From assembly GCA_012862575.1 (NCBI GenBank), contig BLSF01000027.1:186001-250000 (forward strand): DNA of 64,000 nucleotides, read 5' to 3'. The notes below the pieces were generated by a model. It was given only the letters and a program-made list of their open reading frames with translations, did no database searches and was not told the origin of the DNA. Below, piece after piece: positions 1 through 64,000 of the stretch (within the stretch, counting starts at the first letter, position 1; every line of letters starts with the position of its first letter). Made by a program: the position numbers and the translations under genes. This DNA is from Parietichytrium sp. I65-24A (Eukaryota; Sar; Bigyra; Thraustochytrida; Thraustochytriidae).

Positions 1-491
1 ACCCCAACAGCCGCCAGGAGAGGCTCCATCGCACCAATCGATGCGGTCATGGACACGGTGCTCAGCGCCAAGGAAGCGTTAAACAGAAGCAACGAGAAGA
101 ATTGAGCGACGCCGATGTGCCAAATCCTTCTCGACTTGAGCAACCGAATGGTTGTGGTCTGGCCGTAGCCAAAAAATCGGCTCATGTGCGCATCATAGGA
201 GAGAGGACTGGATCCGTTCACGAAAATGACGACTCTGACAAACAATACTACGCAACTCAGCTCTCCAAGCGTCAGAAGGGCCACTGCAGCCAGTGTATTA
301 TCGCTCCTTTTCAAAGCAAGTTCGCTCTGCGATGCATAGACCCCTTCGGCTGTCCACCATAGCAGCACCAGCAGCGCCAGAGACTTGTTCACGCCACTTA
401 TCTCATCATCGCCCTCATCTTTCAGGTCATCCGCCACACGCACGAATTCTTCTAGGTCGCGCGTATCGACGCGCTTGTATTTACCTGCCAT
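1..491 (-). CDS. TPT/DMT-family transporter-like protein, partial (3' end off the window)
   Basis: An open frame reads leftwards from an ATG at 491 to the window edge (163 codons, no stop reached). A charged, acidic N-terminus of about 35 residues is followed by hydrophobic segments at about residues 36-54, 66-91, 124-145 and 147-163. This matches the start of the ten-span triose-phosphate/nucleotide-sugar transporter fold. The stretch ending in MTASIGAMEPLLAAVG resembles the TPT segment that reads 'KALEPFF' in plant plastid translocators. The acidic leader and span spacing resemble the N-terminal parts of the two fusion genes at 2440-6150 and 8245-11712, so this is probably a fourth member of the same cluster. 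Whether it also carries a pyruvyl transferase domain cannot be seen. The start has G at +4 and a purine at -3. Fold assignment is by pattern recognition; the substrate is unknown. Confidence 0.6.
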   Translation of the reverse strand, partial: MAGKYKRVDTRDLEEFVRVADDLKDEGDDEISGVNKSLALLVLLWWTAEGVYASQSELALKRSDNTLAAVALLTLGELSCVVLFVRVVIFVNGSSPLSYDAHMSRFFGYGQTTTIRLLKSRRIWHIGVAQFFSLLLFNASLALSTVSMTASIGAMEPLLAAVG

Positions 492-1785
492 CGCGACGGC
501 ACACGGGTGGTACTCCGAGGCGCAGAGGCAACGTGACGCGCAGATCAGCAAGCTTTGAAATATCGAATCAAGGCTGCGCCAATCGACGTCGTGTCGGGCG
601 ATGAAGGTTTGCTGCAAGCAACAGATATACGGCACGCAGCAACGAGAAGTCTCTCTACCAGATAGACTATTTCAATGTTGTTCAATCATCGAATCGAAAG
701 CCTTCCTTCCTTCCTTCCTTACCTTGAGCGTGCTACTAGAGTACCGGTACAGACAGCAGAAACGTTGAACGAAACCCCACGTTCTTCGGTGAGTGAGCGC
801 ATCACTGCATGTAACCCCTTGGAGAAATATCCTCTAGGACTCTCAGCCCATCCACTCAAACAAACTCTACATCAAAATGGGATCAACGCTCGCTCCGAAC
901 ACACAGCAAACGAGACAAGTCAAAGCTTTCGTTCATCATCGACACATTCGACACCATCAAATCTTCGGCGGCCAGTGCACTCACTCACTCTCAGAAACTT
1001 TTGCAGCCAACAGACCCAACCAAGCTGACAGTTCGGTTGTGCCTCCTCTCCATACGCTTCATGTGCTGCTCGAAAGCTACTGTCTCCGCTGGCCAAGGGC
1101 TGGTAGCCGCTACGCCAGAGTCGTCACCCGTTCGTCCCAAGTAGGATAGTGACAGACCGTGACCGCGGAGAGTCGGCGTGGCAAGTACAGTCAGTGAGTG
1201 AATTTTAGATATTCGATAGTTGCTGGTTTTGACTCCCACATTGGGTTAGTTGGGATGCATTTCTTGCTGTGACTTGAACACACTAGCTGGAAACGTAAAG
1301 AGATGAGGAGGCCGAGACACTTTCGGTCCTTTTAGATGAACAAACAAGTCAACCTTGCAGCCAATTAGCACAGTCCAATCCAGCCTTGAATTCCGAATTC
1401 TGAATTCTGAGATGTGCGCTCTCTTTTAGAAGCAGAGATCGAGGTTGGAGTACAAGGTCCATGATAACAATAATAAGTATCGCTTTCTGGTTGATTGGTT
1501 GGCTGGTTGATACTGAAATCAGAATTCCAAATTCCAAATAAGATCCAAAATGTCGAATTGGAAACTGATCGTGAATTGCAAATTTTGATCTAACAGTAAG
1601 GTAGCATCGTTTCCGTCCCATTCGTAGCGTCCCTTCCTACTGAAAGATTTAGATGATTATTAACTGTGACTCTCAAATTTTTGCAGGGTTTTAGATCGAG
1701 TGGGACAGCGTTTGTCTAATGACGTCAGATTGGGGAACTAAACTTGATATCTCTGTCTTGTAGACAATGCAAAATAATGCAAATG
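492..1785. other. Intergenic, no gene recognised
   Basis: About 1.3 kb between the partial transporter gene and the acyltransferase fragment. It contains a CCTT microsatellite (701-724), a GTACCGGTAC palindrome at 741-750, and AT-rich text with repeated GAATTC/AATTCTG motifs around 1385-1412 and 1519-1560. Short frames on both strands look random in composition and none was accepted. Confidence 0.5.
701..724. repeat. CCTT microsatellite upstream of the partial transporter gene
   Basis: About five tandem CCTT units, some 210 bp upstream of the ATG at 491 (minus strand). It is one of the series of short tandem repeats found upstream of nearly every gene in the window. Confidence 0.8.
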
Positions 1786-2032
1786 AATGCAAATACAATG
1801 CAGATCAATGCAGATAGCGTAACCTCATTCCCCTCGAGGTGCTGCATGCGGCCATCCGGAAGATTAAAGAAAATTCGCCTGGCCCGTACCCAGTCCCGGC
1901 ACTGACCGCCTCCAGCCGGCCGATCTGGGCAGATGCACGGGAAATGCTCCTATCAGACCCCCAGAATGCGGCAGCTTTGAACACCGTCGAAAGTGCAATC
2001 TTCTCGCTCTCGCAATGCAAATACAATGCAGA
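1786..2032 (+). repeat. 19-bp direct repeat pair flanking a gene fragment
   Basis: The 19-mer AATGCAAATACAATGCAGA occurs at 1786-1804 and again, exactly, at 2014-2032. The left copy sits in a run of AATGC(A) units (about 1766-1812). The 209 bases between the copies hold the carnitine acyltransferase-like fragment. The arrangement suggests insertion or template switching at a short repeat, but no transposase or terminal inverted repeat is visible. Confidence 0.75.
1818..2019 (+). pseudogene. Choline/carnitine O-acyltransferase gene fragment
   Basis: A frame closed upstream by a stop at 1815-1817 encodes about 66 residues. They include SPGPYPVPALTASSRPIWAD, then AREMLLSDPQNAAALNTVES, then AIFSLSQC. 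This fits the conserved acyltransferase pattern 'pvg-LT-x3-R-x-x-W-a-x-a-r-x-x-L-x-x-d-x-x-N-a-x-x-L-x-x-I-x-x-A-x-F-x-x-c-L-D' that lies N-terminal to the catalytic His. The match stops at the second 19-bp repeat, where the next expected residues (Leu-Asp-Asp) are lost. After that the frame runs into basic, unrelated sequence and stops at 2061-2063. No start codon, catalytic His or other parts of the roughly 600-residue enzyme are present nearby. I read it as a relic or captured exon, not a working gene. An alternative is one exon of a heavily spliced gene, but no flanking exons are seen. Confidence 0.6.
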
Positions 2033-2063
2033 CATTCGAAGAATTCGCAGACGCAAGGAGTAG

Positions 2064-2439
2064 TTTTCACAAGATGAAGTTGACAGTGAGAACGCAGAAT
2101 ACAAGCCAAAAGTACCTGCGAAAGCGAGCTAAGCCTGAGAGGCTCACAATGTACCAGTACAACTACCTCGAATAGCCCAAGGGGGAAATCTTTGTTCTGA
2201 CAAAGCTGTACTTCATGCAAGGCCGGCGCTCAGCTGCACTGAGCTGAGTACAATAAAACGAATTACAAATTTGATCAGTGTCGAAGATACTTGAACAAAT
2301 TCTACTTCACAGTCAACAAATGAAGGAAATTAGAAAGTTTACATCACGCGCGTTCTGGGCAAGTACTCTTTGCAAAGAAACAGCACGGGTCTGTGTGGGA
2401 TTCGAGTGTTTGCCGATCTGCCCATTTTTCAATAAAAAG
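2064..2439. other. Intergenic, nothing recognised
   Basis: The 3' flank of the leftward gene that ends at 2440. Small frames here have no recognisable content. Confidence 0.4.
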
Positions 2440-5400
2440 TTACACATCAGTGTGCACTTCGTCACAAAAGATGCAATAGGTCGTGAAGAGATCATCGCAC
2501 CGTGAACCAATAGCCGTGCTCTGTTGGTCTCTACTCTCTGATTCGTAGAGCGTCAGTGCATAGACTGAACTGGAGGTGAGCTCCTCAAAGCTAGGTTTCG
2601 AAAAGCATTCTTCCACCTCGCTGGATGCAATGGGGAAGAAGTTGTGCGCTGATCCATGTCTAATGCCGTTCCCCAGAGCAAGTAGGTTCTTGGTAGTGCC
2701 GCAATCAGTGCAATTTTGCGTGTATTCGCCCAAAAACGCAAGAATTGTCTTCTGAAGGGCAGAGGAATCCGGGTCAGCCGTCTGAACCACCTTGCCAAAC
2801 TCGCCTACAAACACACTGTTTCTAAGTTTGAGTGGCAAAGGTCGAATCAAGTGTGTATCCTGTTCGAGGAACACGCCGCCATGCTGATGCAAGAGTAGCA
2901 TACGAACCACCCCGCTCTCGTGCTTAGACCAATGCTCAGTGCTAAGATCATTCCGTGTAAGGAACTCCAGAGCAGCTGAGTTCCCCTCGCGACGCCCAAA
3001 CTCCTGGAGCAAGCTTTGTACGTTGTAGCTTTGAACCCGCAGATCGTATCCTCCATCCACAAAGACCCTTGCCCGTCTAAAGGTGTCCTTAATCGAATTT
3101 GAGTGAAGGTACACGGTACAGTCGGGGTGGTGATAGAAAACTTGCTCGATGGCTCGGATTGAACGCCAACTGATGTCATCCTCTTCCTGGTCGACTAGGA
3201 AGTGAAAGACGTCAAAGTACTTGTTTCTGATCGACATAGGAACCTTGTGCAAATGCTGGAGTGGAATCATGCCGAATAGTCTTGCCGTGTCCTCGTAGAG
3301 AGGAGACCGTTTAATGAGGCTATTCCAGAACGATGCGCGCATGCGATCGGCTTGCTGATTTCCAGGGTTCGGTGCCGGCGATTCTAAGTCAAGAGGGAAA
3401 GGCTCCGTTTTCGGGTCCCACTGATGAAACAGCTCTGCTATTCCGGAGGTGCGAGACTGCGAGCCACCCGGAAGTGTCACCCCTTTCGACATGACAAAGA
3501 CAACCGGAATGCCCTGTGCCATGGCTGGAAGAGCGCAGTGAATTCTGGATGTCATCACAAATTTCGCAGTCTTCCCCCACTTTGCAACGTTATCAAATGC
3601 GTACTGGTAAGCTCTGAAGTTGCTCTGAAGAGGGTCCTGTTCTCTCCGGATCTTGACCGACTCTCGGATCACACTTCCGCGAATCGCCTCCGGGAGTGAT
3701 CGGTCAGGCACCTCTGCATCGACAATATAAATTTTGTTCCGCAATGAATCAAACTCTCGGGAACGGTACCCGGCGTTGATCATGGTTGTAAAGCAAATCG
3801 AAAAATACGCCTTGATCCCTGCATCCCGAAGAGCCTTTAGCGTGAAGAGATCGCGAGCCCCAACAGCTCCGTGTTGTGGAACGTAAGACTTTTTAAACCA
3901 CGGATGTTTCACAGCACGCTTGTCTTTTGAGTTCATCTCAAAGTGTACTGAGAAGAATTGGATTTCCAGATTATCGTTTGGTGGCCATGCCATCTTCCTC
4001 CCGTACCAAGCATTGCCAAATATATGACCGCTTCCTTTTTTCATGCCGTCATCACGATCAACGAAATGGGTGATGTATGGAGAAAACTGAGCCCCTGAAA
4101 GCGCTTGCATGTGGTCCCCAGTATTCTGGGTCTTGTGCCTTGCGTCGTTGGAGTAGAAGACAAACGCCGCAAATTCCTCTTTCAGCAAAACGGATGCTGA
4201 GGGCAATAGCATTTCGTGTGGCAATGGAGCGACAGCGATCGGGTCGTATTCACTTTGCCCAGGAACTGAGTCCACCCCACATATCCTTCGGGTTTCTCCA
4301 AGGACACGAACACAGCTGCCAGGGTACTTTTCAAGGAGTAAAAGCATGGCCACGGCCTGCAAGTTGTCAGGGAAGTATTCTTTCTGCAGCACTTTCGCGA
4401 TCATATGTGAGTTCACAAACTCTTCGAACCTTGTTCCCTTCCCCAGCGCTCTCATGTTGAGAGGCGATGCGACAGTTTCTCCAACTGCAACGATACAGGA
4501 AGAGTAAGCACAGAAAACCTTCTCCTTTGCGCACACCGAACTTTCGTCAGGGGGGTAAGGATACGTCCAAACGGCAATGCTTTTCGCGCTTCCGGATGAG
4601 TACTTGCTGCACTCGAGCTCGTCAGTGCTCTCGTCCGTACTCTCCCCGCCGGCACCTCCGTTCATAGTATTCGAGTCTTCGTCGTCTTGTGGCTCGTCTT
4701 GTGGTGGTGCTTCGTACTCTCCGTCGTAGTTGTCCTCCTCTTTATCAATGATTGAGGATGTGGTTGGCGCATCCGTTTGCAAGCGAAATGTTGGTTCGGC
4801 AGTTTGTGGGGAGGATGTCGGTACAGCGGAAGGCCCATCAGTCTTCAGCAGCGGGTGAAAAGTAGCAGTTGGTGATATGGTCTGCAATCGAACCGTTGGG
4901 GCGGCAGAATGTGGATATGACCCAATCTCGAGCAGCGTGGACGCAGTGGCGTTGGAGGCTTGATATGACGCGCCACTTGTCGTGTAGTAAGATGCAATAA
5001 AGTGGGAACAGAGTAACAAAAGTAAGAGCAATTTGGTAAGGTTGCCTTCCAGCTTTTGTTGTTCGCCCATGCCTAATGAGCTTGCCGAGGAAAATCCCAG
5101 GTAGAGCAAGACGCAAATTGCCAATGCAAAAGCGCCTAAAGCCACTTTGGAGTGAAATTCGTTCAAGACGATCGTGCCAATCACCGATACGCAGAGCAGA
5201 GATCGACCAGTGTCAAGGACGTTGAAAAGTGCTTGACCTAAAGTGGTCAAATTGACAAATGAGAGAAGCTGAGCGACGCCAAAGCAGACAGACGCGACAA
5301 TTGGAATTGCCTTGGTGCTCTCTGAACCCTCGCCCACTTCTTCGAGGGATGTTGGGGCTATCCATAGGGCCATGATCGAGACGGCGGCAACGATCACAAA

Positions 5401-6150
5401 CGAAAATGTTGCTGTCCATTTTTGGAATCTGAGAAGACCATTCGTCGAGCGATCCTCACCAAGATAGCGCTGAGCAGATGAAGAATAGTGCGCAAAGCAG
5501 AGCCCAGCCGAGCCTGCGAGCAAGATGCCTAACTCAGCGCCTTCAAGGGTGTGCTTCTCGAGACCAATTGCAAGGACTCCAAAGAAGCAAAGGACGGAGA
5601 TTACGGTCCAGCACTTCCAGTTGTCTGACTCACCAGAGCATGCTCGCACAAGAGCCTTCACGGAGAGGACTGCGAAGACGATGGACACTGAGCTAGCCAT
5701 CAATGCGCCATTGAGACACACGATTCCAACTGCCAACACGAAACCAGAACGCACTAGCTTCCAATCTAGACAGCTCGCCAAACCGCTGCTGTATAGCTCG
5801 CTTGTCGCTAAAGAATTGGGGAGAAACCTCTGCAACGTGATGAGAAGCTGAGCAAAGGAAGCTACACATATGCTTTGACCGATCCCCAACGCCGCAACCT
5901 TCAGCGCATACTTTTCATCTGCTTCGCCAAGATACTCTTTCATCGCGAACGCGCTAGCCGCAGTAACCACCCACCATGCCAAAGCTAGACCCACCAGAAG
6001 CGCCAAGCTCAACCCCCGCAAGTGCACTGTGCTATCATCTTTGTACAGGCTGACAAACTCGGTATCAAAGTCGTCCTCCTCTTCCTCGCCGTTCATCCGT
6101 TCGACATCCTTGCCCAGATCGCTGCTCACGACCCGCTCGTAGTCGCCCAT
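2440..6150 (-). CDS. Three-domain membrane protein: TPT-like transporter + pyruvyl transferase-like + GT32-like glycosyltransferase
   Basis: 1,236 residues from an ATG at 6150. Residues 1-45 are acidic. Ten hydrophobic spans (about 48-354) have the TPT/DMT layout, and an eleventh lies at about 372-389. A Thr/Pro- and Asp/Glu-rich linker (about 395-515) follows. Residues about 525-965 carry polysaccharide pyruvyl transferase-like motifs: QNTGDHMQ (675-682), GARD (764-767) and SRIHCALPAMAQGIPVVFV (868-886). Residues about 990-1236 resemble A4GALT/GT32 enzymes: RAIEQVFYHHPD near 999-1010, and GGVFLEQDTHLIRPLP at 1091-1106 where GT32 has GGIYLDTD. The first acid of the DxD motif is therefore Glu. 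The tail has CIFCDEVHT, shared with the paralogue at 8245-11712. By family knowledge, the middle domain transfers pyruvate from phosphoenolpyruvate to a sugar and the last transfers a hexose or HexNAc. An odd number of spans would place both in the Golgi lumen. The joint function is inferred. Confidence 0.75.
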   Translation of the reverse strand: MGDYERVVSSDLGKDVERMNGEEEEDDFDTEFVSLYKDDSTVHLRGLSLALLVGLALAWWVVTAASAFAMKEYLGEADEKYALKVAALGIGQSICVASFAQLLITLQRFLPNSLATSELYSSGLASCLDWKLVRSGFVLAVGIVCLNGALMASSVSIVFAVLSVKALVRACSGESDNWKCWTVISVLCFFGVLAIGLEKHTLEGAELGILLAGSAGLCFAHYSSSAQRYLGEDRSTNGLLRFQKWTATFSFVIVAAVSIMALWIAPTSLEEVGEGSESTKAIPIVASVCFGVAQLLSFVNLTTLGQALFNVLDTGRSLLCVSVIGTIVLNEFHSKVALGAFALAICVLLYLGFSSASSLGMGEQQKLEGNLTKLLLLLLLCSHFIASYYTTSGASYQASNATASTLLEIGSYPHSAAPTVRLQTISPTATFHPLLKTDGPSAVPTSSPQTAEPTFRLQTDAPTTSSIIDKEEDNYDGEYEAPPQDEPQDDEDSNTMNGGAGGESTDESTDELECSKYSSGSAKSIAVWTYPYPPDESSVCAKEKVFCAYSSCIVAVGETVASPLNMRALGKGTRFEEFVNSHMIAKVLQKEYFPDNLQAVAMLLLLEKYPGSCVRVLGETRRICGVDSVPGQSEYDPIAVAPLPHEMLLPSASVLLKEEFAAFVFYSNDARHKTQNTGDHMQALSGAQFSPYITHFVDRDDGMKKGSGHIFGNAWYGRKMAWPPNDNLEIQFFSVHFEMNSKDKRAVKHPWFKKSYVPQHGAVGARDLFTLKALRDAGIKAYFSICFTTMINAGYRSREFDSLRNKIYIVDAEVPDRSLPEAIRGSVIRESVKIRREQDPLQSNFRAYQYAFDNVAKWGKTAKFVMTSRIHCALPAMAQGIPVVFVMSKGVTLPGGSQSRTSGIAELFHQWDPKTEPFPLDLESPAPNPGNQQADRMRASFWNSLIKRSPLYEDTARLFGMIPLQHLHKVPMSIRNKYFDVFHFLVDQEEDDISWRSIRAIEQVFYHHPDCTVYLHSNSIKDTFRRARVFVDGGYDLRVQSYNVQSLLQEFGRREGNSAALEFLTRNDLSTEHWSKHESGVVRMLLLHQHGGVFLEQDTHLIRPLPLKLRNSVFVGEFGKVVQTADPDSSALQKTILAFLGEYTQNCTDCGTTKNLLALGNGIRHGSAHNFFPIASSEVEECFSKPSFEELTSSSVYALTLYESESRDQQSTAIGSRCDDLFTTYCIFCDEVHTDV

Positions 6151-6248
6151 CGCTCGGGATGCCGCCTATCTGCACGAGCGCCTCTCCGCTTCAGCGCTGC
6201 TTTGGACCCAACGCCACTTCAATTCTTCCACTTGGACTCCAAGTCTCC

Positions 6249-6283
6249 GTGCGTCTGTGCGTCTGTGCGTCTGTGCTTCTGTG
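6249..6283. repeat. 8-bp tandem repeat (GTGCGTCT) upstream of the leftward fusion gene
   Basis: About four copies of GTGCGTCT/GTGCTTCT, roughly 100 bp upstream of the ATG at 6150. Confidence 0.85.
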
Positions 6284-7708
6284 AGAGTTACAAGGCCAAC
6301 ATTCAACAACGCAATGCGATCGCCCGACTCGTCTCGCGCTTCACTTTTCGCCCCAGACTTGGAACAAACAAACCAATAAATGAACACTTCTTCCAAAGCT
6401 TTGACCCTTTTGGCCTTGACAGAGAACGCGTTCAACATCGAATCTTCATTCTAACATATTCTAACCCAGACGATTTCCGGAACTCATTTTGAAAATCTCA
6501 AATTTGAGAATCACACTATACCACCGCCAGCTCCCCCTACATCCCCCTACTCAACTCAGCCTACTCAGCCTACTTCTACTGATCTACTTATCTTGCTTTT
6601 ATAGTCAATTAGTCATTAATCCCGAGAAGAAATGGGCCAGATTTGCTAATCCACCAGCAAGGATAAACAATAAGTCCAATCCCACTCTCTAAAGCACATT
6701 GGTTTTTCCAACTTTCAAAATCATGTGACTCAAGAACTAAGACATCCTTGCGCCGCCTTGTATACATCGCGTTGATGTTGAGAACGGACGATCCCTTTCT
6801 TTCAGAATTTAGAACAGAACAACTTTCCTCCGAGATGTTCGTTGACAGTGAATAAAAATCGATCATGTATAATTAACAATTTCAACTTAAAAAGTGCAGA
6901 ATGCAGAGTTGAATGAGTTCAGAATGCAGAAATGGATCTTCCGCACCCCTGTCTTGCTCGAAAAGTAGCCGCCGACCCACTCGATGGGACGCGGCCGCGT
7001 ATATACACACACTCTCTTTATGTACTCCACACTCGGCGAGGATAGAAGGGTTTCGAAACTCCCTTTCTCACTGGCACGACCGTTTGCTTTTGCCTGGGAG
7101 GTCGCCCATAGGCAAAAACTAAGCCTATCACTCGTCAACGGTCGCGCGATGCTCTCGAGAGTCGGTGTTGGCATAATTACCCGTGGGATGGAGGCCGCTC
7201 TCTCCGACACTGACTTCTCTTATGGGACGACGCAATGTTCATGCTCATTGGTGATGCTCATGATTGGAAAAAGGGGAGTAGGAAATCAGGAAGAAGCGGG
7301 GCGAGCTAGACTAGCTCTTTTCTTCACTGAATTCACAGTGAGTTGGTTCTTTCGACTGATTTATCTATCAATCTTCAAGGTTGATGTCAATCAATCTCAA
7401 ACAAAGTCCCAAAGCGATGCTCGGATAGCTCGGATGGGACACGGCCGTTCTTTCCTCCTACTCTTCAACTTACCTACTAGTATCAAATTTAAGGATCGAG
7501 TTTCGAGCAAGCCGCACTGACTTCTGGGGCATCCTATAGCTACTCTATAGCATTTGCTAACGAGAAAAAGAGCTTGAGTATCTCTCTCACCGTATTGCTT
7601 ATATCCATAGTAAGCCACACTCGTAAGCTCCACAAATAGCCAGCCTCTTAGTCACGGCGATGACGTCAGCAGGCGAGAGCTAGAGAAAGCGAGCAAAAAA
7701 TCTTGGGA

Positions 7709-7741
7709 GCCATTAGGCCATTGGGACATTGGGACATTGGG
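7709..7741. repeat. 9-bp tandem repeat (GGCCATTGG/GGACATTGG type)
   Basis: About three to four imperfect copies of a 9-10 bp unit, about 500 bp upstream of the ATG at 8245. Confidence 0.75.
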
Positions 7742-8244
7742 TCAAAGATTAGAGGCAGAGATGGTAGAAGAGAGAGGGCGTCATGCATGCATGGCCCCAA
7801 AACTAGACACCAGGGGCGAGCGGTACTTAGTACTCGGTACTAATACTAGTGCACAGGAACATCGTAATTTGGAAGTCGCAAGCTAGCGTAGAGAGAGTAA
7901 CTTGAACTCAAAGACGACACATACAAGAAGGAAGAAGGCGAGATGGGTGGGATAGGTGGGATCCTTTTTCAAGAATCGTGCAAGTTGCAATCATTGGATG
8001 ACCTGACCCTCTGACTTTGGAGCTGGTGGAAACTTTCATCAAGCAGCGAAACTGCGAAAAGAGTGACAGAGCGAAAGCGTGGCGGCAGCAAAGCGCCAAA
8101 GCGGTCGGCCTGCGTCGCGGAGGGAAACAAACGTTGGTGTTGAAGACGCGTGGGAAAGTTTTTTTAGTTTGCGAGCGAGGCAGGAAGGCTAAATCTCGAG
8201 ACAGGCAGAGAGAGGCGGGGTTTGCGAGCTGGGACTAATCAAGC

Positions 8245-11200
8245 ATGGCCGAGAAAGACTTGGAGCTGAATAGCGCGGGCTGCGGGGTGGAGGATGACGT
8301 CGAGTCTGACGAGGAGAATGCGTCGATGATCAAAGGTAGTCTTGTCCAGCACGGCGCTGCGGCGGAAAAGCGGGCTCTGAAAGAAGCGGCTGCGAAACCG
8401 AGGAGGGTGATGCTCGGCCTGTGGTCGGCGTTCTCGCTTGTTGCTTGGGGCGGCTCCGCAGTGGTGTCCAAGTCGAGCCTGAACGAAGGCTGCGTGGAGG
8501 ACTCCTTGCTCCTGGCAACGTTGCAGATTGGCTCCACACTTTGCTTGCTATTCGCAATGAGCATAATTGCTCGCCGAGGCTGGCTGGCGACTGTGGGCGA
8601 AAGCGCAGTCCGCAAAGAGCTTGAAAGCCTGACCGAACAAGTCATTCTCTCGTTTTCACGAAAGTCTGAAGCCTGGGTGCTGGCTGTGCTCTTTACAGGC
8701 CACGTGGGATTCTATAACGCGGCACTCCTAAATTTGCCGATTTCCGCCGCTCAACTGATTCTCACTGCTGAATTGCTGAGCCTGTTTGCGCACGGTCATG
8801 GGGTTCGCTCGACCCTGATGCTCGCATTCCACGCCTGCTGTCAGCTAGCACTCGCCATCGTCTGGGGCGAAGAGTCCACTGGGGTGCTCTTCGCAGTGTG
8901 TAGCGCCACTTGCCTTGTCGCGTTTCAGCATCAGAGCAGTGAGAAAAGGTCCAACTACATTCACCTCCTGGCGTCCAGCTGCGCGGTCTCTGTGGTCTTC
9001 CTATCTGTGTCAAGTTTAGCCTACGTCTTTCTATTTGGGTCATCAGAATGCCACGAGTTTGAGTTTAAGGGCGGCCTTGTTGTCGCGTCGCTGCTGTTCG
9101 CATTGTATATTGCCTTTGGTGCGATCATCAACTCGAGTTTCTCCATCTCGAAAACCACAATGATTCGATCGCTTGTGTACATATCGGTGGCCCTCGTCCA
9201 CGGACTACTTTTCATGGCTGAAAACCATGACTTGGGGGAGTCCTTGGTAATGGCTCTAGTGGTATCGTCGGCTTGCGCCTACGTGATTGCGCATGCTTCT
9301 GGTGGACTCAAGCGAGTCGGCCTTGTCGTTTTGCTCACAGCGGTGGTGACATGCCTTCACCCACACTCTGAGCGAATGAAGATTGCGATCACTACCCACT
9401 TTTCGCACGTCAAAGAGGAGAAGGCGTTTTTGTTCCCACCATGGATTCACGAGTTTTCTCTGGACGGAAGTGCCCCTGAGGAGGCATCAAGTGGGCCTGG
9501 TGATCTGGATTGCAACAACATGCAAGTTGCTGGCCACAGTCACTTTGCAGTATGGACTTATCCTTACCCTCCGGCGAGCGCGCATTTCTGCGGTTTCGAA
9601 GAAGTCATATGTGCATATGAATCTTGTGCTGACCTCGTGGGTAAGCAGAGCACCCACTTTGTTAATCTGAGGCAACTCTCTGCCAACTCCAGATTTCGGG
9701 AATTCGTATGGCACCAAGTCAAGTACAAGCGCATGCACCTGCGTAACTTTCCCAAGCACGTTCAAGCCGTCGCGATGCTCCTGATCCTAGAAAGCAGCGA
9801 AAGCAGATGCGTGAGAATGCTTGGCGAAACCCTTACCATTTGCTCCGCGGATCTAGTCCTCGCAAACTCCTATGACCCGACGAAACCGGAGGAGGAGGTT
9901 CCAGCACTTCTTGCGCCTTCAGAACCCGTGCAGACACCAGACGAATATCTCGGCTTTGAATTCTACACCCATATTCCCAAACACGTGACTCAAAACACTG
10001 GAGACCATATGCAGGGATATCCCGGCATGCAGTTCTTGCCATATCTTACCAAGTACGTGGATCGTGACACTGACATGCGTGTGGCGAAGGGGAACATGTT
10101 CGGAAACGCTTGGTGGGGAGCAAAGTTCGACTGGCCACCATCGCCACAGCTGAACCTTACATTGTTTTCTGTCAACTACAACGCCGCCGGCGGGGACGTG
10201 CTGAATCGGCAGAAGGAATGGTTCAAGAAATATTCGACCGGCCCTCACGGTGCGATCGGAGCACGTGATACGGGAACACTCACGCAGCTTAAAAAGCTTG
10301 GCATCAGTACTTATTTCTCCGGCTGCTTTACCACAACATTTGACTTGGGATACCGCTCGGAGGCATACGACTCAGGAAAGACAGAATATTTTGTCGTGGA
10401 CGCAGCTTTTGATCGTAAAAAGTTGCCAACTGAGGTTCGCAGCAAGCTCCATGAGGACACATGTCTGATTCGGTTCAAGCGCAATGACCCTGCGCCCGTT
10501 GCTGAAACCTCCTATTCGTACGCATTCGACAACATTGAACGATGGGCGCGCCAAGGGAAACTGGTGATAACGTCGAGAATCCATAGCGCGCTACCCGCGC
10601 TCGGAAACGGAATTCCAGTGCTCTTTGTAGAATCAGAAAAGCTTCCAGGTGGTGGCGGACATAGGCTGGACGGTCTCGTTGAATTCTTCCATCGATGGAA
10701 CGTAGCAAAGAACGAACCTCTTCCGATCGACATCAATAACCCACCGCCCAACCCAGGCAATCGCCACGTCGACCGCTTGAGAGCGTCATTCTGGAACTCT
10801 CTTACCAAGAAGAACGTTGCTTATGAGAACACAGGACGTCTATTTGGCTGGGTCCCGATCAAGCGACTTCACCACTTATCAGACACGGAATTCGACAGTT
10901 TGCACAGCACCTTTCACATCGTCGTGCCTCCGTCAAAACAGTCTTTGAGTTGGAGGGAAATCCGTGCAATCGAGCAGATCTTCTTTCACAATCCCGACGC
11001 TACCGTCAATGTGTACAGCAATGGGCTGCCTGTGAATTACAGGAGTTTGCAGATCTTCAATGATGTAGGCTACCAGGTGAATCAGGTGCAGTATTATCTG
11101 AGCAGTCTGCTTGCTGAGTACAGCGAGCAGAGCAAAGTCACAGACGGTACAAAGGTCTCTCGATTTCTTTCCCAGGTCGACGAAGACTCGACCATGTGGT

Positions 11201-11712
11201 CAGAATCACTCGAAGCCAATTTTGTAAGGGCCCTCGTTCTCTTCCTGAACGGCGGCGTCTCGATTGAGCTGGACATGCACCTCTTGAAGCCTCTTCCGAA
11301 AGATCACTTTGACGAAGTTGCAGCATTCGGCGAATTCGGGCACTCGGTGATGTTTTTCGGCATGGAGAGCAAGATTCTAGATGAGGTCATCTATCAATAT
11401 ATGAATGGCTATTCCCAGGCGTGCAGTACAGAATGTGGCCTTGAGTCCGTTCTAAGTGAGAAGCTCTCGGAACTCGGAAGGCATTACGTCGACGCGCATC
11501 AATTCTATCCTTTGCCAGTCAGCCGAGTCACCTCATGCTTCAGCGAAAAATTGTCCAAGTCGCCCTCGCTCCCGGCGGCATATGGGATGGGGCTGTATCC
11601 GGGGATCACCGGCCATTTTGACGAGACACTTAGCAACTCTGTGTGCGACAAGCTGATGCACACGTACTGTATATTCTGTGATGAGGTACACACCAAGACG
11701 CAAATAATCTAA
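8245..11712 (+). CDS. Three-domain membrane protein: TPT-like transporter + pyruvyl transferase-like + GT32-like glycosyltransferase (paralogue)
   Basis: 1,155 residues. The ATG at 8245 is preceded in frame by TAA at 8236, so the N-terminus is fixed. Ten spans at about 56-350 have the DMT/TPT layout, with an extra span at about 356-371. A short linker (375-425) replaces the long acidic one of the 2440-6150 protein. The shared block begins at VWTYPYPP (436-443). Pyruvyl transferase-like motifs are QNTGDHMQ (583-590), FGNAWWG (619-625), GARD (672-675) and SRIHSALPALGNGIPVLFV (777-795). The GT32-like part starts near 900 (RAIEQIFFHNPD about 907-918) and has GGVSIELDMHLLKPLP at 1003-1018, again ExD in place of DxD. 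The C-terminus is CIFCDEVHTKTQII. The gene is head to head with its paralogue and convergent with 12280-14832. It probably acts in the Golgi lumen on cell-surface or secreted polysaccharide; donor and acceptor are not provable from sequence. Confidence 0.78.
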   Translation: MAEKDLELNSAGCGVEDDVESDEENASMIKGSLVQHGAAAEKRALKEAAAKPRRVMLGLWSAFSLVAWGGSAVVSKSSLNEGCVEDSLLLATLQIGSTLCLLFAMSIIARRGWLATVGESAVRKELESLTEQVILSFSRKSEAWVLAVLFTGHVGFYNAALLNLPISAAQLILTAELLSLFAHGHGVRSTLMLAFHACCQLALAIVWGEESTGVLFAVCSATCLVAFQHQSSEKRSNYIHLLASSCAVSVVFLSVSSLAYVFLFGSSECHEFEFKGGLVVASLLFALYIAFGAIINSSFSISKTTMIRSLVYISVALVHGLLFMAENHDLGESLVMALVVSSACAYVIAHASGGLKRVGLVVLLTAVVTCLHPHSERMKIAITTHFSHVKEEKAFLFPPWIHEFSLDGSAPEEASSGPGDLDCNNMQVAGHSHFAVWTYPYPPASAHFCGFEEVICAYESCADLVGKQSTHFVNLRQLSANSRFREFVWHQVKYKRMHLRNFPKHVQAVAMLLILESSESRCVRMLGETLTICSADLVLANSYDPTKPEEEVPALLAPSEPVQTPDEYLGFEFYTHIPKHVTQNTGDHMQGYPGMQFLPYLTKYVDRDTDMRVAKGNMFGNAWWGAKFDWPPSPQLNLTLFSVNYNAAGGDVLNRQKEWFKKYSTGPHGAIGARDTGTLTQLKKLGISTYFSGCFTTTFDLGYRSEAYDSGKTEYFVVDAAFDRKKLPTEVRSKLHEDTCLIRFKRNDPAPVAETSYSYAFDNIERWARQGKLVITSRIHSALPALGNGIPVLFVESEKLPGGGGHRLDGLVEFFHRWNVAKNEPLPIDINNPPPNPGNRHVDRLRASFWNSLTKKNVAYENTGRLFGWVPIKRLHHLSDTEFDSLHSTFHIVVPPSKQSLSWREIRAIEQIFFHNPDATVNVYSNGLPVNYRSLQIFNDVGYQVNQVQYYLSSLLAEYSEQSKVTDGTKVSRFLSQVDEDSTMWSESLEANFVRALVLFLNGGVSIELDMHLLKPLPKDHFDEVAAFGEFGHSVMFFGMESKILDEVIYQYMNGYSQACSTECGLESVLSEKLSELGRHYVDAHQFYPLPVSRVTSCFSEKLSKSPSLPAAYGMGLYPGITGHFDETLSNSVCDKLMHTYCIFCDEVHTKTQII

Positions 11713-12279
11713 TAAGGAGCTCATCCGAGAGGTTTTGCATCTGGTTCCATATTTTAGTTTCTCATATAAACTGTTTCCACGTTAGGCCAGCTTTTTAATA
11801 ATTAGAACCAAGAGTCGCGCTCAGTGCGTAAATTACGAAAATATTATTATGACCCTGTCCACGTGACCCTGTCGGAAGCTTTTTTATCTCTAGTGGACCG
11901 ATGCTTCCGTTGTCAATTGTATGTTCATTGAATTGAGCTGGAGATGCACTCAAGACAATGCACAAGGAGAGTTTCCAATTGGAGAGCAAAAGATAGTCTG
12001 ATGAGAGATTTGAGCCATGGCAATGGCCGCGGTCGCCGCGTCGAAAGCTGAGACGAAGTAAAAAGGTGAAACTTCTGGTGTCTTGGGCGAAGTTTGATGG
12101 TTTCATACATATTCATTCTAAATTCTACTCTTCGCTCTTCCATGGGCTATCTAACCCCCGTTCGCGCCATATTCACTCTACCACAAGCTGGGGTAGAGCA
12201 CACAATCCAGTATACTCCATCAATTCGCGCCTTTGCTGTGAAATAGAGTCGGGAAGTTAACATACGACAAAAAGGCATT
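11713..12279. other. Convergent intergenic region
   Basis: 567 bp between two converging genes, presumably holding both 3' ends. It is AT-rich near 11750-11860. No gene or clear repeat was seen. Confidence 0.5.
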
Positions 12280-14832
12280 TTATGTGCGAAGGAGATTAGT
12301 AAACGTTTCCGAAAGCCGTCCAGAGTACATTCCTCGGAGGCTGGTCTCGGATGCAGTCGGAGCTGAAGAAGGCAACAGATTCGCCGACGGCAAAACCTGG
12401 CTGGACTCAAAAAGCAACTTTGATGCGCTGCCAACCGCAGCTCGAAGATTCTTCACTTGCGTGTAACCAAGGGCAGTATGATTCATGCACGCTGGAGACA
12501 CTCTCGGAATGCCCTCGACCGCTTTGTGAGAGACGAACACAACGGGCTTTAATGCCATGGACGCGACAATTGCAACATCTGCTAAATTGGTGACAACAAC
12601 GCGACCGCTGTAAATCTTGGTCAAGAGATTCTTGACTCGGTCCTGGCGCGAATCCGGAAGACGGCCTTGATAGTGGGTAGCAGCAGTTGGCTCAAAGAAC
12701 AGCTGAGCGCCGTCCTCCAGGTCCTGCCAATACGAGATTCGGAAAGTGCTTCTGGTTGGACGATCAGACTCCACCCACTCCAGCCAGTCATTGATTTGCG
12801 CGTCGGTCCCACTGCTCCGCAGTTTGTTGTTTGAGGTGTGGCTCAAGAAGAACATAATATCTACAAGGCCGCCCTCCTCCTCTAAGGTCTCCAGCGACGG
12901 AGGTACAACCTGATCCCGCAACTGAAAGGTTGTGTCTGGCAAAAATACGTTGGAAATAAAGGACATGTCCGCCTTCGCTCGGAGGCTGGAAGACAACGAC
13001 TTCCATGCCATTACGATCCTGTCTGGATGCTGACGAATAGAAAAGTTGGGAACTCCGCTGAGCACCTTTTTTAGCTCGGATGCTTGCTTACTGAGCACCT
13101 TTTTCGAGCCATGGCTATAGTCGTCTGCAACGATCAAAAGTTGAGCGCCGCCCTCCAGCAATGCTGGAAGGAAATGGAAAATCATTCGCCGCTGCTTCAC
13201 CCAACTGCTACCCCAGGGCCCATTAATTGCAATAACGACCAAGTCGAATTTGCCGAATTGCTCTTGTCTGCAAGAAGTGTAACCGGGCGCCCAAAAGAAC
13301 TTGCCAAAGTGACAAATCTCAACGTGATCCACGGCGTTTACTTGCCATCCGGCATTTTTCCCGAGCGCTAATATACTGAGTATGTTGATGTCGTCTTCAT
13401 CTGCATGATTCGTTACCACCGGCTTCATAAGAAGAATTTTAGAGGGGGGTGTGGTGATGGCTTGATTGAGAGTGGTCACCTGAGCAGCGTTGATGTCATC
13501 AAGGCATGTCGACCAAACAGCCTCATCCACAAGCAAAGCTCCATTAGTTTCGAACGGAGTGTTGGAGAAGTCCATAAGTATCCAAAATTCGTACGAAAAT
13601 TGGACCGAAATCAGCATGAAGAACACGAGGGTGATCTGCTGCCATCTCCAGCAAGCCATCTTCAAAAACCTCAAGTTGACGCAGCCGAGAACGTTAGACT
13701 TTGCCACCTGGAATAAGACTGTAGCCATCGATGCAATGTATAATCCGACCCACTTTCGCATCCCTGGCTCCTCCCCCAGAAACACTGCCGCAGCCAAGAA
13801 TACAGTGAGTCCTTCGCCAGCTTTCAATGACGCGTAAACGGAACTGTCCATTTGGTCCAAAGCTAGCAGAGCAAAAATATTGTACATAGTGTAGCTCACA
13901 ACAGAGCCGACTGTGCTGAGGGCAATGGTCTCGTCCAGCACATCGGACATTGCGAGGCCAGCGAGCATCCAAACTGGTACAAGCCCAACTGTGACAATAT
14001 ATGACCCAATGATACAGCACCCGGAAAATATGTGCAGCATCGTCCAGTTATTCAAAAGCTCGCTATCATGCTGATCGTCTGCATCAAGAGCCCTGTGCTC
14101 CCTTTGAGAAGTGCGCAAATTCTCTATCAGAATAGTCCGCGCGCCAAAAGAGATATTATAGAAGCAAGCAATGCCGAAGCAAAAAATGCTGAAGGGTGGT
14201 TCGTACGCTGCAATGATGGCGCCAGCCAGGATGAGCGCAAAGAACACAAGAAGCGAGTTTCGCGGGACCTCGTGCCTGTATCGATCCCGGGCAAGACAAT
14301 AGAGCATTAGAATCACGAAAATCGGCTCTGCAAACTCATATGCTAAGGTAATGCTGACAGATGTGTAAACCACTAAAAGGTTCGTTCCTAAGCTCGCCAA
14401 CGCGTGCAGTGGGCCAAACACGCGCATTCTGCTAAGCACTTGCATCACGATGAAATTTTTCAGCGAGCCAAACGTGCGCAAATAGCCAAGATAGTATAGC
14501 ATACAAAGTGATAGGAGAGCACCTCCGTACAGGTGATACATGGTGAGCGCATATGCGACGAGAAACGCAAACCCTGTTTGATCCGCCACGCCATGAAGGA
14601 TGGTTTTCGTGCTTGCTGAAAAATAAGCGCTAAAGATCCACCAACCCACTACAAGCAACCCGATGCCAAGACTACTCTTCTCGGTCATGCTGCTTGTTGT
14701 GCTCTTCGAGACCGGCTTGGAGCCTCCATTATACCCTGCTGCGCCCCCTTTTGGACTCCGCATCGCAAGCAGTTCCCCGCGACCTGTCACAAAGTCTTGA
14801 ATGTCTTCTATGCCCGCCAGAGTGGAATGCAT
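12280..14832 (-). CDS. TPT-like transporter fused to a divergent pyruvyl transferase-like domain
   Basis: 850 residues from an ATG at 14832. Ten spans at about 55-377 match the triose-phosphate translocator family well. VSYTMYNIFALLALDQMDSS (311-330) parallels the 'SVNYNLYNEFAFLAL' stretch near the end of TPT proteins, and FYNISFGARTILIE (224-237) parallels the mid-protein 'N-x-R-N-I-x-x-K' segment. An extra span lies at about 397-416. Residues about 460-800 look like a pyruvyl transferase-type Rossmann fold: FDLVVIAINGPWG (529-541), ALLEGGAQLLIVADDYSHG (557-575) and VVVTNLADVAIVASMALKPV (745-764). In the last motif the Arg-x-His seen in the two paralogues is absent (Asn-Leu-Ala-Asp instead), so activity may be lost or changed. 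There is no GT32 domain. The neighbours share the architecture, which supports a common pathway. The transporter call is firm; the C-terminal call is tentative. Confidence 0.62.
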   Translation of the reverse strand: MHSTLAGIEDIQDFVTGRGELLAMRSPKGGAAGYNGGSKPVSKSTTSSMTEKSSLGIGLLVVGWWIFSAYFSASTKTILHGVADQTGFAFLVAYALTMYHLYGGALLSLCMLYYLGYLRTFGSLKNFIVMQVLSRMRVFGPLHALASLGTNLLVVYTSVSITLAYEFAEPIFVILMLYCLARDRYRHEVPRNSLLVFFALILAGAIIAAYEPPFSIFCFGIACFYNISFGARTILIENLRTSQREHRALDADDQHDSELLNNWTMLHIFSGCCIIGSYIVTVGLVPVWMLAGLAMSDVLDETIALSTVGSVVSYTMYNIFALLALDQMDSSVYASLKAGEGLTVFLAAAVFLGEEPGMRKWVGLYIASMATVLFQVAKSNVLGCVNLRFLKMACWRWQQITLVFFMLISVQFSYEFWILMDFSNTPFETNGALLVDEAVWSTCLDDINAAQVTTLNQAITTPPSKILLMKPVVTNHADEDDINILSILALGKNAGWQVNAVDHVEICHFGKFFWAPGYTSCRQEQFGKFDLVVIAINGPWGSSWVKQRRMIFHFLPALLEGGAQLLIVADDYSHGSKKVLSKQASELKKVLSGVPNFSIRQHPDRIVMAWKSLSSSLRAKADMSFISNVFLPDTTFQLRDQVVPPSLETLEEEGGLVDIMFFLSHTSNNKLRSSGTDAQINDWLEWVESDRPTRSTFRISYWQDLEDGAQLFFEPTAATHYQGRLPDSRQDRVKNLLTKIYSGRVVVTNLADVAIVASMALKPVVFVSHKAVEGIPRVSPACMNHTALGYTQVKNLRAAVGSASKLLFESSQVLPSANLLPSSAPTASETSLRGMYSGRLSETFTNLLRT

Positions 14833-15231
14833 TCGAGAAAGCGGATATTATGCGTAACCTCTACGTCTTCCCGTTTGCCCCAGCCGCAAGTATGCAACGC
14901 TCCTTGCCCATTCAAGTTTGACGATGGAGCAGTTTCTCCTCGTAAATCTGAATATCTGCTCAGCAGCCCTAACAGCACGCGGCAGGCCTGATTGCAATCG
15001 GTTGAATCTCTTTCTCAGGCGCAGAGTCTATCAAACAAAAGTCGAAAGCCAAACCCTAGTGCAAGGTCAGTTCAAACAATCTTTACTCTGCCAAACGTGG
15101 GGACAGAATAGCGGAGCTCCAAACAAACAAACCGAAAAAGCTCTTTGCAAGGTAATTTTTCCCTCAACCAACGAACGAAGTGCCCGACGTCCCCTGCTCG
15201 ACTGCAAGCTAAATATATGCACTCCGAGGTT

Positions 15232-15253
15232 CCAATGGCCAATGGCCAATGCC
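15232..15253. repeat. 7-bp tandem repeat (CCAATGG)
   Basis: Three copies of CCAATGG/C, about 400 bp upstream of the ATG at 14832. Each copy also contains a CCAAT box on the plus strand, which may be coincidental. Confidence 0.8.
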
Positions 15254-16463
15254 CAGCGAATCGGCACGCGTCAAAAGTATGTAAAATAGATGTTGACCAA
15301 TGATAACTGAGACCTGAGCTTTCCTGGGTCTTGGGACTCAGTTTCTTCGCTCGATCTCTTTCCTTGTCCGCACTATGCGACTGCGAGACAATCTGAAAAA
15401 GCTTCCAGCCTACTCCGCGTACGATGAATATCTATCCGCTACTATAAGATTACCCTTACTCCACTCGTTTGTTACACTGTACAGCGCAGTGCGCATGCGC
15501 GAGGACACCAGTTACCTCACCCCCTGGACTCTTAGGAGTTATTGTAGAAACTCGTTACCCTGAGGTGGAAGCTTTTAAATAGCTTTGAGGTCTAGCAGGT
15601 TCTTGTTAGGATCAAATATAGGAGTCTTAGTCGGTATGACGAGCGCACACTGACTCGCTCGCATTACTTTATTGTGTAATGTAATATAAGACCCAAAGTC
15701 TTAAGATTGCGTAGATGAATACTACACATCGTACATGGGTGTCAACTAGCGATGTTCAAAAGAAGAGAGGTAGAAGCAAATTAGAGGTTGTAGATAAATG
15801 GGAGTAGGAGTTTGAGTGGGACACGAGCAGAGACGGTGTTATGCTAGTCACTTTCGCTTCTCCACCGAATTCATCGACATATACTTAGCCTTTGTTTTGC
15901 CAAGTGCCACACTGGCACAGTATTGCCACAGTACCACAGCAGGGACATCTGCCAATCTGACGTCACGGAAACGACAAGTCATCCTACTTCTGACACTTCT
16001 GACAAAAAGTTTATTGGTTTTGAAAATGAAAATGCACAACTAACAGTAAGGGATAATCGTCTTCAAGGCGAGGGCTACAGTACTCTCTAATCAGCAGTAA
16101 TATCAGTAGGTGTACACCTACCGACACTGGAACTCTCCCGCGCTGAAGCTACCCTACCCAATATATTGTTACTGCCCGCATTCCGGTACCTTCCAAGGAA
16201 GGGTTCTCTCGTTCGTACATTCGAGGAACAAAACGAACAAATGAACCTCCCAGCGATGGGAAACGCATTTGCTTGGACTCTGCTCTCAGTGATAGACAAC
16301 CAAGTTAGCCAATAATAGACATTGATAGCCAATGATAGCTATGGATAGCCTAGCTGCTCGAATATGCTAACCAGCTAACCAGTAAGCGGTGTGGAATGTA
16401 TATGAGATTATATGAGTGTGGACTGGACGAGTCAACCAACTCGGTGGTGTGGGCGAGGCAAAG

Positions 16464-16497
16464 GCGTTGCGATTGCGATTTCGAATGCGATTGCGAG
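16464..16497. repeat. GCGATT short tandem repeat upstream of YTM1
   Basis: Imperfect GCGATT units within about 60-95 bp of the YTM1 ATG at 16557. Confidence 0.75.
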
Positions 16498-16556
16498 AGT
16501 GTGAGATAGAGATAAACTTTTTGAGAGTGTAAAGTTTGGCGTCGGTGTCGGTGAAA

Positions 16557-17933
16557 ATGGGCGACTCAGATGAGCAGATCCGAGTGAAATTCGTGACCAA
16601 GCACGACGTGTACAGGGTGACGGAGACCAGTATCGCGGTGCCAGCGACGCTGAGCAGAGCCGGGCTTTCTAAAATCATCAACCATCTTCTGGCGCTCGAG
16701 CCAGTGGTGCCTTTTGACTTTCTCATCGTGGAGAAAGATGTGCTCGTGCGGGACCAGCTTATCAAGCACCTCCAGGAGTTGGAGGTCTCCACCGAAGATG
16801 TTCTGGAGCTGGAGTACGCTCCTGCGATTCAGCCCCCTGACTTGCGCGCCGAGAGCGACTGGCCAGACTGGATTGGAAGTTTGGATGCGAGGCGGACGAT
16901 GAGCGATGGCACTATTTTGGTGGCATGCGGGTGCTATGACGGCTCTGTGCAGGTGGCTGCGCTCAGTTCAATGGCCCTTGCTGATAAACAAAAGTCGGTC
17001 AAGAAGGCTTCCATCGACCAGTTGGAGAAGGTTAGCGCGCATCGCACCGCAGTGAAGTCCGTATGTCAGCTTGGCGATGACCTCGTGGCGAGCGCTTCCA
17101 AGGATGGAACCGTCAAGCTGTTCAGCGTCAAGGTGTCAGGTGTCGGAGCAGAGAAAAAGGCAACAATCAACCAACAGGCCGTTTGCAAGGCGCACTTGGG
17201 AAGTGTCGAAGTGGTACGCGGGTACGTCGATGGCTCTGACGCAGTTCTGGCTTCAGCAGGATGGGATCGTTCGATCTGCTTGTGGAAGGTGTCCGCGGAC
17301 GGCTCTGCCAACCCAGCCGAGGATGAGGATGAAGACGCTGGCCAGAGAAAAATGCGCAAAGTCGGAAACGGGAAGACAGTAGAGGTTTCCGAGCAGATTC
17401 TCACGGAACCGGTGTCGTGCCTCACGGATCACAGAGATGTCGTAAGCGCGCTAGCTTGGCAAAATCCTCGCTCAGGAGGTCTTCTCTTTAGCGGATCCTG
17501 GGATCATACGATCAAGGGCTGGGATACCGAGAAAGAATGCAGCGTTCTGGATTTTCTAGGTTCCAAAACCGTGTTTTCTCTCAGTCACTCTCCAGTTGCA
17601 GCGGAGCGTCTGGCTTCTGCTCACGCTGACCACTGCGTTCGCATCTGGGATTCAAGAATCACCGGAGACTCTGTCGCGAAAATGAGCTTTCCCACCCACA
17701 AAGGCGCTGTGTCAAGTGTGCGATGGAACCCTGTGAACGCAAACCTAATTTTGTCAGGATCATACGATAACTCGGTGCGTATCTGGGACTTGCGATCGAG
17801 CCTGCCATTGTTTACGATATCGACCGCTCATTCGGCGAAAGTCCTTGACGTCGACTGGTCCCAGGACGGTAAAGCGGTTGTTTCTGGAGGCGCCGATTCG
17901 GTGATGAAGGCGCATTACCTTGCTGTCGTATAA
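16557..17933 (+). CDS. YTM1: Ribosome biogenesis protein YTM1/WDR12
   Basis: 458 residues. The WDR12/Ytm1 family works in the nucleolus in the PeBoW (Erb1-Nop7-Ytm1) complex needed for 60S subunit maturation; its N-terminal ubiquitin-like NLE domain contacts the AAA ATPase Rea1/Midasin. Here residues 1 to about 95 form the NLE domain (IRVKFVTK near the start, SKIINHLL and FDFLI in the middle, ending VLELEYAPA). A WD40 propeller follows, with repeats such as VASASKDGTVKLF, VLASAGWDRSICLWK, LLFSGSWDHTIKGWD, ERLASAHADHCVRIWD and LILSGSYDNSVRIWD. An acidic insert (about residues 251-262) sits between blades, as in the family. The ATG at 16557 (AAAATGG context) was chosen because it starts directly before the NLE domain; the frame upstream of it has no ATG. 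Length fits the family (about 420-460 residues). Confidence 0.92.
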   Translation: MGDSDEQIRVKFVTKHDVYRVTETSIAVPATLSRAGLSKIINHLLALEPVVPFDFLIVEKDVLVRDQLIKHLQELEVSTEDVLELEYAPAIQPPDLRAESDWPDWIGSLDARRTMSDGTILVACGCYDGSVQVAALSSMALADKQKSVKKASIDQLEKVSAHRTAVKSVCQLGDDLVASASKDGTVKLFSVKVSGVGAEKKATINQQAVCKAHLGSVEVVRGYVDGSDAVLASAGWDRSICLWKVSADGSANPAEDEDEDAGQRKMRKVGNGKTVEVSEQILTEPVSCLTDHRDVVSALAWQNPRSGGLLFSGSWDHTIKGWDTEKECSVLDFLGSKTVFSLSHSPVAAERLASAHADHCVRIWDSRITGDSVAKMSFPTHKGAVSSVRWNPVNANLILSGSYDNSVRIWDLRSSLPLFTISTAHSAKVLDVDWSQDGKAVVSGGADSVMKAHYLAVV

Positions 17934-18947
17934 GCCTGTATAACTTTTTCGCCGAACAGCTCCTTTTGGGGAAGGAGGCTTCGCAACGTTGGCACAGCAG
18001 AAATTGACTTGGGATGAAATATTCTGACTTTGGCATGATCTCAGGCCCAAGTCGCTCCTGCGATCTGCGTAAAAAGAAAGTGTTACCACGTTGTTCTCAG
18101 TGCTCATCAGGAGTAAACATGATTAGCATGTCATTGCACTGGTCTCGAAGTGCGAAACTCCGGGGCCCTGCCGCTGCCGCGCGAGGCGTAGTCACATAGT
18201 CACCCCACTTCACGTTGTAGCTACAGCACCACGGCCTGACTCTAGAGCATAATTTTTCTTACAGTTATTAAAACACATGTGACTCTATCGAGAACTTTTT
18301 CTTTTCGCCGAGACGGGCCGTATCAAACAACTACTTGTTTCTCACAGTCAATCGATTCATTCATTCATACTCATTCAGGAGAACAAAAGAGTAAGCTCAC
18401 AGCAGATGAGTTCCGAGCCCAGAAATTCTAGTCCTAAAATGTCCTAAATCCGTTTCAGCGCTCGGCATTTTTAATCGTGAGGCAAGTTTCCACAGTTAGA
18501 AATTATCCCTCGCTGTCTGCGGTGTCTGCGGCGTCCAAGTTCGTTTTTTGGACTCTGGTAAGGCACTCTGATTCGCTTGCGAAGTGGGTTCTCGCATTCA
18601 GTCCAGTCCTCAACTCCGACATGAAACGACGGTGCCGTTACACCAATCGCATCCGAGTCCGATTCCGAGCCCAAATCACTCCGGAGCAAAGCGTGCAAGT
18701 GAGTCGCTTCAGTTTACTTTTCTGTTGCATTTTGTTTTAGCTTCATGCAACAGCTGAATGAAGATTCAACTGTGCCCGAATTAACCTAACTTTTCCTTTC
18801 CTGAATATCCTGAATGGTCGAATCTGGACTTCAGCTTCTTCAGCTTCCATGTCTTTTGTCGGACAACCATGGATAACCAGATTTACCAACTACAAGCACA
18901 TATCGCCACACCCCCTCAAAGCCCTTTTATAATTTTAGCTGATAAAC

Positions 18948-18985
18948 CTCTTATAATACACTACGGTATAATGGTGTATTAAGAG
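18948..18985. repeat. Imperfect inverted repeat (hairpin)
   Basis: Arms at 18948-18961 and 18974-18985 (right arm GTGTATTAAGAG) pair over 12 positions with a 2-base bulge in the left arm, around a 12-base loop. Confidence 0.7.
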
Positions 18986-18992
18986 TGTCATG

Positions 18993-19016
18993 AAGATCGC
19001 TTTGGAAAGCGATCTT
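18993..19016. repeat. Perfect 11-bp inverted repeat
   Basis: AAGATCGCTTT, two G, then its exact reverse complement AAAGCGATCTT. It lies 8 bp after the previous hairpin. No T-run or gene end is adjacent on either strand that would make it an obvious 3' element. Confidence 0.85.
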
Positions 19017-20585
19017 GCACCGGCGCTCTTACCGAACCAGTAGGAGGCTCTCGCGCTTTGGGGATATTCCCCAGACGTAATCATTCGCAGGAGCTGGCGA
19101 CGGAAATCTCCTCGACATTCTCGCGAGGCAGGGTGCGGATGCGGTGGGGTACTTTGAGCGATTTTCTCGAAGAGAACTTGCCGTCGCCGTCTGCGACCTC
19201 GGTTCATTCTCGGTCGCACTTTCTTTCTTTCTCGCAAATTCGCGTCCTTCGCGTCCCACTACCGAATTCTCTAGGAAGCGTTTAACGCACCATCATCCCC
19301 AGTTTTTCTCTCCTCCAAAGAAAAAAAGAGAATGGTGAACTGGCGTTCTCTTGCGATCCAATAGGTCCCAAAAATAGAGCCAAAGCGATGAGTAACCTGC
19401 TGGTACTACTCAGTACCGGTACTTATAATTGGAGTAATAATTTAGATCTAGAATAGTTATTTTAGACGTTGCTCCGACAGCTGCTGGGGCCACGGAGAGG
19501 AGAAGAGGTGGTGAGACTTGCACACGTTTGCAACAAGCCAAACCTGCGCTTGCAACGCATGAAGTTGGTGCCAAAAACGCGGCCAAAGAGTCGACATTGC
19601 CAACTGGCTAAAAATTAAAAACCATACAGTTATAGAGAAGGTGCGGTGCGGCGTTGGCACTTGTCACTGAGAATTCACCTCTTGACGAGTGCTATTTTGG
19701 ATTCCCACTTGTTCGCCCTTCTCGCGTCTCTCTCGCCCATCCATCCTCCTCCCTGGCCTTCGTCTCTTTCGCGCCATTCTGCTGGATGTTCCATTGACTG
19801 ATCGATTGATCGATGGATTGCACTGTCCTCCACCTTTTCTTAGGAAATGGAGAAGTCAAGACAAGGCGAAGCTGTTGCGTTGTTGCGTCGGCCAAGGGTA
19901 ATTCTCGACCAGTGCAGTCCGTGCAGTCGATCCCTCCAAGCCGGCCAAACGTTCCAGGGCCAAGAGATGCCAAAGGACGCCGCGAGACGCCAAGGATCGC
20001 CAAGGGCACCGAGGGCCTCTGAGGGCGTCCAATGCTGCTAGTGAGCACAAATCCAGGTTAGCCAGAGCCACACACGACGGCCAGCCCGGGAAAACCCTAG
20101 CGCCATGGGCTCCTCGTGCTCTAGCGCCGTCTAGTGGCATACCATTGCTTTCGCGAGCCTCGCAGTCTGGAACCCTTGCGTGCAATGGGAGCTTCCCAAT
20201 CCCATTGCCTCTGAAATCTTGGAAACAACCGGGACGGAGGGGGTGGAATCTCCACTCGGAGGCTTTTGGCGCGGTTGCATGTGTCAAAGCTTGAGAAGCT
20301 TGAGGCAACTTTTAACAGGTTCAGGGACGTGGCTTTTCTGAACTTTGAACCTGGACTCTGAATACCCAACCGAGAATCCACCAATGCACATGTCAAGTCA
20401 GTTCCAAAAGAGCCTCGCAACGAATGCATTGAGACTCGCTGTCAGTGCTAGTACTAGTACACAACATCGCAGTCGCAGATGAGTTCACCATCAGTTTTCG
20501 CTCCTGTTCAAGGACTGTGTTCAAGTAGCATACTGTGTAGCTCAACGCAGTATCGTAACTTGCTGTTTTCTAATTACACTGTTAG

Positions 20586-20734
20586 TCAAAATCGAAGCGG
20601 AGGAGCTGGAGGAGCCCTCGTGCGGTGGGCCGTGCTGTGAGGAGCGGCACCATGACCACTATGAACGTGAAAACATTAGACTCACAGCCAAGAAGCTTGA
20701 ACTGCACGATGAGAGACAGAGAGACTCCGACTGA
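20586..20734 (+). other. Exon-like segment of unknown gene
   Basis: A pyrimidine-rich tract with CTAAT and a TTAG end (about 20560-20585) looks like a 3' splice site. It is followed by an open frame of 48 codons to TGA at 20732-20734. The frame is strikingly charged and coding-like: it begins KIEAEELEEPSCGGPCCEER and continues with His/Glu-rich, coiled-coil-like residues ending in DERQRDSD. It could be the last exon of a spliced gene or another captured fragment. I could not find the upstream exon and do not recognise a family. Confidence 0.3.
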
Positions 20735-21593
20735 CTCGGATTGATAATCGATCCCCTCACGCCTCACACCAGCCTGGCAGCGCTCTCCATCTCGCTCTCC
20801 ATTTGATCCCTCTCGACTCGCTTTGCTGTCAGCACATGAATGAAAGCAACAACGAAAAGAGAGCATGTACTTTTCGCACTGAGAACTTGAACTGTCGACC
20901 GCTATGCTCAGACCGCGAGAGTAGCTGCGCTAAGAAATCGCCAGGAGTCCTGTTTGGCTCTACCTGTGCCAGTCAGAGAAAACAATAGGCCGCGTGTGAA
21001 ACGATACTGGGTTTGCGGGCTCGACTCGCTTTTACGCTTTAGAAAGTTTATCTGATCTGAAGGAAAGCAGACATATTTTGATTTAAAATTCAGAAAGAAG
21101 ACGGAAGACGCAGAAGACGGGCGGAAAGGAAGTCATGCGCTGTGAAAGCGCCGCGCTGTTGCTCAGTGATTGCAGGAATTATTCAAGTAATGGTGATCTA
21201 TGCTGTAGAATCTAATGGATGATTGAATAAATAGCGAATTTGCAAACTGCTTTTGTACTCGCTCACTCACTCACTCACCGACGTAAATGTAAATTATGCA
21301 GATGTCAATGACAATGTCAGCACTCTGCTGACATAGAGAGTGCAATGATGTACTAAGTACTTAGTACCGGTAGTCCCAAAATCTTCAAACTCCAGAAGAG
21401 CAAAAAAAAAGCGATGAACTTTTAAATTCTAAATTCTGCAGTATTCAAAGCTTACTTTTGCGCGAATTGACTGCGATTTCGCGTGAACGAACTCTTCTTC
21501 ATTTTCAATTCTTAATTCTGAACCCTGAATAAAATGTAGTAAATGCAAAATTCAATAAAATGAATTGGGATTTCTCCGCGAGTAGGAAGGATG

Positions 21594-21671
21594 GAGAGAA
21601 AGAAAGAAGAAAGGAAGGAAGGAAGGAAGGAAGGAGGGAGGTGGTTCCTTCTTTCCTTCTTTCTTTCCCAT
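21594..21671. repeat. Polypurine/polypyrimidine inverted repeat with (AAGG)n
   Basis: A purine run of AAAG/AAGG units (about 21597-21641), GGTGG, then the complementary pyrimidine run of TTCC/TTTC units to about 21671. The two halves can pair as a long hairpin, and each half could also form a triplex. Confidence 0.75.
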
Positions 21672-22261
21672 TCCGATTTCTCCCCTGCTTTGCTTTCTAC
21701 TCACTCCACTCACTGGCAGTACTCACAGTAAGCTTACTCACTCCACATCTTCTTCCTCTCATCAATTCCTTCATACCGGCACAGTACGGCACTAGTACAT
21801 TACATCACAGTGCCTCTACGCACTCTACCCCCCACTCCTACAGTTAGAGGCAAATGCTGTCCAAATTCAGCTAGCCTTAGTCCGCGCAGCTGGCGGCGTC
21901 CCTAAGGCTCGTTACCCTACAAGCCTACCACTACCATCCCACATTTTCGGCTACTAAAGCAATAAGCCCCATGGACCCCAATACTAATACCTAGGCAGGC
22001 TGAACGATAGGTGGTGGGCGATACTTACTGAAAGCACTAGTACTCGAAGCTTCATGCATTCTGTGTGGGCGAAGAAATCCGGGGCGTTAGAGGCAATTAC
22101 AGTATTGACTATGTAGGGGTAGTGTGGGAGGTTGGGTTTTAGCTATCTAGCTGTAATAGGAGCAAGTAGTGTTTTGAGAGAGAAGAGAGAGAGAAAGAGA
22201 GTGAGTTGGACATTCACGAAATTGGAAAAAGTGCTTTTGGCAAGTGAGTCACTTGGAAACC

Positions 22262-22309
22262 AATTGGCAATTGACAATTCACAATTCACAATTGACAATT
22301 AACAATTGG
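22262..22309. repeat. ACAATT tandem repeat upstream of the myristoylated-protein gene
   Basis: Five to six imperfect copies of a 9-10 bp unit (CAATTGACAATTCA type), about 205 bp upstream of the ATG at 22512. Confidence 0.8.
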
Positions 22310-22511
22310 TGCAGTGTTGAGGCTCGCGTACAGGAGAGCTCGTGGGGCGACAAAGGGCGGAAGGAGGAGCGCGCAGAAAGGGTGAAAGGGTGAAAGGTCA
22401 CATTGTGCTTGTGCGAGTGGCAAGGGGAAGGAAGTTGGGGTCGGTGGGGATCTCGGCGTTGCGGTGAGGAAGGGGGCGCTGGATGGCAAGTAGCGCGTTG
22501 TGCTGAGTAGA

Positions 22512-23714
22512 ATGGGGTCGAGTTTCTCTTCGACATGTTGTCGGAAGGACGACAGCTGTTCAGAAGCAGCCAAGCTGGTCGCCAATAGCGTGGTGAGGAG
22601 GCAGCGCCCTGCGGAGACGGCGCAAATGGCTTCTGCTGCTAAACAGTTGCCGGTGCCCTTGGGAACACAAGCGCAGGCGCAGGCCTCGGTTCAGTGGCCA
22701 GTGACCGTGGAGACTGAAGCTGCATTCAGCAAGGAAGGAACGACGACAGGCCTCTTGAAGCCTCCGTCACCGCCATGCGCGATTCCGACCACACAAGGCA
22801 AGTCCACCTACCACGGCAGACGGCATTCGGACTTCTTTTGCGCAGAGGAATCAGGAAGGCGGTTGCAAAATTACTGGCCGAACTGTCCGAACACCGCCAA
22901 CGAAGTTAACAGCTCGCATCTCGAGGACGCTCGATTCCGGCCGGCAAAGAGAAGCTCGTCTGAGCTGATCTCACTAGATGGGGCCGATTCAAGTGAGTTG
23001 TGTCCGCGTTTTCATGAACCCGGGGTTCGAAGGAGCACGACTTTCTTTGGCGGGCTTGCATCGCTTGCAGATGAAAGCGAGCATAAGCCAAGCAACATTC
23101 CTGATGTGGATGCCTGCAGCCCGTCTCAAGCATTGCTTCCGAATGGAGGTGGCCTGAAGAGGACCATCTCTCTGAAGAAGAGTCTTGATGTACTCGATGG
23201 GGTCGACGCCGGACCAGTGCTGGCCGGTTCGCACTCGGATCCCGAGGACGAGGACGTGGACGGCGATAGTGAAGATGGCCACAGCTATGGTGCGGCCAGT
23301 GAATCAGATGGAGGCGAGACGAGCTCGTGTAGTTTTCCTTCCGACTCGGAGAACAACTCCGGCGCAGTAAATTCGAACTGCTTTGAGCCAAACAACGTTT
23401 GTTGCGATGATTCGAAAGGCTCGTCGCGCGAAGTGGGTGCGCTTACCCAACTTTTTAGGGGTTCGGCTGAGAATTCTACTTGCTTGGGCGGCGGCGTGCA
23501 CGCCCTGCGCCGAACTCGGGCTCGGCCCCGTAGACGAAGCGAAAAGTCGGACAACCTCAATCCTCATCGCTTCCTCAACAAGACTAGTGAGCCAACTTTT
23601 TCATTAGGAACTAGCCCGTGCTTCACTTCGATTTCGATCGATGACCCTGCGACCTTTGATCATCAGGCTGATATTCGCAAGAATCTTGGGTTTGTCTCGA
23701 ACCTACGGTCTTGA
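22512..23714 (+). CDS. Acidic Ser-rich protein with a probable N-myristoylation/palmitoylation signal, function unknown
   Basis: 400 residues from the ATG at 22512; no in-frame ATG lies directly upstream. The N-terminus MGSSFSSTCCRK has Gly2 and Ser6, which fits N-myristoyl transferase substrates, and a Cys pair that could be palmitoylated, so inner plasma-membrane or endomembrane anchoring is likely. The rest is mostly low complexity: Gln/Ala-rich near 55-65, Ser/Asp/Glu-rich at about 230-290 (HSDPEDEDVDGDSEDG), and a basic RTRARPRRRSEKSD patch near 335-348. Short ordered-looking motifs include KSTYHGRRHSDFF (about 97-109) and VRRSTTFFGGLASLA; the Arg-Arg-x-Ser pattern is typical of AGC-kinase sites. 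I recognise no family. The long open frame and signal-like N-terminus argue that it is real. It converges on the zinc-finger gene. Confidence 0.6.
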   Translation: MGSSFSSTCCRKDDSCSEAAKLVANSVVRRQRPAETAQMASAAKQLPVPLGTQAQAQASVQWPVTVETEAAFSKEGTTTGLLKPPSPPCAIPTTQGKSTYHGRRHSDFFCAEESGRRLQNYWPNCPNTANEVNSSHLEDARFRPAKRSSSELISLDGADSSELCPRFHEPGVRRSTTFFGGLASLADESEHKPSNIPDVDACSPSQALLPNGGGLKRTISLKKSLDVLDGVDAGPVLAGSHSDPEDEDVDGDSEDGHSYGAASESDGGETSSCSFPSDSENNSGAVNSNCFEPNNVCCDDSKGSSREVGALTQLFRGSAENSTCLGGGVHALRRTRARPRRRSEKSDNLNPHRFLNKTSEPTFSLGTSPCFTSISIDDPATFDHQADIRKNLGFVSNLRS

Positions 23715-24127
23715 TCTTTCGCTAACATACGAAGACACGATCAACTACCGCGGCACACGTTTTATTGCCGTGCCGGGCTGTGTGGGGCACCTCTGTATAT
23801 TTCATGGTACTTCCAAACTATTTATTTATTTATTTTATTTATCAACGAAAATGGATGTAACTGTAAATTTAATGTCAGAAAGACTACGACGATTAGGGTT
23901 TCGAGAGTCGGCGTGTCTCGTCGTTCCACAGCGAATGCTGGTAGTGCAAAGTGCGGCACCTGTGGTGCGTGTACTCAAGACGGCTCGATCGATTGAAAAC
24001 GAGAGTCTCTCTATTTGTTAGCAAGATTCGGAAATCCCATCGTAAGCATTTTGGTCTGTCCGTTCAGAATTACAAACCTCTTTGCGCGCACATGTCCTAT
24101 TTTAAGCACCCTTTTCTGAATCTCCGG
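23715..24127. other. Convergent intergenic region
   Basis: 413 bp between converging genes. It contains a TTTA-rich run (about 23820-23842) and nothing else recognisable. Confidence 0.5.
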
Positions 24128-25867
24128 CTACTTAGAATATCGAATCTGGTGCCGGTTCTCAGTGAAAACGCGAGTATGCCCCTTTGCATTTACATTTGGT
24201 CCATGCTCCGGCTTCCCCACTTTGCGACTCTTTACAACACCGCAGGGAGAAGAAGAGGCGTCAGACTGTCTCTTCTTCCCACGCGTAACAGAATCTTCGA
24301 ATCGCGTCGCCTCACACTCTTCCGAATCCACACTATCGATCGCAACGACCTCGCACTCGGAGAACGCACTTAAGAAACATTCCGGGCTGCATTCCGACTT
24401 GCCATCCAGCGCAATCTTACTTTCTGCTATGAATGCCAATCCATGCAAGCTGGGGTCCGCTTCGCATTTTTGGCTCCGGATTAACAGTGAGTCGACATGC
24501 AGTAACACACGATCGTTGTCACACTTTGCTTGGTTTGGTCGAGTGGCCTCAAAATCTTTTTCTTTCAGGTGAACTGTTTTGATGTGAGTTCCAAGATGTC
24601 CAGCTTGTCCGAACGCTCTCCCACGTTGGCCGCACCTGAAATCTCTCTGTTTCAAATGAATTGTTTTGATGTGATTTCGAAGAACTCGAGCGTGTCCAAA
24701 GGCTTTCCCACACTCGCCACATTCGTGATCTTTGTGCTTCAAATGAACTGTTTTGATGTGAGTTCGAAGATTTCCACCTGATGTAAATGCTTTTCCACAC
24801 TCGCCACACTCAAAATCTTTTTCTTTCAGGTGAACTCTTTTGATGTGAGTTCGAAGATTTCCACCTGATGTAAATGCTTTCCCACATTCCCCGCATTCAA
24901 AATCTTTTTCTTTCAGGTGAACTGTTTTGATGTGAGTTCGAAGATTTCCACCTGATGTAAATGCTTTTCCACACTCGCCACACTCAAAATCTTTTTCTTT
25001 CAGGTGAACTGTTTTGATGTGAGTTCGAAGATGTCCACCTGATGTAAATGCTTTCCCACACTCGCCACATTCAAAATCTTTTTCTTTGAGATGAACTGTT
25101 TTGATGTGAGTTCGAAGATATCCACCTGATGTAAATGCTTTTCCACACTCGCCGCACTCAAAATCTTTTTCTTTCAGGTGAACTGTTTTGATGTGAGTTC
25201 GAAGATGTCCGCCTGATGTAAATGCTTTCCCACACTCGCCACATTCGTGATCTTTGTGTTTCAGATGAATTGTTCTGATGTGAGTCCGAAGATATCCACC
25301 TGATGTAAATGCTTTCCCACACTCGCCACATTCGTGATCTTTGTGTTTCAGATGAATTGTTCTGATGTGAGTCCGAAGATATCCACCTGATGTAAATGCT
25401 TTTCCACACTCGCCACACTCAAAATCTTTCTCTTTCAGGTGAACTGTTTTGATGTGAGTTCGAAGATTTCCACCTGATGTAAATGCTTTCCCACATTCCC
25501 CGCATTCAAAATCTTTTTCTTTCAGGTGAACTGCTCTGATGTGCTTTCGAAGAATTGCAGCTTCTCCAAACGCTTTCCCACACTCGCCACATTCGTGGTC
25601 TTTGTGCTTCAAATGAACTGCTCTGATGTGCTTTCGAAGATTTCCAGCTTCTCCAAACGCTTTCCCACACTCGCCACATTCGTGATCTTTGTGCTTCAAA
25701 TGAACTGTTTTGATGTGAGTTCGAAGACGCGTGGCTCCTCCAAAGGATATTCCGCACTCATCACATCCATGCCTCGTGTCGCCTACCTCTTTGTGCCGCC
25801 CCATTTCCCCAGTCCGACTCGCGTTGCCAAAGCTCGTCTGCGCGTTCTGACTCTGCACTCTCTGCAC
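24128..25867 (-). CDS. C2H2 zinc-finger protein with a 14-unit tandem finger array
   Basis: 579 residues. From about residue 33 to 438 there are 14 consecutive 29-residue units of the form C-X2-C-X12-H-X4-H joined by a five-residue linker (LKEKD or LKHKD) in place of the usual TGEKP. Thirteen units keep all four zinc ligands; in the last one the second Cys is Arg. Units 4-12 are almost identical (GECGKAFTSGGxLRTHI) and differ mainly at x, helix position +3 (order N, Y, Y, H, Y, H, N, N, N). A C-terminal tail (about 440-579) is acidic, then basic, with a possible nuclear signal (GKKRQSD). Such arrays bind DNA or RNA in the nucleus; the target is unknown. The gene is head to head with the giant-protein gene at 26747. 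Confidence 0.85.
   Translation of the reverse strand: MQRVQSQNAQTSFGNASRTGEMGRHKEVGDTRHGCDECGISFGGATRLRTHIKTVHLKHKDHECGECGKAFGEAGNLRKHIRAVHLKHKDHECGECGKAFGEAAILRKHIRAVHLKEKDFECGECGKAFTSGGNLRTHIKTVHLKEKDFECGECGKAFTSGGYLRTHIRTIHLKHKDHECGECGKAFTSGGYLRTHIRTIHLKHKDHECGECGKAFTSGGHLRTHIKTVHLKEKDFECGECGKAFTSGGYLRTHIKTVHLKEKDFECGECGKAFTSGGHLRTHIKTVHLKEKDFECGECGKAFTSGGNLRTHIKTVHLKEKDFECGECGKAFTSGGNLRTHIKRVHLKEKDFECGECGKAFTSGGNLRTHIKTVHLKHKDHECGECGKAFGHARVLRNHIKTIHLKQRDFRCGQRGRAFGQAGHLGTHIKTVHLKEKDFEATRPNQAKCDNDRVLLHVDSLLIRSQKCEADPSLHGLAFIAESKIALDGKSECSPECFLSAFSECEVVAIDSVDSEECEATRFEDSVTRGKKRQSDASSSPCGVVKSRKVGKPEHGPNVNAKGHTRVFTENRHQIRYSK
24554..25771 (-). repeat. 87-bp tandem repeat array encoding zinc fingers
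   Basis: Fourteen 87-bp units in phase with the protein. The central units are highly similar at DNA level, for example the recurring TCCACCTGATGTAAATGC block on the plus strand, which points to recent expansion or gene conversion. Confidence 0.9.
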
Positions 25868-26746
25868 GCACTAACTTCGCTGTTCAAAAATGACTAACCT
25901 GGCGACGTAGTGTTCTTACCAAGACACGTTACTCATTACCAGTAATACAGCGCTACACACAGCCCATGACAGTCATGTGTTGCCGAACCGCGGTTCTTTC
26001 CTCCTGCAGAACCCGGAACCGAACTGGCAGGTTCTTCTGGTTCTTCTTCAGAGGGAACTGCGGGAACTGCTGACAAACCAAACCAAACAAACCGGTTCTT
26101 CAAATTGGTATCTACCCTCAAGTATATAATACTGCGCTAACGCTCGAGAACCAGGGCGAGAGAATAGCTCCTTGTTCATAGACGTTGGGCCACTTGCTTT
26201 GCTAGTGCTTCCGGTGAGACCCCTTACTAACCGGCTATACCTATCGTAAACGCTGTTTTACTCTTACGCGACTGGGCGCTTGCAAAAACGCACTCTCCCT
26301 ATGAGCCTATAGACCACTAAGAATATTCACTAGACCCTGTCGCCGAACGAAAAGGAGCATCTCAGAGAACTGCCGGACCGTATCCCTCAGCTAATCTTTA
26401 CGGTAGAACTACTCTCTATTCCAAGCTTCTAGCGGCGGATCTCTTGCAACAGCTATTGCGAAAAGTGTCCTCGACAAAGCGAGAGAGAGAGAGAGAGAGA
26501 GGTTAATTGGCAATCATAGCGTAATACTTAGAAGCGAGGACAGTGGTGCGCCCCAGAAGCCAGGCAGGGAAGTCTCGGTGCGAGTTGAGTGGACCCAAGT
26601 ACTGTGTGTGTGTGTGGGACGCGAATCCGGTTCGGAGTGTCGTGGGGAAAACGTAAGCTTGTGAAGTTTGAAGTTATTGGCTGTGGGTCGCATTGGGCAA
26701 GTGTGGACAGCTGGGACTCCTCCGCACGGAAGCGGGGTGTTGGAAA
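25868..26746. other. Divergent intergenic region with simple repeats
   Basis: Lies between the zinc-finger gene and the giant gene. It holds AAACC-type repeats (26075-26095), GGTTCTT repeats (about 25991-26053), (GA)10 (26481-26501) and (TG)n (about 26601-26614). No gene was seen. Confidence 0.5.
26481..26502. repeat. (GA)n microsatellite upstream of the giant gene
   Basis: Ten GA units about 245 bp upstream of the ATG at 26747. A second simple repeat, (TG)n, lies at about 26601-26614. Confidence 0.9.
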
Positions 26747-29700
26747 ATGCGCACCCAATGGTGCGGGCTCTTGCTGCTCGCGCCACTGTGCGGTGGCACG
26801 AACGAGCGGTGGCGTTTGAAGCTTCCAGAGCTTTTCGAGCAACAGAGTCTTGGCGTAGTGGCGAATTCACAGGGGAATTTACCCGGCATCGAACTGGAGC
26901 TACAGCAAGACGGATGTGCAGGAATGGTCTCTTGCAGCAGTCATGTATGGGTGGAGGTGGAATCGCAGACGGTTGGACTCTTGGGGCTTACCGAGTATGA
27001 TGGGATTGTTCCCGTGCTTTCGAGCTTTGACGATGCAGAAGCAGCGTACACAGAGTTATTTATTCCGCGAAGAAAATTGTCGTTTCGCGGATCGCTAGGT
27101 GCTGTAAATAAAGCCCTCTCGTCGATGATGTACGCATGCGAAAGCACGTGCCCGCAGAGCGACATTATCGAGTTCTCCGTGGACGGAGTGCTCTTCACAG
27201 AGACTCTTGCAATTACAGTGTCAGCACCTTACGGCTCTGTAGATATTGCCAACGACCTGCTTGTACTGACAACCAGGCCGTCGGTCAGAGAAGGTATTTG
27301 GGAGAACGCTCAAGTGTCTCATCCATTAGGGAAGAGTCCTGTGCAGCTCTCCACCCACCTTCCTGGGCCATTTCGGGTCCAACTGCTGCCTACGGTCGGG
27401 CAAGCATTCTTTAGCTTTAGTGAAGAGGCCTCTGCAGAATTCTCTTCCGCAGCAGAACTAGAAAGTGGCCTCGCGCAACTTGCCTACATTCCGAAAAGAG
27501 GCTGGAGCGGCCATGATGTCATTTCTGTCACGATTCGCCATTTGCCCGACCCGCAGCGGGAGCGCACCGCTCAGTTCACCGTTTCGGTCCTTGAAGCCGA
27601 TGACCCTCCTGCTGTGCTCATGCTTCCGGGTAAACTCGAAGCTCGACAAGGTCAAGAGACATTGGTGGCAGTGGAAGGCGAGTTTCTTCAGGTGCAAGAT
27701 AGCGACTCATTCCTGGACCCGTACAGAGCTGTTTATTTAAATCTGACAGCCGATCATGGAATTCTGAAATTTCTTGTAGCTCAGGTTGGCGTCACAGTTG
27801 AGACCAAGCAGCACAGCATGTCGCTGTCAGTGAAAGGCGGTCTTGCCCAGATCAACCGCGCTTTGCAAACATTAGTGTACTTGCCTGAAAACGGCTTCGA
27901 AGGTTCAGACACGATATACATATCAGTTAGAGACAGCTCGGGGGCACCAGCAGATGAAATACAGCAGCTTGTTTCAGTCAGCGCAATTGAAGAGGTCTTC
28001 TATATGTCGTACAGAGAGCGTATTACGAAGGCCACTGAGGGAGACCTCCTCAATTTGACTCAAAAGTTTGGTTGGGATTTATATGTTCCAGCAAGCGCAG
28101 ATTTAGCCGAGGAGATCGAAATTAATCTTTTCTCATCTGAAAAAGACAAACTGAGCTTCCAAACAGCGTCCGACCTCCCTTATCGAGTGAAGTGCGAGGG
28201 GCTTGGTACATCGCAGGTATCTTTCACAGGACCGTTAAGATATCTCCGTCAAACCTTGAACGATGTGAACGTTTCGTTGGAGAATGGCTGGAACAGTCAA
28301 CAAAATGGGCGCTTCGCAAGCATCTATGTACGCGTGCAAAATAAGAAACCAGAGGAGCTTCTGATCCACGTGGAGCCCCTAAACTCCGGTCCGGAGCTAT
28401 TTGCGCGATTTTCTGCAGACCAACCTCTTCAGATTCGTGCAAACGTTGGCTTGCTTCGCTTGCCATTTGCTGTCGCAGATGACGACTATCAGCAAGGCAC
28501 CTCGGAGAACTCTGAGAAACTAGTTATTACGGTACAAACATCTGGAGGGAGAAGTCGATGTGGGATACTCGAGTTGAGCCCGGAAGGGTCTGAAAAGGGG
28601 CGGTCACTAATTCGCATTGACGGTGATGACAGCCAGTTTAGAATGCAAGGCACAGTTCCAGCGCTCAATGAGGCTCTTGCATATTTAGCTTACCGCGTGG
28701 ACTCATCGTCGCCATGCTTTCAGGAAGAATCCATCGATTGGCCAATTGAGGAAATGTTTCGGATCTCTGCGACTGACATTTCGAGGGCGGAAAGCGAGGC
28801 TCTACATTTTGTTGTGCAGGTCTTCCCTGTTATTTCGCCTGCTGTCTTGCTTTTGCAAAGCACCTCGGCAGTTCTTGCTGGTGAACCAAAGCCACAACTC
28901 GTCGGCGAGCTTCTCTCTGTGGAGTTTGCAGAGCTTCCAGGCGTATCAAATATTGGAAACCAAGGAGACTCTTATACGGCTTGGATAAAGTCTACGTTTG
29001 GCGAACTCCACGTGGAGAAGACTGAGGTACTCGGTCAACGCGTCCTTGCAGGTAGTGACCAGAGGTCATGGATTGTAACCGGAAAGTCCGTCGCCTTACT
29101 TGACCAGACTCTAAAGACACTAAAGTACACCCCGCTGCCGGGTTGGAGTGGTGTCGATCGTGTGGAAATTGAGCTTTCTTATCTGGCCTCAGGAACCAGT
29201 GAAACACTTGTTGTCTCTGCAAAAACTTTACAAATATTTGTTCAGCCTGACGAGGTTGACATGCAAATTACCTGGAGTCAGGAACAGCGAGTTGCTTCTA
29301 CGGTCAATTTGGAGTTTGGTGGCTCGTGGACCATCACGGCTCTGCTGAGTGGCTTGCAGCTTTCGTCCTCGGCTGCCGGATCAGCGCTATTTACATTCGG
29401 ACTTGAGCTTCCGGAGAAGTCCGCCGGAAACGAATTCCTTCTTCTGCTTGATAATCTTAGTAGCCACGGAATCGTGCAGCTCAACTCCACTTTTGTGAAG
29501 GGTAGCTTGAACTCACTCAAACTGGCGCTTTCGAAAGGCCAGCTTAGATGTAGTTGGAACGAAGATTTGACACCGGCAAGTGGAAATATAGGGATCGCCT
29601 TGACTGCAATTCTTGCGACCGAAAGAGCTCAAGCCGCTCTAAATTTTGCAATTTCTGGTTTGCTGTCTCCAGTTCCCATCCATCCATTTGCGATCCTCCT

Positions 29701-32700
29701 GGACGACAACCCGCCACCTTATGCACCTTTGTTGGAGCAACCAGTCTTGGCCGAATACAAAACTCTTGCATCGTTGCCGCAGGTGTCAATAGCCTCGTCC
29801 CAAATCGACAGCGACACCCCGATCCGCCTAACAATCGCAGTTTCATCTGGGAACTTTGTCAAAGACGGCTTGAAAACTGGGCAGCCAACGGTGACGTATT
29901 ATGCATCGGCAAAGGACATCTCCTCCCAGACGAAAGGTTTACAGGTGATAATTGAGGAGGCTGGCGTTTTCACAGTATCCATCATGGCTGTTGCCACAAA
30001 GTCCGGCGAACAGATGAGAGCAATGTACAGGATTCTCGTTCCTCGCGGTTCTGGAAACGCGGAATTTGACATTTCGGACGTGTCACAGACCATGCACCTT
30101 CCTGATCAAGATTCGCTGCTTCTCCTTGTGGGGGCTGAGTCGGCTGTATCAGGTGAGCCTTCAAAGCACGTTTCTGTGACTATTTCACTCGGATTACTGA
30201 GCCATGCTTCTCTGAGTATTGAAAGATCTCGAGGGGTTCTTCTCTCCACTTTGTCCGGTACGACGCTGACAATGAGTGGGCGGATTGAAGCGGTTTGCAA
30301 GGCTCTAGGAACCGTGAGGTTTTGGCCGTCTGAAGATTCAAACGAGGAGCAGATTGAATTCACTCTCTTCTCGGGTAACAATGACGCAGCACTCTTGGAC
30401 AATGTGAGAATTGCAATCTCGGTTACTGGTAGACAAGATTTTCGAAGGAGCACAGCAACTGCTCAAGTATTGCAACTGACGTTCTCTCGAGGTTCGCAGT
30501 ACAAAAATCAACCGGAATTACTTGACGCACAGCAAGGCGAAATCTTTCATCTTTCGTCGGCAGGATGGTGTCTTGCACCAAGCTTACAGCGCCAAGACTT
30601 GGATTTTGATCCAAGCACCACTGCCGTAGTTTTGAACTTTACAACTTCACGCGGTGTTCTTTCAACTGAGTTTGCCGACTCCGAGGCCTCTCTTTTCCAG
30701 TTGAGATTCTCCAACGACACCTTCCTATCTGTGGCATGTACTATTGAGCATGCTGATGCTCTGATTAACGCAGTCGAAGTTGAGCTACCAAAATCTTGGC
30801 ATTCCAATCTGGCTGGGGAGGTTGCAATCGTCAAAGTTGTCCTCCTTTCTGCTCAGGGAAACTATCCTATTGATACTGTGGACATCCCAATCCACGTTCG
30901 CCCGGTTCTTGGGGCACTTGAATTGAGCGCGCCATCCGCTTTGCAGGCGCAACAATACTCTGGGTGGAGAGGTGTCTTTACGAGCTCCATAGGCACCGCC
31001 TCACTCAACGCAATCCAATTTGTCAGCGACGATCCTGAAAGGAAGGTTCAACTTACTCTAAGTGTCAACCGTGGCGCATTAGTCTTCCCCGAGCTGGCCA
31101 GCTCACTGCTCTCGGACCAAGTTCAACAAGGGAAGAACAGTACGCGCACATTCGAAGCTTCAAGTGTTAGCACACTCAACCGCATACTTGCTGAATCGGC
31201 CTTTCATCATGACTCAGGTGATGCAGGACTCGCTGCTCTCAGCATACATGCTCTTGACGAGATGTCGCTCAACGAACTTGAAGCCAATATCACGGTGCAT
31301 CTCGCCACGCTTGAAACAGCCATTGCAATCGTAACCCCTTTAAAGGTTCTCAAGCTTTCAGGCGGTGCACAGAGTGACATACCGTTGGAGGGTCTCTCTG
31401 TCCAAGTCTCGGGACAACAGGGCGACGCTCCCGTCATAATTTCACTTTCTTCGGAAAGTGGCCAAATATCATTTGCGCAAAGTAGCTTGGAAGCGTCTGT
31501 TGCTGGTCGCTTCAGTTGCGACAACTCGCGATCAGCTAATGTCACGTGCACGGTTGCAAGTGACATCCTCTCACAGTTTCTCGAAGGTTTCCCATTTAGC
31601 TTCCACCCGACAGATGGCTACGCTGGCGCAACGTCAGTTGTAGTCCGCGTCGCCGTAGACGGCTACACAGCGTCGAAAATGATCCCAGTCGTGGTGGTCG
31701 CGAACCCGGCTACTATTGAACTTTTGTATTCTGAGTCTGTTCTTCAGGGGCTGTCTGAGCAATTATTTTTGAGTTCTCGGACACCACACCCTGTGCCACT
31801 TCCTCTGCTGCTGACAGGACATCACGCATTTGCAAGTCAAGGGGCTAGCATCTTGCTTGAAGTAGATCCTCCTGATTTCGCTCGCTTAGGATTCGGGGCT
31901 TCTCTGGGGTTGGGCGCTGAAGAAGCATATCGGGAGAATTTTGCTCTCCAAGTGAACGGAACCCTCGCTCAGCTTCGAGCTAGGCTCGCGTCTCTTCAAA
32001 TTACTTTGGTCTTACCTCTGCGTCGAGACACCACCCTGGTAACATTCTCTGCAGTCCTGACAGATGAAGCTGGCCAGCAGCTTGCATCGACAAGGCAATT
32101 TGCGAGCCTTGACCTTCCGAAAGACGAGCCGTCCATAGGGATCTCTTTGGGTTCGCTGTGCACCGTGACCAACCCTCTTGTCGTTGAGGCCGAGAGTGAA
32201 GCTTTGATTGAAGATATAGTTCTCAGTTTGCATTCTTGGTACGAAAGACCTCTCTCGGGTATCGAGGTATTTATGACGGCCGCACGGGGCCAACTTCGAT
32301 TGGGAGACTCGTCTTGGGATCGGTCCGTCACTGTGTCAGGTGACTCAGTAGAGACCACGAATGTTGCCCTGCAAGAACTCTCTTACATCTTCCTAGAGAG
32401 TGCAAATGATCTTTCAAGCCACAACGTTCCCCCCGAAGACACTGTGTCCATATCTGCAAGATTTTTTGGCTCGGACTCAATTTCAAGCAAGACGGAGTGC
32501 ACAGTGTCCATTACTCCCAACTTCACGCTGAGTATAACGTTTCGCGGCCCCGACTCTCTTCATTTCGCGAGCAATGAGCGTCAGAAACTATTACCCCAAA
32601 TGCACATATCCTCGACAGGGAGCTTCGCAGATAGACACGCGAGCAGTACACGAGTATCCGTAACTGCGATACATGGCCAGGTGGTCGTTGATATACAATG

Positions 32701-35700
32701 TGCTGTGAGATACGGCGTATCTGTTCTGCGCACTCACGCAAGCTCAGAAGCCACTCTTCAAGCATTTGGGATGGACGGCATGAATTACGCAGTGTCAAAC
32801 TGCCTGCAATATGTGAAGAGAAACTCATCTTGGATCCCTGAGGACACGATTACGGTGGCTGCCACGGGCTATTCAAGAGGCCTGACTGTGAGCCAAGAAG
32901 CGTTCATCAGCGTTACTGCAGACAAGCCAAAGTTGTCGTTCTGGGAGCGAACCGATCAACCAGGTTATTTCTCTCCGACTCTACTCGATGACGGGACCGG
33001 CTCAATCCTTCTAACTCCTTTTCAACTTGGCCATCTTGAAGATATGAGGTTGCTCTGGGAGTGGGTCGATCACGCTGATGGAACGGGAATGTTTTCCGCC
33101 TCGGCAAGAACCGGCTTTTTCATCGTAGACCCGTTTCGCGAAACAGACTTCTCGCTCCACAATTCCGTATCGGCGCACGGAGCCGGGAAATCGCTGATAG
33201 TTGCTTCGCCTAGCACTGAGCTGAACTCTACGCAAGGGACGACCCAGAAGGTTAGTATCTTTGCAGAGAATCAGAACAAGAGAGTGGAGAACATCACGTT
33301 CAACGGGGCTATTTCAGGCGAAGAGACTTTCTTGGTGATGTTTCGTGGGCGCACGTCAGACGCAATCAGCATTGATTCCACGGAGGAGGACATGGCCTCC
33401 ATACTTGAATCGATTGCAGGAATAGACGCAGTTTCCGTTGTCAAAGAATCAGACTCCAACAGTATTTCGTGGATTGTCACCTTTGAGCAGTGCGACATGG
33501 GCTTCGACTCTCCCTTCCCGCTTCTAGAGGCAATGCCAACACGGGCGATGGACGTGGTGACGACCGACGTTATCTCTTCCGTCGCCTTGCCGAGAGGATA
33601 CTTCTCTCTTTCGTTTCACGGGTTCAGAACCCGTCGCCTGCCTTACGATGCCACTTCAGAAGAGATCCGTGAAGCTTTGACGGCACTGTCACCTCTCTCT
33701 GGTGATTCTAGCTTGGTCAGAGTCGAAAGTGTTGCTTTTAACGAGACGGAGGACTGCGGATCCAGAGCCTGGGAGATCACCTTTTATCTTCCCGGATTTG
33801 TGGAGGAGCTGGTCGCTGATACCTCCATGCTTTTGGGTGAAGGGGTTACTGCTAAAGTTATGAAGATCAGCGAATCGTCTCAACAAGGCCACTGGGGTAC
33901 ATTTTTGTTTCGTCATGGATCCAAAGCTTCACGACCTTTGCAGTTTGGGACCCTTTTAAGTGCAGATCAATTAGCTTCTGCACTGGGCGATGTTCTGGGC
34001 TTTTCACCAAACGTTCAGGCAAGCTTCTCCTCGAGTGATCGAAAAGCCTGGTATGTCGGCGCTGATCTTCGTTTTGTGCAATTTGTGCCGTTGTCCGGGA
34101 CTCTTCTCGAGCTCTCTTCCATCGAGCGACCACTTCGTATTGAATTTCTCTCTCACACACTGAAGGCGAATGGTTTTTATCTGGAGGACATTGATCGCAT
34201 TGTTAGTTCCTTGTACTACATTAACGAGGGTGACTCGCAGCACTCCCAAGACATCTTGAACTTTGCATTCCGCGAAGGCTCATCCGATACTGTGTCAAGC
34301 GCTCTGCGTGCTTCATTGGCCGCGACCACGCATCAGCAGCCCGGCTTTGGGTTGATTCCATTGTCTCTCACAGCCGATTTTGGAGAATCAACAGTCCTCA
34401 CGCTCTCACCGGCATTGGAACGCTATGGAGACAATGCACCAGAAGACAACATTTTTCAGATGAAGCTTTCTTCTCGCAATGGAAAGCTTGCGCTTCCATC
34501 GCGATTTGGAATCGTAAACGAAGGGGAGGTCCTCGACTCTGAGCTATCTTTACGAGGTTCGCTCTCTGCTCTGAGTGAAGCCATGGAAAACCTCATCTAC
34601 ACGCCTGCGAAGAGCCATTCTCAGTGGTGGCAAATGCGCCAGGAGTCTATATTGTTGGAAGTAATACCAGCACCGAGCTCGGAGCACCGTATTGCAAAGA
34701 TCTGGGTTCTCAGTACATCTCTTGAGCGTGGCCAAATGTCAGGATCCTTCACCCTCCAACTTCGTGTTTCTGGTGGGGGCCTGGAGGACTCGGTCGAAGT
34801 AACGGAGGAGATCGAGTATCTGGCCACCGCTGAAAATGTTCGTGATGCGATTCAAGCGTTGGGAAATTGGCCCGAAAATGTGGAATGCACTGTGTCCAAA
34901 TCCGAGTCCTCAACCCCTCAGGGAGGAAGTGTTTGGGAGGTTCTAGCGCTGGGGACGTCAGAGTATGTTGGTGTCGAATTAACACTAAGCCCGGCCACAA
35001 ATACCTTGCATGGCACCTTACCAGACGTCATGCCTAGCGTGACCATTGTAGAGGGAGATATTGACACCGTCCCAGACCTCGCCAATATAAAAATTCGCTG
35101 TAGTCCGGTAGAGGTAGAATTCACCCTCGCAGATGCTTCCTGCCAAATCGAAGAGACGTTCCTTCCTGTTCAGTCAAAGGTAACTGCAGTCCCGTCAGCT
35201 GCCGGTTTCGCTTGGGAGATTGTTTTTTCTCCAATTGGGTTCTCATTACCGCTAGCTTGCGTCTCCAGCTCCACAGCATTTGAAGCTAGAACGACAAAAC
35301 TAACGGCTGGAGTCCCTGCCGGAACTGACGTACTTTCATTATCTCTTTTGAAGATCTGGCCCGAGGACGAGGCCCCAATGCCGAATGCGTCTACGGAAAT
35401 CACAGTTGCGCTGACAGCGGATCCCACTCGCGAGTATGAAGGACATGAGGACCTCCTTTCCTTCGAGCATACATTTGAGGTACTGGAAGTGCCACTTGGT
35501 ACCAAGGCGTTCCCTTTTCAGAGCACCAGATTGCTTGCGTCTGCGGAACACGAGATGGACATCATGTGCGTTCTCAACTTCGAGTCAGACCCTGCAAGTT
35601 GGGAGGTACGTCACGGCCTTGGCAAAACAAATGAAAATTTCTTCGTTGCCCATGGATCAGAGGCGCTGAATGAAGCACTGCAAAAGCTAAGTATCGCATC

Positions 35701-38700
35701 GCTCGTCCCGCGTGCGTCAGACCTGTTAGAAATGGGATGCTCTTTGGTCGATTTTCCGTTCATATCTTCTCGTGCTCAAATTGCTCTCTCCAGCTCTGCA
35801 GTTCAGGAGGGGCCCTCGATCCAGCTTGCAGAGAGACTAAGTGAGCAGCTACCTAAACAAATCTCCATCGAGTCCATCACTACCCTCTGCCTTGCGGATA
35901 TTTTAAGTGCGATCCTGGAAGCTGACGATCAGATGATCGACGTATCCGTTTCCATAAAGCAGGGTACTGTGGAAATCACTCAGCGGGACGCGATACTTTC
36001 GGATCTCGATGTCGTCTCTGTGCGGCTTTCACAACACCAACACAGGGTACGAATACTTGGCCCTACGGGATCTTCGCTCAATGCGGTGCTGCGCAGCGTC
36101 CGAATAAGGCCGTCAAATGGGTACTCTGTAAAGGACGTCATTACTGTTGAGCTCGCAGACCTGCCGGTGGGTCGACTTCTCCTTTCAGTTTCAGAGTCGC
36201 CAAGTAGCGTTTTCGTGTCTGGGCGAGAAGAATCTTTAGTAAGATTTGAAATCGAAGAGGACAGCTCCTTCTCTTTAGGAGCTGCAAACGTGACTACTGT
36301 TCCGGGCACAAGATTGTGCAAAGAAGGAGCGGGAGAGCTTATCATTTCGAGTCGAGCGGGGAAACTGGCTAATTCTCACCAGGAGGTTTTCCGGGAGGAA
36401 GGCGGAACGAGTCTTCGTTGGCGTCACTTGTCTCTAGGAACCGAAATGAACGAAGCCATCAGAGATACACTCCTGGTTCCTGCTGCCAACTGGAACGGAA
36501 TTGATGAAATAGAGGTGGCTATTATCTGTTCTGGGATGTCTGAATCCGTACTAGGATTTAGCATGAGAACTCAGGTTATTGTGAGAGATGTCAAGGACAT
36601 GCCCTACCTGACTCAGCAAGAAGAGTCGCTCTCGATTACCGGAAGCAACACGGAAATGAAGCCGCTCGGGCACTTGACTGGCTTGGTCGACCCAGACGAG
36701 CTCCATGCCGAGAGATGCACCAGCTCGACTACTCTGATTCTGAATGTGACAGTCGAAAAGGGCGAAGTGTTTGGTAACCCTAGTGGCGCAACCTCATTAT
36801 CTGGACATCCATGGAAAGGAGCGAGGGTTGTGTCTCTTCGAGGCTGTGCTTCTTCGCTAAGGGGCTTCTTGGGGACTATGATGTACAAAGCACCCCGTCG
36901 AGCAGATTGGCCATGGCATGGCACTGACAAAATTCTCATCAGTGTCGATAAGGCGACCAAAGATAGCAGTTGCCAATGGGATCCGAGTCAGCTTGAAATT
37001 GTGGTACAAACGCCTGTTGATTTTGAAAACATGAGGCCTGCAATTTCCCCATTAGGTTCCATGAACGAGAATACTAGGGTTGAGTTTGGTTCGTACTTCA
37101 CATTGGCAACCCGATTTGAAATTTCGAATATTGCTCCAGAGCAACTGGATCAGAAGCCTGTTCTGCAAGGCGAGATTGTTTGCAGATTCGGCGTGCTACG
37201 TGCTCGGAATGCGTTTGATCTTGCTGGGGTCCGCATAGACAGGTCCGCGTTGAGCGAGCAACGAATTGTTTTCAGTGCGACCTCCGCGGAGAAAGTAAAT
37301 CTCATGTTGCAAAAGATTGTATATCGTGCCACTCTCCCTTCAGACGCATCGCAATCTTCATCGCTGTCTCACGGCTCTAAAGAGTCTGTTTCCTTTAGCA
37401 TCCGGAACGTATGGAGTCCGCAAGTTGAGTCTCGCACACTCGTTTCGACAGCGGTTTTTACAGTAGAATATCTAGAGCATCATGCCCTGCAAGACATTCG
37501 TTTCAAATCGGGCAATTTTGTTCACCTCGCAGATGCGCTTTCGGTGTGGCCAGTGGACTTGATTTTGGAACACACACGGGGAACCGACTACTCGGAGGAT
37601 TCTGACTCTGCTTTCTTTCGTTTGCGCCTAAGTTGCGTAAGAGGTCTGTTTGCTCTCCAATCCTATGCTTCCGAGGTGTGGATAACCAAGGGCAGTTGGG
37701 AGGACACTTTTTCTGATCTTGAGTTGAATGGGAAATTGGAGTCACTTTTTGCTGCGTTTCAGGCTGGGCTGGTGGTGTATCTCCCACATCCCAGTCAAAA
37801 AGGCGTGGACTCTCTCATTAGCGCTGACACTATTTCTGCTAGACTGGAGTCCCAGGCCTTTCCGTCGAAAGGAACGGAGGCAACTATTGAGGTTTCGCAG
37901 TCTTCGGGGCGCATGTGCTGGGTGGCTTTCGCGTCTGTATTTTCTAGGAATGGCGACTCACCTCTGGTTACGAGAGAAGGTGGGTCCATCAATTTAAACT
38001 TCGAGTTTTCGCATACTTTCCATGATGAGTCGATCCCCGTCCAGGTAACGGTAAGCTCATATCTATCGCAAGGAGATCGGCAGGTTCATGGCCGTCTTCA
38101 ATCCGGTGACTCTACCGCCAAATTTCAGCTGTCTGAATCCATGGAGCTTGGGAAGGTCGGGGACTTTCTTAGTAGAGTCACCTTTTCCCCTGATCTGAAC
38201 GCCAACGGGTGGACCGTCGTGAAAGCTGAGGTTGCTCCCCGGTCGCCGGACTGTGCCGAAGAAGTGGCTTTAAGCACGCAGGTCGTTGTGCACGTTGAAT
38301 CCGTGAATGTCCCTCCGGAAGTGTCCGTTTTCAAAGCAGCCGCGTTGCAGTTCTCTGGGCGTTCTCACGAGGAGCAAGAGTACGCAGCGCTGAGCGGCTG
38401 TGTGGAACTTTCTGACGCTGATGACGAGGACCGCGCAAACTTGCTCTATCAGGTGGAGGTTTCGGTAGAGAGCCCACAAGGAAATCTTACCTCCGCGCAT
38501 CCCGGTATGCTAGCCGTGGAGCGAGAGAACAAGAATGCTCTGCGCATGCGAGGTACTCTTCTAGAGCTGAACCGTGCCGTGAACCTTGTTCGGTTCTGGC
38601 CAGGAACCGGATTCACGGGCGAGTGCAGTATTCAAATTCAGTTGGATGATTTGGGAAGTTGCTGCGACGAAGTCAGCAATGTTGCTACATCACAAGTCCG

Positions 38701-41700
38701 AGTTTTTGTTCCGGATGGAGAGAACGCTACTCCTAGAATCCTGATAGAGACTGGTGGTTTAATTGATGCCATGGAAGGCTCTGAGTTTTACCTGTTTGCG
38801 GGAGAGGGTCAGAAGTTGCGCCTCTCTACTAGCAAAATACTTCAAGACAACGACAAGGTTTATGCTCTGTTGGTGTATCTACGTTCAGGTTCAAAGTCCA
38901 ATAGCTCTGTTGGCCACCCAATTGCTGGAGTGGAAAGGTGTTCTCCCGAGGCTCTTAATTTGAAGACAGATGGCAGTCTTCTCTTATGCGGGACTTTGGA
39001 CTCGCTCGAGCTGCACTTTGCCAAAGCCCCAGTTAATGTCCGGCTCGGGGACCATTTCTGTGGGTGGGACGACATCGACGTATCTTTGTTTGAAAACGAC
39101 GGTGGCGGCGTTGTGGACTCCGTAAGCCAACCTATTCGCATTCGGTGCGAGGCACGCAGGCCAGCCTTTGACGTCGCGTCAGTCCCAGTCAAAACTCTTT
39201 CAGCTCTCGAGGACACGCCGGTATCTCTACCAAACTTAGTTGTACAAGACCCCAGATCGTCGCAATTTGCTTGCACGTCACTAGAGGATATGGTTAACAT
39301 TACATTCCTCAGCACATCAATGCAGGGCAGCTTTGACATCCAAAGTTGGGAGCGTCAGGACCATGTTCTGCTTGCAAAACCTAGCCAGTACTCTCTGAAT
39401 GTCGTTGGGTGTGCAAAAGATGCAAATTCAGTGTTAAAGCGAATCGTGTACACCCCTGGAAAAGACTCGTTCGGAGCGGAGTCCATTGAAATTCGATTAA
39501 GCCGAGCCGCTGAGGTTGAAGGCCAAAATTCCCTGCTTGAGGAGACCGTTCGGCTTGTGGTCTTCGTGGAACCTGTAAATGACCCACCGAAGATTTTGGT
39601 GAATAATAAAGAGGGGTCAGCACACCCTGTCTTTTTGACAGAGAGAAGTGCAGTCAGTGTGGGGTCTATTTCTGTTGTCGATCCCGATGCGTCGAACACC
39701 GGAGTGTTTGAAGTCGAGCTCTCTGCTTTGCACGGAAAACTGCATTTGGTTTCCGATGACTTGAAGAATTCGGAGGCTCACGATGCGCAGCCTTCATTGC
39801 ATATAAAGGGAACTTTGGCTGAGGTCAACTCGGCGTTGGAAAGTGTTCTTTACGTCGCCAAGGAAGGCTTTGCAGGAGGAGACAAGCTCTCAGTTGCGGC
39901 ATACGATGAAGCTCGGCTTGCCTCCAACACGGAGCTTGACATATACATCGTTGCGGATAATGTTCCACCCCGAGTCGTCCGTCTACAAAGCTCCGATGAA
40001 GTAAATCGAACGTTCGTGGATCGGCGTGCTGCAGTTTCTTTGCATGGGCTATTTGAGATACAAGATAGCGACGCCTTCGACTCGGTAGTAGCCCTTAACT
40101 TGACCGCGATTCCAAGGATCGCGAATGCAGAGGTCCAGGTAGTGCGTCTTGATTTCTCCGCGAGACCAGGCGACGAGGAAGTTGCTCTGGAAGGTACTTT
40201 TCATCTTCAGCTAATGGGCCGTTCGACGTATCCTCTTTCCTTCAATTCGACCGCTGCAACTGTAAGGGCAGCTCTGGAGGCCCTACCAGTGGTAAGGATG
40301 GTAAAGGTTAGTCGCACAGAAAGTGAGTCAGAGACGTTTTCTTCTATTTCCTGGAGCATCACTTTCTTTCGACCTGGCGGAGACGTTCCACTTCTTAAAG
40401 TAGGGGAGGTAGAAACTGAATCAGGTCACTTGACTCGATTTGAAGTGTCGGAGAGGGAGCGGGGCTTTGGTCTAAGCCGGATCTATAACGTGGGTCTCAA
40501 AGCTCGACACGTGGACCAAGTTCAGACGGTACTGACCACTGCGTCTTCTGGGACAATATCAGGCAGATTCAAAGTTGCGATTGATCTTTCTGAACTAGGG
40601 GGTACAGTCGCGGAATCTGACTGGATTTATCACGACTCTCTAGCTAGCATCTCTGAAGAACGCCAGACCTATGCTCTCGGAACTGGTTACGGTGAGTCTA
40701 TGGAAAGCAAGCTGAACGCCATGCTGGAAGAGGCTTGTGTCGGCTTAGAATTAGTCTATAAGGACTTCCGGCCAATCACCGTTCAAGTGAGCAAGTCGGA
40801 GACATTTTGCTCAAGAAGCTGTCAAAATCTGGTTTCCGGAGAACTGGAAGCACCGCTTTGCACGACGGATTCACATTGTGATGCTTGTGTTGGGTATTGC
40901 GTCGACAGTTCTGAAACCTTGAAGACTCAGACTAGATGTGTGTCCGACAGTGATTGCTCTTTTGGCGCAGAGACTTGTGACTTCTCTGCCGGTGAGTGCC
41001 TTTCGAGTGGCGAATTCTGCCGTGGGCAAGGCAGCGCCGAGTGTCGTGGCTCAGGAGACTGTATTGCCTCAGATTGCGCCACCAACCCTGCCGGTGGCCG
41101 AATTTGGAAAATAACATTCTCCGGAGCGCCGGCAAATCTTCCGCAGCTGTATCTTCCCAGTGGAGGAAACCAAATGGCTGCAGGTAGCGAAGTTATTGTG
41201 GCGTTTGATGAGCAAATCGGAAGAACCCCTCCTGTGCCAGACCAAGTAGGAAATGCGATCGGAGGGGTCTTCAAGCTAGGGGAGGGACTGCCATGGCTTC
41301 CATTTGACATCAGCGACGAAAGCTTGCGTGATGCGCTTTTCGAGGTCTATGGATGCGAGCTTTATGTTCAGAGTTCTCTTCTCAATCTCGAAGGTGGAAG
41401 AAGCTGGCTGATTGCGTTCGCTGAAGAGCCCCAGGAGCTTGATTTTACACCAGACTCTACTCGACTATCGGGGCTCAATGCTCTTGTGTCTGTTGCTTTA
41501 GTCATGGACAGCCCGTATGAGAAGACCTTGCGTTCCGCATTAATTGCGAGGAACGATCCCGGCGTTATTGTTCTTGACAGTCAAGCTGAACAAGGAGCTG
41601 CGAGGTTGACTTTGCAAGGCACCATTGCGGACCTCAATTCGGCTTTGAGCCAAGAAGATGCAATTCATTTTCTGCCTGGCACTGACTGGTATGGCAGAGT

Positions 41701-44700
41701 CAAGTTGGCTGCCACAGCGATCAATTTTGATGGTCAGTCATCCACATCAACTGCAACGGTAATAACTACACCCCGGGAAGTACTGACGCTTCTGAATCTC
41801 GGAAATGACGTGATTCGTGTGGTAGAGGACACTCCCGTGGAGGTCTTCCCAGAAGGCAGAGCTACATACTTTTCCGGGGCTAGAGAAACGGTGCACACTC
41901 TCCAGCTGAGTGCAAGCCATGGTAATGTCTACATTGTCCCAAGCAGTCAATTGAAGTACAGATCGGTGATTGAAGCGGATCAAACATCTTCAGAGGCGTG
42001 TATGACTCCAGCTCCAACCTTAAGCTTCACTGGAACTTTGGAGGAGCTGAATATTGCGCTTCCGCTGGTACGCTATGTACCAAACCTGAATTATGCTGGA
42101 GTGGACGAGCTCAAAATTGTGCTTGAAGATATGGTCTCGCGATCCGTTCTCTTGCACATATCCGCAGTGGACGACCCTCCGCTTCTTATGACAGATGCTA
42201 AAGCAATCTCTACTCTAGAAGACCAGTCTATATATCCGGCGCGATTGGCAAATGTTTCTATCTCAGATGGCGACGGGGAAGACCAGCTGATTGAGGTAAC
42301 CGCAGCAGTTCAGCACGGCACTCTTCGCCTTCAGAACCCTCTTGGAGTTGAATTTTTCTCAACCAAGCACAGCAACATGATTCAATTCAAGGGAAGCCTC
42401 CGCAACATTCGCGATCTTGCTCTACCTCAGCTTCTCTATACCCCTGAGGCAGACTTTTTCGGTGAAGACTCATTGGTGCTCTTGACCAACGATGGTACTC
42501 GGTCTCATGGGGCCTTCGTCCGTATCGAAGTTGAGGCAGCGATTGATTTGGCGACCATCGTGGTTCCTTTGTCAACGGTGTCATTTAGAGAGGATTCAGT
42601 TCTGCCCCTAGAAGGTGTTTTCACAGTCCATGACCCAGATTCAGGACTTCCGAACGAAGGCTTCCGACAGATTGTGAGAACCTTCGCGAGGCATAGGCCA
42701 ATGGTTCAAGCTGTCCGCATTTCTGCCGATACAGGCCCAGTGAGCGGGCATTTCAAACTTGCCCTTGATCTAACTTCGATTGGCGGCACTCAAGCGGAAA
42801 CCGCATGGATAAATCACAACGCAGTGGCAGCCACGGATGAAGAGACGCTTAGCCACGCACTTGGAAGCGATCTAGGGGAGTCTATGGAGTCGAAAATTAA
42901 CGAGATGTTGAGTGTTGCAATGGAAGGCGTGGAAGATGTGTACCGCGGGCTGGACGAAAATCCGGTGCGTGTCTCCGTCACTAGGTCCAGTACCATCTGC
43001 GATTTCTCTTGTCAGGTAGCCATGGAATCAACCCCATTTTCTAATCCTCTTTGCTCCCAAGATGAGCATTGTGACATCTGCGTCGGTAAGTGCTCCGCTG
43101 GAAGCCAGCTTGGGTGCACTGATGACTCGGATTGTGACACTGGCACCTGTTACTATGAACAAGGTGAGTGCCTTTCCAGTGGGGAAGCATGCACAAGAGC
43201 AGGGAATGCTGAATGTGTTGGTTCCGGCCAATGCATACAGAGCAATTGCCGTAACGACCCCAGTGGCGGCTATGTGTGGCTTGTGACGTTTAGGAATGCA
43301 CCATTCGACATGCCTCAGATGACCGTATCCGACAGCAAGCTATTCGCAACGAGTAACCCTCGAGTTGCCGCTGACACTTTGCTCGATCGTTCCCCTGCGC
43401 TTCCAGTTACAGCTGCAAACTCCGTCAGTGGATCATTCAACCTTGGAGGGACCGAGTTTCCTTGGAATGCCACTGCTGAGCAGATGGAGCTTGCCTTGAT
43501 GGCAAATTTTATCCCGCAAAACTTTGAGTTCAGGACGAATGAACGTGGTACAGAGCTCGGAAATGTTTTGGCCGGAGGGCCCCAAGTCGGCTTTTCGGTC
43601 TCGCGCTCTAAGCTTGACGTAAATGGCGGAATAGAATGGATTCTGTCGTTTCATTCTAGCCTTTTAAGCAATCTTAGCTTGTCGGTTTTCGACGCTCCAC
43701 TCCTCAAAGCCGATTTCAAAGGTTTGGCAGGGGAGGGATCTGCGGGGATGACATTCATGGAACGCGCAGAAACCTCACTCACTGCTTTGGAACATCGATT
43801 CTCACTCGAACTCAGCACGGAATTTGGATACCTCGAAAGCTGGGGAGCAGAGGGCTCCAAGTCACGAACCTGGGCGCTGAGTAACGCAACTGCAGACGAA
43901 ATAAATTGGTGGCTGGCAAAAATGCTCGTATATCGACCGGAGGAGAATTGGAACACAGGAAGGGAAGGAAAGTTTGATTTTCTGAAGGCAACTGTGGCTC
44001 GCGTGGATGACGCCTCAACCCTGGTGGAAGCTCAGGTGGCACTCAACATTTTGGCTGTGAATGACGCACCAGTCATCCAGGTTCCAGGGGCCATCGAGGA
44101 CGTGTTGAGGAGAACTATGGACGGTGTCTCCTTGCGAACTATCAAAGTATCTACTCTGCAAGCGGAGGAGAGAGTTCCACGAACAGTTGGTGGGGTACAA
44201 ATCCGTGACGTCGATTTTAAAAATGTCTTTGCGGACACAAAGTCGCTCATCAAGATTTCTCTCGTTGGTGTAAATGGGTCGGTTGGGCTTCCAAAAAGCG
44301 GAATTCTGAGCTCCGTTTCTCAAGTTGCCGAGGATTCAGATTTCCCTGGGCACTACTCTACTCAGACATTCAAGACGACTCTTGCGGAAGCAAACAGACT
44401 GCTCAGTGATCTCGTCTTTGTGCCTTCGCGCACAAGCGGGCAAAATTCGACTGCAGCGCTTGTTTTGTCAGTTGACGACCTTGGCAATCATGGCCTTGCT
44501 CCGGTAGGGTATGGCGCTCATCTTAGCGATACGCTGACCGTTCCCTTCTTCGTGGCCGGTTCTAGAAGTCTCCCTTCTCTCCGCGCTCCTAAGAGAACGA
44601 TCAGAACAAAAGAAGACGTCGCAGTACACATTCCCGAGCTTGAAATCGTCTTCCCAAACATCTTGCAAGAAGATTTTGACACCGTGGTAGTGATAACACC

Positions 44701-47700
44701 CTCGAAAGGCTATGTCTCCCTCGACGAGGCGGCGCTAGCAATGCCTAGTTTGGTTGTGGACGAACTTAAAGACAACGACGGGCTCCCTGTGCAGATTACC
44801 CTCAGTGGGGATCTGGAGTCATTGAACGTTGCGCTTCAAGAAGTTGTGTATACTCCTGCGTGGAACTTTCACACTGCGTTTGCCGCCCCAGAGCAGGTGG
44901 CGGTTGAGTTGCGGTATGGTGACTGGGAGATCGTTCAAGCACGGGTTTTAGTTGACATTGCACCATTGAACGATCCCCCGTTTATCTCGATTCCAGACGC
45001 GACACTGGAATACATTGGAGGAGGCAGATATGCGACACTATACGTGGATACGTACGATGGGCTCGAGGACGAGACTGTGGTTATCGATGGGATTTTCATC
45101 GAAGATGTTGATGAATTGCCGGAGCGAGGGATTGAGTCTACTTATTTCGTCAAAATTTCTTGCTCAAAGTGCTTGATCGGACTTACAAGCAGTGAGGCAC
45201 AAAACCACGTTTTGGCAGCCAGGTCAGGAGTCGAAATCACATTCTCTGAGAATCAAAGTCAAGTACTATTGGACGGTCCGCTGCATGGAATAAATAGTCT
45301 GATACGTATGGTTCGATACATTCCCGTGGAAAATTGGAATGGAGATGACGCAGTAATAATTTCGGTTATAGACAGCGACGGCGGAGCGGATTTGGTCACG
45401 ATTCCTGTAAAGATCTGGCCGGTAAATGATCGGCCGCAGTGGTTTTTCCCAGCCCAGAGAATTGACATTCTCGAGGATGGAACAGCAACTCTGGTGGACG
45501 TCGCACTCAAGGACGTGGACCTGACTTCCGATAGTTCGGAGATCATCTGGGTGCAAATCACAGCTCGAAGAGGGCAACTGAGCTTGCACGAGGATCCGGG
45601 CCGGTGGGAGTCTACGATCGAAATCGAAGATACACTGTCAAACGTGAATAGGCGTATCAAGTGGATTTTTTACCGAACCGCTCTAAACGATAACAGTCTA
45701 GAAGAAGAGGTCGATGGGCTCATCTTCTTGGCGAACGACCGCGGACATACTGGTGCTGGCGAGTTTCTGATCGCGGAAGCAGCTTTTCCCGTATATCGTC
45801 AGGTGGCTGTGAACGATGCCCCAAGGTTGATTGTGCCTGGTGCGCACTTTGCCAATGCATCTTCTTGCAAGGTATCGCGTGGATCTCAGTTCCCAAAGTC
45901 AAGCTTGGACTCAACCGAGACATTGCACTGTGGCAAGATCGTTTCGGTCGACGTGGCGCATGGTTTGGAGGATGAGGAACTCGTCCTTGAAGGGTTTGCC
46001 GTTGAAGAAGTCGATGAGGAAGACCGCTTTCTCGATATTACAATCACCGTCCAGCATGGGCGAGTCCTACTGGACGAAAGCACTATCGAACGACAGGAGG
46101 CGATTGCGGCCTTGTCCTTTCAGCACGGAGCAGAGAGCAACCATCGACGCGTAGCGTTTCGGTGTGAGCGCTCAAAATGTAACAAGGCGATGCAACTCAG
46201 GTACAGACCTGATCCTAACTGGTTTGGCGACGATGAGCTGACTATCGTTGCTGAAGACTCGCCATGGGCTGTGAATGGAAGGCTCCCAAGGCAGAAAAGG
46301 CTTGCCGATCGGCAAATGGTCCCAATTCGCATCGCAAAGGTACAGGATGTTCCTTTCTTTGTCGGCAAGCTTGCAAAACGCGAGTCGCAAATTTCAGTCG
46401 GAGAAGGCAAGGTCCACCCTTTCTTCGATTCGCTTCAAATTGAATATGGAGACGAAGAAGGAAGTGAGGCTACAGTACACGTAGCTGTCATTGTGATCAG
46501 AGCAATGCATGGCTTGATCTCTGTAAATCCGAGCTTCGCAGAGGATCTGCAAGCGGTGCCAAGATTTGACCTGCAGTCCCTGCCGGAAATTGAAGACCTT
46601 TTTCGGGAATCAAGCGAGCCTTCTCGCCTTTTGAAGACCAGCGTGCTTGCGTTCAAAGCTACTGTTGGCCTAGCGAACCTAGTGTTGAAAGGCCTCGAGT
46701 ATATGCCTCCGACTTCTTGGGACTCAAGTACAAAGGGACAGCTCGACTATCTCAGCGTGTTTGTGTGTGATGAGAAGGATCTTGTAGTAGGTTCTGAAAC
46801 CGATTTTCAACCCGAGTCACCATTTGGAGAGCTACGTTTAAAGCGGGATCATGCATTCTCATTAGTGTCGGTTCCAATGTCCATTTCCGAAAGCAGAGCA
46901 GCTCCTCTTTTACAATTGTCAGATGTGCACACTGGCGTTTTGCAAGGGCTCGAAGACAGCGTGCTGGCTGTCGAAGGCGCGCGCCTGAAACACTGCGATG
47001 GGAAGTATGTGGAGCTGTCGTTTTTTTGCGAGAAAGGCTCATTCATCGTTGGTGAGCGTGTCAACAGCACGTTAGACATTGTTGCAAGCTCAACTGCACT
47101 TGGGGAGTTTCTGGTGTCTACGCGAGTCGAAACAGCGCAAGCTTTACTTGAGAACGGGGCGGTCAAATTTCTGCCAAACAAGAACTGGTTTGGCACTGAT
47201 TCTGTGCGAATCTCTGCGACGGACGCAAACGGATTACATGATGAGCTGACGCTGTCACTAACTGTGGCGCAAGTAAATGACGGGCCTGAGCTTATTGTCA
47301 GCAGAACAAGCGGTGGTCAGCGAGCATATGAGATTCTGGAAGGTGGGTCGTTTAACCTTGCCCCTGTCGAGAATAAACAATTTGAAGGGTACGAGGAAGA
47401 TTTCCAGGCACTACCAGAGGACAACGTGCATGGGTTCGAAATCTGGCGCACTCAAGGCGCGCAGCCTTTGAGCAGGTCCGGGAAGTGGGACAATGGAACA
47501 GGGGTTTCAATGACGGGACAGCCAAGCTGGAGATTTAGCGAGGTAGCCCGCATTGCGGAAGGCCTCTCGCGTCAGGGGTCTTCGCCACAGGATCTAGTGG
47601 TATTTAACAACCTAGTCTACTTTTCAGCCAACACTCTGGAGTTTGGCAGAGAGCTTTGGGTCAGCGAAGGTACGGAGGCAACAACCTCATTATTCAGAGA

Positions 47701-50137
47701 CATGTATCCTGGAACTCGAGGCTCCACTCCAAGAAATCTTCATGTTCACACCGACGGAAACTTGTATTTCTCGGCAGATGGCAAGGACACATCTTGGATG
47801 GAGACCTCTGATAACTGTGGCGGTTTCCGAACCATTGCGGTGAAGAGCAAGTCCACGGGGCGCTCTGTAAGAGTCGGATTTGCCATCTCCTCAAGCAACA
47901 TATTCGAGGTTGGGGGTCGCTATGAATGTCCGGCAGGGTTTCACTGGGCCTCGAGCGAACAAGTGTATGATATTTTTGGTCGCCCGAGCTTCGCCGCTGT
48001 CGGTGATTCCAAGGCCTCCGAAATATCCGGTTCAGGCGAGAGGGTGTACTCTGGGCTCTGCGGATGGGAAGGCGCGACGTGGAATGGTTTGGAGAGGCGA
48101 AAGTTTCGCATGGCCGATTCTTTTCAGACGAAAGGTTATGTTGGTTCCTGGATATCGTACGGTCAAGAGACGGCAACCAGCGTAGACGTCGGAGACTTGG
48201 ACGTAACTTCATTTGCAGGCGCAGTGTGCATTGAAAACGAGCTTGGTAGCAGCCCTCTCGATCTCGACTGCTTGCAAACGCAATATTCCGGGCCGAAGAC
48301 CTCATTTTGCTTTAGTGAAGCTGGCCACGAACTGTGGGTTACAAATGGGACACCTTCAAACACACGTCGCGTTGCCGACATTGCCAGCGGAAGTGTGAGC
48401 TCATTTCCGAAGTACTTGACTAGTTTTCAGGGCGAAGTATACTTTGCTGCTCAAACGGCCCAGTACGGTACAGAGCTCTGGAGAAGTGGTGGAGACTCAT
48501 CGAATACTACGATGGTGGAGGATCTCGTGATTGGAACAGGTTCAAGCGCTCCGCGAGATCTGTGCGCAGATGAGAATGGTAGCCGCTTATTTTTTACTGC
48601 CAATGCAAACGGACACGGTCGTGAGTTGTGGAGCACAGATGGAAGCAGTGCATACGCAGTGGGTGGAGAGCGACTGAAGGATCGAGACGGATCTGGAACC
48701 CGGCTCGTTCTCGACATTCGCGATGGGAAAGAAGGAAGTGAGCCCGAGGGGCTCATTCAGCTCTTTGACAGTTGGATAGCTTTTACTGCTGACGACGGTG
48801 TCAATGGGAGACAAGTATGGGCTTCGAATGGCACTGCGGATGGGACTGGGCGGTTGACAGCGCTTGAAAAAGTCTTCGCGAGCGAACGCGGGTGCGACCC
48901 GAGGAGTCTGACCCTGTATGACGGTAGTCTGTTTTTCACCGCTGATGATGGACTTCGTGGAAGGGAGTTGTATCGAGTTGGAGCGAGTATGAGTTTTCTC
49001 GCTGAGAGGAAGGATGGGTCAACGTTTTGGATTGGGACTGCGCAAGCGTCGGTAACCATGTCCACGATCGTGAAGGATATCGTGCCGGGACCGAAAGGAT
49101 CATCGCCTACTCTTCTGACCGTTTTTAAATCCGAGGGAGCGAGGTTGGCGAGTGAGAGGAGTGAACTTTTGTATTTCTTGGCTGGCGACGCGCTTTGGAA
49201 GACGAGCGGGACGGCAGCAGGTACAAGCCGAGCATTTCAGAGCACCGCAAAGGATGTTGTGGCCGACCCGACGATGACAAGCTCCGGAAATGGCCGGATG
49301 TTGGAGTACGATGGGGCGCTTTTCCTTTCCGCAAAGCTCCCCGAAGGCAAGGCATCTTCTGTTCACCGGCAGAGGGTTCACCGTCCTATAGGTGCTTCGA
49401 CGCTGCAAGGTATTGTCATTCATGACTCTGACGAAAGGAGCCCACTCTTCTCTTTGGCGCTATCTTGCCAAAAGGGTTCGATCAGCTTAAACTATGCAGT
49501 ATCCAAATTCAGAAGTCTTGAGCTACGTGGGAACAAAACATCAGCGGTGACAATTGTCGGACCACTTGCGCAGATTAATTCGGCGCTCGTCTCCGTTACC
49601 TATCAGGGCGAACCAAGGCTCAACGGTCGAGACATAATTCGTATTGTTGCAACAGACTCTGGCGGGGCTAAGGCCGAGAAAGAAATCGACGTATTGATCA
49701 TGGCTGTGAATGATGCGCCACAAATTGATTTTGGATCTCCTGCGACTCTTTCAGTGGACAAGAGTGAACAGCGTGTAATTATTGAGGTTGCGGATGACGA
49801 TGTCGATGAAGTATATCTGTCGCGCGGCTTGGGAATCGCCGCTCCGATGCTGGAGACTGTCCTGTCGGTTGCACAGGGAACTCTCACAATCGCTCATCTT
49901 GATGGGGTTCAATTGAGCGCAGTGAGCGGGCGCAGGTTGACTATTACAGCAACTCTGCAAAACACGAACCTAGCGCTCAAGACTCTGCGATACAAGGGCC
50001 CTTGTGCGGAGAAGGAGTGTCAGGAAGACTCCAGGCCGACTGAGGAGGAACTCATTGTCTCTGTAAACGACAATGGGAACTACGGCCAAGGAGGCGCCAA
50101 GACCACGGTGCAGACCTTTACACTGCCGCTCGAATGA
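26747..50137 (+). CDS. Giant secreted cadherin-like/tandem adhesin-repeat protein (7,796 residues, single exon)
   Basis: One uninterrupted frame of 23.4 kb. The ATG at 26747 starts MRTQWCGLLLLAPLCGG, a clear signal peptide; the in-frame upstream extension has no ATG. Most of the chain is degenerate repeats of about 100-130 residues with the signature G-[TS]-L-x2-[VLI]-N-x-A-L-x6-Y-x-P-x4-[FW]-x-G-x-D. In the C-terminal half they end in V-N-D-x-P, as in bacterial tandem adhesins and cadherin-like/CSPG repeats. Inserted modules of the form G-x-F-x-L ... A-x-x-[IV] ... W-x-[VI]-T-F lie near residues 2190-2400, 2665, 4480, 4840 and 5560. Two Cys-rich modules (about 4685-4785 and 5420-5505) are duplicates. 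An ELWxxGT repeat region spans about 6945-7495. There is no C-terminal membrane span or GPI-like tail, so it is probably secreted or cell-surface/matrix bound. Role in adhesion or ectoplasmic matrix is inferred. Confidence 0.85.
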   Translation: MRTQWCGLLLLAPLCGGTNERWRLKLPELFEQQSLGVVANSQGNLPGIELELQQDGCAGMVSCSSHVWVEVESQTVGLLGLTEYDGIVPVLSSFDDAEAAYTELFIPRRKLSFRGSLGAVNKALSSMMYACESTCPQSDIIEFSVDGVLFTETLAITVSAPYGSVDIANDLLVLTTRPSVREGIWENAQVSHPLGKSPVQLSTHLPGPFRVQLLPTVGQAFFSFSEEASAEFSSAAELESGLAQLAYIPKRGWSGHDVISVTIRHLPDPQRERTAQFTVSVLEADDPPAVLMLPGKLEARQGQETLVAVEGEFLQVQDSDSFLDPYRAVYLNLTADHGILKFLVAQVGVTVETKQHSMSLSVKGGLAQINRALQTLVYLPENGFEGSDTIYISVRDSSGAPADEIQQLVSVSAIEEVFYMSYRERITKATEGDLLNLTQKFGWDLYVPASADLAEEIEINLFSSEKDKLSFQTASDLPYRVKCEGLGTSQVSFTGPLRYLRQTLNDVNVSLENGWNSQQNGRFASIYVRVQNKKPEELLIHVEPLNSGPELFARFSADQPLQIRANVGLLRLPFAVADDDYQQGTSENSEKLVITVQTSGGRSRCGILELSPEGSEKGRSLIRIDGDDSQFRMQGTVPALNEALAYLAYRVDSSSPCFQEESIDWPIEEMFRISATDISRAESEALHFVVQVFPVISPAVLLLQSTSAVLAGEPKPQLVGELLSVEFAELPGVSNIGNQGDSYTAWIKSTFGELHVEKTEVLGQRVLAGSDQRSWIVTGKSVALLDQTLKTLKYTPLPGWSGVDRVEIELSYLASGTSETLVVSAKTLQIFVQPDEVDMQITWSQEQRVASTVNLEFGGSWTITALLSGLQLSSSAAGSALFTFGLELPEKSAGNEFLLLLDNLSSHGIVQLNSTFVKGSLNSLKLALSKGQLRCSWNEDLTPASGNIGIALTAILATERAQAALNFAISGLLSPVPIHPFAILLDDNPPPYAPLLEQPVLAEYKTLASLPQVSIASSQIDSDTPIRLTIAVSSGNFVKDGLKTGQPTVTYYASAKDISSQTKGLQVIIEEAGVFTVSIMAVATKSGEQMRAMYRILVPRGSGNAEFDISDVSQTMHLPDQDSLLLLVGAESAVSGEPSKHVSVTISLGLLSHASLSIERSRGVLLSTLSGTTLTMSGRIEAVCKALGTVRFWPSEDSNEEQIEFTLFSGNNDAALLDNVRIAISVTGRQDFRRSTATAQVLQLTFSRGSQYKNQPELLDAQQGEIFHLSSAGWCLAPSLQRQDLDFDPSTTAVVLNFTTSRGVLSTEFADSEASLFQLRFSNDTFLSVACTIEHADALINAVEVELPKSWHSNLAGEVAIVKVVLLSAQGNYPIDTVDIPIHVRPVLGALELSAPSALQAQQYSGWRGVFTSSIGTASLNAIQFVSDDPERKVQLTLSVNRGALVFPELASSLLSDQVQQGKNSTRTFEASSVSTLNRILAESAFHHDSGDAGLAALSIHALDEMSLNELEANITVHLATLETAIAIVTPLKVLKLSGGAQSDIPLEGLSVQVSGQQGDAPVIISLSSESGQISFAQSSLEASVAGRFSCDNSRSANVTCTVASDILSQFLEGFPFSFHPTDGYAGATSVVVRVAVDGYTASKMIPVVVVANPATIELLYSESVLQGLSEQLFLSSRTPHPVPLPLLLTGHHAFASQGASILLEVDPPDFARLGFGASLGLGAEEAYRENFALQVNGTLAQLRARLASLQITLVLPLRRDTTLVTFSAVLTDEAGQQLASTRQFASLDLPKDEPSIGISLGSLCTVTNPLVVEAESEALIEDIVLSLHSWYERPLSGIEVFMTAARGQLRLGDSSWDRSVTVSGDSVETTNVALQELSYIFLESANDLSSHNVPPEDTVSISARFFGSDSISSKTECTVSITPNFTLSITFRGPDSLHFASNERQKLLPQMHISSTGSFADRHASSTRVSVTAIHGQVVVDIQCAVRYGVSVLRTHASSEATLQAFGMDGMNYAVSNCLQYVKRNSSWIPEDTITVAATGYSRGLTVSQEAFISVTADKPKLSFWERTDQPGYFSPTLLDDGTGSILLTPFQLGHLEDMRLLWEWVDHADGTGMFSASARTGFFIVDPFRETDFSLHNSVSAHGAGKSLIVASPSTELNSTQGTTQKVSIFAENQNKRVENITFNGAISGEETFLVMFRGRTSDAISIDSTEEDMASILESIAGIDAVSVVKESDSNSISWIVTFEQCDMGFDSPFPLLEAMPTRAMDVVTTDVISSVALPRGYFSLSFHGFRTRRLPYDATSEEIREALTALSPLSGDSSLVRVESVAFNETEDCGSRAWEITFYLPGFVEELVADTSMLLGEGVTAKVMKISESSQQGHWGTFLFRHGSKASRPLQFGTLLSADQLASALGDVLGFSPNVQASFSSSDRKAWYVGADLRFVQFVPLSGTLLELSSIERPLRIEFLSHTLKANGFYLEDIDRIVSSLYYINEGDSQHSQDILNFAFREGSSDTVSSALRASLAATTHQQPGFGLIPLSLTADFGESTVLTLSPALERYGDNAPEDNIFQMKLSSRNGKLALPSRFGIVNEGEVLDSELSLRGSLSALSEAMENLIYTPAKSHSQWWQMRQESILLEVIPAPSSEHRIAKIWVLSTSLERGQMSGSFTLQLRVSGGGLEDSVEVTEEIEYLATAENVRDAIQALGNWPENVECTVSKSESSTPQGGSVWEVLALGTSEYVGVELTLSPATNTLHGTLPDVMPSVTIVEGDIDTVPDLANIKIRCSPVEVEFTLADASCQIEETFLPVQSKVTAVPSAAGFAWEIVFSPIGFSLPLACVSSSTAFEARTTKLTAGVPAGTDVLSLSLLKIWPEDEAPMPNASTEITVALTADPTREYEGHEDLLSFEHTFEVLEVPLGTKAFPFQSTRLLASAEHEMDIMCVLNFESDPASWEVRHGLGKTNENFFVAHGSEALNEALQKLSIASLVPRASDLLEMGCSLVDFPFISSRAQIALSSSAVQEGPSIQLAERLSEQLPKQISIESITTLCLADILSAILEADDQMIDVSVSIKQGTVEITQRDAILSDLDVVSVRLSQHQHRVRILGPTGSSLNAVLRSVRIRPSNGYSVKDVITVELADLPVGRLLLSVSESPSSVFVSGREESLVRFEIEEDSSFSLGAANVTTVPGTRLCKEGAGELIISSRAGKLANSHQEVFREEGGTSLRWRHLSLGTEMNEAIRDTLLVPAANWNGIDEIEVAIICSGMSESVLGFSMRTQVIVRDVKDMPYLTQQEESLSITGSNTEMKPLGHLTGLVDPDELHAERCTSSTTLILNVTVEKGEVFGNPSGATSLSGHPWKGARVVSLRGCASSLRGFLGTMMYKAPRRADWPWHGTDKILISVDKATKDSSCQWDPSQLEIVVQTPVDFENMRPAISPLGSMNENTRVEFGSYFTLATRFEISNIAPEQLDQKPVLQGEIVCRFGVLRARNAFDLAGVRIDRSALSEQRIVFSATSAEKVNLMLQKIVYRATLPSDASQSSSLSHGSKESVSFSIRNVWSPQVESRTLVSTAVFTVEYLEHHALQDIRFKSGNFVHLADALSVWPVDLILEHTRGTDYSEDSDSAFFRLRLSCVRGLFALQSYASEVWITKGSWEDTFSDLELNGKLESLFAAFQAGLVVYLPHPSQKGVDSLISADTISARLESQAFPSKGTEATIEVSQSSGRMCWVAFASVFSRNGDSPLVTREGGSINLNFEFSHTFHDESIPVQVTVSSYLSQGDRQVHGRLQSGDSTAKFQLSESMELGKVGDFLSRVTFSPDLNANGWTVVKAEVAPRSPDCAEEVALSTQVVVHVESVNVPPEVSVFKAAALQFSGRSHEEQEYAALSGCVELSDADDEDRANLLYQVEVSVESPQGNLTSAHPGMLAVERENKNALRMRGTLLELNRAVNLVRFWPGTGFTGECSIQIQLDDLGSCCDEVSNVATSQVRVFVPDGENATPRILIETGGLIDAMEGSEFYLFAGEGQKLRLSTSKILQDNDKVYALLVYLRSGSKSNSSVGHPIAGVERCSPEALNLKTDGSLLLCGTLDSLELHFAKAPVNVRLGDHFCGWDDIDVSLFENDGGGVVDSVSQPIRIRCEARRPAFDVASVPVKTLSALEDTPVSLPNLVVQDPRSSQFACTSLEDMVNITFLSTSMQGSFDIQSWERQDHVLLAKPSQYSLNVVGCAKDANSVLKRIVYTPGKDSFGAESIEIRLSRAAEVEGQNSLLEETVRLVVFVEPVNDPPKILVNNKEGSAHPVFLTERSAVSVGSISVVDPDASNTGVFEVELSALHGKLHLVSDDLKNSEAHDAQPSLHIKGTLAEVNSALESVLYVAKEGFAGGDKLSVAAYDEARLASNTELDIYIVADNVPPRVVRLQSSDEVNRTFVDRRAAVSLHGLFEIQDSDAFDSVVALNLTAIPRIANAEVQVVRLDFSARPGDEEVALEGTFHLQLMGRSTYPLSFNSTAATVRAALEALPVVRMVKVSRTESESETFSSISWSITFFRPGGDVPLLKVGEVETESGHLTRFEVSERERGFGLSRIYNVGLKARHVDQVQTVLTTASSGTISGRFKVAIDLSELGGTVAESDWIYHDSLASISEERQTYALGTGYGESMESKLNAMLEEACVGLELVYKDFRPITVQVSKSETFCSRSCQNLVSGELEAPLCTTDSHCDACVGYCVDSSETLKTQTRCVSDSDCSFGAETCDFSAGECLSSGEFCRGQGSAECRGSGDCIASDCATNPAGGRIWKITFSGAPANLPQLYLPSGGNQMAAGSEVIVAFDEQIGRTPPVPDQVGNAIGGVFKLGEGLPWLPFDISDESLRDALFEVYGCELYVQSSLLNLEGGRSWLIAFAEEPQELDFTPDSTRLSGLNALVSVALVMDSPYEKTLRSALIARNDPGVIVLDSQAEQGAARLTLQGTIADLNSALSQEDAIHFLPGTDWYGRVKLAATAINFDGQSSTSTATVITTPREVLTLLNLGNDVIRVVEDTPVEVFPEGRATYFSGARETVHTLQLSASHGNVYIVPSSQLKYRSVIEADQTSSEACMTPAPTLSFTGTLEELNIALPLVRYVPNLNYAGVDELKIVLEDMVSRSVLLHISAVDDPPLLMTDAKAISTLEDQSIYPARLANVSISDGDGEDQLIEVTAAVQHGTLRLQNPLGVEFFSTKHSNMIQFKGSLRNIRDLALPQLLYTPEADFFGEDSLVLLTNDGTRSHGAFVRIEVEAAIDLATIVVPLSTVSFREDSVLPLEGVFTVHDPDSGLPNEGFRQIVRTFARHRPMVQAVRISADTGPVSGHFKLALDLTSIGGTQAETAWINHNAVAATDEETLSHALGSDLGESMESKINEMLSVAMEGVEDVYRGLDENPVRVSVTRSSTICDFSCQVAMESTPFSNPLCSQDEHCDICVGKCSAGSQLGCTDDSDCDTGTCYYEQGECLSSGEACTRAGNAECVGSGQCIQSNCRNDPSGGYVWLVTFRNAPFDMPQMTVSDSKLFATSNPRVAADTLLDRSPALPVTAANSVSGSFNLGGTEFPWNATAEQMELALMANFIPQNFEFRTNERGTELGNVLAGGPQVGFSVSRSKLDVNGGIEWILSFHSSLLSNLSLSVFDAPLLKADFKGLAGEGSAGMTFMERAETSLTALEHRFSLELSTEFGYLESWGAEGSKSRTWALSNATADEINWWLAKMLVYRPEENWNTGREGKFDFLKATVARVDDASTLVEAQVALNILAVNDAPVIQVPGAIEDVLRRTMDGVSLRTIKVSTLQAEERVPRTVGGVQIRDVDFKNVFADTKSLIKISLVGVNGSVGLPKSGILSSVSQVAEDSDFPGHYSTQTFKTTLAEANRLLSDLVFVPSRTSGQNSTAALVLSVDDLGNHGLAPVGYGAHLSDTLTVPFFVAGSRSLPSLRAPKRTIRTKEDVAVHIPELEIVFPNILQEDFDTVVVITPSKGYVSLDEAALAMPSLVVDELKDNDGLPVQITLSGDLESLNVALQEVVYTPAWNFHTAFAAPEQVAVELRYGDWEIVQARVLVDIAPLNDPPFISIPDATLEYIGGGRYATLYVDTYDGLEDETVVIDGIFIEDVDELPERGIESTYFVKISCSKCLIGLTSSEAQNHVLAARSGVEITFSENQSQVLLDGPLHGINSLIRMVRYIPVENWNGDDAVIISVIDSDGGADLVTIPVKIWPVNDRPQWFFPAQRIDILEDGTATLVDVALKDVDLTSDSSEIIWVQITARRGQLSLHEDPGRWESTIEIEDTLSNVNRRIKWIFYRTALNDNSLEEEVDGLIFLANDRGHTGAGEFLIAEAAFPVYRQVAVNDAPRLIVPGAHFANASSCKVSRGSQFPKSSLDSTETLHCGKIVSVDVAHGLEDEELVLEGFAVEEVDEEDRFLDITITVQHGRVLLDESTIERQEAIAALSFQHGAESNHRRVAFRCERSKCNKAMQLRYRPDPNWFGDDELTIVAEDSPWAVNGRLPRQKRLADRQMVPIRIAKVQDVPFFVGKLAKRESQISVGEGKVHPFFDSLQIEYGDEEGSEATVHVAVIVIRAMHGLISVNPSFAEDLQAVPRFDLQSLPEIEDLFRESSEPSRLLKTSVLAFKATVGLANLVLKGLEYMPPTSWDSSTKGQLDYLSVFVCDEKDLVVGSETDFQPESPFGELRLKRDHAFSLVSVPMSISESRAAPLLQLSDVHTGVLQGLEDSVLAVEGARLKHCDGKYVELSFFCEKGSFIVGERVNSTLDIVASSTALGEFLVSTRVETAQALLENGAVKFLPNKNWFGTDSVRISATDANGLHDELTLSLTVAQVNDGPELIVSRTSGGQRAYEILEGGSFNLAPVENKQFEGYEEDFQALPEDNVHGFEIWRTQGAQPLSRSGKWDNGTGVSMTGQPSWRFSEVARIAEGLSRQGSSPQDLVVFNNLVYFSANTLEFGRELWVSEGTEATTSLFRDMYPGTRGSTPRNLHVHTDGNLYFSADGKDTSWMETSDNCGGFRTIAVKSKSTGRSVRVGFAISSSNIFEVGGRYECPAGFHWASSEQVYDIFGRPSFAAVGDSKASEISGSGERVYSGLCGWEGATWNGLERRKFRMADSFQTKGYVGSWISYGQETATSVDVGDLDVTSFAGAVCIENELGSSPLDLDCLQTQYSGPKTSFCFSEAGHELWVTNGTPSNTRRVADIASGSVSSFPKYLTSFQGEVYFAAQTAQYGTELWRSGGDSSNTTMVEDLVIGTGSSAPRDLCADENGSRLFFTANANGHGRELWSTDGSSAYAVGGERLKDRDGSGTRLVLDIRDGKEGSEPEGLIQLFDSWIAFTADDGVNGRQVWASNGTADGTGRLTALEKVFASERGCDPRSLTLYDGSLFFTADDGLRGRELYRVGASMSFLAERKDGSTFWIGTAQASVTMSTIVKDIVPGPKGSSPTLLTVFKSEGARLASERSELLYFLAGDALWKTSGTAAGTSRAFQSTAKDVVADPTMTSSGNGRMLEYDGALFLSAKLPEGKASSVHRQRVHRPIGASTLQGIVIHDSDERSPLFSLALSCQKGSISLNYAVSKFRSLELRGNKTSAVTIVGPLAQINSALVSVTYQGEPRLNGRDIIRIVATDSGGAKAEKEIDVLIMAVNDAPQIDFGSPATLSVDKSEQRVIIEVADDDVDEVYLSRGLGIAAPMLETVLSVAQGTLTIAHLDGVQLSAVSGRRLTITATLQNTNLALKTLRYKGPCAEKECQEDSRPTEEELIVSVNDNGNYGQGGAKTTVQTFTLPLE
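40498..43300 (+). repeat. Duplicated ~240-residue module with Cys-rich core inside the giant gene
   Basis: Copy 1 (about 40498-41140) and copy 2 (about 42690-43300) encode the same order of motifs: a G-x-F-K-[VL]-A-[IL]-D-L segment, GESMESK[LI]N-M-L, a Cys-rich block with C-x-x-D-x-H-C-D-x-C-V-G-x-C and GECLSSGE, then GG-x-[IV]-W-x-[IV]-TF. Roughly 1.6 kb of other adhesin repeats lies between them. The protein text is diverged, so the duplication is not recent. Confidence 0.8.
47580..49230 (+). other. ELWxxGT repeat region of the giant protein, with an inserted Cys domain
   Basis: Repeats read GRELWVSEGT, GHELWVTNGT, GTELWRSGG, GRELWSTDGS, GRQVWASNGT, GRELYRVG and DALWKTSGT. Each follows a V/L-Y-F-x-A-type strand, like the ELWxxDGT family known from large bacterial secreted proteins and likely to fold as a beta-propeller. 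Between the first and second repeats (about 47800-48240) sits a separate Cys-bearing domain with ECPAGFHWAS, YSGLCGWEG and GAVCIE; I do not recognise it with certainty. Confidence 0.7.
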
Positions 50138-50370
50138 TTATATCAATAACGTGTGTCTCGAGCGGGAGTCTCATGTCTTGCAAGCATTTCATTTTTACTG
50201 CTAAAAAATTCAAATTCGAAGAATAATACTTCGGGATCTTTTACTTTCCTTCTAGTCGAGAAGAAAGTTACACTTTGAGCTTGTGCTTTTGCGCCTAGCG
50301 ATCCCTGCTCGTTCCATTCCTTCTCCATTCCTTCGCAACTTCGCCACCCGGCTTTGACCTGAGTCGAACA

Positions 50371-50560
50371 TTACTTTTTCACATTTCATTCACAGAAACA
50401 TTACTTTTTCACAATTCATTCACAGAAACATTACTTTTTCACAATTCATTCACAGAAACATTACTTTTTCACAGAAAAAGTAAGTGACCTGAGTCGAGCA
50501 TTGCTTTTTCACATTTCATTCACAGAAAGATTACTTTTTCACAGAAAAAGTAAGTGACCT
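50371..50560. repeat. Nested 30-bp tandem repeat with two identical hairpins
   Basis: Three 30-bp units (TTACTTTTTCACA[AT]TTCATT plus CACAGAAACA) at 50371-50460 are followed by a 23-base hairpin (TTACTTTTTC, ACA, GAAAAAGTAA) at 50461-50483. After a GTGACCTGAGTCGAGCA spacer a diverged unit (50501-50530) and a second identical hairpin (50531-50553) follow, ending GTGACCT. A TGACCTGAGTCGAACA copy also precedes the array, so a composite unit has been duplicated. Confidence 0.9.
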
Positions 50561-50993
50561 CAAACACCTCAAACCTTGCTCTGACTATCTCTGATATCTC
50601 TGACTTTTCTGTCAGTGACTGACTGTTATAACGTGTAGCTCATCATTACTCTCACCCTATCCACTTCGATAACGACTTGTACAATGGTAGGAATTCAGTA
50701 AACTCCTCTTAACGGTTACTACTCTGGGATATGCCATGCTAATGATACTAAGGGATAATAGAATCAAACTATTGAAACTGCTACCGCGACTGCTAAAAAC
50801 TCCTATCACCATTTTTAAAATTTGAAAAAACTCAACTCAACAAAGAGTTGCATTTTTGAATTTACAGTACTGCTTATCTACACACAACATTAAGAGTGAT
50901 CTGCGTATAGCCGAAATCCCTAACCACTGGAGTAGGACCTCCGCCGTCCCCGAAAGCGCGCCTCACAAACTCGCAATAGGTGCGCGCGGACAG

Positions 50994-51047
50994 CGTCCCA
51001 AACGTCCCAGTCGTCCCAATCGTCCCAGTTGTCCCAATCGTCCCGCA
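50994..51047. repeat. 9-bp tandem repeat (CGTCCCAAT)
   Basis: Six units of CGTCCCA(A/G)(T/A) type, 135-190 bp upstream of the MCM2 ATG. Confidence 0.9.
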
Positions 51048-51080
51048 CACACAGAGCGCTTCGGCAGCGGGCTGCTTAGG

Positions 51081-51083
<3 letters not shown>

Positions 51084-51119
<36 letters not shown>

Positions 51120-51137
51120 TTGGGAGATTGGGAGATC
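51084..51137. repeat. (GA)n plus GGGAGATT repeat next to the MCM2 start
   Basis: About 15 GA units (51084-51114) followed by three GGGAGATT/C units (51114-51137), 45-100 bp before the ATG. Confidence 0.9.
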
Positions 51138-51181
51138 TTGGCGCGAAATTTCTTGCTAGAGCAGTTTTGGGAGAAGGAGAA

Positions 51182-54100
51182 ATGTCGGACAGCGAAGAGA
51201 GCGTAAGTTGTGCTGGAGGATCGCATGAAGGAAGGGGCGTCGCGCGGTGTATTCGTGTGAATGTGAATGTGAATTTGGATGTGAATTGGAGGGTGGTCGA
51301 TGTATGTGCGCTGGAAAGAAAGTTGCGTCGTTGACAAGTTGTGAATTTGGTTTCAAATCGCTCGATCATTCGATCATTCGATCACTCGATCACTGGATCA
51401 TGGACGTCGCACTTTTTGCTTTTGATTTTGCTTTCGGAATCGCGCAAAGCAGCAGCGGCCCCGGAAAAGGTTCAGAAAGGCGAACCGGAGAAGGAACAAC
51501 TCGGATTCGGATTCATCTCAAGATGGCGGCCGAAATGTGTCAGAAGAGGATGCAGGGTTTTCCGACCAGGAGGATGGAGAGCTCGGCGACGGCTTTGCTG
51601 CAGCGGCAAATACGGTCCAAGGCAATCGCCGTGGCCCAAGGATGATGCAGGAGGACGACGACGATATTGACGCAGACTTGGACGAAGATGCTGCGCTCAA
51701 TAGGCGAGGCGACGAAGAGGATGACGACGATGGCGAGGACCTGATGGATACGGCTGATCGCGATTACAGGCGGATCGAAGAGTTGGACCGGTACGACGAG
51801 GAGCAGCTGGATCAAGAGGAGTATGACGCAATGACCTCGGAAGCCAGGCGCGCTGCGGAACTGGAGCTTCGGAACAGGGACCGTGAGACGCAGAGGAGTT
51901 TGATGCGTTTGCCAGGTATGCTTGAAGACGATTCTTCGGATGACGACTCCGAGGATGAAAGCCGTGAGAGGGCGCGGCAGCGCCGAGCGGCGTACGAGTA
52001 TGCTGCTGACCAGGATGGTGTGGATCCCGCTGAGGCTTTGCCACCCCCAGAACCAATTGACTTGCAGACAATCAACGCTCCTCTTGATGAGGTCCTCCAG
52101 CGTGAAGCAGTACGGGCTCAGGTCAAGCGTAGTTTTGAGAGTTTTTTGCGCACTTTCAAGTACCCACAAGCTACGGAGCCGTTATACAAAGAGCGAATTA
52201 CGGAAATGTGCAGTCGCAATACGCAGTCTCTGGTGGTTTCTTTTCCAGACATCAGTCGCGACCAGCCAGTTCTCGCGGTCTGGCTTGCCGATGCACCCAA
52301 GTTGATGTTTCCCCTCCTGGATGAGGTGGCGAAGGAAGTTGTCCTCGATTTCTTCCCAAACTACGGCGCGATCCACAGCGACATCTTTGTTCGAATCAGC
52401 GCGTTGCCCTTGGAGGAAACTCTTCGCGAACTACGTACGATGCATTTGCGCCAGCTTGTACGCGTCACTGGTATCGTGACACGCCGTAGTAACGTCATGC
52501 CACAGCTCAAGTATCTACACTACGTGTGTAAAGAGTGTAACGAGAGCATCAGCTTTGAAGAGGTGAACGAAGAAGAGGGCCTCCCTCCACCGCCAATCTG
52601 CGAAGGTTGCGACGAAGCCGGGCGACCGGAGCATGATCTGGAGACTTCCGTTTACCGGAATTTTCAGCGGGTTCTCCTGCAGGAAGCCCCAGGGACAGTC
52701 CCTCCTGGACGAGTTCCGCGGTACAAGAACTTGATTTTCACGTGCGACTTGATTGATTCTGCTCGGCCCGGAGAGGAGATCGAGGTTACAGGCGTTTACT
52801 TGAACCAGGTCAACCGGTCTCTCAACACTCAGCAAGGATTCCCTGTGTTCTCCACTTGCATTGAGGCAAATTATGTTCGGAAGAAGGAGGACTTGGCCGA
52901 CTCGACCCTCATCACTGATCAAGACAAGAAGGAGTTTCAACGTCTTGCCAAGGACCCGCGAATAGCTGATCGTATCATAGCAAGTGTAGCGCCTTCTATA
53001 TATGGAAATCTGCACGTGAAAACCGCTCTTGCACTAGCCATGTTTGGAGGCCGAGCCAAGAATGTCAAAGGCAAGCATAACATTCGTGGAGATATTAATG
53101 GTACGTTTTTGGTTGATTTGTCTGTCTCTTGAATGCCGCGCTCTAATTTTTTTCTTGGTCTAAATGTCGTTCATAGTTTTGCTCATGGGAGATCCAGGGA
53201 CAGCAAAGAGTCAATGTCTGAAATATGTTGAAAAAACAGCTCCTAGGGCGGTGTATACCTCGGGAAAGGGTAGCAGTGCTGTGGGTCTGACAGCCGCAGT
53301 GCACAAGGATCCCGTCACAAAAGAGTGGACTCTTGAAGGAGGCGCTCTTGTACTCGCCGATCGCGGCGTGTGTATCATTGATGAGTTTGACAAGATGAAC
53401 GACGGGGATCGCGTCAGCATTCACGAGGCAATGGAACAGCAGAGCATCAGCATCAGTAAGGCAGGGATTGTTACAACGCTGCAGGCGCGATGTGCGGTCG
53501 TGGCTGCAGCGAATCCGATTGCTGGTCGGTACGATCCTCAGAAAGATTTTGTGTCTCAAGTGAACTTGACAGACCCTATCATCCAGCGTAAGTTGTTCAT
53601 GGCCTCCCCTGGGTCGTGTGCTTTAAAAAAGTGAGAATTGCGGTCATACGTATTCTGACGAAATCGATAATGAATCTGGTGAAAATTCGCATGAACAGGT
53701 TTTGACTGCTTGTGTGTCTTGCAGGACAGAATCGACCCCATGCAAGATGAATTATTAGCCAAATTCGTGGTCAGCAGCCATGTTAGTGCCCATCCAGCAG
53801 GTTGCGTCACACCAGAACAGGCTCGTGAAGCTGCGAACGAGGAGCCTGTTGGCAATGTCAACACCTATGCAACATGGGCGGCTTCGGAAACTTGCAAAGA
53901 TGGGGCGATCGACCAAGAAATTCTTCGCAAATACATCATGTACGCCAGATCCTTGAAACCGCAATTGGATCACATTGACCACAACAAGATAGAGAATTTG
54001 TACGTGGAACTTCGTCGCGAGTCAATGAATGCGGGTGGTATTCCGATTGCTGTGCGTCACATGGAGTCGATTTTGCGAATGTCGGAAGCATTTGCAAGAA

Positions 54101-54516
54101 TGCAGCTGCGCGAGTATGTTCGCAATGATGACGTGGATCGAGCTATTCAAGTGATGCTGGAGAGTTTCATATCGGCTCAGAAATTTTCAATCAAGCGTCA
54201 GCTCACCAGGGCCTTCTCGCGGTATGTGGTTCAGCATAAAGACAACGACCAATTACTCATGTATTGCTTGGAAGAGCAATTGCAGCAGAGCCAGCAGCTG
54301 ATGAGTCAAGCTGATTCCAGCATACAAATCACGGTTTCAGAGTTTGAATCCCGAGCTCGTGGCCTTGGCGTCCAGGACTGCAGTCACTTTTACCGTTCCG
54401 AGATGTTCGCCTCGCGCGGCTTTCACGTGGAGACAATCTCTGCCCCAACTAAAACGAATCCGAACGCCATCGCAAGAGTAATCGTGCGAACTTTCACCAC
54501 TGGCCCGGAGAACTAG
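51182..54516 (+). CDS. MCM2: DNA replication licensing factor MCM2 (four exons)
   Basis: MCM2 is one of the six subunits of the replicative MCM2-7 helicase. Exons inferred from splice sites and frame: 51182-51202 (MSDSEES), 51450-53100, 53177-53587 and 53699-54516, giving 2,901 nt and 966 residues with an intact frame. An acidic N-terminal tail, as in the family, leads to the N-terminal domain with a C-X2-C ... C-X2-C zinc motif (CKEC near residue 366, CEGC further on). The AAA+ core has Walker [10 protein letters not shown] (about 562), Walker [11 protein letters not shown] (about 622) and, rebuilt across intron 3, the RFD arginine-finger motif ([15 protein letters not shown], about 694). 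The C-terminal winged-helix part ends at TAG 54514-54516. Without splicing the RFD motif is missing, which supports the third intron. The exon 2 acceptor could also be 51452 or 51455. Confidence 0.93.
51203..51449 (+). other. MCM2 intron 1
   Basis: Donor GTAAGT after AGC at 51202. The acceptor lies in AAAGCAGCAG, where AG at 51449, 51452 or 51455 all keep frame (NAGNAG type). The intron contains GTGAAT repeats (about 51256-51286) and an 8-bp ATTCGATC/ACTCGATC repeat (about 51359-51402). It has no reading-frame similarity to MCM2. Confidence 0.75.
53101..53176 (+). other. MCM2 intron 2 (76 nt)
   Basis: GTACGT donor and TTCATAG acceptor with an upstream T/C-rich tract. Removal joins GDIN to [12 protein letters not shown], the conserved MCM2 Walker A context. 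Confidence 0.92.
53588..53698 (+). other. MCM2 intron 3 (111 nt)
   Basis: GTAAGT donor and GAACAG acceptor. Removal restores the conserved DPIIQRFDCLCV stretch across the junction; reading through instead gives a stop shortly after. Confidence 0.9.
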
Positions 54517-54882
54517 AGCGCACATTCAACTGATGCTTTGAAAAAGGAAGCAGCAAAGAGATTTATTTCCTCAGGTACCTGGGTTGTAAGAAGTTCATAA
54601 AAGTGATCCTATTCTGTTCTACTCCCCCCTTTTTTCGCATGATTGTGTTTCCGTGGCTTTTGAACGTCGCGATAAAGGCAGTTAGCTTGCCAGGAGCCGA
54701 AATATGGGAGTGCAAGAGCGTGAGCGACAATTTGGCGCTGGAGTATGAAAAGCACAAAGTGCCAGCCTTGTATGGTTGAGCACCAATAGCAAAGGAGAGC
54801 ACGAGAAAGGGATGGGAATCACACAACGATACTTGCCCTGGTCTTATCTATATAGTCTACAAAAGAGCGAGCATCAGAATTT
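54517..54882. other. Convergent intergenic region
   Basis: 366 bp between MCM2 and the converging CFAP70 gene. Nothing beyond presumed 3' ends was seen. Confidence 0.5.
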
Positions 54883-57800
54883 TCAGCTTGAAGCAACCAT
54901 TTTCTCCAAAAGGGATCTCAGATTGTCTACGCTTTGCAAAAAAGCGGGATCGGCACTTCCGCGGGTGGACAATCCAGTGATAATTTTCTCAGCTTTGAGA
55001 AAATCTCTGCTGTAGATTGCTATTTGGGCAAGCTCTTGCTGTGGCCGGGTGCAATCATTGTATATCCCCGATTTGCTCGCTTCTTCCGCACACTTTGTTG
55101 CCTGCTCTAATAGCCCAAGCTCGAAAAACGCCTTACAAAGTTCCAGGTACAATTTGGCATCTTTCAGGCCATATCTTTCAGCTTGGCGAAACGAGACGAG
55201 GCCTAAGCTCTCGAAAGATTGCGCGGGGGTAGTTTTGCTTGAAGTCTGGTTCTTCTGTTCCTCCAAGCAGGCCAAAGCAAGTAGCGCCCAAATCTCAGGG
55301 TCTTCGGGATTGATCTGGTTGGCATTGTTCAGTGCCTCAATGGCTACTTTTCGCTGGGATAATTTCAAGTTGGCAACTCCAAAGCCCATCCACGCCGCTA
55401 CAGAAGGGTTTTGCTCACACATAATGCTAAACACATCCGCGGCATTCTGAAAATCCCCAGCGCCCATATATAGGTTTGCCAGATCAAAGAGAAGTTTGAG
55501 AGTTTGGCTCAACGAGACACCGAGTCGCCATATAGATCGAGCGATGGAAAGATCGTACGCACCGAGGTCCATGGCTCGCTCCATCACATCTTGCTTCTGG
55601 TTCGAGTCCATTTCGGAGTAGGTGGCCATGAAAACATATGCTTCATAGGTGCTTGGTTCTGTGGAAATAGCTTGTTCCCAATCCTCGGTTGCTTCGGCGA
55701 TGTCGCCGTTGAGGGCTTTCAACCAACCTGAGAGTACTCTCGAGTTGGCCCTTACAATTTTTGCGTCGTGATTGGACTCAAATTGAAAGGTTTGCAGAAG
55801 CGTCTCACGTTTTCGTTGAAGCTTGCCTGCAACGCTAAGGAGGTTCCACTCCAAGCACATCTGGCTAGCTTTGGTCAGAATGAAAATCGCAGCTTCATTT
55901 TCGTTTTTTGGGAGACCGGTTTTCTCCGGAAAGGATTGTTTCAGAAATTCCGTGGCAGAAAGCTGGTCTGGCTGGATTCTAACGTCTAGCATAGAGAGAA
56001 TACCATGCGCAGTCAAACGACAGTCCGTGTCCTTTGTAGTTCTGATGTCGTTAGACGGAGCGATGGCGGCCGTCAGAAAGACCTCAATTTGTTCCTCGTT
56101 CTCAGCGTCAACTTCTGCCAATAATGCACCATAAGCCGTGAGGCCTTGAATGTTGGAGCGATCGATTGCTACAACGTTTCGAAAGCACTCTGCGGCAACA
56201 GCTTGATACGGTTGGCCCCGCCAGAGATTGAAGAAGCCGCAGTCTGCCCAGACCGAAGGGTCAACTTCCAAGTCAAAATCGATAGGGACACGACTGGACA
56301 GTTCGGCGTCGGATATTCGGCTTTGAAAGAGTTGCTCTGCCCGCTCCAGGTCACCTTTCAAAACAGCATCTTGTGCCAACAGGGCAAGCTTGTTCAAACG
56401 CACCTTGAGGTCTTGACCGACCTGCTTTGCAAATTGCGCAACAGCACCAACCTCGACTGATCCCCTTGTAGCAGCACTAAATTTGAAGTTTAAACGGAGG
56501 TGGATACTGTCCATCACTTTCTCGTACAGGTAGCTGTACAACGTATCTCCTTGCATTTTCGCACTTAATTTGTTTTCAGCTGCAAATTTTGACATGGCTT
56601 GGCGGATCATATCTCTGATTTCGAGGTACTTGCCGGAGGTTGTGAGCGTGTAAAAGAGCCTTGGCTGTAAGTTCTCAACATCTATGCTAGAATTTGAGGC
56701 GTTGGTCTCGGGGTAGTTGCCCTCAGCAGGACCGTCCTTTGATTCTTGCTGCTCGTTGGTGCCCTGGCCGATCAGTTCCAAAATTTCATCGGCTACCACA
56801 TCGGCAATCCTCTCGACGTTAACACGGACCAATTCGTCCGCAGACATCTGTTTTACCTTTCTGGGAGGGCGGCTCTCGATGATATCCCAAGGCTTACCTA
56901 ACGCTCGTGGCGGCGAAGGAGGTCTGGGTACCAGATCAGGAACGATGGTTACATCCAGACTCAGTTTTACGAAAACGGGTCCACTTGGAACAGCTGGTTC
57001 TTCTTTTGACTCTTCAACCTTGGGCGGAGCGCCTTTTTTGTTCGTGCTACCTTTCTTGTCATCTTTGATTGCCGCGTCGGTTGCAACAGCATCTTTTGGT
57101 GGTGGCTCGGGAATTTCGAGTTGAAGAGTACTGCACAAGGTTGCACTCGATACTCCCACTTGTCGAAATTCATTGAAGAGTATTTTGCCTTTTGCAAGAT
57201 TGTGGAACACGGGAGGCTCGCCTTTCTGTTTTGGATCTACCGGTGGACGAGGGTATGTGCAGAAGACGGCATTTCCGGTATCACCAGTGAGCGACTGTAC
57301 AATCTCGCTGTCGATGAAGATGAGAGTAGCGCTTTCTGGAACAAGCTGCACGAGCTCCGGAGAGGAGGCCCCTTCGTTCTCAGGATCGGCATTCGGGTCA
57401 TCCTCGCCGGCATCCCTTAGCTGCGGTTTTGCAGAGAGGACAGCGCATGAACCAAAGAGATCAATTCTGCAGTCTTGAGTGGCGTTGTTAGAACGCGCAA
57501 GCTCCAGCCAGTGGGAAGGTAGGTCGGCTAATTCTGCAGACTTTACTTGGATGAATCTCCCACCTTGGCAATAGGCCGCCAATTCATCGTCTGCGCTGAG
57601 TGACACCCGGAGAGTGAGGGACGCAAGGGCACCGCCTTCAACCATGTTTAGGGCAACAGTTTCGTCACTGGAGGCCTTCTCCGATTTAAAACACTCTATC
57701 AGAGGGATCTCCGCGCTACCAATAAGTTTGTCGAGCTCCTTCGAGCCATCTTCGCCAACATAAGCTTCCAGAATAAGCAAAGAGGCAGCGAGCTCAGTGA

Positions 57801-58071
57801 GCGAAGCGGAGCTCAGCGTGAGGTCTCTCATTTCCGCTGCCGATGCCAAGTCGCCATCGCAGCACTCCACCATCATCGTTTTCCCGGCATATTCCACGCC
57901 ATCCTTGGTCGCGCCAGACACCTTCCAGGAGACCCACAGGCCTTGCGAGCGGTCTTGCACGCTCGGCAACACCTCTCCAAACTTGATTCGGAGCGTGCCG
58001 GTGGTCACGGGCTCCTGTGCTTGCTCTTCCATACCACCAGCTTCGCTCTTCTGTTCATCTTGACCCGCCAT
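54883..58071 (-). CDS. CFAP70: Cilia- and flagella-associated protein 70 (CFAP70/TTC18)
   Basis: 1,062 residues from the ATG at 58071 (AACATGG context); the frame upstream has no ATG. CFAP70 is an axonemal protein tied to the outer dynein arm and ciliary motility. Residues about 25-160 resemble its N-terminal C2-like beta domain (TLRIKFGEVLP at 26-36). A middle region with PPxxKD/Lys-rich linkers and RPPSPPRALGKPWD follows. The conserved LFYTLTTSGKYLEIRDMIRQ (about 470-490) corresponds to the family's 'LFYRLNTSGKYF' segment. Tetratricopeptide repeats fill about 565-1058, for example NIQGLTAYGALLAEVD, VAAWMGFGVANLKLSQRKVA and EIWALLALACLEEQ. Length is close to animal and algal homologues. The gene converges on MCM2 and is head to head with the carrier gene at 60365. 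Presence implies a motile flagellum in the life cycle. Confidence 0.8.
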   Translation of the reverse strand: MAGQDEQKSEAGGMEEQAQEPVTTGTLRIKFGEVLPSVQDRSQGLWVSWKVSGATKDGVEYAGKTMMVECCDGDLASAAEMRDLTLSSASLTELAASLLILEAYVGEDGSKELDKLIGSAEIPLIECFKSEKASSDETVALNMVEGGALASLTLRVSLSADDELAAYCQGGRFIQVKSAELADLPSHWLELARSNNATQDCRIDLFGSCAVLSAKPQLRDAGEDDPNADPENEGASSPELVQLVPESATLIFIDSEIVQSLTGDTGNAVFCTYPRPPVDPKQKGEPPVFHNLAKGKILFNEFRQVGVSSATLCSTLQLEIPEPPPKDAVATDAAIKDDKKGSTNKKGAPPKVEESKEEPAVPSGPVFVKLSLDVTIVPDLVPRPPSPPRALGKPWDIIESRPPRKVKQMSADELVRVNVERIADVVADEILELIGQGTNEQQESKDGPAEGNYPETNASNSSIDVENLQPRLFYTLTTSGKYLEIRDMIRQAMSKFAAENKLSAKMQGDTLYSYLYEKVMDSIHLRLNFKFSAATRGSVEVGAVAQFAKQVGQDLKVRLNKLALLAQDAVLKGDLERAEQLFQSRISDAELSSRVPIDFDLEVDPSVWADCGFFNLWRGQPYQAVAAECFRNVVAIDRSNIQGLTAYGALLAEVDAENEEQIEVFLTAAIAPSNDIRTTKDTDCRLTAHGILSMLDVRIQPDQLSATEFLKQSFPEKTGLPKNENEAAIFILTKASQMCLEWNLLSVAGKLQRKRETLLQTFQFESNHDAKIVRANSRVLSGWLKALNGDIAEATEDWEQAISTEPSTYEAYVFMATYSEMDSNQKQDVMERAMDLGAYDLSIARSIWRLGVSLSQTLKLLFDLANLYMGAGDFQNAADVFSIMCEQNPSVAAWMGFGVANLKLSQRKVAIEALNNANQINPEDPEIWALLALACLEEQKNQTSSKTTPAQSFESLGLVSFRQAERYGLKDAKLYLELCKAFFELGLLEQATKCAEEASKSGIYNDCTRPQQELAQIAIYSRDFLKAEKIITGLSTRGSADPAFLQSVDNLRSLLEKMVASS

Positions 58072-58166
58072 GTTCTCGCGATTCTTTTCACGCGACTCGA
58101 TCCCCAGCTCACCACACAGGGGCGACTCTGCGTGGCACTTGTCCAAAAGATGTGCACGTTTGCGCG

Positions 58167-58189
58167 TCAACTATCAACTATCAACTATC
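58167..58189. repeat. 7-bp tandem repeat (TCAACTA) upstream of CFAP70
   Basis: Three and a third units, about 95-120 bp upstream of the ATG at 58071. Confidence 0.85.
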
Positions 58190-60216
58190 GTGACAATGCA
58201 ACGCAGCAGCGGTACATAGAGAGGCAAGACAGTCAGTGGCGGTCGCGCATATGACTATATGACTTGGTTGCTCTCGTTCCTCGTTTCTTACGTATATTTA
58301 TATGCGTCTGCACAGTCTGCACGTGTGTCTGCGACTCTTTCTTCTCCGCTCGAGACTTAACTTTAAAGTTTGCAGTGCGATTGCTGGCAACTTTTGTTGC
58401 TGGTTTCTTGCTTGCTGAGATTGCTGAGGCTTTCTTGTTTGTTGTCGTGGTCAGCGATATATGTTTTCTTTCTCGATTTATGCAAGGTTCACAGGATAAT
58501 AATAATAAAAGGAAATGGAAAATGAGTTGCAAAATTATGAAAAAGTGATGATTCCAAGTTCATCCAAATTCATAAATTCATAAATTCTTCCAAAAATTTA
58601 CGAGAAACTTCGGTTGCCGTCTATTTTATTAGTTGTGAACGTTATGCTCCGCGATGTACCTACACCCGCGCTCCGCGATGTATCGTATGGAAAGATACTC
58701 AATTACGTGAGTATCGTATTTTAGTATTGTCGACTACGATGTCAGCTGCAGTTTCGGGGAGGAGGAAGGAGGATGTAGAAGGACGTAGGAGCCGGGTCGG
58801 AGCCTGTAGAAAATTAAAGTGTGCGTGCTTAATTGGAGAGCGGAAAGCAAGGAAAGCCGCCCTCAAGCCTTAATTTGAGGAACTCCTGGTCTGGCTCTTG
58901 GAGGGTTCGAGATGGTCCCAATAAGTTATTCATTCAACTTTCGTCGGGTTTTAATTTTGTAATTTTAGTTTCGCTCTTTGTGAATAGATTGAGAATTTTT
59001 CCTGTCGGTATCTCTCAACCGACTGTAAGCTTATAAATTAATTTTTCAAACTAAATTCTAAATGTACATTGTGAATTGACTCGCGGAGTCGGATGATGTG
59101 AGGAAAACTGCGAGAGCCCAAATCAGTCGGCCTGCCATTCAGTCACACTTTTCCCTCGTCTTCCTTCATTCACAGATCTCCTCACTTCCGACACACTACT
59201 AGTGCGTATGCTATAACCACCCTACAGCAGCATGTTCCATTCCAGGATTGTTACACTTCGGCGGCTACACGAAAGAGTAGGACTGCCCGTTTCAAAACCT
59301 GCGACCCCTCTCACCTGTTGGGTGCAATGGGCGGTATCACCAGGCGTAGACGAAACCATAAGGAACGCAGATTGTACGAACAAGCGCGAAGCGATTCAGC
59401 GAAGGTCTTTTTGGTGAACGAAAATTGCACTAAGAACTTCACTTTAAATTACAAAGCATTCACGACTGTAAATAAGTCAAGCGTTTTTTTATTCCCAACT
59501 GTTCTGATTTCTTGTTGTTTTCATTGTTTTTATTATAATTTGAAACTGTGCGAATCCACGTGTCACTTGCCACACGTCACACTGTAGCATTGCGGCACTA
59601 TTGCACGCCACACCTCAATCAGCTCTGAGTGGTTCGTAGTAGGGGTTGATTGGTTCTTTCTCTAAGATCTCTCGTGATCTTCTTCCTTGGCTTGGCAGTC
59701 TTGGCAACGCAAGAAAAAAAGAAAAAGAAAAAAAGAGGAAAAGAGAGGAGGAGAATAGTGAGAATAGTGAGAATAGTGAGAATAAAGGGGCCCAAAAAAA
59801 AAGAAAAAAAAGAAAAAAGAAAAAGGGTGGGCCAGGCATACAAAAAGAGAACCACAATCAAAAGGAACCTGGTCCCTCTCTGCTCGATCCTTTTCGCCAT
59901 TCCGCCATTCAGCCCGGGAGGGGGAAGTGCTATCGTTTACCATAGACAAAATCCACCGCAGGTTAAGACTAGTTCAAGCATAATGAGCGGTGAGAGGATG
60001 TACGCACTACTCCATCGCCTATTCATCTGGATAGCAATGCTTCAACTAACCAGCGAATAAGACTCGGTAGGACCACTCTACGAGGCGCCCTATGGCACGG
60101 TAGGGTGCTGTAGGGAGAATGGGGTCTATCGAATATTGTAGAAAGGGCTAGCGCGCTTGGAGTTGGTAATTCAATGGTGGCAGACCCCGAATTGGGAGCA
60201 AGTCGGCAGTGCTTGC

Positions 60217-60251
60217 GAATTGCACATTGCAAATTGCACATTGCACATTGG
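60217..60251. repeat. ATTGCACATTGC tandem repeat upstream of the carrier gene
   Basis: Three to four units of an 8-14 bp ATTGCACA/AAATTGCACATTG type, about 115-150 bp upstream of the ATG at 60365. Confidence 0.8.
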
Positions 60252-60364
60252 TGCGACAATTGCAGGTTGGGAAGTTGCATTTGGGTATCCATCATATTCT
60301 TTTCGTCTGGAGTAAAGCGGCAAAGTGCAGAGTTGAGATCGCAGCGTGGCAAAGAGGCGCAAGA

Positions 60365-61360
60365 ATGGCATCGGGAATGATGGCAAAAACGACGGCGGCG
60401 CAGGTGTGCCAGATGGTGTTTGTGGCGTGCGTGATGCTGGCCGTGGAGATCGAGGCGAAACAGCACGATCCGAAGAAGGACGAGTCGTCGCTGTTGTCGA
60501 AGGTGGTGAGCAACTTGGCGACGGCAAGTTTCGCGACGCTGCTAGGGTATGCCGTCGTGTTTCCCATTGATTTCATCTTGCAATCCCCGGAATACAATAC
60601 CCGGGCCGAGCAGTCTTCCTCCATTCAAGCGTTTTTGGACTCCATTCCCGAAGCAGTGGCGAGCATGTCTGGGCCTGACGGCATGGAGCACTTCGTTCAG
60701 AGGCAGCTGCTCTATGCGCCGCGGGTAATTATCAAGCTCACAGTTTATGGCATGATGCGTGGTACTGGCCCTGCTGGGTTTGGAAAAGTGTTTGTCGCAG
60801 CTCTTGTCTCCGGCGCAGTTGCCATGTTCTACTCCTTCCCTTTTCGCAAAATGGAACTTGACCAGGGGCTCTCGAATGCTAGATTCTCCGAACTTGTTGG
60901 CGCTCTCTCGGACAAGGCGGCCAAGCGCGGGATCACGTCCTTGTACAATGGAATCTTCGCCGCAATGCCTTTTGCTATGGTTTACAGCGTGGTGCTTTTC
61001 GTACTTTTGGAGAACCTCACCAAGGCGCTGCAAGAATCTCTCTCTTTTAGTGGCTTTTTCGCCGCCCTCTTTGCAGTCATCGGGGCCTCTGTGCTTTCGG
61101 CGCCATTGGATCACCTGCGCAAGCTTGCTATGGCGTACCCTCTCGATGTACGCGCCTTTATCTGGGGCGTGGACGACAATGGCAAGTACTTGCAGAAACC
61201 AAATCCAGACTTCACTGTTCTTCGTGATCACCTGCTCTTCCTCTTCGACAAGTTGCTTCAGGTCAGCTTTTGGCGTTTGTTCGGAAAGGTGAACATGCGC
61301 ATGTTTACCGTTTCGCTGAGCCTGGCTCTCGCTTTCCACCACACCATCATCCAGGGATGA
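60365..61360 (+). CDS. Mitochondrial-carrier-family (SLC25)-like membrane protein with signal-like N-terminus
   Basis: 331 residues from the ATG at 60365 (AGAATGGC context). Three P-x-[DF]-x-x-[LRK] type signatures lie at carrier-like spacing: FPIDFIL (about 68-74), FPFRKMEL (about 157-164) and APLDHLRK (about 244-251). SLYNG in the second repeat matches the carrier 'G-x-Y-x-G' element. This is closest in style to the ADP/ATP carrier branch, but the motifs are degenerate (no clean P-x-[DE]-x-x-[KR] in repeats 1 and 2). The first 31 residues (MASGMMAKTTAAQVCQMVFV...) look like a secretory or bipartite leader, which is unusual for SLC25 proteins; peroxisomal, ER or plastid location is possible. 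Length of 331 fits the family. Transported substrate unknown. Confidence 0.55.
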   Translation: MASGMMAKTTAAQVCQMVFVACVMLAVEIEAKQHDPKKDESSLLSKVVSNLATASFATLLGYAVVFPIDFILQSPEYNTRAEQSSSIQAFLDSIPEAVASMSGPDGMEHFVQRQLLYAPRVIIKLTVYGMMRGTGPAGFGKVFVAALVSGAVAMFYSFPFRKMELDQGLSNARFSELVGALSDKAAKRGITSLYNGIFAAMPFAMVYSVVLFVLLENLTKALQESLSFSGFFAALFAVIGASVLSAPLDHLRKLAMAYPLDVRAFIWGVDDNGKYLQKPNPDFTVLRDHLLFLFDKLLQVSFWRLFGKVNMRMFTVSLSLALAFHHTIIQG

Positions 61361-62127
61361 TCTCCTTGGCCTGTACACCCTCGAAGCTCTTCGCCTGTTC
61401 CGGGGCGAAAAGAATCTAAACAGCAGTCCGGCGATCTTCAATAATATCGCCCATGCGGCGCATGACGAACCCAGCCTTGCTGCACAACATTAACTATCTT
61501 TGGACAGTTCCGCAAGCGTGCGCTCGCACATCACGCACAAAGTCTCTTGGCCCAAAATTGGTGGGGTGATGTCGGGCGATGACTACCTGAGTTGGTAGCG
61601 CGTTTCCTCGAAAGATGTCGTGCACTTTATCTTCTGATCACTGTTGCGCACTATAGTATTATTTTTTGTTCATGAACTTGATTTGTGGGAAGCTTCCACC
61701 GATCCTCTTGCCTCGCACCCCGAATAGTACGGCGACCAGACCCAACCCAGCATCTTCGATCTCTCTTCCGAACAAACTTGCGCAACTAGTTCTGAATCAA
61801 GACACTACTCTGCGAGGTGCCAAAACAGGAAATCCTCGTCGCTTCTTCTCACCTATCCGACCTATCCCGTAGAAACTTGCAAGTCCCCTCCCATGACTCC
61901 CATGTATCTCTCTTTCTCTTTTTCTCCCTCTTGCTCTTCGACAACTGCTCTCTGTGGACACACAGTCAGTCAGTCAGTCAGTCAATCAATCAGTCATTCT
62001 GTCAGCCAGAAAGGAGCCGTCGAGCTGCATTGCACAGAGTATCGCAGCGTAGTCGCAGACAGTGTCGCGGCGGACAGTGGAAACCGCGGGTGCACGTGTG
62101 CACAGCCTCCAAATCTGATAACTCAGG
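61361..62127. other. Intergenic region
   Basis: 767 bp between two genes on the same strand. It contains the CAGT repeat (61963-62005) near the next start. No gene was seen. Confidence 0.5.
61963..62005. repeat. (CAGT)n/(CAAT) tandem repeat upstream of the SDR gene
   Basis: About ten 4-bp units, mostly CAGT with CAAT variants, 125-165 bp upstream of the ATG at 62128. It is probably within the 5' UTR or core promoter. Confidence 0.88.
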
Positions 62128-63048
62128 ATGGCGAAGCTGGGACTTGGCGTGGCAATAGCCTTGCTGCTCGCGGCCCTGTCGTTGTGCGCGAGATGTGCAA
62201 GCAGTGCAAGCGCCGAGGATGCTGCTCGTGTTGTGGGCGCTGTAGAAGAGCTGGAGGAGCTGAGCTTTGCTGGCGCAGAGGGCAGGCTTGGAAGTGGCAA
62301 TGGAGTGACCTACTTGGTGACGGGAGCGACGGGGCGCACAGGTTCGCTGGTCTATAAGCGGCTGAAGCTCAGCGGCAATGTCAATGTCAGAGCCTTCGTG
62401 CGCAACCGTACCAAGGCTAGAGATCTTCTCGGCTGCGGCGAATGCTCTGAGGAAGATGGTATCTTCGTGGGGGATGTGACAAAGCAGAAGACGCTCGCGG
62501 CTGCGATGGATGGCGCACAAGGGTTGATTGTGCTCACTTCGGCGAGTCCGGTGAAGAAGGGCGGGCAATTTGTGTACCCGGATGGCGGCTCTCCTAAGGA
62601 CGTGGACTGGCACGGGCTCATCAACCAGGTCCGTTCGGCCGCGAGCCATGGAGTGCGGCACATCGTGCTCGTGTCGACGATGGGTACTACGGAAGCGACA
62701 TCTCCTTTCCCGGGAAATCTTGTCTTTTACAAATTAAATGGGGAGGCTTTGCTCATGCAATCGGGAATACCATTCACTATCATCAAGCCGTGCGGACTGA
62801 CTGACAAGAATTTGAGGATTGGATCGCAAGTCGGTCAGTGCGACCACCTGAAGGACCTCACTCTCACCCCGCTCATCAGTAGAAGCAAAGTTGCAGAGCT
62901 CGTTTCCTTTGCGGCCGAAAATCCTTCCATTGCAAGCCCACGGCGGATGGACGTGTGCTCCGACCCTCTCAAGCTCTTACAAAAAGACGATATGGCCAAG
63001 CTCTTTACGAACGCGGCTAGCTTGAATCCTTGCAAAGATGCGGCGTAA
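62128..63048 (+). CDS. Atypical short-chain dehydrogenase/NAD(P)-binding protein with signal peptide
   Basis: 306 residues from ATG 62128 (AGGATGGC context). Residues 1-24 are a signal peptide (MAKLGLGVAIALLLAALSLC, then an Ala/Ser cleavage region). The NAD(P)-binding Rossmann fold starts with YLVTGATGRTGS near residue 56, the TGxxGxxG motif of atypical SDRs. GDVTKQKTLAAAMDGAQGLIV, residues about 115-135, is typical of the NmrA/At5g02240-like group. VLVSTMGT (about 186-193) and FYKLNGEALL...PFTIIKPCGL (about 203-225) match the 'W-K-R-x-x-E-x-x-L ... Y-T-I-I-R-x-G-G-L' part of that group. The canonical SDR Tyr-x3-Lys dyad is not clear, as often in this branch. The leader suggests ER/secretory or complex-plastid targeting. 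Exact substrate unknown. Confidence 0.75.
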   Translation: MAKLGLGVAIALLLAALSLCARCASSASAEDAARVVGAVEELEELSFAGAEGRLGSGNGVTYLVTGATGRTGSLVYKRLKLSGNVNVRAFVRNRTKARDLLGCGECSEEDGIFVGDVTKQKTLAAAMDGAQGLIVLTSASPVKKGGQFVYPDGGSPKDVDWHGLINQVRSAASHGVRHIVLVSTMGTTEATSPFPGNLVFYKLNGEALLMQSGIPFTIIKPCGLTDKNLRIGSQVGQCDHLKDLTLTPLISRSKVAELVSFAAENPSIASPRRMDVCSDPLKLLQKDDMAKLFTNAASLNPCKDAA

Positions 63049-63440
63049 TTCCGGCCGCCACTCTCTCAAACCTCAAAGTTTCCACTTGCAATTCAACTTC
63101 TTCACGTTCTTTATTTATACAGTGAACACGATTTTTTTTTTAAATTCCCAACTTTTTAAAAAAGTGCTAAAGGGGACACTGAAAGGGGAAAGACATTTTT
63201 TATCATTTTATCTTCATTCGCAAAAAGTGTTTTATCTCTCCACAAGATCATCAAACAGGAAACGTATGTTCTTTTACGCCAAAAGTCGAAAAACGAAAAA
63301 GCTCGGATGTCGGATATGCACAGGCGCAAGCAATAAATAGTGATCAGTCAGAACGCTGGTGGCAACCCCGGCCAACAAAGTACGAACTAGAGGTTGTTGC
63401 AAGGGAAAGTATGGTCAGTGGGTGCGCTGATTTTGCCAGT
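63049..63440. other. Convergent intergenic region
   Basis: 392 bp, AT-rich (poly-T at about 63132-63140), between converging genes. Nothing else seen. Confidence 0.5.
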
Positions 63441-64000
63441 CTACATTTGTTGCTTTTGAAACGAAACGCAGGAGTGGCAGTATGGAAATTGTTCGTTGGA
63501 GTTGTGCTCCCCGCATGACTGGCAGTACCGAAAATTGGAGTGCGCTGAAGATTTGGAGGATTTTGGGCTTCCAATCGCGCAAGTCTTAATCGCCTTGGTA
63601 ATCATATCGCCGGCGTAAGACATGTCATCGGACTTTCGCTTGTGCGAGAGGCGATCGGTAGAGGATAACCTGCTGTCGTACCCTTGGTAGTCGCCTTCAG
63701 GCTGTTCTTGAAGAAGCTCGACTTGCTCGTTGCCAATGTAGGTGGTCATGAGGGAGCCGCGGCCATGCGCGATGCAAAAATCGGTTGCGCCGCGTGCGGC
63801 GGAGCAGCAGTCCTGCACGACACACAGTCTGCGCCACTGTCTTCCATCCCACTTTTTGCGCTCTTCGCCAACCTGGTAAACCGCGCCCTTCACCCTGGTA
63901 TCTTTCTTCGGTGTTTCATTGCAAACAATGAGCTTGGCTGGCTTGGCCCTGTTGGATTTTATGGTCGAGATGATCTTGTTGTTCTTCTTGGCGTTCTTGC
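63441..64000 (-). CDS. Cys-motif (WRKY19/EsV-1-7-like zinc motif) protein, N-terminus off the window
   Basis: The open frame enters from the right edge and stops at 63441-63443; 186 codons are visible. A Lys/Asn-rich start is followed by KKWDGRQWRRLCVVQDC, then C-IAHG, giving C-X4-C-X10-C-X2-H-G. This resembles the short zinc-binding motif repeated in many stramenopile proteins and in plant WRKY19-type N-termini. The C-terminus has a second Cys set, YCQSCGEHNSNEQFPYCHSC, a compact C-X2-C-X12-C-X2-C zinc ribbon-like module. A basic segment (SHKRKSDD) may be a nuclear signal. Probably a nuclear regulatory or RNA/DNA-binding protein; role inferred. The true start is beyond the window. Confidence 0.6.
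   Translation of the reverse strand, partial: KNAKKNNKIISTIKSNRAKPAKLIVCNETPKKDTRVKGAVYQVGEERKKWDGRQWRRLCVVQDCCSAARGATDFCIAHGRGSLMTTYIGNEQVELLQEQPEGDYQGYDSRLSSTDRLSHKRKSDDMSYAGDMITKAIKTCAIGSPKSSKSSAHSNFRYCQSCGEHNSNEQFPYCHSCVSFQKQQM

Follow-up and report, generated by a model that had tools for sequence, protein, structure and literature searches.

Pyruvylated galactose is made in the Golgi of Schizosaccharomyces pombe by the pyruvyl transferase Pvg1p, while the transporters Pet1p and Pet2p provide that compartment with phosphoenolpyruvate (PEP) according to the available portions of the published accounts (PMC6801904, PMC10435577); in this yeast, transferase and transporters are separate proteins. 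For the O1 antigen of Klebsiella pneumoniae, the galactose-adding polymerase WbbY and the pyruvyl transferase WbbZ cooperate, and the pyruvate cap halts polymerisation in vitro; the two are separate bacterial proteins, for which the part of the report available to us describes no transporter domain (PMC10629545). In contrast to both systems, the two proteins of the locus analysed here, p1 and p2, are single chains that unite a membrane region with both catalytic domains.

Within the window, the entire 64,000-nucleotide stretch of Parietichytrium sp. I65-24A DNA that was analysed, p1 and p2 are encoded by divergent, head-to-head open reading frames (ORFs), each a single stop-free frame (1236 and 1155 codons, against a longest run of 302 codons when the window was mononucleotide-shuffled 100 times). 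The proteins are 36% identical overall and share one domain order, consisting of a membrane region with 11 hydrophobic segments, a domain of ~135 aa that we term domain X, a polysaccharide pyruvyl transferase (PSPT) domain and a GT32-like glycosyltransferase (GT) domain. An earlier sequence-only reading of this DNA had proposed a head-to-head paralogue pair with several domains in one polypeptide, both of which were borne out, and an order of transporter, pyruvyl transferase and GT, which holds in both proteins except that domain X intervenes before the PSPT domain. No Pfam match was found for domain X in either protein. We consider p1 and p2 to be paralogous add-and-cap enzymes of the secretory pathway, probably of the Golgi, built on a DMT/TPT-derived polytopic domain, with a probability of roughly 0.6. 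The features are as follows.

2440..6150, minus strand: p1, ORF of 1236 aa, with membrane region, stem, domain X, PSPT and GT
4990..6006, minus strand: p1 membrane region (aa 49-387) with 11 hydrophobic segments, in part weakly like DMT-type sugar transporters
4990..5040, minus strand: p1 eleventh segment (aa 371-387), an odd helix that would put the remainder across the membrane
4591..4983, minus strand: p1 stem (aa 390-520), Ser/Thr/Pro-rich then acidic, as read from the sequence
4171..4575, minus strand: p1 domain X (aa 526-660), starting AVWTYPYPP, with five cysteines common to p2
3376..4161, minus strand: p1 PSPT domain (aa 664-925), from PF04230 and motifs
4114..4125, minus strand: p1 NTGD (aa 676-679), Asp probably equivalent to Pvg1 D106 by motif and order
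3850..3861, minus strand: p1 GARD (aa 764-767), Arg probably equivalent to Pvg1 R217 by motif and order
3538..3549, minus strand: p1 SRIH (aa 868-871), Arg and His taken as Pvg1 R337 and H339
2443..3210, minus strand: p1 GT32-like domain (aa 981-1236), PF04488 sub-threshold, ExD at 2857-2865
8245..11712, plus strand: p2, ORF of 1155 aa, same domain order as p1
8416..9357, plus strand: p2 membrane region (aa 58-371) with 11 hydrophobic segments, matching no transporter family
9547..9948, plus strand: p2 domain X (aa 435-568)
9958..10743, plus strand: p2 PSPT domain (aa 572-833), from PF04230 and the WbbZ/Pvg1 fold match
9994..10005, plus strand: p2 NTGD motif
10258..10269, plus strand: p2 GARD motif
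10573..10584, plus strand: p2 SRIH motif
10906..11709, plus strand: p2 GT32-like domain (aa 888-1155), PF04488 above cut-off, ExD at 11266-11274

Both PSPT domains match PF04230 (PS_pyruv_trans) above its 25.3-bit cut-off, p1 with an E-value of 2.9e-7 (31.1 bits) and p2 with 8.6e-9 (36.1 bits). The pyruvyl transferase motifs, given as N-x-G-D, R-x-x-x-(S/T) and H in the available part of PMC10629545, have their N, G, D, R and H in all 17 aligned PSPT rows, p1 and p2 included; both proteins further retain the SRIH arginine, the counterpart of Pvg1 R337. When a model of the p2 catalytic part, modest in quality (mean pLDDT 52.5), was searched with Foldseek, WbbZ (6x1l) ranked first (probability 1.00, E 1.3e-3) and Pvg1 (5ax7) second (probability 0.97 and 0.95, E 9.2e-3 and 1.8e-2), with all others at a probability of 0.28 or below and none at E<=0.001 among the 50 matches listed. 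Searches of PDB sequences alone fail to place the domain, as profile A3 found no match, A4 ranked Pvg1 third (E 0.64) after RfaG (0.13) and a ribosomal protein (0.62), and A10 ranked Pvg1 first at E 0.094. The Pfam and fold matches place it in the PF04230 family of WbbZ, Pvg1 and CsaB as a predicted pyruvyl transferase; this assignment, already made for the middle domain by the sequence-only reading, survived our tests. S. pombe Pvg1p shares both the family and the catalytic motifs with p1 and p2. In a tree of 17 PSPT domains, p1 and p2 form a single clade whose sister group was not resolved.

The three-part order had been put forward as undescribed. Chains that join a GT to a PSPT domain do occur beyond this genome, in 7 of the 13 bacterial relatives scanned: four ORFs (L001, L002, L004 and L005) join Caps_synth to PS_pyruv_trans, and three (L008, L015 and L022) join GT8 to PSPT. 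The N-x-G-D, G-x-R-D and S-x-C residues are shared by the PSPT domains, whereas the GT family or the order is unlike that of p1 and p2. The GT precedes the PSPT domain in six of the seven; in L022 the PSPT domain, below cut-off, precedes GT8. No transporter family was found in Pfam scans of these seven ORFs. The bacterial fusions support a link between sugar addition and capping, and they leave the membrane domain as the unusual part of p1 and p2.

Hydropathy analysis gave 11 segments in each protein (11 in p1 and 10 in p2 at stricter settings) rather than the ten spans previously read in both. Counts of K and R before the segments (10 v 6 in p1, 13 v 2 in p2) favour an N-in orientation. In the catalytic part, 13 of 16 cysteine columns are kept between the paralogues, compared with 290 of the remaining 704 (p 0.0016), whereas 4 of 16 are kept in the membrane part against 80 of 318 others; conservation in the first but not the second is expected for lumenal disulfides. 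The odd helix number and the conserved cysteines fit catalytic domains that face the lumen, probably that of the Golgi, and the presence of one N-glycosylation sequon per catalytic part was counted against this explanation. We propose that the DMT/TPT-derived polytopic domain would be membrane-embedded and start on the cytosolic side, the eleventh helix leading the chain into the lumen. There a growing glycan would receive a sugar from the GT32-like domain and be capped by the PSPT domain with a ketal of pyruvate derived from PEP, both predicted enzymes presumably being active. With both activities on one chain, addition and capping would be coupled to give a negatively charged, terminated glycan, and one protein could build as well as cap it. 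On sequence grounds, a fusion of capping enzyme, sugar transferase and transporter-type domain would point to a pyruvylation pathway in eukaryotes. Because transporter and client would be in a fixed 1:1 ratio, it would also open the supply of donor to a Golgi enzyme to direct testing.

TPT/DMT transporters have ~10 transmembrane helices, the superfamily includes many nucleotide-sugar transporters, and Pet1 is a TPT-family protein. As in TPT/EamA (DMT) transporters, p1 and p2 contain many short hydrophobic segments, to which they add enzyme domains and the eleventh segment. The TPT/DMT domain read earlier in both proteins found partial backing in p1, whose membrane region matches PF06800, a DMT-type sugar transporter family, below cut-off (E 6.3e-5) and TIGR00776 (RhaT) far under its 319.6-bit cut-off (E 2.2e-6), and none in p2, where no transporter match above chance level was found with Pfam and NCBIfam profiles, the single one listed being ABC2_membrane_3 at E 0.15 and 2.6. 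BLASTP detected no similarity between the two membrane regions (E 3.4) and a membrane-region profile found no match in the PDB; the spacing of the eleven segments is nonetheless correlated between p1 and p2 (r 0.80, permutation p 0.0006). Two further genes bear on the identity of this region.

12280..14832, minus strand: p3, 850 aa, TPT-family N-terminal part, extra hydrophobic segment and C-terminal part of ~430 aa
3..491, minus strand: p0, partial gene at the window edge, weakly TPT-like

An N-terminal piece of p3 matches PF03151 (TPT) clearly, at E 8.4e-9 (35.7 bits against a cut-off of 30); the full-length protein matched no Pfam family at E<=1, and the sole NCBIfam match of p3, TIGR00817 (E 6.4e-4, 19.3 bits against 317.9), is to the subfamily of phosphate/PEP translocators. 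As p3 has 13 hydrophobic segments and a reversed charge bias (6 v 14), the topology argument made for p1 and p2 is inapplicable to it. The match of p0 to PF03151 is below cut-off (E 0.012, 15.4 bits), and BLASTP aligned p0 with the p1 membrane region at E 0.002. By eye, the C-terminal part of p3 resembled a worn PSPT domain, an impression that profile comparisons failed to support: a single hhalign comparison with A4 gave a probability of 4.9 (E 0.0081), and the part ranked 13th, amid its own shuffled copies, against a 29-protein bacterial PF04230 profile (29 of 30 loci, one missed by the motif filter), itself a weak control that scored p1 at E 0.54, p2 at 0.09 and one shuffle at 0.018. This part found no match in the PDB; of 146 genomes, two gave matches, which carry in-frame stops and are chance-like.

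With its DMT-type matches and a TPT-positive neighbour in p3, the p1 membrane region is plausibly a transporter, and the p2 domain probably descends from the DMT superfamily; that either retains donor transport, whether of PEP or of a nucleotide sugar, is a guess. As p2 has no transporter match and the two regions are dissimilar by BLASTP, the transporter role may have been lost or never present. We accordingly give a substantial chance, short of even, to the membrane region being a mere anchor, decayed or unrelated in origin, for a Golgi GT-PSPT enzyme whose donors come from separate transporters as in fission yeast. Identity between the paralogues, lowest in the membrane region and linker (24% in the membrane region, 46% in PSPT, 37.5% in GT), points the same way, while the sub-threshold p1 matches, the retained segment number and spacing, and the equivalent N-terminal position of the TPT-family domain in adjacent p3 argue for more than an anchor. 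It is doubtful that each protein unites a TPT-superfamily importer of PEP or nucleotide sugar with a sugar transferase and a capping enzyme, and that as many as four TPT-type fusion genes are clustered here; if so, the donor would arrive lumenally beside the enzyme that uses it.

For the add-and-cap reading, the GT domain would supply the addition step. PF04488 (Gly_transf_sug) matches p2 above its cut-off of 23 bits (E 3.7e-5, 24.8 bits) and p1 under it (E 3.2e-4, 21.8 bits). Of the A4GALT/GT32-like label given to this domain, the GT32 half is above cut-off in p2 and sub-cut-off in p1, and the A4GALT half was rejected in both, as PF04572 (Gb3_synth, the A4GALT C-terminal family) gave E 0.075 and 0.1 (13.6 and 13.2 bits against 22.3). 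'Galactosyltransferase-like' likewise goes beyond the evidence, which suggests, more weakly than for PSPT, a GT32-type sugar-binding region whose sugar specificity is not readable from sequence. The Och1 DxD region gave a local match that was not significant (E 0.11), and among 299 genomes the GT profile found six with short matches, confined to the surroundings of the sugar-binding motif. Of the profiles proposed for the three segments, PF04230 scored above cut-off in both proteins, PF04488 in p2 alone and PF03151 only in the p3 piece; structure prediction yielded a PSPT fold match from the modest p2 model, the membrane-region model (mean pLDDT 40.7) being too poor for a fold search and the GT portion lying mostly below 50. 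We think it unlikely that one catalytic domain, most probably the GT, lacks activity and acts in binding or regulation: its family scores are low and ExD replaces DxD in both paralogues (EQD in p1, ELD in p2), yet the GT domains keep the level of identity given above together with the IRAIEQ, GGV and ExD blocks.

Less probable still is a membrane domain that works as a nucleotide-sugar transporter feeding the GT rather than a PEP transporter feeding the PSPT domain, for which the abundance of such transporters in the superfamily and the sugar transporters among the best p1 matches would speak. Transporter-glycosyltransferase assemblies in Golgi membranes have also been published, as the available part of one report describes (PMC6453868); against this, no substrate-specific match was found, and the only NCBIfam match of p3, although sub-cut-off, is to a phosphate/PEP subfamily. 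Assembly is an unlikely source of the fusion, and an artefact of assembly or gene reading is highly improbable overall: introns are apparently present elsewhere in the window (in MCM2, judged by eye), but paralogues this diverged keep an identical, unbroken domain order over lengths far beyond those of shuffled runs.

Of the six segments compared between p1 and p2, four show saturated synonymous differences and the other two high ones, making Ka/Ks unusable for inferring selection. A phmmer search of the PDB with whole p2 gave a single match at chance level. No homologues were found in viral_contigs with queries A1, A3 and A5, or in the phage set with the p2 query only; the plasmid set, searched with the PSPT part of p2, returned one match.

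Two divergent open reading frames (ORFs) encode a pair of paralogous proteins, p1 and p2, whose domains follow the order membrane region, linker, domain X, polysaccharide pyruvyl transferase (PSPT) and glycosyltransferase (GT), and two further genes lie nearby:

2440-6150, minus strand: p1, 1236 codons without interruption
8245-11712, plus strand: p2, 1155 codons without interruption
4171-4575 (p1) and 9547-9948 (p2): domain X, about 135 residues, kept between p1 and p2
12280-14832, minus strand: p3, a TPT-family N-terminal part and a C-terminal part of about 430 residues without a usable family match
3-491, minus strand: p0, the start of a fourth gene ended by the window edge, with a weakly TPT-like N-terminus (E 0.012)

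Across 100 mononucleotide-shuffled versions of the window, the longest stretch without a stop reached 302 codons. By alignment segment, p1 and p2 are 24% identical in the membrane region, 24% in the linker, 39% in domain X and the stretch after it, 46% in the PSPT domain, 48% in the interval between PSPT and GT and 37.5% in the GT domain. Domain X, located between the membrane part and PSPT, has no Pfam match in either protein and contains five cysteines common to both, with the pattern AVWTYPYPP ... CVRxLGETxxIC, of which AVWTYPYPP is the start.

The sequence-only reading had proposed a pyruvyl transferase domain in both proteins, and this was borne out: PS_pyruv_trans (PF04230) matched above its Pfam cut-off in p1 (2.9e-7) and p2 (8.6e-9). 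PSPT motifs have been described as N-x-G-D, R-x-x-x-(S/T) and H, with WbbZ retaining the positions of Pvg1 D106, R217 and R337 (PMC10629545); almost no activity is left in Pvg1 D106A (PMC4872226), and the CsaB residues matching R217 and H339 are critical to PEP binding (PMC10435577). The corresponding motifs of p1 and p2 are N-T-G-D, G-A-R-D-x-x-T and S-R-I-H. When p1 and p2 were aligned with 15 bacterial fragments, 17/17 rows shared the N, G, D, R and H; seven of the 15 fragments have L, A or K at the position of the SRIH Arg, which p1 and p2 retain. PDB profile matches to Pvg1 (E 0.64 and 0.094) were not significant alone; in them T-S-R-[IL]-H aligned to Pvg1 T-D-R-L-H, whose R-L-H we took as R337/L338/H339 because a review names these as one run (PMC6801904). 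An AlphaFold2 model of the p2 catalytic part, built from 16 rows, had a mean pLDDT of 52.5, with PSPT blocks mostly at 55-82 (dips to 36-47) and the GT domain mostly below 50 after its first ~70 residues (52-69). When this model was compared with the PDB using Foldseek, no match reached E 0.001; WbbZ (6x1l) ranked first (probability 1.00, E 1.3e-3) and Pvg1 second (5ax7_A, 0.97, E 9.2e-3) and sixth (5ax7_B, 0.95). The search gave 571 matches with E values of 10 or less, and among the best 50 no others had a probability above 0.28.

The GT domain lies C-terminal to PSPT in both proteins, and of the two affinities suggested for it, A4GALT-like was not upheld, as Gb3_synth fell below the Pfam cut-off in both, and GT32-like held in part, with Gly_transf_sug (PF04488) above cut-off in p2 (3.7e-5) and just below in p1 (3.2e-4). 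A two-sequence GT profile gave a weak PDB match to Och1 (E 0.11) covering the region of the DxD motif; a designed repeat protein scored higher, so the Och1 match is no more than a pointer. The motif reads EQD in p1 and ELD in p2. We term the domain GT32-like and assign it no sugar.

The proposal of a transporter domain in both proteins fared less evenly. The p1 membrane region matched PF06800 at 6.3e-5, short of its cut-off, and TIGR00776 at 2.2e-6, far short of its own; both are families of sugar transporters that belong to the DMT superfamily. Profile searches with p2 gave no transporter family. BLASTP between the two membrane regions found nothing, and an AlphaFold2 model of the region from four rows had a pLDDT of 40.7. 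Hydropathy analysis at thresholds of our choosing gave 11 segments in each protein, with spacings, dependent on those thresholds, that are correlated between the two (r 0.80, permutation p 0.0006). Under more stringent settings p1 still showed 11 segments and p2 showed 10, and each catalytic part had one additional hydrophobic stretch. The distribution of positive charges points to an N-terminus in the cytosol (10 v 6 for p1, 13 v 2 for p2); combined with an odd number of helices, this would make the catalytic part lumenal. Within that part, taken as p1 past residue 510, 13/16 aligned cysteine columns are identical vs 290/704 others (Fisher p 0.0016), as against 4/16 vs 80/318 in the membrane part; 12 of the 13 lie outside the PSPT core, and the one inside is also invariant in the 15 bacterial rows. 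This conservation supports a lumenal side. We infer that the catalytic parts of p1 and p2 are lumenal and located in the Golgi.

Whole p3 gave nothing against Pfam at E up to 1, but its first 410 residues scanned alone matched the TPT family at 35.7 bits (cut-off 30), with a TIGR00817 match of 6.4e-4. Next to the p1/p2 pair, p3 would thus be a TPT fusion of another type. The same count gave p3 13 segments with an opposite charge bias (6 v 14), so the lumenal argument does not apply to it. In a single BLASTP comparison, p0 resembled the p1 membrane region (E 0.002). Judged from sequence, a DMT-type membrane domain may start up to four neighbouring genes, clearly in p3 and weakly in p0 and p1, with p2 counted by position and segment pattern only.

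Among bacterial and archaeal genomes, the PSPT alignment identified four loci, three of them Caps_synth-PSPT fusions and the fourth ended by a contig edge; the sole plasmid match was a Sphingobium protein in which PS_pyruv_trans comes after Caps_synth. A profile seeded with p1, p2 and four of these relatives matched 14/292 genomes from the phylum that includes the cyanobacterium Tildeniella and 2/289 from the class of Parvibaculum, the seed genome being counted in each. Thirteen relatives were scanned with Pfam (loci L009, L013, L016, L017, L018/L020 and L019 were left out), and 7/13, a sample biased because the profile was seeded with fusions, carry a GT domain in the PSPT ORF, the other six including the partial L003. 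Caps_synth precedes PSPT in four and GT8 in two, and the seventh has the reverse order:

L022, at 346-3087 of its own locus: a bacterial ORF from the class of Parvibaculum, PSPT (below cut-off) before GT8

L022 resembles p1 and p2 in enzyme order but differs in GT family. Bacteria have joined GT and PSPT more than once; the order of the two varies, and so does the GT family. None of the 13 matched a transporter family at the thresholds used, and the membrane domain is what distinguishes p1 and p2 from these relatives. One cyanobacterial ORF (L005, 2221-4488) combines, in a single frame, Caps_synth and PSPT with a methyltransferase match that stays below threshold.

The Golgi enzyme Pvg1p of fission yeast depends on Pet1p and Pet2p for its PEP (PMC10435577 and PMC6801904), and in Klebsiella, WbbY makes a galactose polymer that WbbZ caps, ending polymerisation in vitro (PMC10629545). 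In p1 and p2, the sugar-adding and capping enzymes would most likely share one chain on the lumenal side of a membrane domain of transporter origin. Of this arrangement, the order of the domains and the identity of PSPT are established by the sequence results. We hypothesize that this domain might transport the donor, which p1 allows and p2 leaves unsupported. Among the matches listed in open-licence literature, we found no description of a transporter-pyruvyl transferase-glycosyltransferase protein.

The window DNA is eukaryotic: Pfam identified an MCM2 gene spread over two large ORFs, with apparent GT...AG introns between coding stretches by eye, as well as a WD40 protein that carries an NLE domain. 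A single plus-strand ORF of 7814 codons (26693-50137) encodes bacterial-type Ig/cadherin-like repeats (PF17963, PF17803, PF17892), and a minus-strand ORF (24128-25867) contains, by eye, many near-identical repeats of C2H2 zinc-finger-like type in a long array.
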